From assembly GCA_025174535.1 (NCBI GenBank), contig JALBUN010000034.1, positions 33,501 to 97,500 on the forward strand: a DNA stretch of 64,000 nt, given 5' to 3'. Below the pieces are notes generated by a model, which worked only from the letters and a program-made list of their open reading frames with translations, had not been told where the DNA came from and searched no databases. Shown here piece after piece: positions 1 through 64,000 of the stretch. The stretch's first letter is position 1. Every line of letters begins with the position of its first letter. A program made the translations under genes and the position numbers. The DNA is from Cantharellus purpuraceus (taxonomy: Eukaryota; Basidiomycota; Agaricomycetes; Cantharellales; Hydnaceae).

Positions 1-696
1 TTTATTTTGTGAGCCATCCTTTCGTTCTACGGGGGTGGCTACTACTCAAAAAGGGAGGTATTATGATGATTTTCATTCATCATAAACCTCAAGTCAAACG
101 GGTAAAAACTCCTTTCTCTATAAAAAGTTTTTCCCCATGACATCACATATTATCAGTATCCACATCATTTCTTTTATCATATGTTTCAATCTTACTAAAA
201 GGCTTTTTTATCATGTGATTGTCAAATTGTATATTAACTACAACTGTGTACGAGTATCAATAAGGAGATTCACTAGTCTTAATCCCTTCCAAGCTGCAAA
301 CAAACAGCTTGTGTCAACTTTCTGTCGTTCCTGGAATAACTCCTAAACGACCTATTCAATTTGAAATCTTTTGCATATCCTATTAGGATATTGCATCAAC
401 TATTTCTATCTCAAATTACGAACGATTTGGATCATTACATCCATTTCTATTAAGCAAACACTTTTTTGAAGTGTTGCTATTCCCATTTCTGCTCAAATAT
501 TTTGCAGAAATCCCAGTTCTTGACCAAATATTCTGATATTTGGTAACATTACTCTACTAAACAACACCTTTCCATCGACCCCGCATATATCTGCATCCTT
601 GCAGTGATTGCTCCCCTATTCAAAATCTACTTCGCCACCATCCCTCACCTTCATTTTATATTCACCCACAACACCCCTCCATATCTTTTCTTAACA
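1..696 (+). mobile_element. LTR of Cop2-type copia element (left part outside window)
   Basis: This stretch is an inverted, diverged copy of 46368-about 47060, the LTR in front of the Cop2 gag. It ends in TTAACA at 696, the counterpart of the Cop2 LTR end, and no gag leader follows. It is therefore a solo LTR or the 3' LTR of an element lying mostly to the left. It breaks into the coiled-coil pseudogene at 697. Its start and left target duplication are outside the window. Confidence 0.8.
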
Positions 697-2065
697 ATTG
701 CTTCTTCCAATCTGACACCACTACCCCAGCTACCACAGCACCCATCTCCATCCACCACTTTTTGGTTGGACCTTCTGATTCTTTCTCCGCCCCTCCTTGT
801 ACCACTAGTTGGGGCTTGATGCTCCAACTTTGGGGATCGAACTTTCCACCGATCCTTTCTGACCCCAATAGCGATTGCAGGACCAAAGGCAGCGAGTTGG
901 GCCAGTGGGCCATACACACTCCACCCCTGCATCACGACACAAGTTGCAAATCACGCTGGGCCCGCCAAATGGCTCCGTCGGGGCCAGAGCCTTGGGTGGT
1001 CTGCTCCTTCTTGATGCGGCCTCCAAGTGCTCCCTCTCCTCCTCCTTGTACTCCTGCTCCGCCGCCACCTTTTCCATCTCACACTTGCGAAGCTGGATTG
1101 CTGACCTAGTGACATGCAGCTCCTTCTTATGAGTCACCAATACATGATTCTCCGCTTTGCACCATATGATCCTCTGGTCCACCTCCCACTTCTCCATATC
1201 AGCACTCAGGTGTGCCTTCAATGAAAAGACCATGACCTTGAGGTTCTTCTTGGTGGTAGCAGCATAGAGCTCCACCCTCTTGCAAGCTTCAATCATGGCT
1301 ACCCAAGCCATCTATCTCCTCATAGCAATTCAAGGTTGGATCCAGCTCCATATCTATCCCAACATCCACACCTGCCTCAGGCTCTGCATTTGTGTCAAGC
1401 TCTATATTGGCATCAGGATCTGCCTCCACCTCTGCCCTCTCTGCCTCCACTGCGTCATCTTCTTCAGCCACACCCACTGCAAATAATGGCTGTGACTGCA
1501 GATGTAACAGGGAGTCCACCTGAGGGACAGTTGTTGGATGGGTTGACTCCATCCGTGTGATTGAGATAATGGTGACCTCGGGGGTTCCTGCCCATATTGG
1601 CACACTTGGACTCCCTGAGTGACTAGTCATCCTTGCCCTGGTCACCTCCTCCTCTACCTCCATGGTGGCTTCTAGCTCATGTGCCTGCTCTTCCACTTCC
1701 ATTGCAGCTGAAAGCTCCTTGACCCTGCAGGCTCGCTTGGCTTTTGCTTCTTCCTCCTTCCTTCTCTGTTCTGCCTCTGCCTCCTCCTTCCATCTCCATT
1801 CCACCTCTGCCTCCTCCTTCCTTCTCCGTTCTGCCTCCGCCTCCTCCTTCCCCCTCCGTTCCACCTCCACCTCCTCCTTCCGTCTCCATTCCACCTCCTC
1901 CTCCTCCTTCCGTCTCTGTTCCTCCTCCTCCTCCTCCTCCACCTCCTCCTCCTTCCATCTCCATTCCACCACCACCTCCTCCTTCCATCTCCGTTCTGCC
2001 TCCTCCTCCTCCTTCCATCTCTGCTCCTCTTCCTTCCATTGGGCCAGGAGCAACTGCTTGACTGA
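697..2065 (-). pseudogene. Broken copy of the Gyp1 antisense coiled-coil / Cys6 gene
   Basis: Read on the minus strand, this is a paralogue of the gene at 12231-16018. From 2053 down to 1289 it encodes a long Glu/Arg/Lys repeat (units like RRKEEEEVEW), then an acidic segment with DPDANIELDTNAEPE. From 1311 down to 805 a second frame continues with TTKKNLKVMVFSLKAHLSAD and a cysteine region (CNLCRDAGVEC, then CLWSCNRYWGQKG). Against the + copy, the second cysteine of the distal CxxC is Tyr and the last cysteine is lost, so the cluster is broken. A frameshift separates the two parts. The C-terminal third is missing because the LTR junction at 696/697 cuts it. The site around 1106-1110 is empty where the + copy holds a MITE. 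The proline-rich + frames here are only the complement of the repeat. Confidence 0.8.
1750..2030 (-). repeat. Minisatellite coding Glu/Arg-rich repeat
   Basis: Degenerate tandem units of about 30 bp (CTCC/TTCC-rich on +, GGAGGA-rich on -) encode alternating WKEEE and RRKEEE blocks of a predicted long helix. The same array, with different unit number and order, is at 12300-12605. Confidence 0.75.
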
Positions 2066-2560
2066 AATAGAAGCACAGCTGTCTCACCACTAGTGGGTGA
2101 AAACTTATGGCCACTGGTTAATAATTCCCAGTGGCTGGGAGTCTGGAACAAGGCCCAGAGGTTCTTCCTGAATGCAGAAGAATCTTTTTTAGGAGTGGCC
2201 TTTTGGAGCCACATCCAAACATCTATGTCATAGAGGTTCATGGTGCCACCTGACTCCTGTCAGATGGCTGGGGGCACCCCATGGGGGTTCACTTGCCACC
2301 CCTGTATGAGGGCAAGTGTATCTACCAGCATAGTTGGTAGAGTAATGATGAGGCTCACATTGTTGGTGCAAGCCAGCAGAGTCATTCTTTTAATGACTCT
2401 GCATATTGGTACTGTTCATTCAGTGAATGGGGTGGCCAATGCCTTTTTATGCAATGGTATGAACTCAGCAGAGTCCATATCACATATATTGAACCAGTCT
2501 GCTCTAATGGGGATGGACTTGCCCAGGGGTCAAGGCAAGTGGCCTGTGACCATTCTGGGA
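2066..2560 (-). other. Unassigned remnant, possibly coding on minus strand
   Basis: No known domain was recognised. On the minus strand a partly open frame reads MNLYDIDVWMWLQKATPKK followed by a segment with RKNLWALFQTPSHWELLTSG. Upstream peptides such as LPTMLVDTLALIQGW occur in other frames. It sits between the coiled-coil pseudogene and the LTR-A insertion (left TSD GGGTC at 2561-2565). It may be decayed transposon coding sequence; this is inference. Confidence 0.35.
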
Positions 2561-2565
2561 GGGTC

Positions 2566-3586
2566 TGTTTTGGAACCTGCAAAATTATGGTGTTAGGGCA
2601 AACTCTAAATCACCACAATTCCATGAATTAACAACTAAGAAGAATAGTAAATCCTGCTGCAGCACAACTCCAGAAACAATTTAATGTTTGTACTTTGGTT
2701 ACAATCCTTTGTATTGGTCAATGCAGACTATACACAGAAAAGTAATACATTTCTTAGCAGCAAGAAATGAATAAGACTTCCAGAGTCTAGAGTTCATAGA
2801 TGCTTAGGGGTCCAGATATTCCAAAAAGAGGGGAATGCACTTAGAGGCTAAAGGAAGTAGGTGGATGAATCCAACCGTCCAACCAGTGACACTCTGAAGC
2901 GGGTAACAGCAATGTGTGAATTAGTCTACAACTGCTTCACACGAGTTCAAGTTTCTAATGCTCTGCAAAGGCAGTACACACTAGTAACTTAAACAAGAGC
3001 ACTAATGGCAGGACTATTGACAGACAATCTCACCCTGTAGATTTGTAGTCACGTGAGGCAGATACTACACTCACACCCAAAGCAGGAATATTACTACTTC
3101 AATTGCAATCAAGTACAGTTACACAACTGTAAGTGACCCTTGAACTGGACAATCAACAGTTACTGAGACATAGAGGATGACATTGTATGTCACTCTAGTC
3201 ACACTGGTGTGCAGAAGATGAGTAGAAGTGGTAGAATATGTTAGTATTTCAGAGGCAGAATGACCTCCTTATATATTGTATTTACAGGGGCTGACTAATG
3301 CTTCTGGAATATTCTATCTATTAATAGATGGAAACTACTGGAAGGTTGTGGAAGGTGAAAGAAAGGGGTAGAATATTCCAAGCCAATCACAGGTTCTGAT
3401 CACTGCACTATCACTGATCAGGAGCTGAATAATGGTTCTGGAAAGTTCTATCTAATAATAGAAGGAAACAGCTAGAATGTTATGGAAAGGGGTAGAATAT
3501 TCCAAGGCAATCACCTGATCTGATCATCAATCACCTGCTCTGATCACTGAACTAGGCACTGATCAGGCAAAAAGGAGGGTATCCAC
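2566..3586 (-). mobile_element. LTR-A copy, first part (split by LTR-B)
   Basis: It begins TGTTTTGGAACC, the reverse end of LTR-A, and follows the family consensus (compare 58231-59662) until TATCCAC at 3586, where LTR-B is inserted. It resumes at 7875. The copy is CpG-poor relative to the younger copies, which suits it being the oldest layer of the stack. Confidence 0.85.
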
Positions 3587-4280
3587 TGTTGAAAATTTTG
3601 CCTTGCTGGGGGGGTGTGGAGAGTAGATTTTAAATAGTGACAGAGGGAGTGATGGGAACTGGGTGTATGCATAGTTGAATTGCAGATATATCTTGGGAGT
3701 ATCTTTGTACAAAGTTTGATGAGATTCGATATGGTCCTCATCTAGATATTGACAGTTTGAGCAGGAATCAGAAGCAGATAACTCAAATGTGAGTAAATGC
3801 TTAATAGAAAATCAACCAGTGGAGCTTAGGCTTCTAAAACTGGATTTGAATAGATGCTGAAATACTCTAGAAGACAAAGGTTTGATGAAATTTGAGTTCA
3901 TTCTGGAGTTATTCCAGAAACAAATAGTTCAGACACAGACAACAAAAACAAGTAAGAGGAAATTCTCTGGTTCATTTCATATCTAGCTAGGCATGTTTTA
4001 TTCAGGATATGGGTCCTAAGAGCTTGTGATAAAAGTCCTGAATCATGTGAATCTTGGGAAAGAAACCTGTGATAAAAACGAGATGGGGGGTGGAGCCAAT
4101 AGGGGAAAATGACGAAATAAAATATAAAAGGAATATAAGAGAATAATCTGATGGGTGTGGAGCTTACAGGGGCTTCTCCTCTTCCCTCCTAACCATTTCC
4201 CCTCACTTTCCTACCTCCCCCTCAACCTCCTGAGCCTCCTATGTGCTCCTGTTCCCCCTCTCTCCTAGCCCCTTATTTCC
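3587..4280 (+). mobile_element. LTR-B solo LTR, first part
   Basis: It begins TGTTGAAAATTTTGCC and matches 60703-61416 throughout. The element ends at 7874 (CATAATCAACA). Its TSD is TCCAC at 3582-3586 and 7875-7879. The last five bases here (TTTCC) are the TSD of the LTR-C dimer inserted at 4281. No internal region is present. Confidence 0.85.
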
Positions 4281-4801
4281 TGTTATGTGTTATGACTATA
4301 TTCATTAACGCCCAGATCCCCGTCCAATCCCCTCAGATCCCCACGCACATGAAATCTATACTCCATTTGGAAACCGCTACGTCTCCATTTTCCTGTCCGA
4401 TTGTCACCGCTGATTCCACCCATCTGTCTCCGGTTCCGATTGATGCATCAGCATCACCATAGGAACCCAGACATCCGTCCCCATCAGACTCGGACATACT
4501 CATGTAAGGCCATCGGCCTCGGAGACCCATCACTGGAGTAATTATTATTAGATTTTGAATATGTATTTAAGTTGCCGACTGGGGACTCCATTCCCCAGTT
4601 TGAATATCGAATCACGCCTAGCTCCTAAGTCCGATCCTAACTCTGTAAGTCGTACTCCATCTCTGAAATCTCGGACACCAGTATTAGTGAGGGTGCAGCA
4701 CATAAGCTGAAGCCAAGTCCGTTCCGACCCCCACGACGTACTCCGACTCTGACCCAACCTCCGACCCAATCTCCGACCCCAATCAGACCTAGTGCGTAAC
4801 A
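4281..4801 (+). mobile_element. LTR-C, first unit of a head-to-tail LTR dimer
   Basis: It begins TGTTATGTGTTATGACT (a small TGTTATG duplication) and ends AGTGCGTAACA. A second LTR-C follows directly at 4802 without an internal region. The pair shares one TSD, TTTCC, at 4276-4280 and 7858-7862. Confidence 0.85.
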
Positions 4802-4933
4802 TTATGACTATATTCATTAACACCCAGATCCCCGTCTGATCCACTCAGATCCCCATGCATATGAAATCTATACTCCATTTGGAAGCCATCATGTCTCCAT
4901 CTATCTGTCCAATTGTCACCACCAAATCTCACC
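4802..4933 (+). mobile_element. LTR-C, second unit of dimer, part 1
   Basis: It starts TTATGACTATATTC (the terminal TG is merged with the preceding unit). It is interrupted at 4933 by an LTR-A with TSD TCACC and continues at 6025 and 7766. Confidence 0.85.
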
Positions 4934-6024
4934 TGTATGGGAACCACCTTTTCCCTATCAAATCCTATTTATGCAGCACCAATGTGCTATACTTTGCTTT
5001 TCCATTCCTAAATATCAGCATATATATGATGCTTGTACCTGGAATGGACTTATTCAAATATTCTCTATTTTTCCATATTTTTTTTGGGAATATTCTACCC
5101 CTTTCCATAACATTCTAGCTGTTTCCTTCTATTATTAGATAGAACTTTCCAGAACCATTATTCAGCTCCTGATCAGTGATAGTGCAGTGATCAGAACCTG
5201 TGATTGGCTTGGAATATTCTACCCCTTTCTTTCACCTTCCACAACCTTCCAGTAGTTTCCATCTATTAATAGATAGAATATTCCAGAAGCATTAGTCAGC
5301 CCCTGTAAATACAATATATAAGGAGGTCATTCTGCCTCTGAAATACTAACATATTCTACCACTTCTACTCATCTTCTGCACACCAGTGTGACTAGAGTGA
5401 CATACAATGTCATCCTCTATGTCTCAGTAACTGTTGATTGTCCAGTTCAAGGGTCACTTACAGTTGTGTAACTGTACTTGATTGCAATTGAAGTAGTAAT
5501 ATTCCTGCTTTGGGTGTGAGTGTAGTATCTGCCTCACGTGACTACAAATCTACAGGGTGAGATTGTCTGTCAATAGTCCTGCCATTAGTGCTCTTGTTTA
5601 AGTTACTAGTGTGTACTGCCTTTGCAGAGCATTAGAAACTTGAACTCGTGTGAAGCAGTTGTAGACTAATTCACACATTGCTGTTACCCGCTTCAGAGTG
5701 TCACTGGTTGGACGGTTGGATTCATCCACCTACTTCCTTTAGCCTCTAAGTGCATTCCCCTCTTTTTGGAATATCTGGACCCCTAAGCATCTATGAACTC
5801 TAGACTCTGGAAGTCTTATTCATTTCTTGCTGCTAAGAAATGTATTACTTTTCTGTGTATAGTCTGCATTGACCAATACAAAGGATTGTAACCAAAGTAC
5901 AAACATTAAATTGTTTCTGGAGTGGTGCTGCAGCAGGGTTTGATATTCTTCTCAGCTGTTCATTCATGGAATTGTGGTGATTTAGAGTTTGCCCTAACAC
6001 CATAATTTTGCAGGTTCCAAAACA
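4934..6024 (+). mobile_element. LTR-A solo copy (1091 bp, internally deleted)
   Basis: Termini are TGTATGGGAACC and GGTTCCAAAACA, with perfect TSD TCACC at 4929-4933 and 6025-6029. Relative to the 1432-bp copies it lacks a block at about 5087-5096, where GGGAATATTC runs straight into TACCCC. A second GGAATATTC occurs at the far end of the missing block, so deletion between short direct repeats is likely. A TATA-like ATATATAAGG lies near 5316. Confidence 0.9.
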
Positions 6025-6360
6025 TCACCCATCCGTCTCCAGTTCTGATTGATGCATTAGCATCACCATAGGAACCCAGACATCCATCCCCATCAGACTC
6101 GGACATACTCATGTAAGGCCATCAGCCTCAGAGACCCATCACCAGAGTAATTATTATTAGATTTAAAATATGTATTTAAGCTGCCCAACTGGGGACTTCA
6201 TCCCCAGTTCAAATATCGAATCATGCCTAGTTCCTAAGTCTGATCCTAACTATCTAAGTCGTGCTCTGTCTCCAAAATCTTGGACACCAGTATTAGTGAG
6301 GGCACAGCACATAAGCTGAAGCCAAGTCCATCCCAACCCCCACAACATACCCCAACTCCC
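6025..6360 (+). mobile_element. LTR-C, second unit of dimer, part 2
   Basis: It resumes with TCACCCATCCGTCTCC after the LTR-A insertion and is cut again at 6360 by a second LTR-A with TSD CTCCC (6356-6360). It matches LTR-C consensus blocks such as GATGCATTAGCATCACC. Confidence 0.85.
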
Positions 6361-7765
6361 TGTATGGGAACTGGTTTTCCCTTAAAAAGATCTTGTTTAA
6401 AGTCCCAAAACTGTACAATTTCGCTTCATGGCCTTAAAATATCAGCATATATGTGCTGCTTTCTCTTGATTCAGGGCCATTCAAATATTCTCTATTTTTT
6501 CATATTTTTTCGGGAATTTTCCATGCAGAAATGAGTCTACAAACTTATTGTTCTGCTGGGCGAAGTTTTGGGACCCACATGGACCCACAAACCTTCGCAG
6601 ATGTCAGCAGCCCCAAAGTCAGCCGGAGTCACCCGGACAACTGACTCATTTTCGATCACATGACTCATTTCAATCTCCAACTCAATCTGGTCACCACTGC
6701 CAGTAAATGCTCAATATCTTTGCAACCACTGCACCTCTTGACTCTATTTTCAGTGGAGAGTTCAATAGAAGCTGTGCCTACCCATAGCTGTGCTAATCAG
6801 CCCAGGAAACGAAGTATTGACTGAGTTATTTGAGTAATGGTGACTCATGCAATGACTCCTGTGATTACTCATACTATGACTCCTGCTCTGAGTCACACTA
6901 TGACTCCATCCATGACTCATGCCATGAGTCAGAGCAAATCCAAGCAGCTCATTGGCTAGGAAACTTCCACCCCCTTCTCACATATTCCACTAGCTTCCAG
7001 TAGTTTCCATCTATTAATAGGTAGAAGTTTCCAGTAGTATTAGTCAGCTCCTGTAAATACAATATAAAAGGAGCCCATTCTGCCTCTGAATAGATAACCA
7101 TTTCTACCCCATCATTTGCACATCAGTGTGACTAGAGTGATATACAGTGTCATCCTCTATATTTCAGTAACTGTTGATTGTCCAGTTCAAGGGTCACTTA
7201 CAGTTGTGTAACTGTATTCGATTGCACTTGAAGTAGTGGTTGTCCTGCTTTGGGCATGAGTGTAGTATCTACCTCATGTGACTACAAATCTACAGGGTGA
7301 GATTGTCTGTCAATAGTCCTGCCATTAGTGCTCTTGTTTAAGTTACTAGTGTGTACTGCCTTTGCAGAGCATTAGGATCTTGAACTTGTGTGAAGCAGTT
7401 GCTAGACTACTTCACACATTGCTGTTACCCACTTCAGAGTGCCACTGGTTGGATGGTCGGATTCATCCACCTACTTCCTTTAGCCTCTAAGTGCATTCCC
7501 CTCTTTTTGGAATATCTGGACCCCTAGGCGTCCGTGAACTCTAGACTCTGGAAGTCTTATTCATTCCCTACTGCTAAGAAACATATTACCTTCCTGTGTA
7601 TCATCTGCATTGACCATTACAATGGATTGTAACCAAAGTACAAACGTTAAATCGTTTCTGGAGTTGTGCTGCAGTAGGATTTGATATTCTTCTCAGCTGT
7701 TCATTCATGGAATTGTGGTGATTTAGAGTTTGCCCTAACACCATGATTTTGCGGGTTCCAAAACA
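6361..7765 (+). mobile_element. LTR-A solo copy (1405 bp, second subfamily)
   Basis: It begins TGTATGGGAACTGGTTTTCC and ends GGTTCCAAAACA, with perfect TSD CTCCC at 6356-6360 and 7766-7770. Its first half belongs to the subfamily also seen at 12628, 48567 and 55838 (TTAAAAAGATCTTG block). Around 6840-6950 it carries a few ATGACTC-type repeat units that are greatly expanded in the 48567 copy. Confidence 0.9.
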
Positions 7766-7857
7766 CTCCCTCTCTGACTCTGACCCAACCTCCAACCCAA
7801 CCTCTGACCCAATCTCCAACCCAATCTCTGACCCCAATTCAGACCTAGTGCATAATA
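7766..7857 (+). mobile_element. LTR-C, second unit of dimer, part 3
   Basis: This is the terminal part, ending GTGCATAATA (consensus GTGCATAACA, one C to T change). The TTTCC TSD follows, then the rest of LTR-B. Confidence 0.8.
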
Positions 7858-7874
7858 TTTCCCCATAATCAACA
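7858..7874 (+). mobile_element. LTR-B, last 17 bases
   Basis: TTTCCCCATAATCAACA completes the LTR-B begun at 3587 and matches the end of the intact copy at 61416. The TSD TCCAC follows. Confidence 0.85.
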
Positions 7875-8201
7875 TCCACCCTGTTTTCTGCACTGGTTCA
7901 CACAGCCATGCATAGCCAGATCTCAGATCATAATCTCCATGGAAAATAGTGCCCTGAGAGGCTGTGGTTGTCAAGTTACAGAATATTTATTGATCAGAGA
8001 CATCTGAGCTTGAATTCAGGCCAAATGCCTGGTTCAGAGGTGGAGTGCTGACTGTGTGAAGGTTTGTGGGTGCCTGTGGGTCCACAATGGTAGCACAGCA
8101 GAATAAGAGCATTCTAGGCCAAGTTCTGCATGGAATATTCCCAAAAAAAATATGGAAAAATAGAGAATATTTGAATGAGTCCATTCCAGGTACAAGCACC
8201 A
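7875..8201 (-). mobile_element. LTR-A copy, second part, truncated
   Basis: This continues the element begun at 2566 (CCCTGTTTTCTGCACTGG and onward, matching 59238-59556). It stops at CAGGTACAAGCACC, about 90 bases short of the expected GGTTCCCATACA end. The break abuts Gyp2 protease sequence, so a deletion removed the terminus and its TSD. Confidence 0.8.
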
Positions 8202-8637
8202 TGTCCCCTCACTCCCACTGTCTAATAGACAGTGAGCAAGAGTCCTACCAATCTCCCAGAATCCAGAGATTGTTTATTATTGATGCATGGCCTATCAGGC
8301 TGTGCCATTGACTTCTGTCAGCTTCTATGATTATACATAGGTTTGGCCAACCTGTCAACACTGATAGCAGCTACATGCAGCTGTTGTGATTCCCTGCTTA
8401 TTGGGGATCCTTTTGCATTACAGAAACACACCACATATGTGTTTTGGTGGGATTTGATCATTGGGTCAAATCCATATCACATTAGAGCAATACATTGGCA
8501 TTGCCTCCTCTTCAGGGGCATCATTCTGATCATCTCATTCATATGGGGTGATCCCTTCATTCCATTCATCAGCTACATGGCACTTTCTCCTCTAGATGGT
8601 CCTGTTCTCCCTCTATCAGGGAGAACTCATCTACATT
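8202..8637 (-). pseudogene. Gyp2 post-gag / protease fragment (hairpin-rich)
   Basis: On the minus strand this encodes gypsy polyprotein sequence running into a retroviral-type aspartic protease: near 8215-8245 the frame reads AHCLLDSGSEG, whose DSG is the catalytic triad. Upstream text such as QSHQNTYVVCFCNAKGSP and QLHVAAISVD is typical of gag-protease linkers. Stops and shifts are present, so it is dead. It is cut at 8201 by the LTR-A remnant and joins, after two MITEs, to the gag piece at 9782. Several perfect hairpins lie in it, for example 8216-8234 and 8604-8626. Confidence 0.7.
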
Positions 8638-8638
8638 G

Positions 8639-9201
8639 ACACTTGTTCAGAAATACAACAAATATGTATATACAACCTATTTTCCTCAAATTTCACACAA
8701 TACACTTCAATTCAAACTTATTTTCATATTTCAACATGATTCTCAAATTTTACACAATATACTAGATTAAAACATATTGTGATATTTTGGCATAATTCTC
8801 AAAAATAACTGTTCCTTCCCCATTTAGTGGTGGCAACTCTCTTGAGGGAACATCCAAATATCATTGATTCTTTCTTATACAATACTTGTAACATAATTTG
8901 AACTATCTTTAATCCCCACCTGGTATTTGTATATCTAAATATCCTATATAATACCAATTATATTAATACATACATTCCCATTATATCCATGTAAATGATT
9001 ATGTTCATCTCAACCAAATATCTCATCTTTTAAAGTTTATCAAAATATAGAATATATGTTTATATTTATGAAAATTTCACACATCCAAAATCTTTTAAGA
9101 TATCCAAATTGTAATTCCCTGGCTTTATGTATCATTGAAATTCTGATGTATATCTCATATACATCAGAATATTGTATACTGACATGATTCCAAACAAGTG
9201 T
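8639..9201 (+). mobile_element. MITE copy 1 (563 bp)
   Basis: Terminal inverted repeats are ACACTTGTTCAGAA and TTCCAAACAAGTGT, with TSD CATTG at 8634-8638 and 9202-9206. No coding capacity. A subterminal perfect palindrome, 14-bp arms ATTCTGATGTATAT around CTC, is at 9140-9170. AT-rich interior. Confidence 0.88.
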
Positions 9202-9218
9202 CATTGTCCTCTACTATG

Positions 9219-9781
9219 ACGCTTGTTCAGAAATACAACAAATACATATATACAACCTATTTTCCTCAAATTTTATACAATACACTTCAATTCAAACTTA
9301 TTTTCATATTTCAACATGATTCTCAAATTTTACACAATATACTAGATTAAAACATATTGTGATATTTTGGCATAATTCTTAAAAATAATTCTTTTTTCCC
9401 CATTTAGTGGTGGCAACTCCCTTGAGGGAACATCCAAATATCATTGATTCTTTCTTATACAATACTATTAACATAATTTGCACTATCTTTAATCCCCACC
9501 TGGTATTTGTATATCTAAATACCCTATATAATACCAATTATATTAATACATACATTCCTATTATATCCATGTAAATGATTATGTTCATCTCAACCAAATA
9601 TCTCATCTTTTAAAGTTTATTAAAATACAGAATATATGTTTATATTTATGAAAATTTCACACATCCGAAATCTTTTAAGATATCCAAATTGTAACTCCCT
9701 GGCTTTATGTATCATTGAAATCCTGATGTATATCTCCTATACATCAGAATATTGTATACTGACATGATTCCGAACAAGCGT
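9219..9781 (+). mobile_element. MITE copy 2 (563 bp)
   Basis: Inverted repeats ACGCTTGTTCAGAA and TTCCGAACAAGCGT, TSD CTATG at 9214-9218 and 9782-9786. Same length and nearly the same sequence as copy 1, from which only 17 bases of Gyp2 separate it. Two independent TSDs show two insertions rather than one duplication. Confidence 0.88.
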
Positions 9782-10241
9782 CTATGTGTGAGGACACATC
9801 CTTTCAGACTGCAGTGGACCTTACATTGCCCTTTAATTTGGGGTAGCTAGGTTGCATGTGACCTGTCTGGCCACACTCATAGCACACAATATTACTAGTA
9901 ATGTTGTTAGGTTGATCACCACCTACATGAGTTGGTGGTTTCAATTGGTAATTACCCTTAGGGGGGCAATTGTTAGGATTAAATCTGGAGCCACTACTAT
10001 GGGGTTCTGGCCTTGGCACACTCACTTGTCATGAGTGCATATTAGGAGCCATGTACACACATCCATGGGGCATGTGTTGGCTTCCTGCGCTTGTTACACC
10101 AGTAGCTCTATGGACTACTGGTCTATGGGCTGAGGAGGATGCATTCATCGTGTTCTCTGGGCATCACATACCATGATGGTATCATGTCGCCTCTTCTATC
10201 TTTCAAGCAGTCTCATATAACTGCTTGATGCTGCTAAATTC
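9782..10241 (-). pseudogene. Gyp2 gag C-terminal piece with zinc knuckle
   Basis: On the minus strand the frame reads EFSSIKQLYETA, then a Pro/Asn-rich linker, then CYECGQTGHMQPSYP near 9845-9895. This is a CCHC knuckle (CX2CX4HX4C) whose last Cys is now Tyr. It continues the gag core at 11010-11559 once the LTR-B insertion (TSD AATTC) is removed. In-frame stops show decay. Perfect hairpins include 10068-10082, 10099-10121 and 10204-10227. Confidence 0.75.
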
Positions 10242-11009
10242 TGTTGTTCCAGCTGCTGGACGTCTAGCTGCCGGACTTCTGGGGAGAAGGGAGAGGAGAG
10301 GGGGATTACAGGGGACAGGGGGGGGAACAGGAGCATATAGGAGGCTCAGGAGGTTTTGAGGGACAAAGGGGGTAAAGGAGGACGGTTACAGGAATGGAAT
10401 AGGGAACAGGAGAAGCCCCTGTGAGTTCCAGAACTTCCTGGACATTATTTTCACTTTTATTTTCATCATTTCATCATCATGGACACTTCCCCCCATCATC
10501 ATCTCATCATCCATCCCATCATTGACTCAGGACATTTACGAATGACTTCACTCATTCATAGGACTTAGTATCATATATAAATCACATCTGTAATGCACTT
10601 GAATAGACTAGAGAATTTCCTCTCACCTGTTTCTGTCTGTGTGTCTGAATCTATTCGTATCTGGAATATCTCCAGAACGAACGCGTATTTCTATTAGCTT
10701 TTGCATATTCTATTAGAATATTGCATATCCAACTCGAATCTCGAATTACGAAGCCATACAATAACTGGCTATTTTTCTATTAAGCATTTACTCTCATTCG
10801 AGTCATCTGCTCCTGATCCCTGCTCAAATTGTCAATATCTAGACGAAGATCACACCAAATCCCATCAAACTTCGTAGGAAGATACTACTCAAGTATATCT
10901 TCAATTCGACTACGCATACATCCAGTTCCCACTACTGCTCCACTTTCTATTCGACTTCTGCTCGTCACTACACTCCAGCAAAGCAATTATTTACATTATT
11001 CAAATAACA
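10242..11009 (-). mobile_element. LTR-B solo LTR (768 bp, divergent subfamily)
   Basis: On the minus strand it runs TGTTATTTGAATAATG...GGAACAACA. TSD AATTC is at 10237-10241 and 11010-11014. It aligns in order with LTR-B at 3587 and 60703 (shared CTAGATATTGACA, GCTTAATAGAAA and AGGAGCATATAGGAGG blocks) but retains far more CpG. It splits the Gyp2 gag, and the frame closes when it is removed. Confidence 0.88.
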
Positions 11010-11559
11010 AATTCAGCATTGAAGCCCTTTTTGAGGACTTCTTGTCTCAAAGGTTCACACATTGCAGTCACAAACCTCTTCCTGAATGTGTATGCATCTG
11101 GCAGCATTATCATGCAACACACATACTTATCTAGGTTGTTCATTAATTTGTGAACGGTCCTTTGACTCTGCATTACAGAGTCAAACTTATTTGACACATG
11201 ATGATGTATCAGCGTGTGTAGGAATCTACACTGCAATCCTTGGATTGCAGTTTCCAGGGTCCAGTCTTGAACTATCCTGTTGTAGTGTTCTACATTTCTG
11301 CAGAACCATTCCTGGGCCTCGCCTTTAAGGTGAGTACCTAAGTACAATAGTTGAAACTTTGTACTTGATGGCCCAAGAAGATTATTCATCTTCAGCCATT
11401 GTAGCATCCCTGCTACAAAGATCTTGAACTCTTCAAGATCTGCACCTCCTGAGTATTGCTCAGGGGGTGACACCTTTATGCCAGCTTTGGCAAGTACAGA
11501 CTTCTCTGGGTCTGTATCTTTGTTATCAACTATGGCTACTTGTACCATGCAAGTAATGC
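11010..11559 (-). pseudogene. Gyp2 gag core (retrotransposon gag domain)
   Basis: This is an open minus-strand frame of about 180 codons with the Ty3/gypsy capsid pattern: ISPPEQYSGG-like entry (KVSPPEQYSGGADLEEF), YLGTHLKGEAQEWF in the middle, then DSVMQSQRTVHKL and FVTAMCEPLRQEVLKKGFNA. It would form the virus-like particle shell. It is the best preserved part of Gyp2. Its 5' neighbour lies at 21682, because Gyp1 (TSD TGTCA) is inserted at 11564/11565. The coding sequence is packed with perfect hairpins at 11161-11185, 11230-11251, 11377-11393, 11399-11418, 11419-11441 and 11448-11464. Confidence 0.85.
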
Positions 11560-11564
11560 TGTCA

Positions 11565-12089
11565 TGTTACGCACTAGGTCCGATTGGGGGTCAGAGATTG
11601 GGTTGGAGTTTGGGTTGGAGGTTGGGTTGGAGTCGGAGCACATCGTGGGAGTTGGGATGGACTTGGCTTCAGCTTATGTGCTGCGCCCTCACTAATACCA
11701 GTGTCCGAGATTTCAGAGACGGAGTATGACTTAGAGAGTTAGGATCAGACTTAGGAACTAGGCGTGATTCGATATTCGAACTGGGGAATGAAGTCACCAG
11801 TTGGGCAACTTAAATACATATTTTGAAATCTAATAATAATTACTCCGGTGATGGGTCTCTGAGGCCGACGGCCTTACATGAGTATGTCTGAGTCTGATGG
11901 GGATGGGTGTCTGGGTTCCTATGGTGATGCTGATGCATCAATTGGAACCGGAGATGGATGGGCGGAATCAGCAGTGACGATCAGACAGGGAGATGGAGAC
12001 AGTGGTTTCCAAATGGAGTATAGATTTCATGTGCGGGGATCTGAGTGGATCGGATGGGGATCTGGACGTTAATGAATATAGTCATAACA
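11565..12089 (-). repeat. Gyp1 3' LTR (LTR-C)
   Basis: 525 bp, TGTTACGCACTAGG...AGTCATAACA on the + strand. It is nearly identical to the 5' LTR at 21155 and carries the purine tract just inside it, as expected for the 3' LTR of a minus-strand element. Confidence 0.92.
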
Positions 12090-12191
12090 GTATCTCCCCA
12101 TTTAAGGCCGAGCCCCTGAGGCCTCATGTCTGTGGATTGAATAGGTGAGACGGTTGGGTGCAGTCAGAGTTATACTGGGGGTCTGGAGACA

Positions 12192-12198
12192 TATAAAA
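12192..12198 (+). promoter_or_regulatory. TATA-like box of the antisense gene
   Basis: TATAAAA lies 33 bases upstream of the ATG at 12231. This spacing suits a start at 12231 rather than the in-frame ATG at 12207, which is only 9 bases downstream of the box. Confidence 0.45.
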
Positions 12199-12230
12199 GG
12201 AGGGGCATGATTGAGGTCTTATCCTCAACG

Positions 12231-12627
12231 ATGTCAAACCCTTTGGCAAGCATGAGTGTGGCTGAGCTTGAGCAGCTGCTCTTGGCCCGACGGAAAGAAG
12301 AGGAGGAGGAGTGGAAACGGAAAGAGGAAGAGGAAGCAGAATGGAGACGGAAGAAGGAGGAGGTGGTGGAACGGAGACAGAAGGAGGAGGAGGAGGCGGA
12401 ACGGAGACGGAAGGAGGAGGAGGAGGTGGAATGGAGACGGAAGGAGGAGGAGGAGGCGGAATGGAGATGGAAGGAGGAGGAGGAGGCAGAATGGAGACGG
12501 AAGGAGGAGGAGGAGGCAGAATGGAGACGGAAGGAGGAGGAGGAGGCGGAATGGAGATGGAAGGAGGAGGAGGAGGCAGAATGGAGACAGAAGGAGGAGG
12601 AGGCAAAAGCCAAGAGAGCTCGCAGGG
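12231..12627 (+). pseudogene. Gyp1 antisense gene, part 1: N-terminal coiled coil
   Basis: It encodes MSNPLASMSVAELEQLLLAR followed by about 110 residues of tandem RRKEEEEAEW/RWKEEEEAEW units, a strongly predicted charged helix or coiled coil. An in-frame ATG at 12207 would add eight residues. The frame is open up to 12627, where an LTR-A (TSD CAGGG) splits the codon region KAKRAR/VKELAA; part 2 starts at 14083. The gene runs opposite to gag-pol in the same element. Its molecular role is unknown. Confidence 0.8.
12300..12605 (+). repeat. Minisatellite within the antisense gene
   Basis: About ten units of 30 bp (GGAAGGAGGAGGAGGAGGCG plus GAATGGAGA-type ends) encode ten-residue Glu-rich helix repeats. 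All are in frame. Unit number differs from the paralogue at 1750-2030. Confidence 0.8.
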
Positions 12628-14082
12628 TGTATGGGAACTGGTTTTCCCTTAAAAAGATCTTGTTTAAAGTCCCAAAACTGTACAATTTCGCTTCATGGCC
12701 TTAAAATATCAGCATATATCTGCTGCTTTCTCTTGATTCAGGGCCATTCAAATATTCTCTATTTTTTCATATTTTTTTGGGAATTTTCCATGCAGAAATG
12801 AGTCTACAAACTTATTGTTCTGCTGGGCGAAGTTTTGGGACCCACATGGACCCACAAACCTTCGCAGATGTCAGCAGCCTCAAAGTCAGCCGGAGTCACC
12901 CGGACAACTGACTCATTGTCGATCACATGACTCATTTCAATCTCCGACTCAATCTGGTCACCACTGCCAGTAAATGCTCAATATCTTCGCAACCACTGCA
13001 CCTCCTGACTCCATTTTCAGTGGAGAGTTCAATAGAAGCCATGCCTACCCATAGCTGTGCTAATCAGCCTGGGAAACGAAGTATTGACCGAGTTATTTGA
13101 GTAATGGTGACTCATGCAATGACTCCTGCCATGACTCATGCTATGACTCCTTCCATGACTCATACCATGACTCCTGTGATTACTCATACTATGACTCCTG
13201 CTCTGAGTCACACTATGACTCCATCCATGACTCATGCCATGAGTCAGAGCAAATCCAAGCAGCTCATTGGCTAGGAAACTTCCACCCCCTTCTCACATAT
13301 TCCACTAGCTTCCAGTAGTTTCCATCTATTAATAGGTAGAAGTTTCCAGTAGTATTAGTCAGCTCCTGTAAATACAATATAAAAGGAGCCCATTCTGCCT
13401 CTGAATAAATAACCATTTTTCTACCCCATCATTTGCACATCAGTGTGACTAGAGTGACATACAGTGTCATCCTCTATATCTCAGTAACTGTTGATTGTCC
13501 AGTTCAAGGGTCGCTTACAGTTGTGTAACTGTATTCGATTGCACTCGAAGTAGTGATTGTCCTGCTTTGGGCGTGAGTGTAGTATCTACCTCGCGTGACT
13601 ACGAATCTACAGGGTGAGATTGTCTGTCGATAGTCCTGCCATTAGTGCTCTTGTTTAAGTTACTAGTGTGTACTGCCTTTGCAGAGCATTAGAATCTTGA
13701 ACTCGTGTGAAGCAGTTGCTAGACTACTTCACACATCGCTGTTACCCGCTTCAGAGTGTCACTGGTTGGACGGTTGGATTCATCCACCTACTTCCTCTAG
13801 CCTCTAAGTGCATTCCCCTCTTTTTGGAATATCTGGACCCCTAAGCGTCCGTGAACTCTAGACTCTGGAAGTCTTATTCATTCCCTACTGCTAAGAAACG
13901 TATTACCTTCCTGCGTATCGTCTGCATTGACCATTACAACGGATTGTAACCAAAGTACAAACGTTAAATCGTTTCTGGAGTTGTGCTGCAGTAGGATTTG
14001 ATATTCTTCTCAGCTGTTCATTCACGGAATTGTGGTGATTTAGAGTTTGCCCTAACACCATAATTTTGCGGGTTCCAAAACA
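12628..14082 (+). mobile_element. LTR-A solo copy (1455 bp) inside the antisense gene
   Basis: Termini TGTATGGGAACTGG and GGTTCCAAAACA, perfect TSD CAGGG at 12623-12627 and 14083-14087. The empty site is preserved in the paralogue on the minus strand near 1733. It retains many CpGs, so it is one of the younger copies. A TATA-like AATATAAAAGG is near 13376. Confidence 0.93.
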
Positions 14083-14705
14083 CAGGGTAAAAGAACTTGC
14101 GGCAGTGATGGAGGCCATGAGACTGAAGGAAGGGGAGGAGCAGGCGCACGAGCTAGAGGCTGCCATGGAGGTAGAGGAGGAGGTGACCAGGGCAGGGGGA
14201 ACCAGCCACCCAGGAAGTCCGAGTGTGCCAATACGGACAGGGGCTCCAGAAGTCACCATTATTTCCGTTACGTGGTCAGAGACAACTCACCCGACAACTG
14301 TCACTGCGGTTGACTTGCTGTTACGTCCATGGGTACGGCCATTGTTTGGGTTGGATGTGGCTGAGGAAGATGAAGCGGCGGAGGCAGAGAGAGTGGAGGT
14401 GGAGGCAGACCCTGATGCCAATATGGAGCTCGACACAAATGCGGAACCCGAGGTGGGTGTGGATGTCGGAACAGATGTGGAGCCGGATCCAACTTTGAAT
14501 TGTTACGAGGAAATGGCTTGGGTAGCCACAGTCAAGGCTCATAAAAGAGTGTGACCACCAAGAAAAACCTTGACGTCGCGGTCTTTTCATTGAAGGTGTA
14601 CCTGAGTGTGGATATGGAGAAGCAGGAGGTGGATTGGAGGGTCATATGGTGTAAGGCGGAGAGTCGCGTTTTGGCGACCCATAAGAAGGAGCTGCATGTT
14701 GCTAG
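14083..14705 (+). pseudogene. Gyp1 antisense gene, part 2: acidic middle region
   Basis: It continues VKELAAVMEAMRLKEGEEQ, an acidic stretch with ADPDANMELDTNAEPEVGVD, and NCYEEMAWVA. Near 14550 about 14 bases found in the paralogue (encoding roughly ELYAA) are missing, which creates a stop and shifts the frame to TTKKNLDVAVFSLKVYLSVD. The segment ends ATHKKELHVAR, where MITE copy 3 is inserted. Confidence 0.8.
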
Positions 14706-15268
14706 ACGCTTGTTCAGAAATACAACAAATACGTATATACAACCTATTTTCCTCAAATTTTATACAATACACTTCAATTCAAACTTATTTTCATATTTCA
14801 ACATGATTCTCAAATTTTACACAATATACTAGATTAAAACATATTGTGATATTTTGGCATAATTCTCAAAAATAATTGTTTTTTCCCCATTTAGTGGTGG
14901 CAACTCTCTTGAAGGAACATCCAAATATCATTGATTCTTTCTTATACAATACTTGTAACATAATTTGAACTATCTTTAATCCCCACCTGGTATTTGTATA
15001 TCTAAATACCCTATATAATACCAATTATATTAATACAGACATTCCTATTATATCCATGTAAATGATTATGTTCATCTCAACCAAATATCTCATCTTTTAA
15101 AGTTTATTAAAATATAGAATATATGTTTATATTTATGAAAATTTCACACATCTGAAATCTTTCAAGATATCCAAATTATAACTCCCTGGCTTTATGTATC
15201 ATTGAAATTCTGATGTATATCTCATATACATCAGAATATTGTATACTGACATGATTCCGAACAAGCGT
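14706..15268 (+). mobile_element. MITE copy 3 (563 bp)
   Basis: Inverted repeats ACGCTTGTTCAGAA and TTCCGAACAAGCGT, flanked by GCTAG (14701-14705) and CCTAG (15269-15273). The uninterrupted paralogue at 1104-1112 reads CACTAGGTC on its coding strand, which confirms a single target copy before insertion and a 5-bp TSD with one later change. Confidence 0.9.
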
Positions 15269-16018
15269 CCTAGGTCAGTGATCCAGCTTTGCAAGCGCAA
15301 GATGGAGAAGGCAGCAGCAGAACAGCAGGACAAGGAGGAGGAGAGGGAACATTTGGAGGCCGCAGCGAGAACGGGCGGACCACCCAAGGCTCTGGCTCCA
15401 ACGGAGCCATTTGGCAGACCTGGCGTAACTTGCGACTTATGTTGTGATGCGGGTGTGGAGTGCATGTGGCCTACCGGCCCAACTTGCTGACTTTGGTCCT
15501 GCGATCATTGTCAGGGTCAGAAAGGAGGGTGTAGGATCAATGGGAAGTTTGATCCCCGGAGTCGGAGTGTCAAGCCCCGACTAGTGGTACAAGGAGGGGC
15601 AGAGAAAGAATCAGAAGGTCATCCAACCAAAAAGAGGCAGACGGAGATGGGTGCTGTGGCAGCTGGGGGTAGTGGCGTCGGATCAGAAGGGGCAACGACC
15701 GGTGCAGGTACTGGGTGCATCTCTGCACCCAATAGCACCGTGGGCCAGCTTATCAGGCTGGTTAACCTGCAGTCAGAGCACCTCCAGCGGATGGAGGGGT
15801 TGCTAGTGGGCTTGGTGAAAATGATGAAATGGAAGGAGGTTCTGGAGGGTCGTTGGACAGCTGAGTTACATCAGTTGCGGAAGTTCATGGCCCTGTTGGA
15901 CGAGGATTCGGACATGGGAGATGAGAAGGATTGGGTGTCAGATGTAGAGAGTGATGAGGAGTTGGAGATGGAGCCTGAGGTAGATAAGGGAAAGGGGAAA
16001 AGGAAATGTGATGTATAA
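15269..16018 (+). pseudogene. Gyp1 antisense gene, part 3: six-cysteine motif and C terminus
   Basis: It reads SVIQLCKRKMEKAAAEQQ, then at about 15430-15533 CDLCCDAGVECMWPTG, then SCDHCQGQKGGC. The spacing CX2CX6CX12CX2CX6C equals that of fungal Zn2Cys6 binuclear clusters (family rule CX2CX6CX5-12CX2CX6-8C). A TGA interrupts the loop between the two halves. Then come a basic linker, a probable helix (LVNLQSEHLQRMEGLLVGLV) and an acidic tail ending KGKRKCDV, stop at 16018. DNA or nucleic-acid binding is inference from spacing only. Confidence 0.75.
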
Positions 16019-16149
16019 AATAAAAATGAAAATGATTATAAATTTTGGAGCGGAGAAAAATGAGGCGGAGTGATTCCTTTGGAGCTTTTTGGGCAGGCAT
16101 GTAGTTTCCCTTGACTTGTAATAAAATGGTGATGTGAAATAATAGAATT

Positions 16150-19100
16150 AGCATTAGTAATTGAACTTAAAGATTCATAAGGGGGCCAGGTTTGTCTGGA
16201 TAAGCGGAGTGAAAGTCGGAGACAGATTCAGATGTGTGATCGAGTTTGGACACAGAGATCCATGAGGACTCTTCATCGGTGCCTTCGTACCCAGTCCATT
16301 TGACTAAGTACTGGAGCTTGCACTTGTATCAACAGTCAAGTCCAGGATCTCAGAGATCTCATATTTGTTGTCTCCTTCGATGATGATCAGGGGAGGTGGG
16401 GGTTGCATGTGACTGGAGATCTCATTCGTGGTAGTGGGTTCGAGCATTGATATATGGAAGACCGGATGAACTGCTCAGAAGTGGTCCAGGAGGTGGAGGG
16501 TGAAGGACCTGCTGCCTGCACAAGCAATGACCTCATAAGGACCTAAGTACTTCTCAGAGAGTTTCTTTGATGGGCGGGTGGTCCGGAAGTGTTTGGCCTT
16601 AACGAATACTTTGTCTCCAATTTGCAGGTTCAGAGCCAGAATGTGGTGTCGGTCTGCGGAGACTTGATATTGTTTCTGGGCATCGGAGATGGTCTCTTGG
16701 AGATGTTGGTGTAGTTCATTGAGGTCGGTTACGAATTGGTGGGCTTTGGTGGAGGCAAGTTCTTTCTCAGATGGTAGCCTTTATTAGCAAGAATGGAGAG
16801 ATGCCAGTAGTCACGTTCAGAGCGTTGTTGTAGGCAAACTCTGTGATCGGAAGTAGATCAGCCCAGTTGTCTTGTTGATAGTTACAATAGACTCAGAGAT
16901 ATTGTTCCAGGGACTGATTCATTTGTTCCATTTGTCCATCTCCTTCAGGATGGTATCCAGAGGTGAAGTGAAGTTTCATGTCAAGAGCCTTTCCTAGTGT
17001 GCAGAAGAAGGAGGACACGAACTCTGAGCCCCGATCGGATGTGACATGCGATGGGACTCCGTGTTTAGAGAATATGTGGAGAACGAACAATTTGGCTAGC
17101 GAGGTGGAGGTGATGGTGTCATGCGTCAGAATGAATAGTGACTGTTTGGTGAACCTGTCAACAATCACAAGTATGGTGTCGTATCCGAGTGATGGGGGGA
17201 GCTTCTCTATGAAATCCATGGAGATGGAGTTCCATGGTTGCTCTGGGATCGGAAGTTGCTTAAGCGTTCTGTAGGGTTTGTGCCTTTGCGATTTTGAGCA
17301 CATACATGTGGTGCAGGAGTTACAGTAGTGTTGAATGTATTCCCGCATTTTTGGCCATACATAGTCTCATTGGATTAATCCTTGTGTGTGATTTTGCCTG
17401 AAGTGGCCGGAGATTGGGTGATCATGATAATACTGCAAAACTCAGAGTCAGAGGCCGTTGGCGTCAGGGACGTATATCTGGTTGTTGTGTCGGAGGTGTC
17501 CTTCGGGGTCAAGTGCCCACTTTGGATCGGAAGGGTTGTCCAAGTGTTTCACTGCAACAGGATCAGATCGGAGAGATGAGCGGATGTTGGGGTGGAGTTG
17601 GTCAATGTCCATAATGGTGACAGCTTGGAGGGTGGGAGTCATGAGGGTGGATGCTTGTAGGGACGATGCCAGCTGCTCGTTGGTGAACACAGGACAAAAG
17701 TTGTGTGGGTTTACAGTGGCGTAGTCGCTATTCCCCTCTTTAGGGTAGACATCCCAGTGTCTAGTTAATGCATTGGGCTTTGCTCCGAGTCAACCAGGAT
17801 GGAAACAGATAATGAGATTGAACTGAGACAGGTATTCAGACCATCAGACTTGTCTCCAGGTGAGTAGTTTCATTGTGGAGAAGTATTCCAAGTTCTTGTG
17901 GTCGGTTATGACGTCCACCGGATCGGAGGGACCTTCAAGGTAGTGTCTCCATATCCGGAAGGCTTCATATATGGCAAGGAGTTCTTTGTCATGGACATCA
18001 TAGTTCAGTTTGGGGGGCGTAAATGTACGTGAGTGAAAAGTGATCAGGTGGACTTGTCCGTCATCTGGAGAGATGATGGACAGGATCACGGCAAGTGCAT
18101 AGTCAGAGGTGTCGGTCTCTAATAGGATAGGAACATCTGGAACCCAATGAGTCAGTATTGGAGCGGAAGTAAAGGCCTTCTTCAAGGTCTCAAAGCTCTG
18201 TCTACATTCATCAGTGAAATTCCATTGGGTACCCTTCCTAGTGAGTCGGGTGAGCGGAACGGTGATATCGGAGTAGCCGTGAATGAAGCGGCACTAGAAG
18301 TTGGTGAACCCTAGGAAGGACTGTATGTCCTTGATTTTCCAGGGTTCTGGCCATTCCTGTATGGCTTTGATTTTGTCATCAGACATTGTCAATCCTGTCA
18401 GGGAGAGGATATACCCTAGGTATTCAACCAAGTTGGAGTGGAATTCGCGTTTGTCAGCACAGGTGAAGAGGCCATGCTTTCAGAGACGTCAGAGTACCTC
18501 TCAGACATGTGTCCGATGTTCTTCTTCATTGTCTGAATATACCAGAATGTCGTCTAAGTAAATGAGGATGGTCACATCGAGGAGGTCGGCAAAGGTATCA
18601 TTCATGAACCTCTGGAAGGTGGCCAGCACATTGGTTAGTCCGAAGGGCATGACGCACCACTCGAAAGATCCATATCATGTGCGGAAGGTCGTTTTCCATT
18701 CGTCACCTTCTTGGATGCGGACTAGATGGTAGGCATGTTGGAGATCTATTTTGGAATAGATCTTAGCCTTTTGAGGACTCTCAAGTAGGTCCGCGGTGCA
18801 GGGTATCGGGTATCGGTCTTTCTTGGTGATCTTGTTAAGTCCACAGAAGTCGACGCATAGATGGAGTGATCTGTCTTTTTTGCAGACAAATAGGACCGGA
18901 GCTCCATGAGGAGATAGGGATGGGCAGATGAAGCCCATGGCCAAGTTCTCATCTATGAATGTTCGGAGAGCCAGTAGCTCTTTTTGGGATAGCAAGTAAA
19001 TAGGGCCAAGTGGAGGGGTGGAGTTGTCATCCAGTTTGATCTTGAGATCGTATGGTCAGTGTTCCGCTAGAGAGTCAGCTTTAGACTTGCTGAACATGTC

Positions 19101-19990
19101 AGTGAACTCATGATACTCCTTGGGAACCATAGAGAGGTCCGGTGGAGTTGATCGGGTGGAACGAGTGGCAAGGAATATTGGATCAGAGAGGTGGACCTGG
19201 AATGTGTGAGAGCCATCCAGTTTGCTTAGTCTGGCGAAGACCATAGCGTCCACCATCAATATAAATGGAGGGGTAGACGGAGTATCTATCAGAGCGGAGT
19301 CAGCAGAGGCGGAAGATAATTTCACACCTATAGTTGCTGGTGACGTCAGGGATGACACAGCCTGTGCTGGAGAATGGAATGTGATATGGCCCAATGCCCA
19401 GTCAATCAACGGATTGTAGTGGGTGAGCCAGTTATGTCCAAGAACCACAGAACAGCTGGAGTCAAGCGGAGTAACATAGAATGTAAGGGTCTGGATTTCT
19501 CTGACAGAAAAACGGATAGACAGATCTATAGCTCGTGAAATAACAGCATTAGTAGTGCCATCATAATTGGAGTGGTATCGGAGTTATGGTGTATGTATGG
19601 AGTTTATGTAAATCGGAAAAAAAGGAATTGAGGAAACAGTGAGTAGAACCGGAGTCAATTAACACTTGAATAGCAGTATCAGGAATGGAGTCAGAGTGGA
19701 TGAGGAGGGTAAGGGAGTCGGAGTGGACGAGGAGGGTAAGGGAGTCAGAGTGGATGAGGAGGGTAAGGGAGTCGGAGTGGACGAGGAGGGTAAGGGAGTC
19801 AGAGTGGATGAGGAGGGTAAGGGAGTCGGAGTGGACGAGGAGGGTAAGGGAGTCAGAGTGGATGAGGAGGGTAAGGGAGTCGGAGTGGGAAAGAGCGGAT
19901 GCGTTCAGGCAGACCTTGCCTGTTGTATGGGGAGTACCAATGCAGCCCTCAGCCCGTACGGAGGCTATAGGACTGCTTACTATTTTTTTT
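16150..19990 (-). pseudogene. Gyp1 pol: protease, RT, RNase H, integrase, chromodomain
   Basis: Minus strand, in order: protease with VLIDSGSTHCFLNS (about 19620-19670); RT with fingers [20 protein letters not shown] and catalytic YLDDI (about 18560); RNase H (LLETDTSDYALA, with ITDHKNLEYF); zinc-binding and core integrase (YCNSCTTCMCSKSQ; DFIEKLPPS; TSDRGSEFVS); and a C-terminal chromodomain (LQYLVKWTGYEGTDEESSW, 16270-16325), which defines chromoviruses and can target chromatin. Several frames are closed by TGA where relatives have Arg (for example before YGSFEW and WSEYL), consistent with CGA to TGA change. A small deletion near 19560 shifts the frame after the protease, and the chromodomain has another shift. 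Confidence 0.9.
19680..19905 (-). repeat. 27-bp tandem repeat (8 units) upstream of protease
   Basis: Alternating units GGAGTCAGAGTGGATGAGGA and GGAGTCGGAGTGGACGAGGA (each plus GGGTAAG) give a 54-bp higher-order period. In the pol frame they encode about eight copies of the nonapeptide HSDSLTLLV/I, ending just before the DSG protease motif. Array length is probably variable between copies. Confidence 0.85.
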
Positions 19991-21122
19991 GGTCCATCGC
20001 TTTAGCGTCGGACTTGTCCGTTGTGGCGTTGGCGGTGTGGCCCTTTGCCTTTGCTGCAGATGAGGTTGCCTTGTTGCAATCCTTGGCTTGGTGACCAGGC
20101 TTTCCACAGAACAGACAGAGGTTGTTGTCCATGCGGCGCTGGCGTTCCTGCTGGGTGAGTTTTCCATCCTTTCCCAGCTTGGTGGAGAGGTCCGGAGTAC
20201 CCTTGCAAGCTCTGGAGTTATTGCTGGTGCCGGAATTGTTCTGACTGGAACCAGAAGTGGCAGCGTTACCAGTGTTTGACTTCTGGCCTGAGTTGGCAGT
20301 GGCCCGCTTATCGGAGCCCTTGTTGGACTTTGGGGTCTTGTCCGATGATTTGTCTGATTTGTTATTAGCCGAGTTCTCACGGGAGACCTCAGATTGACGT
20401 TCCCAATAACGGGTGTCGATGGATTGGGCGAGCTTGCAGAGGGTAGACAAAGTATCCGGCTTACCGACGTGTGATATCTCGTCCTTGATGCGGGATGGGA
20501 GTCCGACATAAAATTGGCATCGGAGTGTGGCGTCACCCCATTGGACTTTTGGAGCTAGCTGCTGGAAACTCACAATGTATTTTGCGATTTTGTGATTTTC
20601 CTTCATCCAAAGTTGATCGAGTTCATTCTCGGCATTGGCCTCGGGGTTATAAGGACCAAAAGTGGTCCGAAGTTTGGAGATGAAGTCGGAGTAGTCCTCT
20701 GACCATATTGGGTCATTGGAGTCGTCCATGAGTGCTGGCTCAAAGTAGTCCAGTGCGGTGCCCTTGAGATAGGACATGGCGAAGGTGACCTTCGCCCGAT
20801 CGGATGTGAATGCATCGGGGCGGTCATAGAAATTCAACTGGCATTGCACCAAGAACGGCTGGAGCCTTCGTGGATCGGAGCCATCGAATGGATCAGGTTC
20901 TCGGACCTTGGTCTGGGACTTAGGGGCTTGTGGGTTACGGATGCTGCTAGCGAGCAGGGAGATGGCTTGTGCCAGATTTGGAGAGGGCGGGGTGTCGTCT
21001 TCTTCATTGACAGCCTCTATGTGGTCCATTGGTTCTTCGACGACCTCGGGAATGGTGTCGATGCTGGGGGTGGGCACCTCGATGGTTCGTGCGTGTTCGG
21101 AATTGGCAGTGGATCATGGCAT
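19980..21122 (-). CDS. Gyp1 gag polyprotein
   Basis: This is the capsid/nucleocapsid protein of Gyp1. A near-intact frame of about 380 codons has the gypsy capsid pattern (DPFDGSDPRRLQPFLVQCQL, AKVTFAMSYLKGTALDYFEP, PYNPEANAENELDQLWM), a Ser/Asn/Lys-rich linker and one CCHC knuckle, CLFCGKPGHQAKDC (about 20085-20130). The ATG at 21122 fits the family start, but codon 3 is TGA (probably former CGA), so initiation would have to occur further in. The frame ends TAG right after an A8 run (19983-19990 on +), where a -1 shift enters the pol frame. The shadow frame on the opposite strand is not a gene. Confidence 0.88.
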
Positions 21123-21154
21123 TAGTAGGAGTGAGTGTGGCAGTTCGAATATAC

Positions 21155-21681
21155 TGTTACGCACTAGGTCCGATTGGGGGTTGGAGATTGGGTTGGAGTT
21201 CAGGTCGGAGGTTGGGTCAGAGTTGGAGCACGTCGTGGGGGTCAGGATGGACTTGGCTTCAGCTTATGTGCTGCACCCTCACTAATACCGGTGTCCGAGA
21301 TTTCAGAGACAGAGTATGACTTAGAGAGTTAGGATCGGACTTAGGAACTAGGTGTGATTCAATATTCAAACTGGGGAATGAAGTCCCCAGTCGGGCAACT
21401 TAAATACATATTTTGAAATCTAATAATAATTACTCCGGTGATGGGTCTCCGAGGCCGATGGCCTCGCATGAGTATGTCCGAGTCCGATGGGGATGGATGT
21501 CCAGATTCCTATGGTGATGCTGATGCATCAATTGGAACCGGAGATGGATGGGCGGAATCAGCAGTGACGATCAGACAGGGAGATGGAGACGGTGGTTTCC
21601 AAATGGAGTATAGATTTCATATGCGTGGGGATCTGAGTGGATCGGACGGGGATCTGGACGTTAATGAATATAGTCATAACA
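21155..21681 (-). repeat. Gyp1 5' LTR (LTR-C)
   Basis: 527 bp. On the minus strand it runs TGTTATGACTATATTC...GTGCGTAACA, followed by GTATATTCGAACTGCCA. No classical TGG-type tRNA primer site abuts it, so the priming mode is unclear. Confidence 0.92.
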
Positions 21682-22800
21682 TGTCAATAGGATCAATTGT
21701 GTCCAATTGATCCAGGATACCTTGGCCTTCTAAGGTCAATGGTGCTGACTGCTCCCTGTGATGGGGAATGTCTTCTTGAGGTACCCATTGGGTATCTCGC
21801 TGCTCATGGCAGGTGTCTCCTGAGAGACCCACTGCTTGTACACACTGATAACTGTTCAGTGTGTTTTGTGACTGTTGATTTAGATTGACGGTGACATTGA
21901 GCTCCTGTTGAGGCCACTGCTCTCTAAAGAGTTGGCCTAGCTCTTGTTCTGCATGTTTAGCCTTCTGTTTGAGGGCTGACCTGTGTTTGCGAGAAGCCTC
22001 AGCTTCTCACTGTTTCCATAGCTCAATCTCTTGATTGAGCTCCATTGATCTAGATTGGGGGGTTCCTCCTCAACCTGTATCGGTAATCTTTGCTTTACAG
22101 GGATTACTGGATCTCTGATTCCCTCCATTGGGGGAATCTCATTTCTTCTATCCAACCAATCACTCGGTTGGACTCTCTTGCTCTGGGGAGGTCTAGACTC
22201 TCTGGATTCAGATTCTTGATGAGAAATTTGATTGTTGGTGATGTGACTTGTATCACTCAGAGCTTTCTTGGAGTGATTATATCATTGTTCCCAGCTCTGT
22301 GATCTGCTGTCCCATATTGGTGGCAGCATGTTCTGCTATAGCAGCCATCTTGGCTGCCTGAGCACTAGCATCATTAATGCTCTTCATCTCATGCTGATTG
22401 CACATGAGTTGCTCAGTCAATCTTGTGATTGATGGGTGGGTTTCATGCCGCTCCATGCTGCATGATGCCCTGGTGGAAGTATTGCTACTTCTACTTGTGC
22501 TCATCTCTTGAGCACATTCCTTCTCTTTAGGAATGTTGAAGGCAGTTAATGACTGTCTCCTCCTTTCTTTTCTTATCAAAGAACCACTCAATGAGGGGTT
22601 CTTGTATGACAGACAATCTATTGTATGATCATCTGTGTGGTCTCACAACTGTGATGACTCTCTCCTAGAGTCTCCTTTATGAGAAGCACCTAGGACTTCT
22701 CTAGGATCTAGCTCCCCTTCATGGGACCTTCTACTGCTGGCTATGTGCCACCATTCATCGTTTATGATGTCCTGGGTGCTGCCAGTACAACTCATTCTGC
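21682..22800 (-). pseudogene. Gyp2 gag N-terminal region (hairpin-rich)
   Basis: On the minus strand a probable start at about 22797 reads MSCTGSTQDIINDEWWHIAS. After a stop come SGSLIRKERRRQSLTAFNIP, KECAQEMSTSRSSNTSTRAS and a helical part (ASAQAAKMAAIAEHAATNMG) before the sequence jumps across Gyp1 to 11559. Scattered stops show decay. Perfect hairpins are dense: 21690-21713 (10-bp stem), 21840-21864, 21991-22008, 22020-22041, 22341-22357, 22417-22432, 22476-22491, 22497-22515 and 22515-22535. Confidence 0.65.
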
Positions 22801-23265
22801 TTTGAGTCATCATTATGACGACTTCTTTTCTTCTACTAACTAAGTTAGTCTACTAGTTGCTCACTTGTGTGAGCAACTGGGGGGGTTGGTATATGTCTGT
22901 ACACCAGCAACAGCCAGTTTTCTAGCACTGGCTAGAAAACTTCAATAAAGAGGAAGAATCAACTGATTCTTCCCATGGAAGTTCAAAAATGTATAAGATT
23001 GGACTTGGTTCAGAACTCAACCAAAATAAATTGGTTGTGCTATGTGCAACAGTGGTGTGGTAAAATCTAAGTTACTCTAACTACATGTGGACCCACATGT
23101 ATACTTGGGTCCACCAATTATATAATAACTGTCTATATGCACCCCATGGGCACATATAGCTATCAAGAAGCAGCATTCCTTAAAGGAATGCTGTAGATAC
23201 AAATACAAGGATATATATATATAATATTTTACCACAAGTAAGTACCTAGGGTACTTACAAGCAGA
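22801..23265 (-). other. Gyp2 5' leader, packed with hairpins
   Basis: No protein-coding signal is seen. Perfect inverted repeats follow one another at 22835-22849, 22855-22878, 22916-22941 (11-bp stem), 22952-22973, 23019-23036, 23082-23101, 23171-23193 (11-bp stem) and 23238-23258. It precedes gag on the minus strand, so it would be the leader. The 5' LTR is not recognisable. Confidence 0.55.
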
Positions 23266-24161
23266 TACTCCATTAGTTCCCACTTCTGCTCTGAAGCCAG
23301 CTGAGGCATTTTTCTCTGCAGAAACATTGGCCATTCTGTTAGATGCTCAACAGAAAGCCTATTCTGCTGGAGTTGAGGCTGCAAAAAACCTATTCGAAAC
23401 AAAACACCTCAATTCCATCACAAATTTGTGATGAGAAGCCTGATAGAGGTTTTAATAAAGGACCCTACAGAAGCTATGCTACATCAAAGCAGATTATGTG
23501 GCCATTACAGAACCACAGGCCCCTGAAGGACCATGTAGAACTAGGGATGGAACATCTTCCTCCTCCTTTGGGGAAGCAAGGACCTTCTAAGCATTTTAGA
23601 TCTTGGTCTAAAAGTGAGCATGAAGAAATCACTGAGTTTATAGAATGACTCATGGATAGATTTAAAAATTGCTTTCTAGAGAAGGTGAATGTGGACAAAG
23701 ATGGTATACCTATAGATGGTCCTGGAGCTGCAACATCTGACCAGGCTGTCACAGGCCCATCTACAGTGAATCATCACAAGGACATAACTGCAATTGGACA
23801 TGGTGACATATCAGAAGATTACAGTGAAAATAAAGACATGTCCACTCATGTGACTCCAAATGAACATGTTGATGACATTGATATAGATGATGCAGAGCTT
23901 CTTGGAGATGCCATGGAACCATTGACCTACTGAACACAATGAGTACACACTCCTATGTAGTGTGGGAGGGCAGGTGTAATGGTCATCACATGAGGTTGTT
24001 ATGTCTCAGCTATATCTCATGACTTCATTCAAGTGAAGCTGACTCTTTTGTATAATAAATCTTAAGCTACCATAAATAAGTTTCTTTTTGTTCTATTATC
24101 TTTTTATTTCTAGTACTATTGAACTCCTAAATAGATAATTTGGATAATATAAGTAGTGAGT
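23266..24161 (+). pseudogene. Unrecognised coding remnant
   Basis: Two adjoining + frames read LPPPLGKQGPSKHFRSWSKS to a stop at 23647 and then MDRFKNCFLEKVNVDKDGIP through an acidic tail (HVDDIDIDDAELLGDAMEPL) to a stop at 23933. Together they may be one degraded gene. No known domain was recognised and no LTR or inverted repeats bound it. 23940-24161 is AT-rich and shows nothing further. Confidence 0.35.
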
Positions 24162-24680
24162 TGTTATGACTATATTAATTAACGTCCAGATCCCCGTTCG
24201 ATCCACTCAGATCCCCACGCATATGAAATCTATACTCTATTTGGAAACCGCCCTACCTGTCCGATTGTCACCACCGATTCTGCCCATCCGTCTCCAGTTC
24301 CGATTGATGCATCAGCATCACCATAGGAACCTGGACATCCGTCCCCATCGGACTCGGACATACTCATGTAAGGCCATTGGCCTCGGAGACCCATCACTGG
24401 AGTAATTATTATTAGATTTCAAAATATGTATTTAAGTTGCCTGACTGGGGACTTCATTCCTTAGTTTGAATATTGAATCATGCCTAGTTCCTAAGTCCGA
24501 TCCTAACTCTCTAAGTCGTACTCCGTCTCCAAAACCTTGGACACCAGTATTAGTGAAGGTGCAGCACATAAGCTGAAGCCAAGTCTGTTCCAACCCCCAC
24601 GACGTGCTCTGACTCCAACCCAACCTCCGACCTGACCTCCGACCCAATCTCCAACCCCCAATTGGACCTAGTGCATAACA
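24162..24680 (+). mobile_element. LTR-C solo LTR (519 bp)
   Basis: TGTTATGACTATATTAATT...GTGCATAACA, perfect TSD TGAGT at 24157-24161 and 24681-24685. This is the product of LTR-LTR recombination of a Gyp1-type element. Confidence 0.9.
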
Positions 24681-24685
24681 TGAGT

Positions 24686-25013
24686 AAAGGAGAGAGAGAG
24701 GGCTAACTTTGAATCTACTTGCATTATCTCACTCATATTACATTGGACATTGCAATCTCAAAGTTCTTGTGTGTTGCAGTTATCTCACAAATTCAGTGAC
24801 CTCACACTAGGTTGCCCTTCCAGATATCCTCCAGCCTATATTGACACCTTGATGTGAGTCCAAGATCTCAGACATAGGTATATGTTGTAAGCTTCTTCCT
24901 TGCGCTGTGCTTTGACTTATGTGTATGAAGATAGGAAGCTTTAGATAATGTGGGTTTGTTTGTTCTTAGAGTCTTTGCCTGAGCTAGCTGACTTTGCATA
25001 CTCAAAGTGGGGA
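24686..25013. other. Unassigned AT-rich sequence
   Basis: It begins with a short GA run (AAAGGAGAGAGAGAGGG). No frame, repeat match or regulatory signal could be supported. Confidence 0.4.
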
Positions 25014-25017
25014 AAAC

Positions 25018-25376
25018 TGTTCTTCTATCTATCTTGTACATCCATTTTATATCTAGCTAATGATCATCTTATCTAATTATGTGGAACTAAGAGATCCAAT
25101 AGACGTGTGTGTGAAATATGAAGTGTGGGAGTGGTGTGAAACTGGAACACAAAAGAAGAATAGTGGTTTGTGGAACAGTGGAATGTGGACATAATGTGGA
25201 ACATAGTGTAACAACATCGTGGGATGGTGTTCAGCTGGATCTCTTCCTAAGGAGCAATGCTCCGTTACAATGTGAGGGTGCAGCACATGCAGTAAGCTGC
25301 AGCCAAGTCTGATCCAACCATGCACAACCCCTGCTCCAACCCCAAAGCTCTGACCCAATAGACTCAGTGCATAACA
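25018..25376 (+). mobile_element. LTR-G: divergent LTR-C-like solo LTR
   Basis: TGTTCTTCTATC...AGTGCATAACA, flanked by AAAC at 25014-25017 and 25377-25380. Its last 110 bases resemble the LTR-C end (GAGGGTGCAGCACAT, AAGCTG, CCAAGTC, GTGCATAACA); the first half does not. The 4-bp flank could be chance. Confidence 0.5.
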
Positions 25377-25380
25377 AAAC

Positions 25381-28300
25381 TAGCTATTGCCCTCCCCCCC
25401 TTTATTTACATTCACTTTTTTTGTCCCTTAGGCTGTGCCGGCAGTGCAAGAATAAGAGAAGAATAAACCCCTTATACAGATTACTTTCCTGCCGGTGACG
25501 ACTTGTGGAGTCTCCCTACAAAGACAAGTGACGAGGTGTCGATGAGGCGGCAGCGAGATCTCGCAACGTGGAGATGCCTGAGAAATGTCCTTGGCAATGC
25601 CTTGGGCGCTGACAATGTAAATGCGTGGAATATCTGTCCTATAAACTGGTTAGTTTCCGTTAGGGCAGCTTGAAATTGACGCTTGTCGAGCAGATGCTCT
25701 CGACCCGTGGCGTTGTGACACATTCATGTAGTCGAAGACTGCCGTCGCACCATATACCCATATACATATAATGTCGAACCCATCCGACGAGCCCTGGGCT
25801 GACGCTTGGGCGATACATCTGGAGATTTCTTTCTTGTACCTTTGCGCTCCTGGGACTAGTAGCAATATGCAAAAAAAAAAAAAAAAAAAAAAACGCTCAA
25901 AAAGATGCGAGGGCCGCGGCGGATCTAGGGCATTCGGTATATGGCAAACTATTACGTAGCCGTAGCCGGGCGCACTGACGAGTGGCGCAATCACTGGGGT
26001 TGCTGACCAGAGTGACGTGACGTGTCGAATATATGTTCACTCCAACCGCTACGATTGAAACACCAGACCGCCTGAGCCGTTACAAAAAAGGTAGTCATGT
26101 AAAGGTGAGTGAAGGCTCGGAGGGGAATATTTCACCATATAACCGCTGCCATGCGGTGCCAGTGTGCCCGGTCCCATGTTTGGGTGCCGCGGGGAACTCT
26201 TTAGCGTCGACAATATAGCTCCACGGTGATTTTGACGGGACCCTCCTAACACTAATGGGTGGAGAATGCAAGCCCTTCTAGCCCCAACCACTCTATTCGC
26301 AGGTAGGCGACGTCAAAACCACACAGTCAAATGGCGGCATGCCAAATACATTCTAGCCCCGCGATTCCTCCCCGTGCTCCCATTCGCTCCCCAGGGGATG
26401 TGCCCACGACATCGCTAAAAGGTACACGAATCATATTGTGCCATCAGTGCATCAGTGCCCTGGTCAGATGCCCAACACAGCGCGTGTATCAATCCTGCAA
26501 CTCACAAGGCTACCTGCTCTAAATTATCAAGTGGATCCAGATCACGCCTAGTCCCACCGTCCGCTCTGTCCCGGACTCGGTCCGACGACTAGCGAATCGC
26601 ACCTTTAGAAGTTAATGGGGAAAGCGGAGACAATGTGGGAAGACCAAAAATTCAATAGGTCCTAGGCGGTGACGACATTTCATGAAATCCGTCCGATTTA
26701 TTTTATTTGAATGCAAAGACAAGAAGCAGCAAGGAGTAAAGGGGATATAAAAAGAAACATTGTGAGAATGTTCATTCTCAAACACCGTGAATTCTTCTGG
26801 CAGACGCCATGCGGGTTGCACTGACATCAGCGGAGAGACTCGCCTGCATGGGAGCGTGGTGAAATTTGCCAGCCACGCGGACACCCGAGCGCTAACGTGG
26901 TAATGACCCACGAATAGTCCATGGTAAGCGCTCTTGCACGGTAGTACGGATACGGCAGCGCGAGTGATGACGGTTCAGAAGTAAGTGCCACTTTTCAGAA
27001 TACAATGGGCACCAAGTGCACTCGTAGAAAGGAGAAGCAGCAGCTCGGGATGAGAAGATTCGAGCCACGGATATTTATTACCGGAATTATTTTGCGCTGG
27101 AGGGACTCACACTCCACACTCTAGGTGCAAAGCGTCAGGGAAGGCAGGAGCAGCACGCCAAAGGAGTTGAGTTTGAAAGTCGAGACGACGGAAGCTTCTC
27201 AGATGCAGACATTGACTACCCTTAATGGGCCACGGCCACGTCGTTGCATTTTCAGAAATGGGGTTTACCTGGGTGGTCTGGAGACCGCGAAAGCCACGGA
27301 GAAGCTCGATCCTCATGGATCCCCAAGGCACCCCACATGTACACATGCCACGATTCGGCAGGGTAGAGGGGGCACCAGGGACAGGGAGACACTGGCAGGA
27401 CTTGAAAGCCCTGAACGGAGCCGCTCCGACAGGTTCATTATGTATCGTAGCACCACGGTTGACTTTCCTCAAATACGTTGTGACTCCATTGTCCATCTAC
27501 GCCCTCGAGTCGTGGGGGCGATTAACAAAACCGTAATGCTGGACAAGGCAGACCGAGGGGAGGGGATGATGACACTACGAGGTATCCCTGGCGGTATCAA
27601 ACCCCTCTAGGTGCGTGGGTCGTACCCAGTCCTCGGGATGGTGACCGTAACCACGGGAGGATCCGTACAGAGGTCGGAAGACAAGAGGTCGAGGGCCCCT
27701 CCGAGGCGGAATATGTAGGAAGCGCACAAGGTGCCATGATGACACGCCTCAATCTCGATGGGCACGTATGACAGTGGTCATTGCTGTTGTTCGTTCCGAG
27801 TTACCGGGGGGTTTCCCAATAACTCAGAGGCGTGTGCAAGTGTGAGGGGGAAGCGTCAAAGTGTGTACCGAGCGCGCGGGTATTGGCGGGTGTCGACTCT
27901 GAGTGAATTTGGGCTTGATCACCACGTATGCATGACATAGGGGGGAAGAGGGGTCCCATAGGAGCATCGTCGCGCTCGCAGATGCGGTCTGCGCATGACC
28001 GGAATGTCGGGACAGACACCGAGACCGCGGGTCAAAGGGTCCTGTGTGGGTGTCACAGTACGCATGAGAGGAGCGGATTGGCTGGCCACTTTGGGGGCGC
28101 CAATGCGCACGCGGGTACGCGGGTACGGGCGTCATGCTCGCTCTGGCTGCACGATCATTAATGGTGGATGGCGCTGGGAGACCCTACCCAATGGAGCGCT
28201 TCCCTAGGGTTCAGCCTGAAGTCCCGGGTGAGTCAGAGTTTAGAGAGCCATAGGATGCCGCTATATCCTGCGCAAGCCCCGCCTCTTACGTGTAGGAGCA

Positions 28301-28680
28301 GAAAGACGGGGACGGGAGTGTGAGGACGTGTGTGAGGGGGTGGAGTGGTACGTATTGATGCGGCACGCGGGGTATTTTGTTGTCCGAGCCCTGAAGTGAT
28401 TCTTGGCGTGACTTGGGGGGCGCAGAAGGCAGGTGTGATGTGTGTCTTGGGATGAATGGGATGATTGCAGCCATCCAAAGTCGGGATAGTGGTGGGTGAC
28501 GTCAGCGCGGGTGTATCGGGAGAGCCAGGCACGGGTGAACACCGCCAACGCCCGCGCGAAGCAGGAGCGAGACCCGCACTCCGCTCGGCACGGGATACCA
28601 AGCTTCGGAGCTGCAGCTGTCCTGGTCGCACGGAACGCCCGCCATGCTTCCGATCTGCCCGGACGTCTCGCCCTCTCCCA
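25381..28680. other. Host island, no recognisable gene
   Basis: CpG-containing, mixed-composition sequence follows the repeat cluster. Frames up to about 160 codons exist (for example 27125-27610 +) but overlap on all strands and show no familiar motif or splice pattern. A 23-base A run is at 25871-25893. I see no gene I can support. Confidence 0.5.
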
Positions 28681-28682
28681 TG

Positions 28683-28689
28683 TATATAA
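28683..28689 (+). promoter_or_regulatory. TATA box of the FAD monooxygenase gene
   Basis: TATATAA lies 38 bases upstream of the ATG at 28727. A pyrimidine-rich stretch (CACCTTCTTTCTTCTGTCCT) between them is typical of fungal transcription starts. Confidence 0.6.
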
Positions 28690-28726
28690 CCCTCGCCCCG
28701 GTCACCTTCTTTCTTCTGTCCTCTTC

Positions 28727-31700
28727 ATGCCCCCTCTCCGTGTCGCCGTCGTGTGAGTTGCCTCCCGTTCCTGCCCATCTTCGTCTCTAAACCCCCCGCC
28801 AGCGGAGGCGGCATCGCAGGCCTGTGTCTCGCCGCCACCCTCGTCCAGCTCAACTCCGCCACCGCCACTGCCACCGCCACACCCACCTCCGACCCTGCCT
28901 CCGACCCTGATACCCCCATCATCCACGTCGATATTTACGAAGCCGCACACGACTCCCTCGAAGTCGGCGCCGGGCTCACGCTCTGGGGCCGCGTCTGCGA
29001 GGTCCTCCGCTTCATGGGCCTCGAGGACGCCTGTGTCCAAGGGTCCGTCGTCGTCGCCAGCTCCCGCGGCGGCGGTACCAGTACGTCACCTCCCCAGTGT
29101 CGTCTTTCCTTTCCATTTTCTTTGCTTTCCACCCTTGTTGTGTGGGGTCGCCTGGGTGTTCTGGGTGTTCGCCCCCCGCCTATCACGATGGCTGGGCGTG
29201 GGCGTGGGCGTGGATGGGCGTGTCGTGTGGCACATACGCCAATCCTCGGTGGCACCCCAGCTCCACCCGTTCGATGCGCCGCTTCAATTCTCAGCTATAT
29301 TGGATCTAGCGCGACCGCTGATCACCGCACATGATTTCGTAATCGCGCCCGAGACACGCGCCCCTTGCCGATCACCCATTCCGTCCCACCCCTGATCGTC
29401 ATTAGTTTGCCTCCGATGCCATGACTTCAATTAGACAACTTTAATTTATTCTATTTTCGCTATTCATCTGCCCTCTGACTAACCGAGCACTGACCCTGCT
29501 TCCCCCCCACCCACAGCGGACGGCTTCAAACTCCGTGGATTCAGAGACGACACGGATTATGGAAAACTGCCCTTTCGCGGTACGTGACCTGCGTCATCAA
29601 ATAGTAGTTGTACTGTATGCTCATTGAGGACGCGGGTGTATTATCAGACGCATGGTCCCTCCACCGGACAGACCTCGTCGCCATCCTCGCGCGTATCGTC
29701 CGGACACCGTCTGCACAGGCGAACGCACAGGCGCATGGCGCTCAGATACACTTTCGCAAGCGCCTCGTGGCTTTCCATGACCCTGCCGACCGTGATACTA
29801 ACCGTGATACCAACACCGAGACCACCTCCGCCTCTGTCTCCAGCGCACCAGCACTAACTCTGGCACCGGCACCGGGCCCCATCACACTCACCTTTGCAGA
29901 CAACACCACCGCTACGTGCGACGTCCTCGTGGGCGCTGACGGGCTGCGCTCTATCGTGCGCGCGCAGCTCATGACGCCGCAACAGCAACGGCGGCCACAC
30001 TCGGACTTGCACGTGCACTCGGACTCGGACTCGGAGGCCCCAGCGACGCGTCGAGCCGGGTCGTCTGACGTCGATGTTAATGCTAGTGGTGCTGGTGCCG
30101 GGTTTGGCTCTGGGTCCGAGTCCAGCTCCAGCTCGGGTACTAGTTCCGGGTCCGGGTCCAGCTCCGACTCCTGGTCTAGCTCCGGCGCCCTTGCCAGCGC
30201 CCCCGCCAATGCCGACGCCGATACTGATGGTACCGCGAAACCCCATCAAAGCAACCCCGGCCCCTCCTCCACGGGATCTCTGGCATCCCACATTCACCCC
30301 CGGTGGACGGGCACGATCGCCTACCGCGCGCTTGTGTCGTCTGCTGAGCTGCAGGCGCGGGATCCGGAGCATGATATGTTGAAGGGGGGTGCTGTTGTGA
30401 GTGCCACCGGTTTTTTCTAGTTTTTTGTTTGCTTTGTTTTATTTTTATCTAATTTCTTAAAGAGGGGGGGAGGAATGACCCACACCCCTCATATGTGTTG
30501 CTTTTCATTCTCGTTTCGCGTTAGCGATCATACTCATTTGCGGTGATGGGAAAGGACGCCCGCACCGCCTTGCTTCCTTTTTTTTTTTCTACTTTCACTT
30601 TTCTCCTTGTGCTTATCGCGTTCCTTCTTTCGCATTCCTCCATTCTTCCCTCCTTCCATCCTATCATTGTGACCCCCCGCTTCGTTTTTGCATCTGCATC
30701 TACATCTGCATTCATCCATCCTTCCATCCTATCATTATGACCCCCCGCTTCGTTTTTGCATCTGCATCTGCACCCTTCCATCCTTCCATCCTTCCACCCT
30801 TCCATCCCTTCCATCCCTTCCTACACTGCTTCCTTTCCAAGCATTTCACGACGGAGTTCCGTCGCTCTATTCCTAACCTCGCGCGCCAATATACTAAACT
30901 GACATCTCCTGGTTTTGTTTTGCTTTATAGTACTTTGGAAAGAGCCAGGTGTGTCCGTCGGTTTTCATATTTCGTATATTCATGCGTTATACGTTGTCAT
31001 TCTTCTTCCACCCCCTTTGCATTTCTTTATTTTATTTTTCATTTTTATTATTAAGCCTTCTGGTTGGTATCATCATTCGTTGTTCCAGCACTGCTATCAT
31101 GACGTCCAGCCAGGGTGATAACGTCGAAAAACGAGGTGGGAACAGCAACGTACCGCCTGTCGTACACTTTGGACACACGCATTGTGTCATAGTTGCATAT
31201 GTGGGGGCGCGGCGCCCTTGTTCTTCAAAGCCGCCACTCCGCTCTGACTGGTCACCCATCCTTCCTTTTTACCAATGTTAACACCCTTCCCCCCCCCTTT
31301 TTTTCTCACTCCTCATTTCTGATTCATCAACTCATCCTGATACATTACTGACACATGCCGTTCTTCCGTTCCTTCCCCCTCACTCCCGGCGGCACCCACA
31401 GCACATTGTCGGATACCCCATCTCGCCGACGACGCTCAATCTTGCGGTTAATACGACGAACCTTGAGCATGTGGATACGGTGTGGCCGCCGCCGTCGCCG
31501 CCGCGTGCAGGTTTGTCTTTTCTTTTGATGGTTGCGTTGTTTCTTCCTCGCTTGCTTCCTTTCTTCCTTCCATATCCCCCCCATTTTGACCTCGTTCCAA
31601 TATTCCCACCTGAGACACTCCCACCTCCCACATCAATCTCACTCCCTCCACCCTGACACACGCTGACCCCCCATCATTGTCTCTTTTCTCCAGATGCTTC

Positions 31701-32887
31701 CAGCGCCACACCCGAAGATCCGAGTACCTCCTCTTCAAGCACCCCCGCAACGTTCACGACCCCCACGACCCCGTCGTCTTCGGGAGCAGCGCACCGCCAG
31801 CGCACCGTCGGCGCGCGCGCGCTCGACCGTGCCATGTTCCGACGTGAAGTGGGGCCGTCTTTTGAGGGGTGGGGAAAGGAGGTGGATGATATCGTCCAGG
31901 TGAGTTGATTGCTGCATGTTTTTTTTTTTTTTTTTTTGGTTCATTGCTTGATTTCTGGGGTATTTTTGAGTGTGACTTGCTTGATTGCTGATCCATTGTT
32001 TGATCACCACTGCTGTTTACTCGATGCGATGCGATGCGATTGTTCTATCTTCGTAGTCTGTAGACACGTGCATGGAGTGGCCGGTGATGGATTTGGACCC
32101 GTTGCCGTTTTATACCCGGGGGAGAGCTGTACTTGTGGGTGACGCGGTGAGTGTTTCCTCTCTGATTTGTTTATATTTTTTTTTACGTTTCGTGCGCTCG
32201 GGGATGTATTCTGTGTTATTGTTTTGTACTATGCTGTGCCGTCGTCGCTGACATGATATCCCTGATTCAAAGGCACATGCTGCAGTCCCGTATGTAGGCG
32301 CGGGCGCTGCATTTGCAATCGAGGTGGGTTGCCCCCCCGCTTTCACTGGCAGAGCAAAGCCAGGTGCTCACGCCAATTCACTCCTACAGGATACATTCCT
32401 CCTTGCGCACCTCTTATACGCCGCCGCCTCTGTTATAAGTCCGACCTCGGCCCGCTCCCAGGATGACACCCCACACGCGCCAGCGCCACAAGACCAAGAC
32501 GAAGGCCAAGACAAAGGCCAAGACGGAGGCCAAGGCCAAGATACGCTTTTGTTGCAAGATACCCCGCGTCACGTCGACGGGCTGGGGCGCGCGCTGGAGA
32601 CGTACGAGATGCTGCGCCGGCCGCGGGGCAATGCGCTGGTGCGTAATGCGCGTTTGGCGCTGCGGTCGTTTCAGTTTGATGGGCCGTGTGGGGAGGATAT
32701 GGAGGGGTCTGCGGGGGTGGTGTGTAGGGTGTTTGAGGAGGCTGCAGGGGTGCGGGGTGGAGATGGGGAGGGAGAGAAGGCGTGTGGGGTTGAGGGGACG
32801 GCGTTGGAGGGGGAGGCGAGTGCGAGTGGGGAGGGACCGTTGGAGGAGATGATGTGGGGTGTTGTGCGGGTGAAGGGGATTTCATGA
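28727..32887 (+). CDS. FAD-dependent monooxygenase (salicylate hydroxylase-like)
   Basis: Flavoprotein hydroxylase of the PHBH fold: NAD(P)H reduces FAD and O2 hydroxylates an aromatic or related substrate, unknown here. Model: exons 28727-28752, 28803-29080, 29517-29579, 29648-30396, 30931-30948, 31402-31510, 31694-31899, 32057-32146, 32273-32323, 32390-32887 (2088 nt, 695 aa; all GT-AG, frame kept). Motifs: dinucleotide-binding VVGGGIAGLCLA (GGGIAG at 10-15), DAWSLHRTDL (123-132), DVLVGADGLRS (GADG 218-221) and VGDAAHAAVPYVGAGAAFAI (GDAAH 511-515). At 695 aa it is well above the usual 400-450. The excess is low-complexity: Ser/Gly-rich at about 234-340, Ser/Thr-rich at about 415-445, Gln/Asp repeats near 550, Glu/Gly-rich C terminus. 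Introns 2, 4 and 5 (436, 534 and 453 nt) are long for this group, and exon 5 is only 18 nt. Family is well supported; substrate is not. Confidence 0.88.
30640..30830 (+). repeat. Tandem and CCTTCCATC repeats in intron 4
   Basis: A unit of about 60 bases (TCCATCCTATCATTATGACC, CCCCGCTTCGTTTTTGCATC and flanks) occurs twice, followed by a run of CTTCCATC/CTTCCACC octamers. This replication-slippage-prone block accounts for much of the unusual intron length. Confidence 0.7.
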
Positions 32888-34991
32888 CGTTGGGGGGGGA
32901 GGTTGTTTCATGTTGTTTCTTGCATAGATCTGACCTGAGTTGGATCTTTTTTGACGTTGCTGAGGTTGTTGACTTTATTCGGAGGAGGCACTACGTAGCA
33001 TATGCATGCATCTATCATATGACTGGAAAAGGGTGGAGTGGGGTGGCGGTGACGGGGGTGGTAGGTGGTGCTATAACATGATATCAATGTGGAACGACGA
33101 ATAAATAAAGAGTTGACATACGAGTATGGCATGGCATGGCCAAATGAATGACCATAAAAGTGAGGGGAAACGCTTTTACAGCGAAGAGTTCACCAACAAG
33201 TCATTGAATGACGCGTGCTTGACGTCCGCGATGACCGTCGACTCGCTGAGTAGCAGCAAACTTGAACGAGTGCCCAATGGTGAGTCTACTCCTCACAATA
33301 AATAGAGACATGATTAAACCTGTAAACACATGCAGCGGCCATGTGAGGGAAAGAGTCGCTATCGTACGGACTCTGGCCTGCAATTATGGCCTTCACTGGC
33401 AGTGCCTCGTCCGGCCGTGCCATGTATGCCGCGAGGCACCTCCTTGCGGGACGACATCACCTTCCTGCAAGGGGACAATCACTAGCGAGCACCCTGTTCT
33501 CAGTACCAAGGGCTAGCTGAGTCTCAAAGGGACACATTCTTCTTCGACGTTCAGAACACCGACAAAGGCGGCAACGAGAGAGACAGACATGTGGAAGAAA
33601 GCATAGCGGTAAAGTACGCCAGTATAGACGACTATGCGATATTGCAATGGAAAGGCTAATGTCGAGAAAAGGTAATGACAGATGGCAGCAGCGCAGAGCC
33701 ATACCCTCGGGGCATAACTGACGCGAAAGGTTTTTTGGAGGGGGCATACGGGAGCAGGAAAGGAGCATGGAGAGGCGTCACAAACTCCTTTTAAGAGGCA
33801 CGTCAGCGCCACAACGGTGTTTCCGTCTTTGTGTAACCGTGCTTCTCCGCAACAGACGCAGTAGTGCTAGCCTCTCCTATGGGCCTTGTCAAGGTATGCA
33901 AAGAGGTCTACACCGGGAATGGACGTGGGCGTGTGGTAGGAAGACATTCGCTTTCCCGTACACTCTGAGCAGGACTGCTATGTCCTTCTCGAGGAAAGCC
34001 TTGCAAAGATACTAGAGGCATTATCGTCTGTACGGCTCAGGAGGTACTTCAGAACCAGAGCAAAAGCAGAGCTCTATGCTGAGCAATGCGACTACCCCTG
34101 TGATGGTGTCATGACGTTGAAAATCATTACACTGGCGAGAACACCGTTGTTCGAGCATGACTGCACTGAAAGCCCGGCGGCAAGGAACTCCCACGCGCCG
34201 TACAAATGGCGCTTGAAGCATCGGAAACGTCGGCGTCGGCGAACATGGGCAAACAGTTACAAAGGCCTTGCGTGAAGGTGACAAGGAGATGACAGTTGCA
34301 TGGGTATTACCTAGCCATCGGTGCGCTGCGGCGAACAGCTCCTAGTCCTGGAGCCATTATGACCGATCATATCGGGGAGTCCGAGTTTGAAATTCATCAC
34401 GGTGGCCCCGTGAGTGTGTGCCAGGTTCCTTCACTTGGATGGGGGATCCAAACCGTTGGGTGTTTTTTCTCAGCTTCCCACCGTGCAATTACAGCTTCAT
34501 GATGGCGCGCAGTTCCTTGAGTTGGTGTTGCACATCTCCAAATGCTGAACGGCTGAAAGTACTACGCGCTGGAATTGAAGAGCGCGTTCCGAATGCAAAG
34601 CTCTAGATAGTCTGCCAAGGATCCATGCCACTGACAGGCTACTCCGCATCGAATGTGTAAGGCTCCTGAGAATTTGCTGCAGAAGAACCACAAGCTCTTT
34701 GTAGACTTGTTGCCGGTTCGTCCCATATACACAACTCCGCAGGCCGCCGCGGTGCCGTAGATCGGTCTTTATCCTCTTCATGAAGCCGGCCTTCTTTCTA
34801 TTGGTCACCACTGGCGTGGTATTTCTACTCACCCCCTCAAAAGGCCAAGCAACCAATGTGGGAGTGCTGTGTTTTATGGTACATGCCGTCCATTGCACAC
34901 GACGCCCCTATGGTACGGCCACGTTTGCCATAGGTTGCCATCTCCGCAATAGCTACCGGCGCGTTACGTGATCGTCTGGATCGCCGGGCCC
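32888..34991. other. Intergenic, no supported gene
   Basis: 3' flank of the monooxygenase gene (AATAAATAAAG near 33100 may serve in 3' end formation) and unassigned sequence. Frames around 33457-33812 and 34497-34898 are about 100-130 codons but lack recognisable motifs and overlap one another. Confidence 0.45.
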
Positions 34992-35232
34992 TGTAGTAGG
35001 AGGACCCTGCAAGAATATAAGTTCGGACTTCGAAGCGTTACTAAGTTCGACTAGATAACCGGTCAAAACCAAGTATGCAGTTCGAGGTCAAAAGATTATT
35101 ACATGTATCTACATCTTATCTACCTATATAAGTGAGACGGTTCACTGTCTCAGTTTAATCTCAACGAGATCAGTTGTTATATCGGAGTTTGAGTATTAGG
35201 TTCCGTACTCCGTTGAATCTGGGTTCCTTACA
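34992..35232 (+). mobile_element. Possible solo LTR remnant
   Basis: TGTAGTAGGAGGACC...GGGTTCCTTACA with a TATA-like CTATATAAGTGAGACGG near 35125 followed by a CTCAGTTTAATCTCA leader gives the look of a small LTR. No matching target duplication was found, so this is tentative. Confidence 0.3.
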
Positions 35233-36596
35233 ACGCCAGTGCGCCGAGAAAATTTACCATGGCCTCCTTCTATTAGGGTTGTTACTTGCTGCCAAGTAAA
35301 TGACCACCTTTCCATTATCGGATCCTTTGTCACCAAGCTTTAGGAGGTGTGCCGAGACTATGGTACAAAGTACATGCTTGGCTCTGGGAAGTTTTGCCAC
35401 AGACGCAATTCTCGTGCACCCTCTATTGCTCACAGCTTATGATGACATCAAGCGGATATGGCCCGCAGCCACCCTGATATCACACATCTATCACACCAAG
35501 CTTCGGTGGCTAAACCCTCGCTTGACCTCTCATGATGCAAGTCTAGTGTCGCAGGCCTATTGACAGGAGACCCTGAAGCGATCCCCCTTCTATCGCGTGG
35601 CCGTCAGTGAAGCGATATTCCGCAGCGTAATCCAATCCAAGGAAAAGACTCGGACGGAGTTGCTTTTCTTTTTGTTAAAGGAACTTTCAAATTAGACTGA
35701 AAGACTAAAGACGGTAAGAAGGACGTACGTACCGTACCGTACAGTCACTTTCGTGCTACACCTTACATATTGAAACTTGTGTTTTCCTAGTCAACACGCT
35801 GGTCGGTTATAGTTTGGCACCTTTCTATTGCATCATTGTCCTTGATTGAGTGCTGAATTCGTCCATCAGCTCAGGTGGTCCGGTGTAGATGTACGGTGCA
35901 GAAAGAGGTTTGGCGCGGACATTGGACATTTCTAACACAGGAGGAAAATCACCCACACTTTACGTCTAGATCCACCAGGAAAATCATGATATTTTGCATG
36001 CTGATCAAATGGAATCAAATAGAAGCGGTGGCCAGTGCTAGCTGAAAAGGATTCAGAGCTGAGTTACAGTGGCTTGTTACCGACAGGAAGATGTCCATCA
36101 TCAGGTTCAATTCGCGTGGACGGAGCGGTTGGCACCACGGCACGCATCCCACAGGATTCGCGCTCTGCATGATTCATTCAACGATGATTCACTTACAGTA
36201 ATGCAAATGACAGAGGGGGGCAACGGACTTGGCTTTGTACAATGACCTCCATTACCACAGCTTTAAAGTGTGTAAAAGCTCTCTCGGGTCCTATAAGACA
36301 AGTACTTCCAACTCGTAGTCCGCTGCCTTTTCAAGATATTGCAAACTTGCCCGATTCATGGTTCAAATCGCAGATGAAGCTAATACCGACCCCCTCTCTC
36401 AAAACGCGGGGAACAGTACCGTCGATGAGTCCACACTCAGGCAAGCGAAGACAAATGTATTGGAGTGTATCAAACAAACACCACGCCAGTTTCAAAAGCA
36501 GATTTCAAATACACAGCTCAAACCACACAAAGCTTCATTCACCTATTTCTCAAACGAAGCTATTCTGATGCGCATGCTCTCATTGATGCTGCCCGC
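35233..36596. other. Intergenic, no supported gene
   Basis: No gene could be supported. The part nearest 36596 resembles sequence downstream of the neighbouring reductase gene (around 39037-39123), so it is probably its duplicated 3' flank. Confidence 0.45.
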
Positions 36597-38356
36597 TCAC
36601 TCTATGGTCGTCAGCTCACAATCTGTGACAAAAACTATGTGATCAAGAACATTATCAGCAAAACCGGAAACGCAAAGAAATCAAACCGATGAATCAGACA
36701 TCAAGATATATCCCACTCACACTCGTCCAGTCCATCCAACTCTTTTATCTCGGCTTCGCTTAGCGTCCATCCGAAGACCCCAGTGTTTTCTACGATACGG
36801 TTCTTATGCGTACTCTTGGGGATCGCTGCATAGCCCTATTGGGAGCGCACGAAATCACGTACGATGAAAAATAAACCATCAGAATAATGCGTCTGAACCA
36901 CACATACCTTCTGAATAGACCACCTCAACAATATTTGTGCCGGTGTCTTTGTATGCCGCGCGGCAAGCGTAGTGATGGTGGGATGCGTGAAGCGCAAACT
37001 GCGTACGAGGGGGGCCCACGCCTATGCGTTGGTGTGTCAGAATTAACGAGAAGGCAAGGTGAGAAGTTGGGCGCGAATTCGTCGGAAAGTGCCTTAGGCA
37101 ACATAACGGTCGACATGCTTACCTGAAGCGCAATACCATGGTCACGGCAGTAGGACACGATGTCCGTGCGTGTCATGAAAGGATGCAAGTCGACCTATAT
37201 AGATGTGGATGTCACATGAAGGACAGACATTTGAGTGAGCCAATTCGTATTCAGAAGAGAAAAAAAAGAAAAGAAAGTAAGGTGATATCAAAAATGATAG
37301 GAAAGCAATCATCTCATATCTTTCCCTTCGATCAAACGCATGAAAGGGAAATGCATGTTGCGACTAACCTGATTAACACTTGGCCAATCTTCTTCTTCCC
37401 TGCCCTCCATAATTCCCTTCAAATGATTCACGCCAAAATTGCTCACGCCAACGCTGCGTATGCGGCCTGCCTATTAGCGGGTAAGGAAACCTGTCAGACT
37501 GGGAGAGTTGAAGAAAGTGGTCGACGGTCTACGAGCCTTTTTAGCCTCAAGGACGGCCTCCCAGGATTCGCGACGCATGGTCGGGCCACCAAGAGGGGTG
37601 TGTACAAGATAGAGGTCGATATAGCTATATAACCGAATTAGCAGTTACTCATACCCGGAGAAAGCGGACAAGAAGAAAGAAAGGATCCCATAAAAGTAAT
37701 TCTCGCAAACACGAAGTAAAACTCCGCACTCACTCCAGCCCACACTCATCCAGGCTCGTCTGGATGGCCTTCAGCGTCGCCTCCTTGCCACGATTATGCA
37801 TGAGCTTCGTCTCAAAAAATAGTGCAGAGCGTGGGATGGATGGATTATTCTTGAGAAAAGCTTCAAAGGCCCGGCCTGCCGCACGCTCGTTCTCATACCA
37901 TTCGGCTGTATCCTGGGAGTGCAGGTGAGCGAGTGATGAGTGAGTGACAAAATCCTCACTATGAGTTTATATCCGGCCTGTCGGCGCGCGAATGACGCAT
38001 CAAATTCAATGAACGTAGAAAGAGCGAGGGAGGAACAGACCTCGAGAGCCCAAGTTACGCTTTTCTCTGTTTCGGTGTTATTCATCTCGTATACACCTAA
38101 TACGTTGTAACATAAGCCCAACGCTCTTCAAACTAGTATCATTGACGCACCGAGCCCGAGAATAGGCATTTCAATGCCATCACGGAGCTATCTCAGATAA
38201 TGAAAGAAGGTGTGAGTTTGTACACACAAGTAACAATGCAGGAGCTTCGAATTCACTCCAAAGCGCCATCACATATATTCCTGCTAGACTTACACGGATG
38301 GTAGAATTGAGACTAAGATTTTGAGTGTTTGATGGAGTCGTAGGATTTGTCGACAT
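36597..38356 (-). CDS. Aldo-keto reductase, downstream tandem copy
   Basis: NADPH-dependent reductase of carbonyl compounds, (beta/alpha)8 barrel, probably cytosolic. Exons (minus, from the ATG at 38356): 38294-38356, 38151-38187, 38041-38096, 37960-37977, 37734-37912, 37537-37624, 37369-37470, 37123-37194, 36908-37021, 36721-36835, 36597-36634; 882 nt, 293 aa, near the usual size. Catalytic tetrad: AGYKLIDTAEWYENE gives Asp59 and Tyr64, FFETKLMHN gives Lys94, YIDLYLVHTPLGG gives His126. Cofactor-side motifs IRSVGVSNFGVNHL, VDLHPFM, AQILLRW and AAIPKSTHKNRIVEN are present. Exon 4 is 18 nt. The intron after exon 6 begins GC (37536 on +), a GC-AG intron. The last exon encodes FVTDCELTTIE, with Cys where its twin and most relatives have Trp. 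Substrate unknown. Confidence 0.9.
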
Positions 38357-39123
38357 TGTCGCGGACTTCAGGAAGGAGTGTCAAGCACAAAAGCTAGGTT
38401 AAACAGCCAAAGGGTGCCTATCGTTATATAGGACAGATCAAGATGCATCCGGGGTTCCCAAGAACATTTGAGGGTGCATCCATAAAATTCTCAGTCAGGA
38501 AGGCTACCCAGAACTCTGGCAATATACGGATGACAATGGCCCGAACAGCCCTGAAATCAGCAAAACAACTTCCAAGGTGTTACCAACTCTTACCAAATAC
38601 TGAAGAGCCCTGACTATCCGCCTTATACTATGGGCTCGAGCGTTATACTAAGGGCTCGCGCGTTATACTAAGGGCTCGCGCGTTACCATTCGGAGGATGC
38701 GACCTCGAGGCTAGGGTAAATACGGAGATGTAGAGCGGTGGCACGACACACCCGCACATTCCGCCGCTGAGAAGTTACGCCGACTTTGGGCAGGGCTGAA
38801 CCCAGAACTTGCCTCTAGATTAAACCAGCAATGCCGCTATTCAATGAAGACCCTGTCCATATTGATATGGTGGTCAAACTGCACAAAAAAGATAAGATAA
38901 GCGGAGTCTTACTGCCGAATTCCTGCTTATGCTTATGCTTATGCTAGCGAAGAAGATGAACACCATTCGAGGACACCAAACATAGCCCCCACCCCTCCTC
39001 GATTCCAAAGCATGATAATTTCTATCACACTGATCAACAAGTCACATTTCATACTGCTTCAAAAGCATATTTCAACCAGACAAGTCAAAGCACAGACGTC
39101 AAGTGCAGCCGCCCGTCCCTCCT
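38357..39123. other. Spacer between the reductase twins, with short tandem repeats
   Basis: It holds the promoter of the downstream copy and the 3' flank of the upstream copy. Near 38620-38685 three imperfect units of GTTATACTAAGGGCTCGCGC occur, and near 38930-38950 four TTATGC units. No frame supported. Confidence 0.6.
38424..38430 (-). promoter_or_regulatory. TATA-like box of the downstream aldo-keto reductase
   Basis: TATATAA on the minus strand, 68 bases upstream of the ATG at 38356. The tandem twin lacks an obvious TATA box, so the two may be expressed differently. Confidence 0.45.
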
Positions 39124-40869
39124 TCACTCTACAGTCGTCACCTCCCAGTCTGTAATAAGGACTGTATGGACAAGGGGAAGAATTATCAGCAAGACCAGAA
39201 ACACAAAGTGCCGAAGTAAACTTGAAGGTACAACAAGGAAGAATTTTGATGGCAACACAGGAACTCCAATATGAAGAAAACCTCTTACTTACATTCATCT
39301 AATGCATCCAACTCTTTCATCTCGGCCTCGTTTAGGGTCCATCCGAAGATCCCAGTGTTCTCTATGATACGGGGCTGGCGCGTGCTTTTGGGAATCGCTG
39401 CGTAGCCCTATCTCGGAAGGATGCAATCCCGCATTATGAATTACCCATCAGAATATTGTGAATGAAACACACGCACCTTCTGAACAGACCATCTCAAAAA
39501 TATTTGTGCAGGGGTCTTTTCATGGCGTGCAGCTAGTGCGGTAATGGTAGGGTGCGTGAAACGCATGCTGCGTGCCAGCGGGGCCCAGGCCTATACATTT
39601 TGAGAGTATGACAGGTGACAGACGGCGGGAAAGGAGTTGGCCCGAAAGAATGCAAGAGCGTGTGGACAGGTAAGTCGACGATATAATGAACCACCTGCGT
39701 ACCTGAAGCGCGATTCCATGGTCACTGCAGTAGGTCACAATGTCCGTGCGTGTCATGAAAGGGTGTAGGTCAACCTACATGCACACGTGTGTTAAAAGAG
39801 AAGCAAAGCGTTTTGGGTAGTGGGACACCGTTTCAGATGGGAAAAATCAGCCATCCCATCGTTTAACCCCATTCGACCAAAATATATAAATAAACGAGGA
39901 ATCCTCTAACTAACCTGATTGACACTCGGCCAATCTTCTTTCCTCCTGGCTTCTACAATCTCCTTGAGGTGATTGACCCCAAAGTTGCTCACGCCAACGC
40001 TGCGTATGCGGCCTGCCTATCAATGATTACAAAGGAAATTATTAGAAAAGTGGAGTCAAGGAAGGTGTTTGAGACAAACCTTCTTCGCCTCTAGGACAGC
40101 CTCCCAAGATTCGCGGCGCATGTCGGGGCCACCAAGGGGGGAATGAACGAGGTAAAGGTCGATATATCTATGTCGTTGTATAGTTGAATTAGCGCACCAG
40201 CTTACTTTTTGAACACAAATCGGGGGATAGCAGGACAATACAATCCCAAAAGCCATTCCAGATTGAACTTCAAACTCACTCCAGACCGCACTCATCTAAG
40301 CTTCTCTGGATAGCCTTCAGCGTCGCCTCCTTTCCACGGTTATGCATGAGCTTCGTCTCAAAAAACAGTTCGGAGCGCGGAATGGATGGATTATTCTTCA
40401 GATAATTTCTAAATGCCCGACCGGCGGGCTGTTCGTTCTCATACCATTCAGCTGTGTCCTGGCTGAAGGTGAGCAAAAGAGTGACTCTTGACGGAATTCT
40501 CACTATGAGTTTATACCCTGCCTGATGACACGTCAATCTACATGAACTGGACAAGGTTAGAAATAAAAGGGAAAACGTACCTCAAGAGCCCACGTCACGC
40601 TCTGCTCTGTCTCTTCGTTGTTCATTTCGTACACACCTATTACAGTATGCCATACCCTAAGTGGTATTCTCTTAAAATTGATTGCAGTCCTATGCACGCA
40701 CCGAGACCGAGAATAGGCATTTCAACACCATCGCGAAGCTATATCACATAGCGAAAAATTGGTATGCTCAAAAGTAACAATGCAGCAGCGATTCGACCAG
40801 ACTTACACGGATGGTAGAATTGAGGCTAAGAGCTTGAGGGTCTGATAAGGTCGTAGAATTACTCGACAT
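39124..40869 (-). CDS. Aldo-keto reductase, upstream tandem copy
   Basis: Twin of the gene at 36597. Exons (minus, from the ATG at 40869): 40807-40869, 40702-40738, 40581-40636, 40504-40521, 40280-40458, 40080-40167, 39915-40016, 39703-39774, 39477-39590, 39293-39407, 39124-39161; 882 nt, 293 aa. All eleven exon lengths equal those of its twin, while introns have diverged, showing tandem gene duplication. The tetrad is intact: Asp59 and Tyr64 in LIDTAEWYENE, Lys94 in FFETKLMHN, His126 in LYLVHSPLGG. The C terminus DEFLITDWEVTTVE keeps Trp. All introns are GT-AG, including the one that is GC-AG in the twin. Same strand, 767 bp apart; separate promoters are likely. Substrate not predictable. 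Confidence 0.9.
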
Positions 40870-41303
40870 GGTCAGGGTCCTCGACTCGCAGATCGTCATG
40901 CACGCTGGCAAGCTATGCCCAGTGAAAACCGCCCCTGGCAAAATCGGGCGCCAGATGTCCAAAAAAGGGTAGATCTGGCGGCATCGGACGAGACAGTTGA
41001 TGAAAATCCATTTTAAGGTAACGTCACTCGAAACTTGCTACACACTTTCCAGAAACATGTGAACTTGATAAAAAAGAATAAAAACAAGATATTTCTCGCG
41101 AGAACTTCACTTCGTCAAGAAATTTTATCTGAACATCCCCACGCGTGCATTAACACAGCTCGGAGTCAAAATAATACTGTGAGTATACTCCTATCTATTA
41201 TTCAATTCTATGTGAAGCCATGTGTCTGGTTCAATGCCTAATCAACCGAATCCCTGCTGTGTACTTGCAAACGGTACTGTCAGGGAGGCAAAATGATATC
41301 TTG
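40870..41303. other. 5' flank of reductase copy and edge of host island
   Basis: No TATA box or frame supported. It ends at the Cop1 LTR start (41304), where CpG-poor repeat sequence begins. Confidence 0.5.
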
Positions 41304-41532
41304 TGTTAGGGGAATTTAGTGGCAAGCAGGAGCGCACTTGACCAGTTGATACAGTCACACGCGTGTTACGTGACACCTCAGTGAACTTCCTATTCACTGA
41401 GGTGAGCACAAAGTTTTTTTCGCAATGTAGCTTGGTTATAGTAGCGTAGTCATCATTTAGGTATTACCGAATATTAACTTAAAAGTGAACTTCCTATTCA
41501 CTGAGTCATCGTCTAGCCTGATTATCTTAACA
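41304..41532 (+). repeat. Cop1 5' LTR (229 bp)
   Basis: TGTTAGGGGAATTTAG...TTATCTTAACA, followed by GGTTATGGGCC as probable primer site and gag start. It contains a perfect 12-bp stem hairpin (41374-41404) and a 104-bp block (41402-41505) that begins GTGAGC, ends CTGAG and is absent from the 3' LTR. Confidence 0.88.
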
Positions 41533-41536
41533 GGTT

Positions 41537-41815
41537 ATGGGCCCCACCAATAACAACAACAAACTTGCCCAGGATGGGTCAAATTGGGTCACATGGAAAA
41601 CCCAGACACTAGCTACACTTGGGTCAAATAAAGGTGTGATGCAACACCTGAATGGCACAGTCAGAGTGCCAGACCCACTCCCTGCAAATGATGATGACAC
41701 CATCACTGAATTGGATGAGGAAGCCTATGAAAAGGCTGAGAATTTTTGGTATGACTATTACCAGCATGAAGCACTGATAAAGGTGCAGATCTATATGACA
41801 ATTCTAGAGGCACTG
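41537..41815 (+). pseudogene. Cop1 gag, N-terminal piece
   Basis: MGPTNNNNKLAQDGSNWVTW, then LATLGSNKGVMQHLNGTV and YEKAENFWYDYYQHEALIKV: the N-terminal domain of copia Gag. It is homologous to the minus-strand piece at 63222-63569. Interrupted after ILEAL by LTR-C and LTR-E, resuming at 44322. Confidence 0.85.
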
Positions 41816-42323
41816 TGTTATGACTATATTCATTAACACTCTGATCCCCATGCACATGAAATCTATACTCCATTTGGAGACCATTACATCTCCATTTAGT
41901 CTGTCCAATTGTCACCATTGACCTTGCTCATCTGCCTCTGGTTCTGATTGATGCATCAGCATCACCATAGGAACCTGGACATCCATCCCCATCAGGCTTG
42001 GACATATTCATGTGAGGCAATTGGCCCCGGAGACCCATCACCAGAGTAACTATTATTAGATTTCAAATATGTATTTAAGTTGTGCGACTGGGGACTTCAT
42101 TCCCCAGTTTGAATATCAAATCACACCTAGTTCCTAAGTCTGATCTGAACTATCTAAGCCGTACTCCATCTCTGAAATCTCAGACACCAGTATTAGTGAG
42201 GGTGTGGCACATAAGCTGAAGCCAAGTCCATTCCAACCCCCATGACACACCCTGATCCCACTCCAACTCTGACCCCTGACTCTGATCCAAGTTCTGACCC
42301 TCAATCGGACCCAGTGCATAACA
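41816..42323 (+). mobile_element. LTR-C solo LTR (508 bp) in Cop1 gag
   Basis: TGTTATGACTATATTC...GTGCATAACA, perfect TSD CACTG at 41811-41815 and 42324-42328. It sits exactly at the left junction of LTR-E. Confidence 0.9.
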
Positions 42324-42326
42324 CAC

Positions 42327-44321
42327 TGACAAACCAGGATACATCAAGTGTTAGGATATATGAAGCTCAGGGGCATATAGGAGGCCCAGGAGCAAGTAGG
42401 AAAGGGGCTGAGGGGCTAGGGGATAGGAAAATGAATGGGTAAGGAGGTTAGGAGGAGGGGTTAGGGAATCACCCCTAATTTGTTTTTATGCTCATTTATT
42501 TTTCCTTTATCCCTTCAGCTCAATAATTCTCATACAGACTCTGTATATGTATAGCTTGTATAAAACAAGCCAAGCTAGCAATGAAATGAGCAAGACATTA
42601 TGTTCTCCAACCTTGTTTGATAGGTTGTTATCTCTGAAAGCAAAATCATTGTTTTTATCATATCTTTTGTGTCTCTTTGAGTTTCATTGACATCTCAAAT
42701 GATCTGATTGCTTCTCATTTATATCTATCCATTGGTACCATCCACAAGCCATACAACACCTACACAATTTACAAATGCACATACATCCAACCCCTTCCCA
42801 TTTTGGACTCAGCGAGGCATCTGACTCATAAATCATAACATTGAGGACACATATCAAACCACCTTGACAGTTGAACTCTGCCAGCATCTTTTGTATCAAA
42901 CCTTTATTAGCACTGCAACTCCCTCTCCACCTCATTCTCTATTTCCAGCCATTGATCATCACTTGTGTTTCATCACCATTGATCATTATCAGCCTTCTAT
43001 TCACACTGATCCTTTCATCATCATTCACATGGCTTCCAATTCTATTCCTCTCTCCAACATTCTAATAATACATCACACTGGTCTCTGGACATGGAGGACT
43101 ATCAAAAATATGCCAAGCTCCACAGGCATGTAAAGCCACCTCCATGTGCCAAAATACTTCCAAAACTCTTTCAGCATCCAAGATCCTCACCATGTCTCTC
43201 TTATGCCATTGGCAATCCTATATTCTTTCATGATTCCATTGAACCATATACATTCCTTGGTATTTCACCTCTATATCATAACATGGATAAAAGAGTTGAA
43301 CATGAGGTAGAGTTTCAGTCACCATTGCTGACCTATCCTCCCACTTCAATCCAACTCAGGTTACATTGTGTCAGGCAAAGGGACCAAATACCCTTGGAAC
43401 AGGATACCATATGGAGATGGATCACCAAGACAATAAGGACTATTTGTTGTGGTTGCTGACTGAAGTCTTCATGTGACTCAGGGTCAACTTATCTTTGGAG
43501 CTGTAGGGAAGATGGTATTGGTGGACATTTTTATTGTTCTTTTATGACTCACCCCTGTTTCTTTTAATTCATTCATACATGATTTACTCATCCTTGTTCT
43601 ATTTTTGGTTCTTTTGTTACTCATTGTCTCCTATTCTTACAAAGATTACCCCTATCTGTCATTTCATTTCTCCATGATTTCCCCATTAGTAGTTCAACTT
43701 CACATGCTTCATCGGCTGGCTTGATCAGCATTTCTTGCATCATATTGCATCATTTGCTCCTCATATTGTGTCATTGTACCCTGGGGATTTGTATATAAAG
43801 GGGTGCTAGTTTTCACCTTTGGGATCAATCAACCAGTTTTCAGCCAATGCTCTAAAGTCAAAGACCATGCTCTAAGTCTATGCTCTATGCTCTACATTCT
43901 AAGTCCATCAGCTCTACACTGAGGTAAAACACCTTGGTTCAACAATCAGATTTCCCTCCCCACCAAGAGGTCATGTCTCCTGAAACCAACTTTCACACAC
44001 ATCCCAATCATGTTCCCCATTGTCTTCCAGTCACAGAGCAGATCAATCATCTTGACAGAAAGCGCAGAGCATGATCTACTATCCTGACTGTCCCTTTTTG
44101 CTCACTATCATCCTCCAATCACAGAGCACTATAAATTGTCTCAACAGTGCCCTTTTAATCACCCTCACCAGACACAGTGTACTATTACACTTGCCGATTA
44201 CCCAGTACTACCCCTTGGCCTGACAATTCTTTGGCATGCTGAATGACTGCATTAAACACTGTCTATTTGCTAGGACTGTTGTGTGCAGGCTTATAGGATC
44301 TATTCCATAAGCAAACCAACA
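42327..44321 (+). mobile_element. LTR-E: about 2-kb TG...CA insertion in Cop1 gag
   Basis: Begins TGACAAACCAGG and ends GCAAACCAACA. The host gag reads GAGGCAC before and GCACTCTTGATAG after, so GCAC is duplicated; the Cop3 gag has the continuous GAGGCACTCTTGATAG. The interior holds a TATA-like GTATATAAAGGGG at about 43791 and one unrecognised 122-codon frame (43091-43459, with HVKPPPCAKILPKLFQHPR). It could be a long solo LTR or a non-autonomous element. Confidence 0.55.
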
Positions 44322-44705
44322 GCACTCTTGATAGACGTCAGGAAGCTGTTGACTGCAAAGGATCTTTGGAGTGCAGTCTGTGCCAAGCACAAGAACACAT
44401 TGCTCACAGTCAAAGTTGACATGTGCTGCCACATGTATGAAATGAAGTGTGAAGATGACTCCAATGTACACATGCACTGGGAAACATTGATGCATATGCA
44501 GGAACAGCTTGCAGGAATGGAAGCAAATTTTACAGATGATGAACTTGTCACTCTAATCCTTGGATCACTCTCCAAGTCATACTGTGCACTCATTAATGCA
44601 ATATCACTGTCAGCAAGACATGCTCAGATCAAAATGAAACCCAAGGCCATTGTTGGAAGCTTACTTGAGGAGTTTGATAGGCTGAAAATAGAAGAATGTC
44701 AATTG
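44322..44705 (+). pseudogene. Cop1 gag, middle piece
   Basis: LLIDVRKLLTAKDLWSAVCA, then HMQEQLAGMEANFTDDELV and IVGSLLEEFDRLKIEECQL: the helical copia Gag core. Its empty counterpart in Cop3 (62760-63260) carries a MITE in the IVGSLLEE region instead. Cut at 44705 by Cop2 (TSD AATTG) and continued at 47191. Confidence 0.85.
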
Positions 44706-46328
44706 TGTTGATCATAGAGTAGCTCGCATTTGCAAGTCGATGGTGCCAAATAGTGGCATCTGAGGATTCAATTGATGAATGGACTTGATCTTCACTGATT
44801 TTGAGCGGCTCGTCTGTAAACACTGTGAAAGTGAATAAATTATTAATTTTTGAGCCCTGTGCAATGATTGTATTATCCATAAACAAAAAGGAGTGGGTTT
44901 TTGTGAATGATATGTTCACATTGGCGTTGGTGACTCATCTGACCAATAGAAGGTTCACATTAAGTTTTGGCATGTATACTACATCCAGTAGAGTGAATGA
45001 TGCATTGTCAACATCATCAGATGTGATTGTGATGTTGATATTCCCTCATTGATTTGCAGTGAATGACTCTCCACTGGCGGTTTCAATGGTGAGAGGGGGA
45101 ACCATATACATTGTGTCAAAAAGGTTCTTCCTCCCGCATACATGACTGGACACAGCTGAATCCATAAACCAGAGGTGAGGATCATTCTCCATTGATGAGA
45201 ACATAGAGGTGTTGGTGGATATGACCACCTTTGGTACAATTGGAGGATTGGCACTAGATATATGCGCCATAAGTGCAATATTGGGCTTCTTTTGTCCAGA
45301 AGGTTTTGCTGCAGGTGGAGTTGGTGCTTTAGGCACGATAACTTGAGGAATCATAGTAGACTGATTTTGGCGAGGGGGAGAAATGGATGGATTTTTTGAA
45401 GTGCTATTTGATTGAGTCTGATTGCTCCAAGGTGCTTTGCCCTCCATATGGCCTCCTGGCGCATAACATTTGATAATTGTATGTCCACACCTCCCACAGT
45501 TCATACAGCAAAGATTAGAGTAGGAATTTGCCTGGCGAGAGAAAAAAGGACTGGTAATAGATGATGGATTAGTTGTCAAGGAAGTGATGTCTCAATGAAT
45601 TTGGGAGGGATAAAGTGTAGGGACACTATTTCGATTTGTGGTGAAGCTTTAGCAGAAAAGGCTGTAGAAGATTGGGTAGAGAACTCAAGAGCACTGATAT
45701 TAGCTTTGTGAGCCTCCAATTTCTGCTCAATTTGATTAATGTCTGTGTGTATCATCTGAATTGTTTGAGTGATCGATCTCCAAGACTCAGGTACGTTTCG
45801 CAAGATTGTAGCGGCATGAGTTGAGTCTGGAATCTTTTCTCCCATTTTATTGAGCTGATTCCTATATTCTCTCATTGTTGTCAGATAGGAACTGACAGAC
45901 TGGCCTTCAACCATATGATAATTCTCATATCTCATCTGGACAATGCTGATTTTGCTTGGATCTTTAGACCTGAATTTGTTCAGGAGTATCGACCACGCAA
46001 TCGAAGCTTGATCCATCATATCAATAGCATTTTGATATTCGGAGGAGATAGTTAATAAAAGTTGATTGTATGCGGCATTATTCCGATCATGCCATTCGCT
46101 GACAGCTTGTGGGAGAGGGGTTTCTCCAATGAGTTGAACACCTTCAATATTTGTAAGAGTGACTTGTTTCACTGTTGGTAACTCGTCTGTCCCCAGAATA
46201 GTTGCATAAAGTCCCCTGTCATGAGCTGTAGCAAGCAATTCTCTCTTCCATGGGACCCAATTGTCTCTACTCAGCTTTGGCCTGATTTCCCTGAATTTAT
46301 GAACATCATGCTTTTATGGCTGAGCCAT
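44706..46328 (-). pseudogene. Cop2 gag-protease-pre-integrase coding remnant
   Basis: Start ATGGCTCAGCC at 46328, with a stop at codon 5. Then a UBN2-type Gag region (NWVPWKRELLATAHDRGLYA; WSILLNKFRSKDPSKISIVQ; YLTTMREYRNQLNKMGEKIP). After a frame change near 45577 comes a CCHC knuckle, CMNCGRCGHTIIKC, and the protease entry HLWFMDSAVSSHVCGRKNLF, where relatives have DSGAS/DSACS. Further shifts lead to ATIWHHRLANASYSMIN of the pre-integrase domain, at which the copy ends. Confidence 0.85.
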
Positions 46329-46367
46329 TGCAACAAATCAATCGACAGAGTTTGAGATTCTTAATCT

Positions 46368-47190
46368 TGTTAGGAAAAGATGTGGAGGGGTGTTGTGTGT
46401 GAGTGTAAAATGAAGGTGAGAGATGGTGGCGCAATAAATTTTGAATAGAGGAGCAATTACTGCAAGGATGCAGATATATGCGGGGTTGATGGAGAGGTAT
46501 TGTTTAGTAGAGTGATGTTACCAAATATCAGAATATTCGGTTAAGAACTGGGACTTCTGCAAAATATTTGAGCAGAAATGGGAATAGCAACACTTCGAAA
46601 AAGTGTTTGCTTAATAGAAATGGATGTAATGATCCAAATCGTTCGTAATTTGAGATAGTAATAGTTGATGTAATATTTTAATGGGATATGCAAAAGATTT
46701 CAAATTGAATAGGTTGTTTAGGAGTTATTCCAGGAACGACAGGAAGTTGACACAAGCTGTTTGTTTGCAGCTTGGAAGGGATTAAGAATAGTGAATCCGA
46801 TGATAGATACTCATACACAGTTGTAGCTAATATACAATTTGGCAATCACATGATAAGAATGCCTTTTAGTAAGATTGAAACATATGATAAAAGAAATGAT
46901 GCAGATACTGATAATAAGTGATGTCATAGGGAAAAAATTTTTATAGAGAAAGGAGTTTTTACCCATTTGATTTGAGGTTTATGATGAATGAAAATCATCA
47001 TAATACCTCCCTTTTTGAGTAGTAGCCACCCCCGTAGAACGAAAGGATGGCTCACAAAATAAAATCGAAAATCTCATCCTCCTCATTCCTTAATCAAAAA
47101 ATCCCCAAACTTTTCACAACTTTTCCTTATCATAAAACTCCCCCTTCTTACTCCAATAGGTTGTAATAGTACTTGAATAAATTCTTGACA
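46368..47190 (-). repeat. Cop2 5' LTR (823 bp)
   Basis: TGTCAAGAAT...TTTTCCTAACA on the minus strand, followed by AGATTAAGAATCTC before gag. An inverted relative occupies 1-696. Confidence 0.85.
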
Positions 47191-48327
47191 AATTGAAGGT
47201 GGCTGAAAATGCCCTTGCAGCTGCAAGGGGCCATGGGAAAGGCTGTCACACTGGAGGCAACTCAAAGACCAGAAAGATGGACATTGAATGCTGGAAGTGC
47301 AGGAAGACAGGGCATATGAAGGCAGACTGCAATGAGAAGGGGAAGAAGAAGGAAGAAGATTACAAAAAGAAGAACTCTGCCAGCATTGCTACTGAGGGTG
47401 ATGAATGGGTGTTCACAATGATGCTTGTCTCCCAGATATTCCCTCAGGAGGACCACTCACCCAATGTGACAAGGCTGGTTTCACAGTGCTGCTACATGAC
47501 AAGCACTGCACAAGTCATGACCAAAAAGGGACAACTGTTGGCCAGATACCACTCATAGGAGGCCTATACAAAGTTGAGCACAAACAACCTACCAGCTATG
47601 CCAGCACAGCACATGGGACCTTCTCAATAGATGAGGTGCACCATCAAATGGGTCATATCCCCCCCCACTATATAAAAAAGCTGGTGATAAAAGGAGTCAT
47701 CACTGGCATTGAGATAAACAAATGCAGTGTACCCACATTCCACACACCATGTGCAAAAGGAAAAACAATGTGGAAACCCATTCCAAAGGCCAGAACTGGA
47801 CCATGCTCAACAAAATTTGGTGAGAAGACTCACACAGATGTATAGAGACCAACCACCCCCAGGAGCTATGACAGGCATGAATATTTCATCACGTTTAGTG
47901 ATGACTACACTTGTTGGAGCAGAGTGAGCACTATGAAAAGGAAAAGTGACACTCTCACCTGCTATAAGTATTATGAGGCATGGGTGGAAATGCAACATGG
48001 CACAAAGCTCAAGAGACTCCAAAGCGATTGAGGGGGAGAATACACATCTGATGAATTCAATCAGCATCTGAAGTTGAAAGGCACCATCTGAAACCTCACT
48101 GTACATGACACATCAGAACAGAATGGTGTGGCAGAAAGATTGAACTGCATGCTGATTGAGCTTGCTTGGGCAATGCACTATGCAGCAGATCTCCTCAAAT
48201 TCCTCTGGACAGAGTCCATTCAATATGCTGTCTGGCTCAAGAACTGCACAACCACCTATCAACTGGGTGATAAGACACTCTTCAAACTAATGTTCAAGCA
48301 GAAGCCTGACCTCACTAATCTACCAGA
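47191..48327 (+). pseudogene. Cop1 gag zinc knuckle and integrase region
   Basis: The Gag end has CWKCRKTGHMKADC (CCHC) at about 47290-47335. Pre-integrase VHHQMGHIPPHYIKKLVIKG follows, then CAKGKTMWKPIPK and the DDE integrase core: HTDV, FSDDYTCW, LQSD then a stop then GGEYTSDEF, and NGVAERLN with the catalytic Glu. At least three stops lie in integrase, the one in LQSD-GGEY replacing the Arg seen in Cop3 (CGA to TGA). It runs to KPDLTNLPD, where LTR-F is inserted. Confidence 0.88.
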
Positions 48328-48477
48328 TGTTACATCCTGTAACACCAAGTCCAAACTCCAGACCTCCATCTCCTTCATCTCCATCCCCATCAACTCCACC
48401 TCCATCAACCCCAAACTCCATTATTCTCTCTATAAGTAGTTCCTTCTTATGGGTTACAACAAACCTCATGTGATGCA
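48328..48477 (+). mobile_element. LTR-F, short deleted copy
   Basis: TGTTACATCCTGTAACACCAAG...GTGATGCA, flanked by ACCAGA at 48322-48327 and 48478-48483. Compared with the 606-bp copy at 57425 most of the middle is missing. Downstream, Cop1 has also lost several hundred bases of pol that Cop3 retains. Confidence 0.6.
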
Positions 48478-48566
48478 ACCAGAGGGGTTGCAAGTCACAA
48501 GTCTAGACTTATTGCACAGGGATACTCACAAGCTGAAGGGATTGACTACAATGAAACCTTTGCACC
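48478..48566 (+). pseudogene. Cop1 RT, N-terminal piece
   Basis: Reads SHKSRLIAQGYSQAEGIDYN then ETFAP, the conserved copia RT entry. Interrupted by LTR-A with TSD GCACC. Confidence 0.85.
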
Positions 48567-50090
48567 TGTTTTGGAACCTGCAAAATTATGGTGTTAGGGC
48601 AAACTCTAAATCACCACAATTCTGTGAATGAACAGCTGAGAAGAATATCAAATCCTACTGCAGCACAACTCCAGAAACAATTTAACATTTGTACTTTGGT
48701 TACAATCCATTGTAATGGTCAATGCAGACGATATGCAGGAAGGTAATATGTTTCTTAGCAGTAGGGAATGAATAAGACTTCCAGAGTCTAGAGTTCATGG
48801 ACGCCTAGGGGTCCAGATATTCCAAAAAGAGGGAAATGCACTTAGAGGCTAGAGGAAGTAGGTGGATGAATCCAACCATCCAACCAGTGACACTCTGAAG
48901 CAGGTAACAGCAATGTGTAAAGTAGTCTAGCAACTGCTTCACACAAGTTCAAGTTTCTAATGCTCTGCAAAGACAGTACACACTAGCAACTTAAACAAGA
49001 GCACTAATGGCAGGACTATTGACAGATAATCTCACCCTGTAGATTCGTAGTCACGTGAGGTAGATACTACACTCACGCCCAAAGCAGGACAATCACTACT
49101 TCAAGTGCAATCGAATACAGTTACACAACTGTAAGCGACCCTTGAACTGGACAATCAACAGTTACTGAGATATAGAGGATGACACTGTATGTCACTCTAG
49201 TCACACTGATGTGCAGATGATGGGGTAGAAATGGTTATTTATTCATAGGCAGAATGGGCTCCTTTTATATTGTATTTACAGGAGCTGACTAATACTACTG
49301 GAAACTTCTACCTATTAATAGATGGAATCTACTGGAAGCTAGTGGAATATGTGAGAAGGGGGTGGAAGTTTCCTAGCCAATGAGCTGCTTGGATTTGCTC
49401 TGACTCATGGCATGAGTCATGGAAGGAGTCATAGCATGAGTCATGGAAGGAGTCATAGCATGAGTCATGGAAGGAGTCATAGCATGAGTCATGGAAGGAG
49501 TCATAGCATGAGTCATGGAAGGAGTCATAGCATGAGTCATGGAAGGAGTCATAGCATGAGTCATGGAAGGAGTCATAGCATGAGTCATGGCAGGAGTCAT
49601 TGCATGAGTCACCATTACTCAAATAACTTGGTCAATACTTCATTTCCCAGGCTGATTAGCACAGCTATGGGTAGGCACAGCTTCTATTGAACTCTCCACT
49701 GAAAATGGAGTCAGGAGGTGCAGTGGTTGTAAAGATATTGAGCATTTACTGGCAGTGGTGACCAGATTGAGTCGGAGATTGAAATGAGTCATGTGATCGA
49801 AAATGAGTCAGTCATCCAGGTGACTCTGGCTGACTTTGGGGCTGCTGACATCTGCGAAGGTTTGTGGGTCCATGTGGGTCCCAAAGCTTTGCCCAGCAGA
49901 ACAATAAGTTTGTAGACTCATTTCTGCATGGAAAATTCCCGAAAAATTATGAAAAAATAGAGAATATTTGAATGGCCCTGAATCAAGAGAAAGCAGCACA
50001 TATATGCTGATATTTTAAGGCCATGAAGCGAAATTGTACAGTTTCAGGACTTTAAACAAGATCTTTTAAGGGAAAACCAGTTCCCATACA
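48567..50090 (-). mobile_element. LTR-A solo copy (1524 bp) in Cop1 RT
   Basis: TGTTTTGGAACC...GGTTCCCATACA equivalent (here AGTTCCCATACA) with perfect TSD GCACC at 48562-48566 and 50091-50095. It is the longest copy because of an internal minisatellite (49412-49590). Confidence 0.92.
49412..49590 (-). repeat. 24-bp minisatellite inside LTR-A
   Basis: Seven or more near-identical units of ATGAGTCATGGAAGGAGTCA plus TAGC. Other LTR-A copies have only one to three related units at the equivalent place (13100-13240, 6840-6930, 55650-55680). Repetitive peptide frames here are not genes. Confidence 0.9.
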
Positions 50091-51407
50091 GCACCAACTG
50101 CAAAGCTCTCAGCAATACAGATCATAGCTGTACTTGCAGTTAGAAATGATTGGGAGCTAGAGCAGATGGATGTGGACAGTGCTTACCTAAACACCTCCTA
50201 AAGGAGACCATCTACATGTGACAGGCAAAGGGCTATGAAGTCCCAGGAAAGGAATAACATGTGTGCCTCCTGAAACATGCCATATACAGACTGTAGAAGC
50301 TGGACATGAATGATATGAATTACTTTGCAAAATCATGTACAGACTTAGCTTCAAATGATGCCAGGTCAAACATACAGTCTTCTACAAGCATGAAGGGGTA
50401 GACACAGCCTTCATTGCAGCAGATGTGGATGACATGACCATCACTGGAAGCACCAGAGATGCAACCTGCAGGTTCAAAGAGGGACTCAGTTGTGAGGTGA
50501 AAATCAAGGACCTCAGTGACTTATATTAGATGTTGGGCATTGAAGTAGAGAGAGACAGGAAGATGCAAACTATTTCTTTCTCTCAACACACTTACATTAT
50601 AAGAATCCTGGAATGGTTCAGCCTACAGGATGTGAACCCACTGTCCACCCACTAGACCCACATCACCAGCTCACACTCACTCAATGCCCTGACAACCCTC
50701 ATTGGTATGAAGCTATGAGAAACATGCCATACCATGAGGCAATTGGATTCCTCATGTATGCTGCACTTAAGACAAGACCCAACATTATGTTTGTTTTTAC
50801 CTTCCTATCCCAGTTCATGCAAAACCCTAGCCACACCCACTGGGAAGAGATTAAGTGAGTCTTTCACTATCTAAAGGGGACCATCAGTTGAAAGCTCACC
50901 ATAGGAAATAGCAGTCACTGGGGATGGGCTGAGGGTGTAAGACAACACCAGATTGGACTTGAAGGATTTTCAGATGCAGACAGCACTTCACAATACTACC
51001 AGCACTTGATATCAGGATATGTTTCACCATCAACAGTGGGGCCATCTCATGGAGTTCAAAGAAACAATCTATTGTTGCACTATCCACTACAGAAGCTGAG
51101 TATATTGCAGCAACCCATGCAGTGAAAGAGGCACTCTGGATCTGCATGTTCCTCACAGAAATTACCTGGCTGCTTGCTCAACCCATCACCCTCTGATAAT
51201 CAATCAGCTATATCTGTGTTAAAGAACAATTGATTTCATTCACATATGAAGCACATCAATATCTGCTATCATTTCATTCAAGATGTGGCCAAATGCAAGC
51301 TAATTGCCATTCATTACTGCCCCACCTCAGACATGCTCACCAAGGCCCTGCTGGTGCCACAGTTGACCTATGTCACCTAGTCAGGTTGTGCCCAGCTTGA
51401 GGGGGAG
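50091..51407 (+). pseudogene. Cop1 RT and RNase H
   Basis: RT resumes APTAKLSAIQIIAVLAVRND, then WELEQMDVDSAYLN. The catalytic box is AADVDDMTITG (about 50425), matching copia YVDDM. RNase H shows [36 protein letters not shown] sequence around 51060-51125, and the terminal SDMLTKALLVPQLTYVT. Many stops and shifts are present. It ends at the purine tract before the 3' LTR. Confidence 0.85.
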
Positions 51408-51537
51408 TGTTAAGGGAATTTAGTGGCAAGCAGAAGCACATGTGACCAGTTGATACTATACAGTCACACATGCATTACATGACACCTCAGTGAACTTCCT
51501 ATTCACTGAGCCATCATTTAGTCCAATTATCTTAACA
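51408..51537 (+). repeat. Cop1 3' LTR (130 bp)
   Basis: TGTTAAGGGAATTTAG...TTATCTTAACA. It lacks the 104-bp GTGAGC...CTGAG block of the 5' LTR. It retains one hairpin, CTCAGTGAA/TTCACTGAG. Confidence 0.85.
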
Positions 51538-51935
51538 TCTCATGCAATGTGGTTTAGGCACACATTGTACAGAGAGAACATACCAGAATTTCTGGAGACT
51601 CCCTCAGGACAATTTAGTCACATTCCACCAGCAGAAGACAATCAAAATGTCCCAGGGGACAAGTGGCAGAGATATAACACTCTGTCTCCATCACCCCAGG
51701 TGAGAAATGTGTATTTTTGACTAGTAATTCTAATGACTTTGTGTATTGAATTGTCAAACAGGGAAATGATTATGAAAACCCCATGCACAATGGTGCATAT
51801 GGTTGAATTAGGAGGATTGGATGGTTGAATGGAGGTGATTGGATCCTTGCGAGTTAGGCTAGGTGTGTGATCTTAGGCTAGTGTGGCATTCCTTGCCACC
51901 TATAATGCATCTCAAGAAACTGCAATGTCCAGGAG
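51538..51935 (+). pseudogene. Degraded coding remnant, possibly Plavaka-type transposon
   Basis: Short open stretches (ENIPEFLETPSGQFSHIPPA; LATYNASQETAM) lie directly upstream, after removal of the LTR-A at 51936, of the transposase-like piece at 53368. Same strand and apparent continuity suggest one gene; the first 300 bases are not diagnostic. Confidence 0.4.
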
Positions 51936-53367
51936 TGTATGGGAACCACCTTTTCCCTATCAAATTCCATTTATGCAGCACCAATGTGCTATTCTTTGCT
52001 TTTCCATTCCTAAATATCAGCATATATTTGATGCTTGTACCTGGAATGGACTTATTCAAATATTCTCTATTTTTCCATATTTTTCTGGGAATATTCCATG
52101 CAGAACTCGGCCCAGAATCATTTATTTCTGCTGTGCTACAGTTGTGGACCCATAGGCGCCCACAAACCTTCGCGCAGCCGCCTCTCCCCTTTTGGACCAG
52201 GCATTTGGCCTCAATTCAAGCTCAGATGTCTCTCATCAATAAATATTCTGTAACTTAACAACCACAGCCTCTCAGGGCACTATTTTCTGTGCAGATCATC
52301 ACATGACATGTGGCTATCCATGGCTGTGCAAACCAGTGCAGAAAACAGGGTGGACACCCTTCTTTTTGCCTGATCAGTGCCTAGCTCAGGGATCAGATCA
52401 GCTGATGGGTGATCAAATCAGGTGATTGCCTTGGAATATTCTACCCCTTTCCATAACATTCTAGCTGTTTCCTTCTATTATTAGATAGAACTTTCCAGAA
52501 CCATTATTCAGCTCCTGATCAGTGTTAGTGCTGTGATCAGATCCTGTGATTGGCTTGGAATATTCTACCCCTTTCTTCCACCTTCCACAACCTTCCAGTA
52601 GTTTCCATCTATTAATAGGTAGAATATTCCAGAACCATTAGTCAGCCCCTGTAAATACAATATATAAGGAGGCCATTCTGCCTCTGAAAGAATAACATAT
52701 CATCATATTCTACCCATCTTCTGCACATCAGTGTGACTAGAGTGACATACAGTGTCATCCTCTATCTCAGTAACTGTTGATTTCCAGTTCAAGGATCTTT
52801 TACAGTTGTGTAACTGTACTTGATTGCACTCAAAGTAGTGATATTCCTGCTTTGGGCATGAGTGTAGTATCTGCCTCACATGACTACGAATCTACAGGGT
52901 GAGATTGTCTGTCGATAGTCCTGCCATTAGTGCTCTTGTTTAAGTAACTAGTGTGTACTGCCTTTGCAGAGCATTAGAAGCTTGAACTCGTGTGAAGCAG
53001 TTGCTAGACTACTTCACACATCGCTGTTACCCACTTCTGAGTGCCACTGGTTGGACAGTTGGATTCATCCACCTACTTCCTTTAGCCTCTAAGTGCATTC
53101 CCATCTTTTTGGAATATCTGGACCCCTAAGCGTCCGTGAACTCTAGACTCTGGAAGTCTTATTCATTTCTTGCTGCTAAGAAACGTATTACCTTTCTGCG
53201 TATAGTCTGCATTGACCAATACAAAGGATTGTAACCAAAGTACAAACGTTAAATTGTTTCTGGAGTTGTGCTGCAGCAGGGTTTGATATTCTTCTCAGCT
53301 GTTCATTCACGGAATTGTGGTGATTTAGAGTTTGCCCTAACACCATAATTTTGCGGGTTCCAAAACA
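51936..53367 (+). mobile_element. LTR-A solo copy (1432 bp)
   Basis: TGTATGGGAACC...GGTTCCAAAACA, perfect TSD AGGAG at 51931-51935 and 53368-53372. Nearly identical to the inverted copy at 58231-59662, so both are recent. Confidence 0.93.
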
Positions 53368-53473
53368 AGGAGGTTCACAACAATACATACATGTATCCAG
53401 AATCCCAATGCTCTCCTATGCAGAAATATGAAGTAAGCTTGCTGAATGGATGGGAGTTGAAGCAATTGAGAAT
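53368..53473 (+). pseudogene. Plavaka-like transposase remnant, part 1
   Basis: The frame ending KLAEWMGVEAIEN connects across the LTR-C (TSD AGAAT) to DMCPNSCIAYTGPF at 54002. Confidence 0.5.
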
Positions 53474-54001
53474 TGTTACACACTAGGTCCAATTGGGGGT
53501 TGGAGATTGGGTTGGAGATTGGGTTGGAGTTGGAGTGGGAATTGGGGTGCATTGTGGGGGTCGGAACGGACTTGGCTTCAGCTTATGTGCTGCACCCTCA
53601 CTAATACCTGTGTCTGAGATTTCAGAGATGGAGTACAACTTAGATAGTTAGGATCGGACTTAGGAACTAGGTGTTATTCAATATTGAACTGGGGAATGAA
53701 GTCCCCAGTTGGGCAACTTAAATACATATCTGAAATCTAATAATAATTACTCCAGTGATGGGTCTCCAAGGCCGATGGCCTTACATGAATATGTCTGAGT
53801 CTGATGGGGATGGATGTCCAGGTTCCTATGGGGATGCTGATGCATCAATCAGAACCGGAGATGGATGAGCAAGATTTGGCAGTGACAATTGGACAGATAA
53901 ATGGAGACGTGATGGTTTCCAAATGGAGTATAGATTTCATATGCGTGGGAATCTGAGTGGATCAGATGGGGATCTGGGCATTAATGAATATAGTCATAAC
54001 A
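53474..54001 (-). mobile_element. LTR-C solo LTR (528 bp)
   Basis: TGTTACACACTAGGTCC...AGTCATAACA on +, perfect TSD AGAAT at 53469-53473 and 54002-54006. Confidence 0.9.
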
Positions 54002-54318
54002 AGAATGACATGTGCCCTAATTCCTGCATTGCATACACAGGGCCATTTGTACCACTCAATGTCTGCCCAAGATGTCAGACAGGTTGATACAATCTGATCA
54101 TCTTGCACTCCAGTGGTGGAAAGAAAAAAATTGCAAAACAGAAATACTACACAATCCCCCTTGGTCCACAGATACAAGCCTTGTGGTGTTCACTAGAGTC
54201 ATCTAAAAATATGAGGTATTGGTGCCAACATACAAAAGAAATCTGGGAGGAGCTTGGAAAGAATAACAGCATCATTCAAATTATGAAGACTTCTTCCATG
54301 GTTCAGAATACCTCAATG
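54002..54318 (+). pseudogene. Plavaka-like transposase remnant, part 2
   Basis: Reads CPNSCIAYTGPFVPLNVCPR, CQTG then a stop for Arg-like, and KKKIAKQKYYTIPLGPQIQA, LWCSLESSKNMRYW. The cysteine pairs followed by a basic run and a PxGPQxQALW motif match, from memory, the N-terminal region of Agaricomycete Plavaka-type DNA transposases. No catalytic region is present. It ends at an LTR-C fragment. Confidence 0.6.
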
Positions 54319-54605
54319 TGTTATGATTGCATACAAAATCTATACTCCATTTAGATATTGTCACATCTCCATTAGTCCATCTGATCATCACTGCTGTTTC
54401 CACCCATCTGTCTCTGGTTTTGTTGATGCATCAGCATCACCATAGGAACCTGGACATCCATCCCTGTCAGACTCAGACATACTCATGTAAGGCCATCAGC
54501 CTCAGAGATCCATCACCAGAGTGATTATTATTAGATTTCAAATATGTATTTAAGTTGCACTGCTGGGACTTCAGTTCCCCAGTTTGAATATTGAATCATG
54601 TCTAG
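54319..54605 (+). mobile_element. LTR-C fragment (5' part)
   Basis: TGTTATGATTGCATAC...ATTGAATCATGTCTAG, truncated at the LTR-A start. The other half of this LTR is not found after the LTR-A block, so sequence was lost. Confidence 0.75.
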
Positions 54606-55837
54606 TGTTTTGAAACCTGCAAAATTATGGTGTTAGGGAAAACTCTAAATCACCACAATTTCATGAATGAACAGCTGAGAAGAATATCAAATCCTACTGC
54701 AGCACAACTCCAGAAACAATTTAATGTTTGTACTTTGGTTACAATCCCTTGTAATGGTCAATGCAGTTGATATGCAGGAAGGTAATATATTTCTTAGCAG
54801 TAGAGAATGAATCTGACTTCCAGAGTCTAGATTTCATAGATGTCTAGGGGTCCAGATATTCCAAAAAGAGGGGAATGCACTTAGAGGCTAGAGGAAGTAG
54901 GTGGATGAATCCAACCATCCAACCAGTGACACTCTGAAGCAGGTAACAGCAATGTGTGAAGTAGTCTAGCAACTGCTTCACACAAGTTCAAGTTTCTAAT
55001 GCTCTGCAAAGACAGTACACACTAGCAACACAAGAGCACTAATGGCAGGACTATTGACAGACAATCTCACCCTGTAGATTTGTAGTCACATGAGGCAGAT
55101 AGTACACTCACATTCAAAGCAGGACAATCACTACTTCAAGTGCAATCAAATACAGTTACACAACTGTAAGTGACCCTTGAACTGGTAATCAACAGTTACT
55201 GAGATATAGAGGATGACACTGTATGTCACTGTTTTGAAACCCACAAAATTATAGTGTTAGGGCAAGCTCTAAATCATCACAATTCTGTGAATGAACAGCT
55301 GAGAAGAATATCAAACCCTGCTGCAGCACAACTCCAGAAATGATTTAACATTTGTATGGGCCAAGTTCTGCATGGAATATTCCTGAAAAAATATGGAAAA
55401 ATAGAGAATATTTGAATAAGTCCATTCCAGGTACAAGCACCAAATATTTAGGAATGGAAAAGTGAGGTATAGCACATTGGTGCTGCATAAATAGGATTTG
55501 ATAGGGAAAAGGTGGTTCCCATACAGTCACTCTAGTCCCACTGATGTGCAAATGATGGGGTAGAATGGGTTTTTATTCAGAGGCAAAATGGCCTCCTTAT
55601 ATACTATATCTACAGGAGCTGACTAATTCTTCTACCTATTAATAGATATGAGTCATGGTAAGAGTCATAGCATGAGTCACCATTACTCAAATAACTTGGG
55701 TAATACTCTGTTTCCCAGGCTGCTTAGCATAGCTATAGGCACAGCTTCAATTGAACTCTCCACCAAAAATGGAGTCAGGAAGAGCTATGGTTGCCAAGAT
55801 ATTGAGCATTTACTGGCAGTGGTGATCAGATTGGGTC
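54606..55837 (-). mobile_element. LTR-A partial copy, holding a smaller LTR-A
   Basis: Starts TGTTTTGAAACCTGC and follows LTR-A in reverse to about 55837, where it stops at a forward LTR-A beginning TGTATGGG. A deleted LTR-A (55230-55525) is inserted in it. Its far end is missing. Confidence 0.8.
55230..55525 (-). mobile_element. LTR-A deletion derivative (296 bp)
   Basis: Both LTR-A termini are present (TGTTTTGAAACC and GGTTCCCATACA) with perfect TSD GTCAC at 55225-55229 and 55526-55530, but about 1.1 kb of the interior is gone (junction near 55354, ACATTTGTA/TGGGCC). Confidence 0.88.
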
Positions 55838-56191
55838 TGTATGGGAACTGGTTTTCCCTGAAAAGATCTTGTTTATGGTCCCAAAATTGTATATTTTCAC
55901 TTCATGGTCTTAAAATATCAGCATAGACATGCTGATTTTTCTTGATTTAGGGTCATTCAAATATTCTCTATTTTTTTGAGAATTTTCCATGCAGAAATGG
56001 GTTTACAAATTCATTGTCCTGCTGGGCAAAGTTTTGGACCCACATGGACCCACAAAACCTCACAGATGTCAGCAGCTTCAAAGTCAGCAGAGTCACCTGA
56101 TCTACTGACTCATTTTCAATCATATGACTCACTTCAATCTCCAACCCAATCTGATCACCACTGCCAGTAAATGCTCAATATCTTGGCAACC

Positions 56192-56699
56192 TGTTATGAC
56201 TATATTCATTAATGCCCAGATCCCCATGCACATGAAATCTATACTCCATTTGGAAACCATCATGTCTCCATTTATCTGTCTGATTGTCACCACTGATCTT
56301 GCTCATCCACCTCTGGTTCCAATTGATGCATCAGTATCACCATAGGAACCTGGACATCCATCCCCATCAGACTCAGACATATTCATGTAAGGCCATCGGC
56401 CTCAGAGACCCATCACCGGAGTAATTATTATTAGATTTCAAATATGTATTTAAGTTGCCCAACTGGGGACTTCATTCCCCAGTTCAAATATTGAATCACA
56501 CCTAGCTCCTAAGTCCGATCCTAACTATCTAAGTTGTACTCTGTCTCTGAAATCTCAGACACAGGTATTAGTGAGGGTGCAGCACATAAGCTGAAGCCAA
56601 GTCTGTTCCAACCCCCATGACGCACCCCAATTCCCACTCCAACTCTGACCGTCAACTCCGACCCAATCTCTGACCCCTAATCAGACCTAGTGCATAACA
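56192..56699 (+). mobile_element. LTR-C solo LTR (508 bp) in LTR-A
   Basis: TGTTATGACTATATTC...GTGCATAACA, TSD CAACC (56187-56191) and CAATC (56700-56704), one transition apart. Confidence 0.85.
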
Positions 56700-57424
56700 C
56701 AATCACAGCTCCTCCTGACTCTATTTTTGGTGGAGAGTTCAATTGAAACAGAGTATTGCCCAAGTTATTTGAGTAATAGTGACTCATGCTATGACTCTTA
56801 CCATGACTCATATCTATTAATAGGTAGAAGGATTAGTCAGCTCCTGTAGATACAGTATATAAGGAGGCCATTTTGCCTCTGAATAAAAAACCATTCTACC
56901 CCATCATCTGCACATCAGTGTGACTAGAGTGACATACAGTGTCATCCTCTATATCTCAGTAACTGTTGATTACCAGTTCAAGGGTCACTTACAGTTGTGT
57001 AACTGTATTTGATTGCACTTGAAGTAGTGATTGTCCTGCTTTGAATGTGAGTGTACTATCTGCCTCATGTGACTACAAATCTACAGGGTGAGATTGTCTG
57101 TCAATAGTCCTGCCATTAGTGCTCTTGTGTTGCTAGTGTGTACTGTCTTTGCAGAGCATTAGAAACTTGAACTTGTGTGAAGCAGTTGCTAGACTACTTC
57201 ACACATTGCTGTTACCTGCTTCAGAGTGTCACTGGTTGGATGGTTGGATTCATCCACCTACTTCCTCTAGCCTCTAAGTGCATTCCCCTCTTTTTGGAAT
57301 ATCTGGACCCCTAGGCGTCTGTGAAATCTAGACTCTGGAAGTCAGATTCATTCTCTACTGCTAAGAAATGTATTACCTTCCTGCATATCAACTGCATTGA
57401 CCATTACAACAGATTGTAACCAAA

Positions 57425-58030
57425 TGTTACATCCTGTAACACCAAGTCTGATCTCCAGACTCTATCTCCAACTCCATCTTCATCTACTCCTCTGCCAACT
57501 CCACCTCTAACAACCTCAAACTTTGTCTATTGTTCTCTTGATAAGTAGTTTCCTTGATATGGGTCACAATAACCATCATCATTTATATTGATTAGTATTC
57601 ATTCAGACTTGAGTGAACTCTGAACTCCTTTCTGTGTTGTATTCCATATCCATCCTATTGTTCACCTACTCTAGTTTTTCATTCAATTCTTTGTATACTT
57701 ATACAGGCTACTCTCTGTATGTTACAGTAGTTTGTATATCAACTAAGTTTGACCTCTATCTTCTTGGTTGCTAGCTTCTTGACAAGTACCTTCTTGACAA
57801 GTCAAACTCCAGATCTCTGATCCAACTCCATACTTCTGAACTCCAAAATATTGGCCTGACAATCCAAGGGGGTGCAACACACAAGTTGAAGCCAAGTCCA
57901 CTTGATCTGACCCAATAGTTATTGCCCACTCTGTCTCTGGTTGAACTAGAACAGTAAAGTCCCTCCCCATACATTTCTAGCATCCAAAACTCTGGTTACT
58001 CCATTGAACCTCATGTCCCAGCCTTCAACA
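57425..58030 (+). mobile_element. LTR-F solo LTR (606 bp) in LTR-A
   Basis: TGTTACATCCTGTAACACC...AGCCTTCAACA, perfect TSD CCAAA at 57420-57424 and 58031-58035. The first 17 bases form a perfect hairpin (TGTTACA, TCC, TGTAACA). Confidence 0.85.
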
Positions 58031-58230
58031 CCAAAGTACAAATGTTAAATTGTTTCTGGAGTTGTGCTGCAGTAGGATTTGATATTCTTTTCAGCTGTTC
58101 ATTCACAGAATTGTGGTGATTTAGAGTTTGCCCTAACACTATAGTTTTGCAGGTTCCAAAACAGGGGGACTTGTATGCCCCTTGGGTATATAGATGTGTT
58201 GTCACAGCCAGTGCTTGTTTCCTGTCCTTG

Positions 58231-59662
58231 TGTTTTGGAACCCGCAAAATTATGGTGTTAGGGCAAACTCTAAATCACCACAATTCCGTGAATGAACAGC
58301 TGAGAAGAATATCAAACCCTGCTGCAGCACAACTCCAGAAACAATTTAACGTTTGTACTTTGGTTACAATCCTTTGTATTGGTCAATGCAGACTATACGC
58401 AGAAAGGTAATACGTTTCTTAGCAGCAAGAAATGAATAAGACTTCCAGAGTCTAGAGTTCACGGACGCTTAGGGGTCCAGATATTCCAAAAAGAGGGGAA
58501 TGCACTTAGAGGCTAAAGGAAGTAGGTGGATGAATCCAACCGTCCAACCAGTGGCACTCAGAAGCGGGTAACAGCGATGTGTGAAGTAGTCTAGCAACTG
58601 CTTCACACGAGTTCAAGCTTCTAATGCTCTGCAAAGGCAGTACACACTAGTTACTTAAACAAGAGCACTAATGGCAGGACTATCGACAGACAATCTCACC
58701 CTGTAGATTCGTAGTCACGTGAGGCAGATACTACACTCACGCCCAAAGCAGGAATATCACTACTTTGAGTGCAATCAAGTACAGTTACACAACTGTAAAA
58801 GATCCTTGAACTGGTAATCAACAGTTACTGAGATAGAGGATGACACTGTATGTCACTCTAGTCACACTGATGTGCAGAAGATGGGTAGAATATGATGATA
58901 TGTTATTCTTTCAGAGGCAGAATGGCCTCCTTATATATTGTATTTACAGGGGCTGACTAATGGTTCTGGAATATTCTACCTATTAATAGATGGAAACTAC
59001 TGGAAGGTTGTGGAAGGTGGAAGAAAGGGGTAGAATATTCCAAGCCAATCACAGGATCTGATCACAGCACTAACACTGATCAGGAGCTGAATAATGGTTC
59101 TGGAAAGTTCTATCTAATAATAGAAGGAAACAGCTAGAATGTTATGGAAAGGGGTAGAATATTCCAAGGCAATCACCTGATTTGATCACCCATCAGCTGA
59201 TCTGATCCCTGAGCTAGGCACTGATCAGGCAAAAAGAAGGGTGTCCACCCTGTTTTCTGCACTGGTTTGCACAGCCATGGATAGCCACATGTCATGTGAT
59301 GATCTCCACGGAAAATAGTGCCCTGAGAGGCTGTGGTTGTTAAGTTACAGAATATTTATTGATGAGAGACATCTGAGCTTGAATTGAGGCCAAATGCCTG
59401 GTCCAAAAGGGGAGAGGCGGCTGCGCGAAGGTTTGTGGGCGCCTATGGGTCCACAACTGTAGCACAGCAGAAATAAATGATTCTGAGCTGAGTTCTGCAT
59501 GGAATATTCCTGAAAAAATATGGAAAAATAGAGAATATTTGAATAAGTCCATTCCAGGTACAAGCATCAAATATATGCGGATATTTAGGAATGGAAAAGC
59601 AAAGAATAGCACATTGGTGCTGCATAAATGGAATTTGATAGGGAAAAGGTGGTTCCCATACA
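58231..59662 (-). mobile_element. LTR-A solo copy (1432 bp) in Cop3
   Basis: TGTTTTGGAACC...GGTTCCCATACA, perfect TSD CCTTG at 58226-58230 and 59663-59667. CpG-rich compared with older copies. A TATA-like block is on the minus strand near 58935. Confidence 0.93.
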
Positions 59663-59667
59663 CCTTG

Positions 59668-60702
59668 CATGATGTTGCATGTGTATGCTGACAGTTTCCT
59701 TAGTCTCTGACCTCATCCCTCTTGCTGGGATTCATCTGGCAGTTCAAAGTCAGCCAGCAGGTCAGTATGTGGCATTAGGGAGGCTACAGGTCAGGTTGCT
59801 TTTGCTCCTCACCTTCCTGGACTTCAGGTAAGTCATCCCTGTCCTTCTTTGGGTTGCTGGGCTGATCATGCCTGGGGGTCCTGCAGTCATTTTCAGCTGA
59901 CATGTCACCTGGGGGTACAGTTACCATATCATCAAATGAGACATAGTGCCCATTCATCACACATTGCTTCCCAGGCCAGTAAACTTGGTGAGCTTTGCTG
60001 TCTCTGCTATATCTAATCCACCACCCCTCATCTGCCTTTACATCTAGCTTCTCACAGTCCTCTTTCAGCACCCACACCCTTGCACCCCATTCTGGTGAAT
60101 TGGTGAGGTCAGGTTTATTTTTTAACATTATTTCAAATGGTGTCTTGCCATCCAGCTGGTAAGTTGTCATTTGATTCTTGAACCAGACTGCATGCTGAAT
60201 GGATTCTGTTGAGAGGAACTTGGGGAGGTCCACTGCATAGTGCATCATGCAAGCATGTTCTATCAGCATGTGATTCAGTCTCTCTGCTACACCATTTTGC
60301 TCAGGCATGTCATGCACAGTAAGGTTTCAGATTGTGCCCTTTGACTTAAGATGCTGAATTCCTCAGATAGGTATTCTCCCCCTCTATCACTTTGAAGTTG
60401 GCACAGCTTAGCATTGTGCTGCATCTCTGCCCACACTTCATAGTACTGGTAGCAGGTAAGAGTGTCACTCTTCTTTTTCATGGCATCCATGTGGCTCCAG
60501 TGTGTGTGGTGATCTGTAAATGTGGCAAAATATTTGTGTCTGTTGTAGCTTCTAGGGATGGTAGGCCCCCAGACATTTGTATGTGTCTTCTCACCAAATT
60601 TGGTGGATTGTGGTCCTGACTGCACCTTTGGGATAGCCTTCCAGTTTGTCTTTCCCTTTGTGCATGAGGTGCAAAAGGTGGGTACACTCTGCTTGTCTAC
60701 TT
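59668..60702 (-). pseudogene. Cop3 integrase and linker
   Basis: VPTFCTSCTKGKTNWKAIPK, then the DDE core: HTNVWGPTIPRSY, TFTDHHTHWS, LQSDRGGEYLSEEF and, in the next frame, PEQNGVAERLNHMLIEHACM. It continues to PDLTNSPEWGARVWVLKEDC, the HVYWPG-like VYWPGKQCV and an acidic tail EVQEGEEQKQPDL. One frameshift lies near 60300. It retains Arg where Cop1 has a stop. Confidence 0.88.
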
Positions 60703-61416
60703 TGTTGAGAATTTCACCTTGCTGGAGGGGGCTATGGAGAGTAGATTTCAAATAGTGACTGAGGGAGTGATGGGAACTAGGTGTATGCATAGTTGAATTA
60801 AAGACATGTCTTGGGAGTATCTTCATACAAAGTTTGATGAGATTCAGTGTGGTCCTTGTCTAGATATTGACAGTTTGAGCAGGGATCAGAAGCAGATAAC
60901 TAAAATATGAGTAAATGCTTAATAGAAAATCAACCAGTGGAGCTTAGACTTCGCAAACTGGGATTCTAATAGATGCTGCAATACTCTAGAAGATTATGCA
61001 AAGGTTCAACAAAATTCAAGTTCGTTCTGGAGTTATTCCAGAAACAAAGTGTTCAGACACAGACAACAAAAGCAAGTGAGAGTAAATCCTCTGGTCCATT
61101 TCATATCTAGCTAGGTGTGTTTTATACAAGATATGGGTCCTGAGAGCTTGTGATAAAAGTCCTGAATTATGTGAATCTTGGGAAAGAAACTTGTGATAAA
61201 AATGAAATGGGGGTGGAGCCAATAGGGGAAAAATGATGAAATAAAATATAAAAGAAATATAAGAGAATAGTCCAATGGGTGTGGAGCTTACAGGGGCTTC
61301 TCCTCTTCCCTCCTAACCATTTCCCCTTGCTTTCCTACCTCCCCCTCAACCTCCTGAGCCTCCTATGTGCTCCTGTTCCCCCTCTCTCTTAGCCCTTTAT
61401 CTCCCCATAATCAACA
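60703..61416 (+). mobile_element. LTR-B solo LTR (714 bp) in Cop3
   Basis: TGTTGAGAATTTCACC...CCATAATCAACA, perfect TSD TACTT at 60698-60702 and 61417-61421. This is the uninterrupted reference copy of LTR-B in the window. Confidence 0.92.
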
Positions 61417-62221
61417 TACTTCTATACCAGTAATGATGCCTTTTACTACCAGCTCCTTTATGTAGCACAGTGATATATGACCCAGCTGGCAGTGTAGAGT
61501 GTCTATGGATAAGGTTTTATGCACTGAGTTGGCAGATTTGGTGAGTCTGTTGTGACTTTGTAGAGACCTTCAATGAGTGGGATCCAGCCTACAGTGGCAC
61601 CTTTTGAGTCACAGATCATGCAATGTTTGTCATGGAGTAGGACTGCAAAGCTGGCCTTATCGCATTTGGTGAGCAATATCAGTGTAAAGGTGAGGCCTTT
61701 ATATTATAGTATGTCCTTGACTGTTATGTAGTTAGTATGCTTGTTGTTTGGGATGGCTATTCTCATGTCTCTAACACTATTAGCATTGAAGGTTGCCTTG
61801 TCAGTGGCAGCTATAGGGTAAGGTGGTATTTCTTTGAACTTGATGAAGTGGTGCCAGTCTGGGGACATATGGGATGTTGCTCCAGAGTCATATATGTCAG
61901 TTTCTGCACCTGTTTATGGACTGGCTTCCTGGGGTGTCATGTGACTGGAAGTGTTGTGGCAAATGCCCACTTGTTGGCCTCAGCAGGAATGTTAGCTGAG
62001 TCCTTCTTTTTCTCATCATTCTCCATTTTGTTCCCCTTTTTGTTACAGTCATCTTACCACATTTCCAGCACTCTATGTCTGCCTTCTTGGACTGTAAGTT
62101 TCCTCCTTTTCTGCAACCTTTTCCATGACCTTTGGCTGCTGCAAGAGCACTCTCTGAAGCCTTCAATTGATGCTCTTCTATTTTCAGCCTATTGAACTCC
62201 TCAAGTAAGCTTCCAACAATG
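61417..62221 (-). pseudogene. Cop3 gag C-terminus, protease and pre-integrase remnant
   Basis: KASESALAAAKGHGKGCRKG and IECWKCGKM, a zinc knuckle whose second half is lost to a deletion, followed by degraded protease/pre-integrase text (FAVLLHDKHCMI; GWIPLIEGLYKV). Stops are frequent. Confidence 0.75.
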
Positions 62222-62751
62222 ATGCTTGTTCAGAATGATGTTGTTATACAATATCCTGATGTATACAAGATGTACATCAGAATATATGAGATATACATCA
62301 GAATTTTAATAATGATCATAAAAATAGGGAGTTACAATCTGGATATCTTAAATTTTTATAAATATAAATATATATTTCATATTTTAATAAACTTTGAAAG
62401 ATAAGATGTTTGTTATAGATGAACATAATTATTTATATGAATATAACAGTAATGTATATATTAATATTATTGGTACAATATAGAATATTTAGATATACAA
62501 ATACCAGGTGAGGATTCAAGGTACATTAGATTATTTGACCAGTATAGTACAAGAAAGAATGAGTGAAAGAAATTAAGTGTAGCAGGAGCAGAATATTCCC
62601 TTGAAGCAGTTGCCACTGGTAAATGAAAAAAAAAGAATTATTTTTGAGAATCATGTAGGAAATATCAAAATATGTTTTAATATAAGTATATTATATAAAA
62701 TTTGAGGAAATGGGTTGTATATACATATTTGATGTATTTCTGAACAAGTGC
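62222..62751 (-). mobile_element. MITE copy 4 (530 bp, diverged)
   Basis: ATGCTTGTTCAGAAT...TTCTGAACAAGTGC, flanked by CAATG and TGATG (decayed TSD). The same gag site in Cop1 (44645-44655) is uninterrupted. The most diverged copy in the window. Confidence 0.82.
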
Positions 62752-63573
62752 TGATGGCCTCAGGCTTCATTTTGATCTGAGCATGTCTTGCTGACAGTGA
62801 TATGGCATTGATGAGTGCTCAGCATGAATTTGGGAGTGAAACAAGGATGAGGGTGACAAGTTCATCATCTGTAAGATCTGCTTCCATTCCTGCAAGCTGT
62901 TCCTGCATATGCATCAATGTTTCCAGGTGCATGCATACATTGGAGTCATCTTCACACTTCATTTCATACATGTGGTGGTATTGGAATTTGCCCTAATAAC
63001 CATTACACATGTGTCCACAGCTTACATGGTATAGGTAGACACTAGTGTCATGTGCATGTTTCCTCAGTTGTTCAGACCACAACTGAGGTATGATCATTTC
63101 CATCATATTATAGCACACACGGAAGCTAATTACTATTTGTAGACTGATTTCATTCAGATCTCAATAGGTGGCACACGTCCACTTTGACCATGAGTGACAT
63201 GTTCTTGGCACAGACTGTGCTTCAAAGATCCTTTGCAGTTAACAACTTCCCCACCTCTATCAAGAGTGCCTCTGGAATCATCATATAAATCTGCACCTTC
63301 ATCAGTGCTTCATGCTGATAATAGTCATCCCAGCACCTCTCAGCCTTTTTATATACTTTCTCATATGATTCAGTGATGACAGTGTTGCCATCATATGCAG
63401 GGAGTGAGTCTGGCACTCTAATCATGCTATTGAGGTGTCACATCACACCTTTGTTTGACCTGAGTGTGGCTAGCATCTGGGTTTTCCATGTGACCCAGTT
63501 TGACCTATCCTAGGCAAGTTTGGAAACCACAAAACCTTTCACTCCATTGTTGTTATCAGCAGGGCCCATAACC
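62752..63573 (-). pseudogene. Cop3 gag, N-terminal and middle part
   Basis: Start ATGGGCCC at 63569 directly after the LTR and GGTT. Recognisable stretches are NWVTWKTQMLATLRSNKGVM, YDGNTVITESYEKVYKKAER, PEALLIEVGKLLTAKDL and, nearer the MITE, MQEQLAGMEADLTDDELVTL-like sequence. Several stops. Confidence 0.82.
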
Positions 63574-63771
63574 TGTTTCACATGGCTATGGAGTTACTCA
63601 GTGTCTAGTAAGAACACTGAAGAATGGCATTGAGTATACCTATGGAGTTACTGCACTAAAAGGAAACAAATTCAGAATGGATGCTCACCTCAGTGTCTTA
63701 GTAAGAACACTGAGGTGTTACATGAATCAGTCACACCTGTATATGTACTATACAGTCACACACTTTGGACA
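63574..63771 (-). repeat. Cop3 5' LTR (198 bp)
   Basis: TGTCCAAAGTGTGTGACTG...CATGTGAAACA on the minus strand. It contains a perfect 11-bp stem hairpin (63686-63717) followed by GTGAGCA, the same arrangement as in the Cop1 5' LTR. A purine tract GGGGGAGGG (minus strand, 63772-63780) abuts its start. Confidence 0.8.
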
Positions 63772-64000
63772 CCCTCCCCCAGTTGGCCATTGAGTATAGC
63801 TGGCCAAATTTCTTCTATATGGCCAAAAAAAATTGACAGACACAAATGTATTGTAGCATTATACATGTTGGTAAAAAAAAAAAGCCCTCAAAGATAGTTT
63901 TGTGAGAGATCTAGTTTGGAGGATTCTGTCACACTTCACCATTCATGTCATAATGGAGTTTCAATGTGGCTGCAATGGCAGACTGTTTGCCCATGGCACA
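63772..64000. other. Right edge, unassigned repeat-like sequence
   Basis: AT-rich, with TTGGCC...GGCCAA inverted repeats and an A11 run near 63877. The purine tract at 63772-63780 hints at the 3' end of another element. No frame supported. Confidence 0.4.

Follow-up and report, generated by a model that had tools for sequence, protein, structure and literature searches.

Structure of the Gyp2 element

Gyp2 is a decayed, high-copy family of the Ty3/gypsy type whose sense lies on the minus strand of the window (the whole 64,000-nt stretch of DNA analysed here). The window retains the 5′ part of the element alone, in four pieces denoted A to D that total 3,030 nt when A is taken as 21682-23265 (Table 1). 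The preliminary description had joined these pieces after removing later insertions, and correctly so, because A, B, C and D adjoin in the same order in other copies (e.g. L020, L023, L029, L031, L036). Its placing of the end of Gyp2 at 23265 is not borne out: the element proper starts at 23259 with TGTAAGTACC, the 5′ end of an LTR of ~280 nt. Unrelated flanks abut the start of TGTAAGTACC in 11/11 copies inspected, drawn from 20 long loci, and the 5′ TG is sharp in each; further ~280-nt LTR copies occur, and the 3′ end is approximate. The 335 nt after the LTR are leader and probably also the start of gag.

Table 1. Gyp2 pieces and perfect hairpins in the window. Recurrence is the number of rows with a hairpin (stem ≥7 bp) at the same place, among 22 rows for piece A and 15 rows for piece B.
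Feature	Position	Strand	Recurrence or remarks
Gyp2 piece A	21682-23259	-	5′ end: LTR, leader, N-terminal gag region; 11 hairpins (stem ≥8, loop ≤8)
5′ LTR, ~270 nt, TG start	22990-23259	-	3′ boundary approximate, by eye from ~280-nt matches to LTR copies elsewhere
Gyp2 piece B, gag capsid region	11010-11559	-	within 188-aa open frame 11003-11566; 4 hairpins
Gyp2 piece C	9782-10241	-	1 hairpin in window; mean 2.0 per copy over 10 rows
Gyp2 piece D, last part within window	8202-8637	-	3 hairpins
Hairpin, stem 9 loop 3, right at LTR end	23238-23258		13/22 rows
Hairpin, stem 11 loop 1	23171-23193		10/22 rows
Hairpin, stem 9 loop 2	23082-23101		4/22 rows
Hairpin, stem 10 loop 2	22952-22973		22/22 rows
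Hairpin, stem 11 loop 4	22916-22941		18/22 rows
Hairpin, stem 10 loop 4	22855-22878		7/22 rows
Hairpin, stem 9 loop 4	22020-22041		11/22 rows (stem ≥7); 4-nt loop exactly inverted in both copies of locus L030
Hairpin, stem 10 loop 4	21690-21713		20/22 rows
Hairpin, stem 10 loop 3, in gag	11419-11441		7/15 rows
Hairpin, stem 10 loop 2, in gag	11230-11251		15/15 rows; central dinucleotide AA/TT swapped in 2/15
Hairpin, stem 10 loop 5, in gag	11161-11185		2/15 rows
Hairpin, stem 9 loop 5	8604-8626		scan of piece D
Hairpin, stem 9 loop 1	8216-8234		scan of piece D

Gyp2 shares several features with Ty3/gypsy LTR retrotransposons: the LTR starting with TG, a gag that resembles the Ty3 capsid, and a piece with a Tf2-1-like SH3 domain. 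Piece B resembles the capsid family PF19259 (E = 2.8e-6, 27.3 bits, just below the curated cut-off of 29.1), which is also found on several metagenome relatives. The Tf2-1-like SH3 domain of the integrase C-terminal region (PF24626, 32 bits against a cut-off of 30) is encoded by the L026 piece downstream of gag, and PF00665 is found on 3 of the 120 relatives listed. The RT/RNase H-like and integrase-like frames were recognised by eye only. At E ≤1e-10 the gag piece has 34 protein relatives and the integrase piece 582, the latter with up to 74% identity in other species. A search for DNA relatives in other species found none in viral_contigs or genome_contigs.

Gyp2 DNA is saturated with perfect hairpins

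All 11 hairpins that the preliminary description reported in this DNA are perfect where it placed them (stems 9-11 bp, loops 1-5 nt), and two more that qualify had been missed (8216-8234, 22020-22041). The 3,030 nt thus hold 13 hairpins (stem ≥9, loop ≤5), whereas 200 dinucleotide shuffles average 0.14 and never exceed 2; the chance expectation of 0.05 given earlier was somewhat low. There are 19 hairpins with stem ≥8 and loop ≤8 (n = 200 shuffles, mean 0.35, maximum 3) and 29 with stem ≥7 and loop ≤8 (1.9 per shuffle, n = 200). The earlier spacing of one inverted repeat every 30-100 bases is generous, given 29 such stems in 3,030 nt, of which 9782-10241 holds 2.

Hairpin density (stem ≥8, loop ≤8) is 6.3/kb in Gyp2 versus 0.49/kb in the rest of the window (30 in 60,970 nt). 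Gyp1 (16400-21100) carries 2 in 4.7 kb, and the whole window holds 49 hairpins compared with 8, 11 and 14 in three shuffles. The neighbouring elements had been described as free of the pattern. The rest of the window itself lies somewhat above chance, partly because several hairpins there repeat one another. A search of Rfam at gathering scores revealed no family matching the window.

Hairpin saturation is a family trait

A search of the genome (40.15 Mb, 50 contigs) revealed at least 51 matching rows for piece A, some of them fragments of one copy, and 40 matching rows for piece B. Before counting, we merged identical copies and discarded those below set minimum lengths; the near-identical L026 and L027 both remain among the 22 piece A rows. 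Each of these 22 rows, which include the window's own, carries 7-15 hairpins (mean 10.64 vs 0.21 in shuffles). Mean counts in the other pieces are 3.47 for B (15 rows, shuffles 0.07), 2.00 for C (10 rows, shuffles 0.06) and 2.00 for D (11 rows, shuffles 0.06). The hairpins recur: 36/40 clusters in piece A and 12/12 in piece B are found in at least two rows (stem ≥7). Six downstream pieces taken from other copies carry 44 hairpins in 6 copies (P1, vs 0.5), 19 in 6 copies (P2, vs 0.4), 8 in 4 copies (P3, vs 0.6), 5 in 5 copies (P4, vs 0.1), 30 in 4 copies (P5, vs 0.5) and 15 in 2 copies (P6, vs 0.6). Hairpins therefore occur in the LTR, across gag, in the integrase region and past it.

We took 20 places among the piece A matches as long loci. 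In these, with L027 omitted, Gyp2-like DNA has 6.45 hairpins/kb (481 in 74,549 nt) and all else 0.81/kb (93 in 115,451 nt). Three loci chosen for low protein identity (L041-L043, 58-68%) are 83-91% alike Gyp2 in DNA over P3 and P4 and carry 6, 15 and 8 hairpins; they are ordinary decayed Gyp2 members. Of the 30 best matches to the integrase piece, 25 contain at least one in-frame stop, and 37/44 stops are TGA, as CGA-to-TGA decay would give.

Unlike Gyp2, sister Ty3/gypsy elements in the same genome carry few hairpins. Four sister loci of ~4.4 kb each, which share 43-45% identity with the integrase piece and may all belong to one family, carry 1, 2, 1 and 4 hairpins (0.4-0.6 expected). In L040, two of the 4 are the same hairpin, which turns up again in the window. 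The sisters do not quite reach background: the other three loci (L037-L039) together have 14 stems ≥7 at loops of 0-5 nt (vs 3.4) and 3 at loops of 6-12 nt (vs 6.4). Hairpin saturation is thus a real and strong trait of the family and is largely family-specific. The preliminary description had named equal density in shuffles, equal density in other elements and absence from other copies as grounds for rejecting the pattern, and none of the three was found.

Such a pattern might be an artefact of base composition, of the loss of CpG, of palindromic units that had been inserted or of a process that alters copies once they have integrated, and Gyp2 is strongly CpG-depleted (observed/expected 0.11 in piece A). 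Nevertheless, dinucleotide and synonymous shuffles abolish the signal, and two of the four sister loci, CpG-poor like Gyp2 (0.24), carry 1 and 2 hairpins vs ~0.5. Dispersed copies also have their hairpins in matching columns. At 57-72% identity, the alignment of the gag piece to protein relatives is nearly free of gaps, and we therefore rejected inserted units as the source of the hairpins in gag. With these shuffle, sister-locus, alignment and column controls an artefact is largely refuted, and we consider it very improbable.

Local folding, and its encoding by synonymous codons in two frames

The excess of inverted repeats lies mainly at loops of 0-12 nt. Observed and shuffled counts in piece A (stem ≥7) are 63/6.0 at loops of 0-2 nt, 188/6.0 at 3-5, 95/4.5 at 6-8 and 93/7.5 at 9-12, followed by 22/22.0 at 13-20, 46/22.0 at 21-30 and 34/40.0 at 31-50. 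Most of the structure thus resembles beads on a string, and an excess chiefly at such short loops is what local fold-back copying would predict. Outside piece A, the other pieces together show a modest excess at loops of 13-20 nt (32/12.5) and 31-50 nt (62/28.5) that local fold-back does not predict. Hairpin loop sizes are spread over 0-11 nt, and the tetraloop is not dominant, which also suits template switching.

In 200-nt windows all nine pieces fold below their shuffles, with mean z between -3.3 and -5.4 for the sense strand and between -2.7 and -5.8 for the antisense strand. The sisters average -0.5, Gyp1 -0.9, a stretch of host DNA -0.1 and another part of the window (48-54 kb) -1.6. The sense values are like that of phage MS2 (-4.2) and speak for selection of a highly structured genome, under which simple hairpins would have been advantageous in the genomic RNA or in both this RNA and its single-stranded cDNA. 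The benefit could lie in denser packing into particles, in protection against nucleases or RNA silencing, or in an effect on translation, and the hairpins would have been built through synonymous sites in the source lineage and would now be decaying in dead copies. We regard such selection as quite possible, while leaning against it. Stems that are mainly local and loop sizes that do not peak at four count against it.

Synonymous shuffles, which hold protein and codon usage constant, place the fold of the gag frame at z = -8.5 and that of an integrase-region frame of L026 at -5.2, compared with -0.9 to -1.7 for three frames of one sister locus and -2.5 for Gyp1 gag. In two open frames the hairpin excess thus resides in synonymous codon choice. 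The hairpins are a property of the nucleic acid and not of the protein, as had been proposed: shuffled sequences encoding the same protein lose them, and the noncoding LTR has them. Gag stem codons match those of 11 relatives in 65.9% of cases on average, compared with 65.7% for other codons (single relatives range from 79% vs 71% down to 38% vs 69% on 16 codons), and the gag hairpins were built at little protein cost. The synonymous encoding and this absence of visible cost accord with selection for structure; under template switching, overwriting of arms might cost amino acids, yet stem codons are as conserved as others.

Hairpin density varies along the element. It is 9.1/kb in the LTR, 10.7/kb in the next 335 nt and 4.5-6.4/kb in the remainder of piece A, and downstream it is approximately 10.9/kb in P1, 5.9 in P2, 3.4 in P3, 2.3 in P4, 8.5 in P5 and 7.4 in P6. 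The minimum falls in P3-P4, which we assigned to the integrase region by eye. This minimum and the high values in the LTR and just after it speak for template switching filtered by protein constraint, whereas the values of P1, P5 and P6 make the gradient with such constraint a loose one and count against it.

CpG decay can mimic compensatory evolution

Copies of Gyp2 differ by apparent compensatory changes (e.g. CTCAATC/GATTGAG vs CTTGATC/GATCAAG), which at first looked convincing as proof of selected RNA structure. These changes are CA/TG vs TG/CA swaps, as expected from a CG/CG doublet decaying on either strand. We tested 28 paired CpG doublets, with L026 omitted from piece A, and found 183/328 cells complementary compared with 173.3 (sd 7.2) under random pairing of the same states; the pairs were drawn from hairpins perfect in at least two copies, a choice that leans towards complementary states. 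Since the changes fit chance CpG decay, we rejected them as proof of structure, and they support neither template switching nor selection. More generally, CpG decay can mimic compensatory evolution, as a randomly decaying paired CG/CG doublet appears compensated about half the time. The preliminary description had looked to both conserved positions and compensatory changes: the positions are indeed shared among family copies, but compensation is no more frequent than chance decay at CpG allows.

At non-CpG sites, shared variants affect 5.9% of stem and 7.6% of unpaired positions (P = 0.067), and singletons 12.1% and 12.3%. Stems are hardly less variable than unpaired sites, which weakens the case for selection of structure, as does a compensatory signal no greater than chance. 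No clear homogenisation of arms was seen between copies (10/545 non-CpG stem pairs have two Watson-Crick types), a point against template switching, and pair covariation and conservation do not significantly exceed chance among these decayed copies of one family. The hairpins look inherited from the source, with no sign of upkeep in present copies. Because dead copies cannot show selection, the results that go against structure selection bear mainly on the time after the family spread.

Strand tests and tetraloops

To separate RNA from DNA structure we compared G.U with A.C mismatches in stems. Fixed stem mismatches comprise 5 G.U, 7 A.C and 6 transversions, with no preference for G.U. Wobble-containing stems number 208 on the sense strand and 346 on the other (shuffles ~12 and ~17), and this excess of A.C over G.U largely follows composition. 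Piece B favours G.U (74 to 32 cells), and outside CpG context G.U is favoured in B (28 to 13), C (14 to 8) and D (13 to 1), with the opposite in piece A (122 G.U vs 180 A.C). The lack of an overall G.U preference counts against selection for RNA structure and suits template switching, though B, C and D lean to G.U outside CpG context.

The RNA of MS2 is selected for structure. Measured in the same way, MS2 is nearly symmetric (fold z -4.19 and -4.01 on the two strands; 20 and 20 wobble stems ≥7, 7 and 4 stems ≥9), and we therefore judged strand asymmetry indecisive as a test of RNA versus DNA. Strand symmetry is accordingly compatible with RNA selection. E. coli 16S and 23S rRNA give z = -0.66 and -1.23 on the sense strand and -0.57 and -0.13 on the other, and contain no perfect hairpins of 8 bp.

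GNRA tetraloops are over-represented on the sense strand, with 4/15 at stem ≥8 (0.58 expected), 4/18 at stem ≥7 (0.69 expected) and 3/26 at stem ≥6 (1.0 expected); the antisense strand has 0. This slight excess is a hint in favour of RNA selection and against template switching.

Loop inversions and template switching

Template switching makes the two arms of a short inverted repeat alike and inverts its spacer, and in yeast spacer inversions mark intermolecular switching (PMC8604942). It can also generate perfect hairpins and keep them perfect, and loop inversions are counted among its patterns in RNA genes (PMC8794818). We searched for such footprints in 146 hairpin clusters, 114 of them with variable loops. 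In five clusters the loop of one copy is the reverse complement of that in another, compared with 1 complement-only (one of the same five) and 0 reverse-only cases over the 146 clusters. Two inversions are unambiguous: AAGA is changed to TCTT in both copies of locus L030, with AAGA in the 20 other rows, and an 11-nt unit is inverted in L036 (7 differences), where six other copies agree. The remaining three loops have mirror-symmetric cores (ATA/TAT, AA/TT, AGA/TCT), so that inversion is indistinguishable from complement. Among 34 dense substitution clusters with transversions, 4 match a local reverse complement, 0 a complement, 0 a reverse and 1 a direct copy; the 4 rows represent 2 hairpins, three of them concerning one.

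Template switching had been suggested as a possible cause, and the loop inversions lend it some direct support. That switching also created the hairpins we infer. Loop inversions could follow from hairpins of other origin and could occur in host replication, and of the two unambiguous inversions one is confined to the pair of copies at locus L030 and the other to L036.

With these reservations, the account that we tentatively favour, at slightly below an even chance, is that the source element was made palindromic by template switches from one inverted-repeat arm to the other, probably during reverse transcription, with protein constraint as a filter. Before spreading, the Gyp2 source element would have acquired short, local, perfect inverted repeats along its whole length. 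A nascent strand may pair with its own or a complementary nearby inverted arm, copy that arm and return, a switch that would turn chance quasi-palindromes perfect and at times invert the loop. Protein constraint would filter the outcome, leaving mostly synonymous changes within genes. After insertion, copies would decay, largely at CpG, and nothing visible maintains the hairpins now. Reverse transcription is where we place the switching, since the pattern is weak or absent in the sisters and in other DNA of this host; reverse transcriptase would be the probable agent. Quasi-palindrome mutations increase in yeast lacking RNase H2 (PMC3820800), and by analogy RNA:DNA hybrids, which are intermediates of reverse transcription, may be an apt setting for them.

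Both causes may also have acted, with template switching supplying perfect hairpins and RNA selection keeping the useful ones, as proposed for RNA genes (PMC8794818). Such a combination would join the loop inversions with the synonymous encoding and the GNRA hint, yet the data at hand show no sign of maintenance, and we think it unlikely. We thus rank template switching narrowly first, structure selection next and their combination third. In its strongest form the favoured account would make Gyp2 a self-palindromising mobile element. Its own reverse transcription would systematically convert the genome into perfect local palindromes, and a genome-wide fold, with an energy matching that of a single-stranded RNA phage, would arise from copying and not from function; we hold this stronger claim to be possible but doubtful.

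Relation to known systems

Whether perfect stems in structured nucleic acids come from selection or from template switching is debated (PMC8794818, PMC6649704). A multi-copy family with dozens of decaying hairpins, beside nearly hairpin-free sisters in the same genome, makes this question of origin testable, and should reverse transcription prove responsible, it would act as a mutational force that shapes the synonymous sites of a coding genome. Among the literature matches listed (titles and abstract starts of open-licence papers), none describes a retroelement as hairpin-saturated.

The nearest parallels each share part of the pattern. Mitochondrial coding palindromes of Nematomorpha, for which template switching is offered as a possible cause, are likewise many perfect inverted repeats in protein genes with arms encoding conserved residues, but they reach 284 bp and are mitochondrial, whereas those of Gyp2 are 8-14 bp, very dense, and lie in a nuclear retroelement including its noncoding LTR (PMC6649704). 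Template-switch mutations in yeast coding DNA share arm identity, exact spacer inversion and short loops with Gyp2, but are isolated events in 39 genes, whereas here one element family is saturated (PMC8604942). Hairpins attributed to template switching in rRNA and other RNA genes share perfect stems and loop inversions; no mobile element is among the examples seen there, and the main text of that report contains no word beginning with "retro" (PMC8794818).

Like RNA viruses described as having genome-scale ordered RNA structure, and like MS2, Gyp2 has a fold energy far below shuffles. MS2, however, carries 0.84 perfect hairpins (stem ≥8) per kb compared with 6.45/kb in Gyp2-like DNA, and the few excess hairpins of MS2 fall at loops of 3-5, 13-20 and 31-50 nt (small counts), whereas the Gyp2 excess is mainly local.

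Loop composition and decay of Gyp2

Of 15 tetraloop clusters that recur in Gyp2 with a stem of at least 8, 4 carry a GNRA loop when read in the sense direction, compared with 0 in antisense; the numbers are small, and template switching alone does not account for these sense-strand loops. In the sister-element loci L037-L039, short-loop stems are weakly enriched (loops 0-5, stem of at least 7: 14 observed vs 3.4 in shuffles), which suggests that a hairpin tendency may be faintly present beyond Gyp2.

In-frame stops counted across the best 30 integrase matches among Gyp2 copies genome-wide are predominantly TGA (37/44), and CpG is nearly absent from the Gyp2 pieces of the window. Based on these two sequence signatures, the family looks methylated, with its decay due to deamination.

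Two loci from the same assembly, L026 and L027, share a Gyp2-containing stretch that is 99.96% alike over 2,500 nt on separate contigs, reflecting either a recent duplication or two haplotypes within the assembly. At a third, L030, only a few bases separate the two Gyp2 copies, and both contain the same inverted loop.

Hairpins outside Gyp2

The hairpin ACTGGGGACTTCATTCCCCAGT and its close variants occur multiple times in the window, in both orientations, and are probably a piece of a different repeated element or of its LTR. A hairpin with a 14-bp stem and its shorter variant are presumably the termini of the MITEs named in the preliminary description.

Coordinates of hairpins and Gyp2 loci
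Feature	Location	Position	Remark
ACTGGGGACTTCATTCCCCAGT-type hairpin	window	4578-4599, 6187-6209, 21370-21391, 42087-42108, 53687-53710, 56461-56484	
ACTGGGGACTTCATTCCCCAGT-type hairpin	sister locus L040	1571-1592, 2550-2571	L040 coordinates
14-bp-stem hairpin	window	9140-9170, 15207-15237	identical copies
Shorter variant of 14-bp-stem hairpin	window	9723-9747	
L026	G000:C2	about 383-393 kb	
L027	C12	about 935-944 kb	
L030	G000:C11	703122-706058	two Gyp2 copies, opposite orientation
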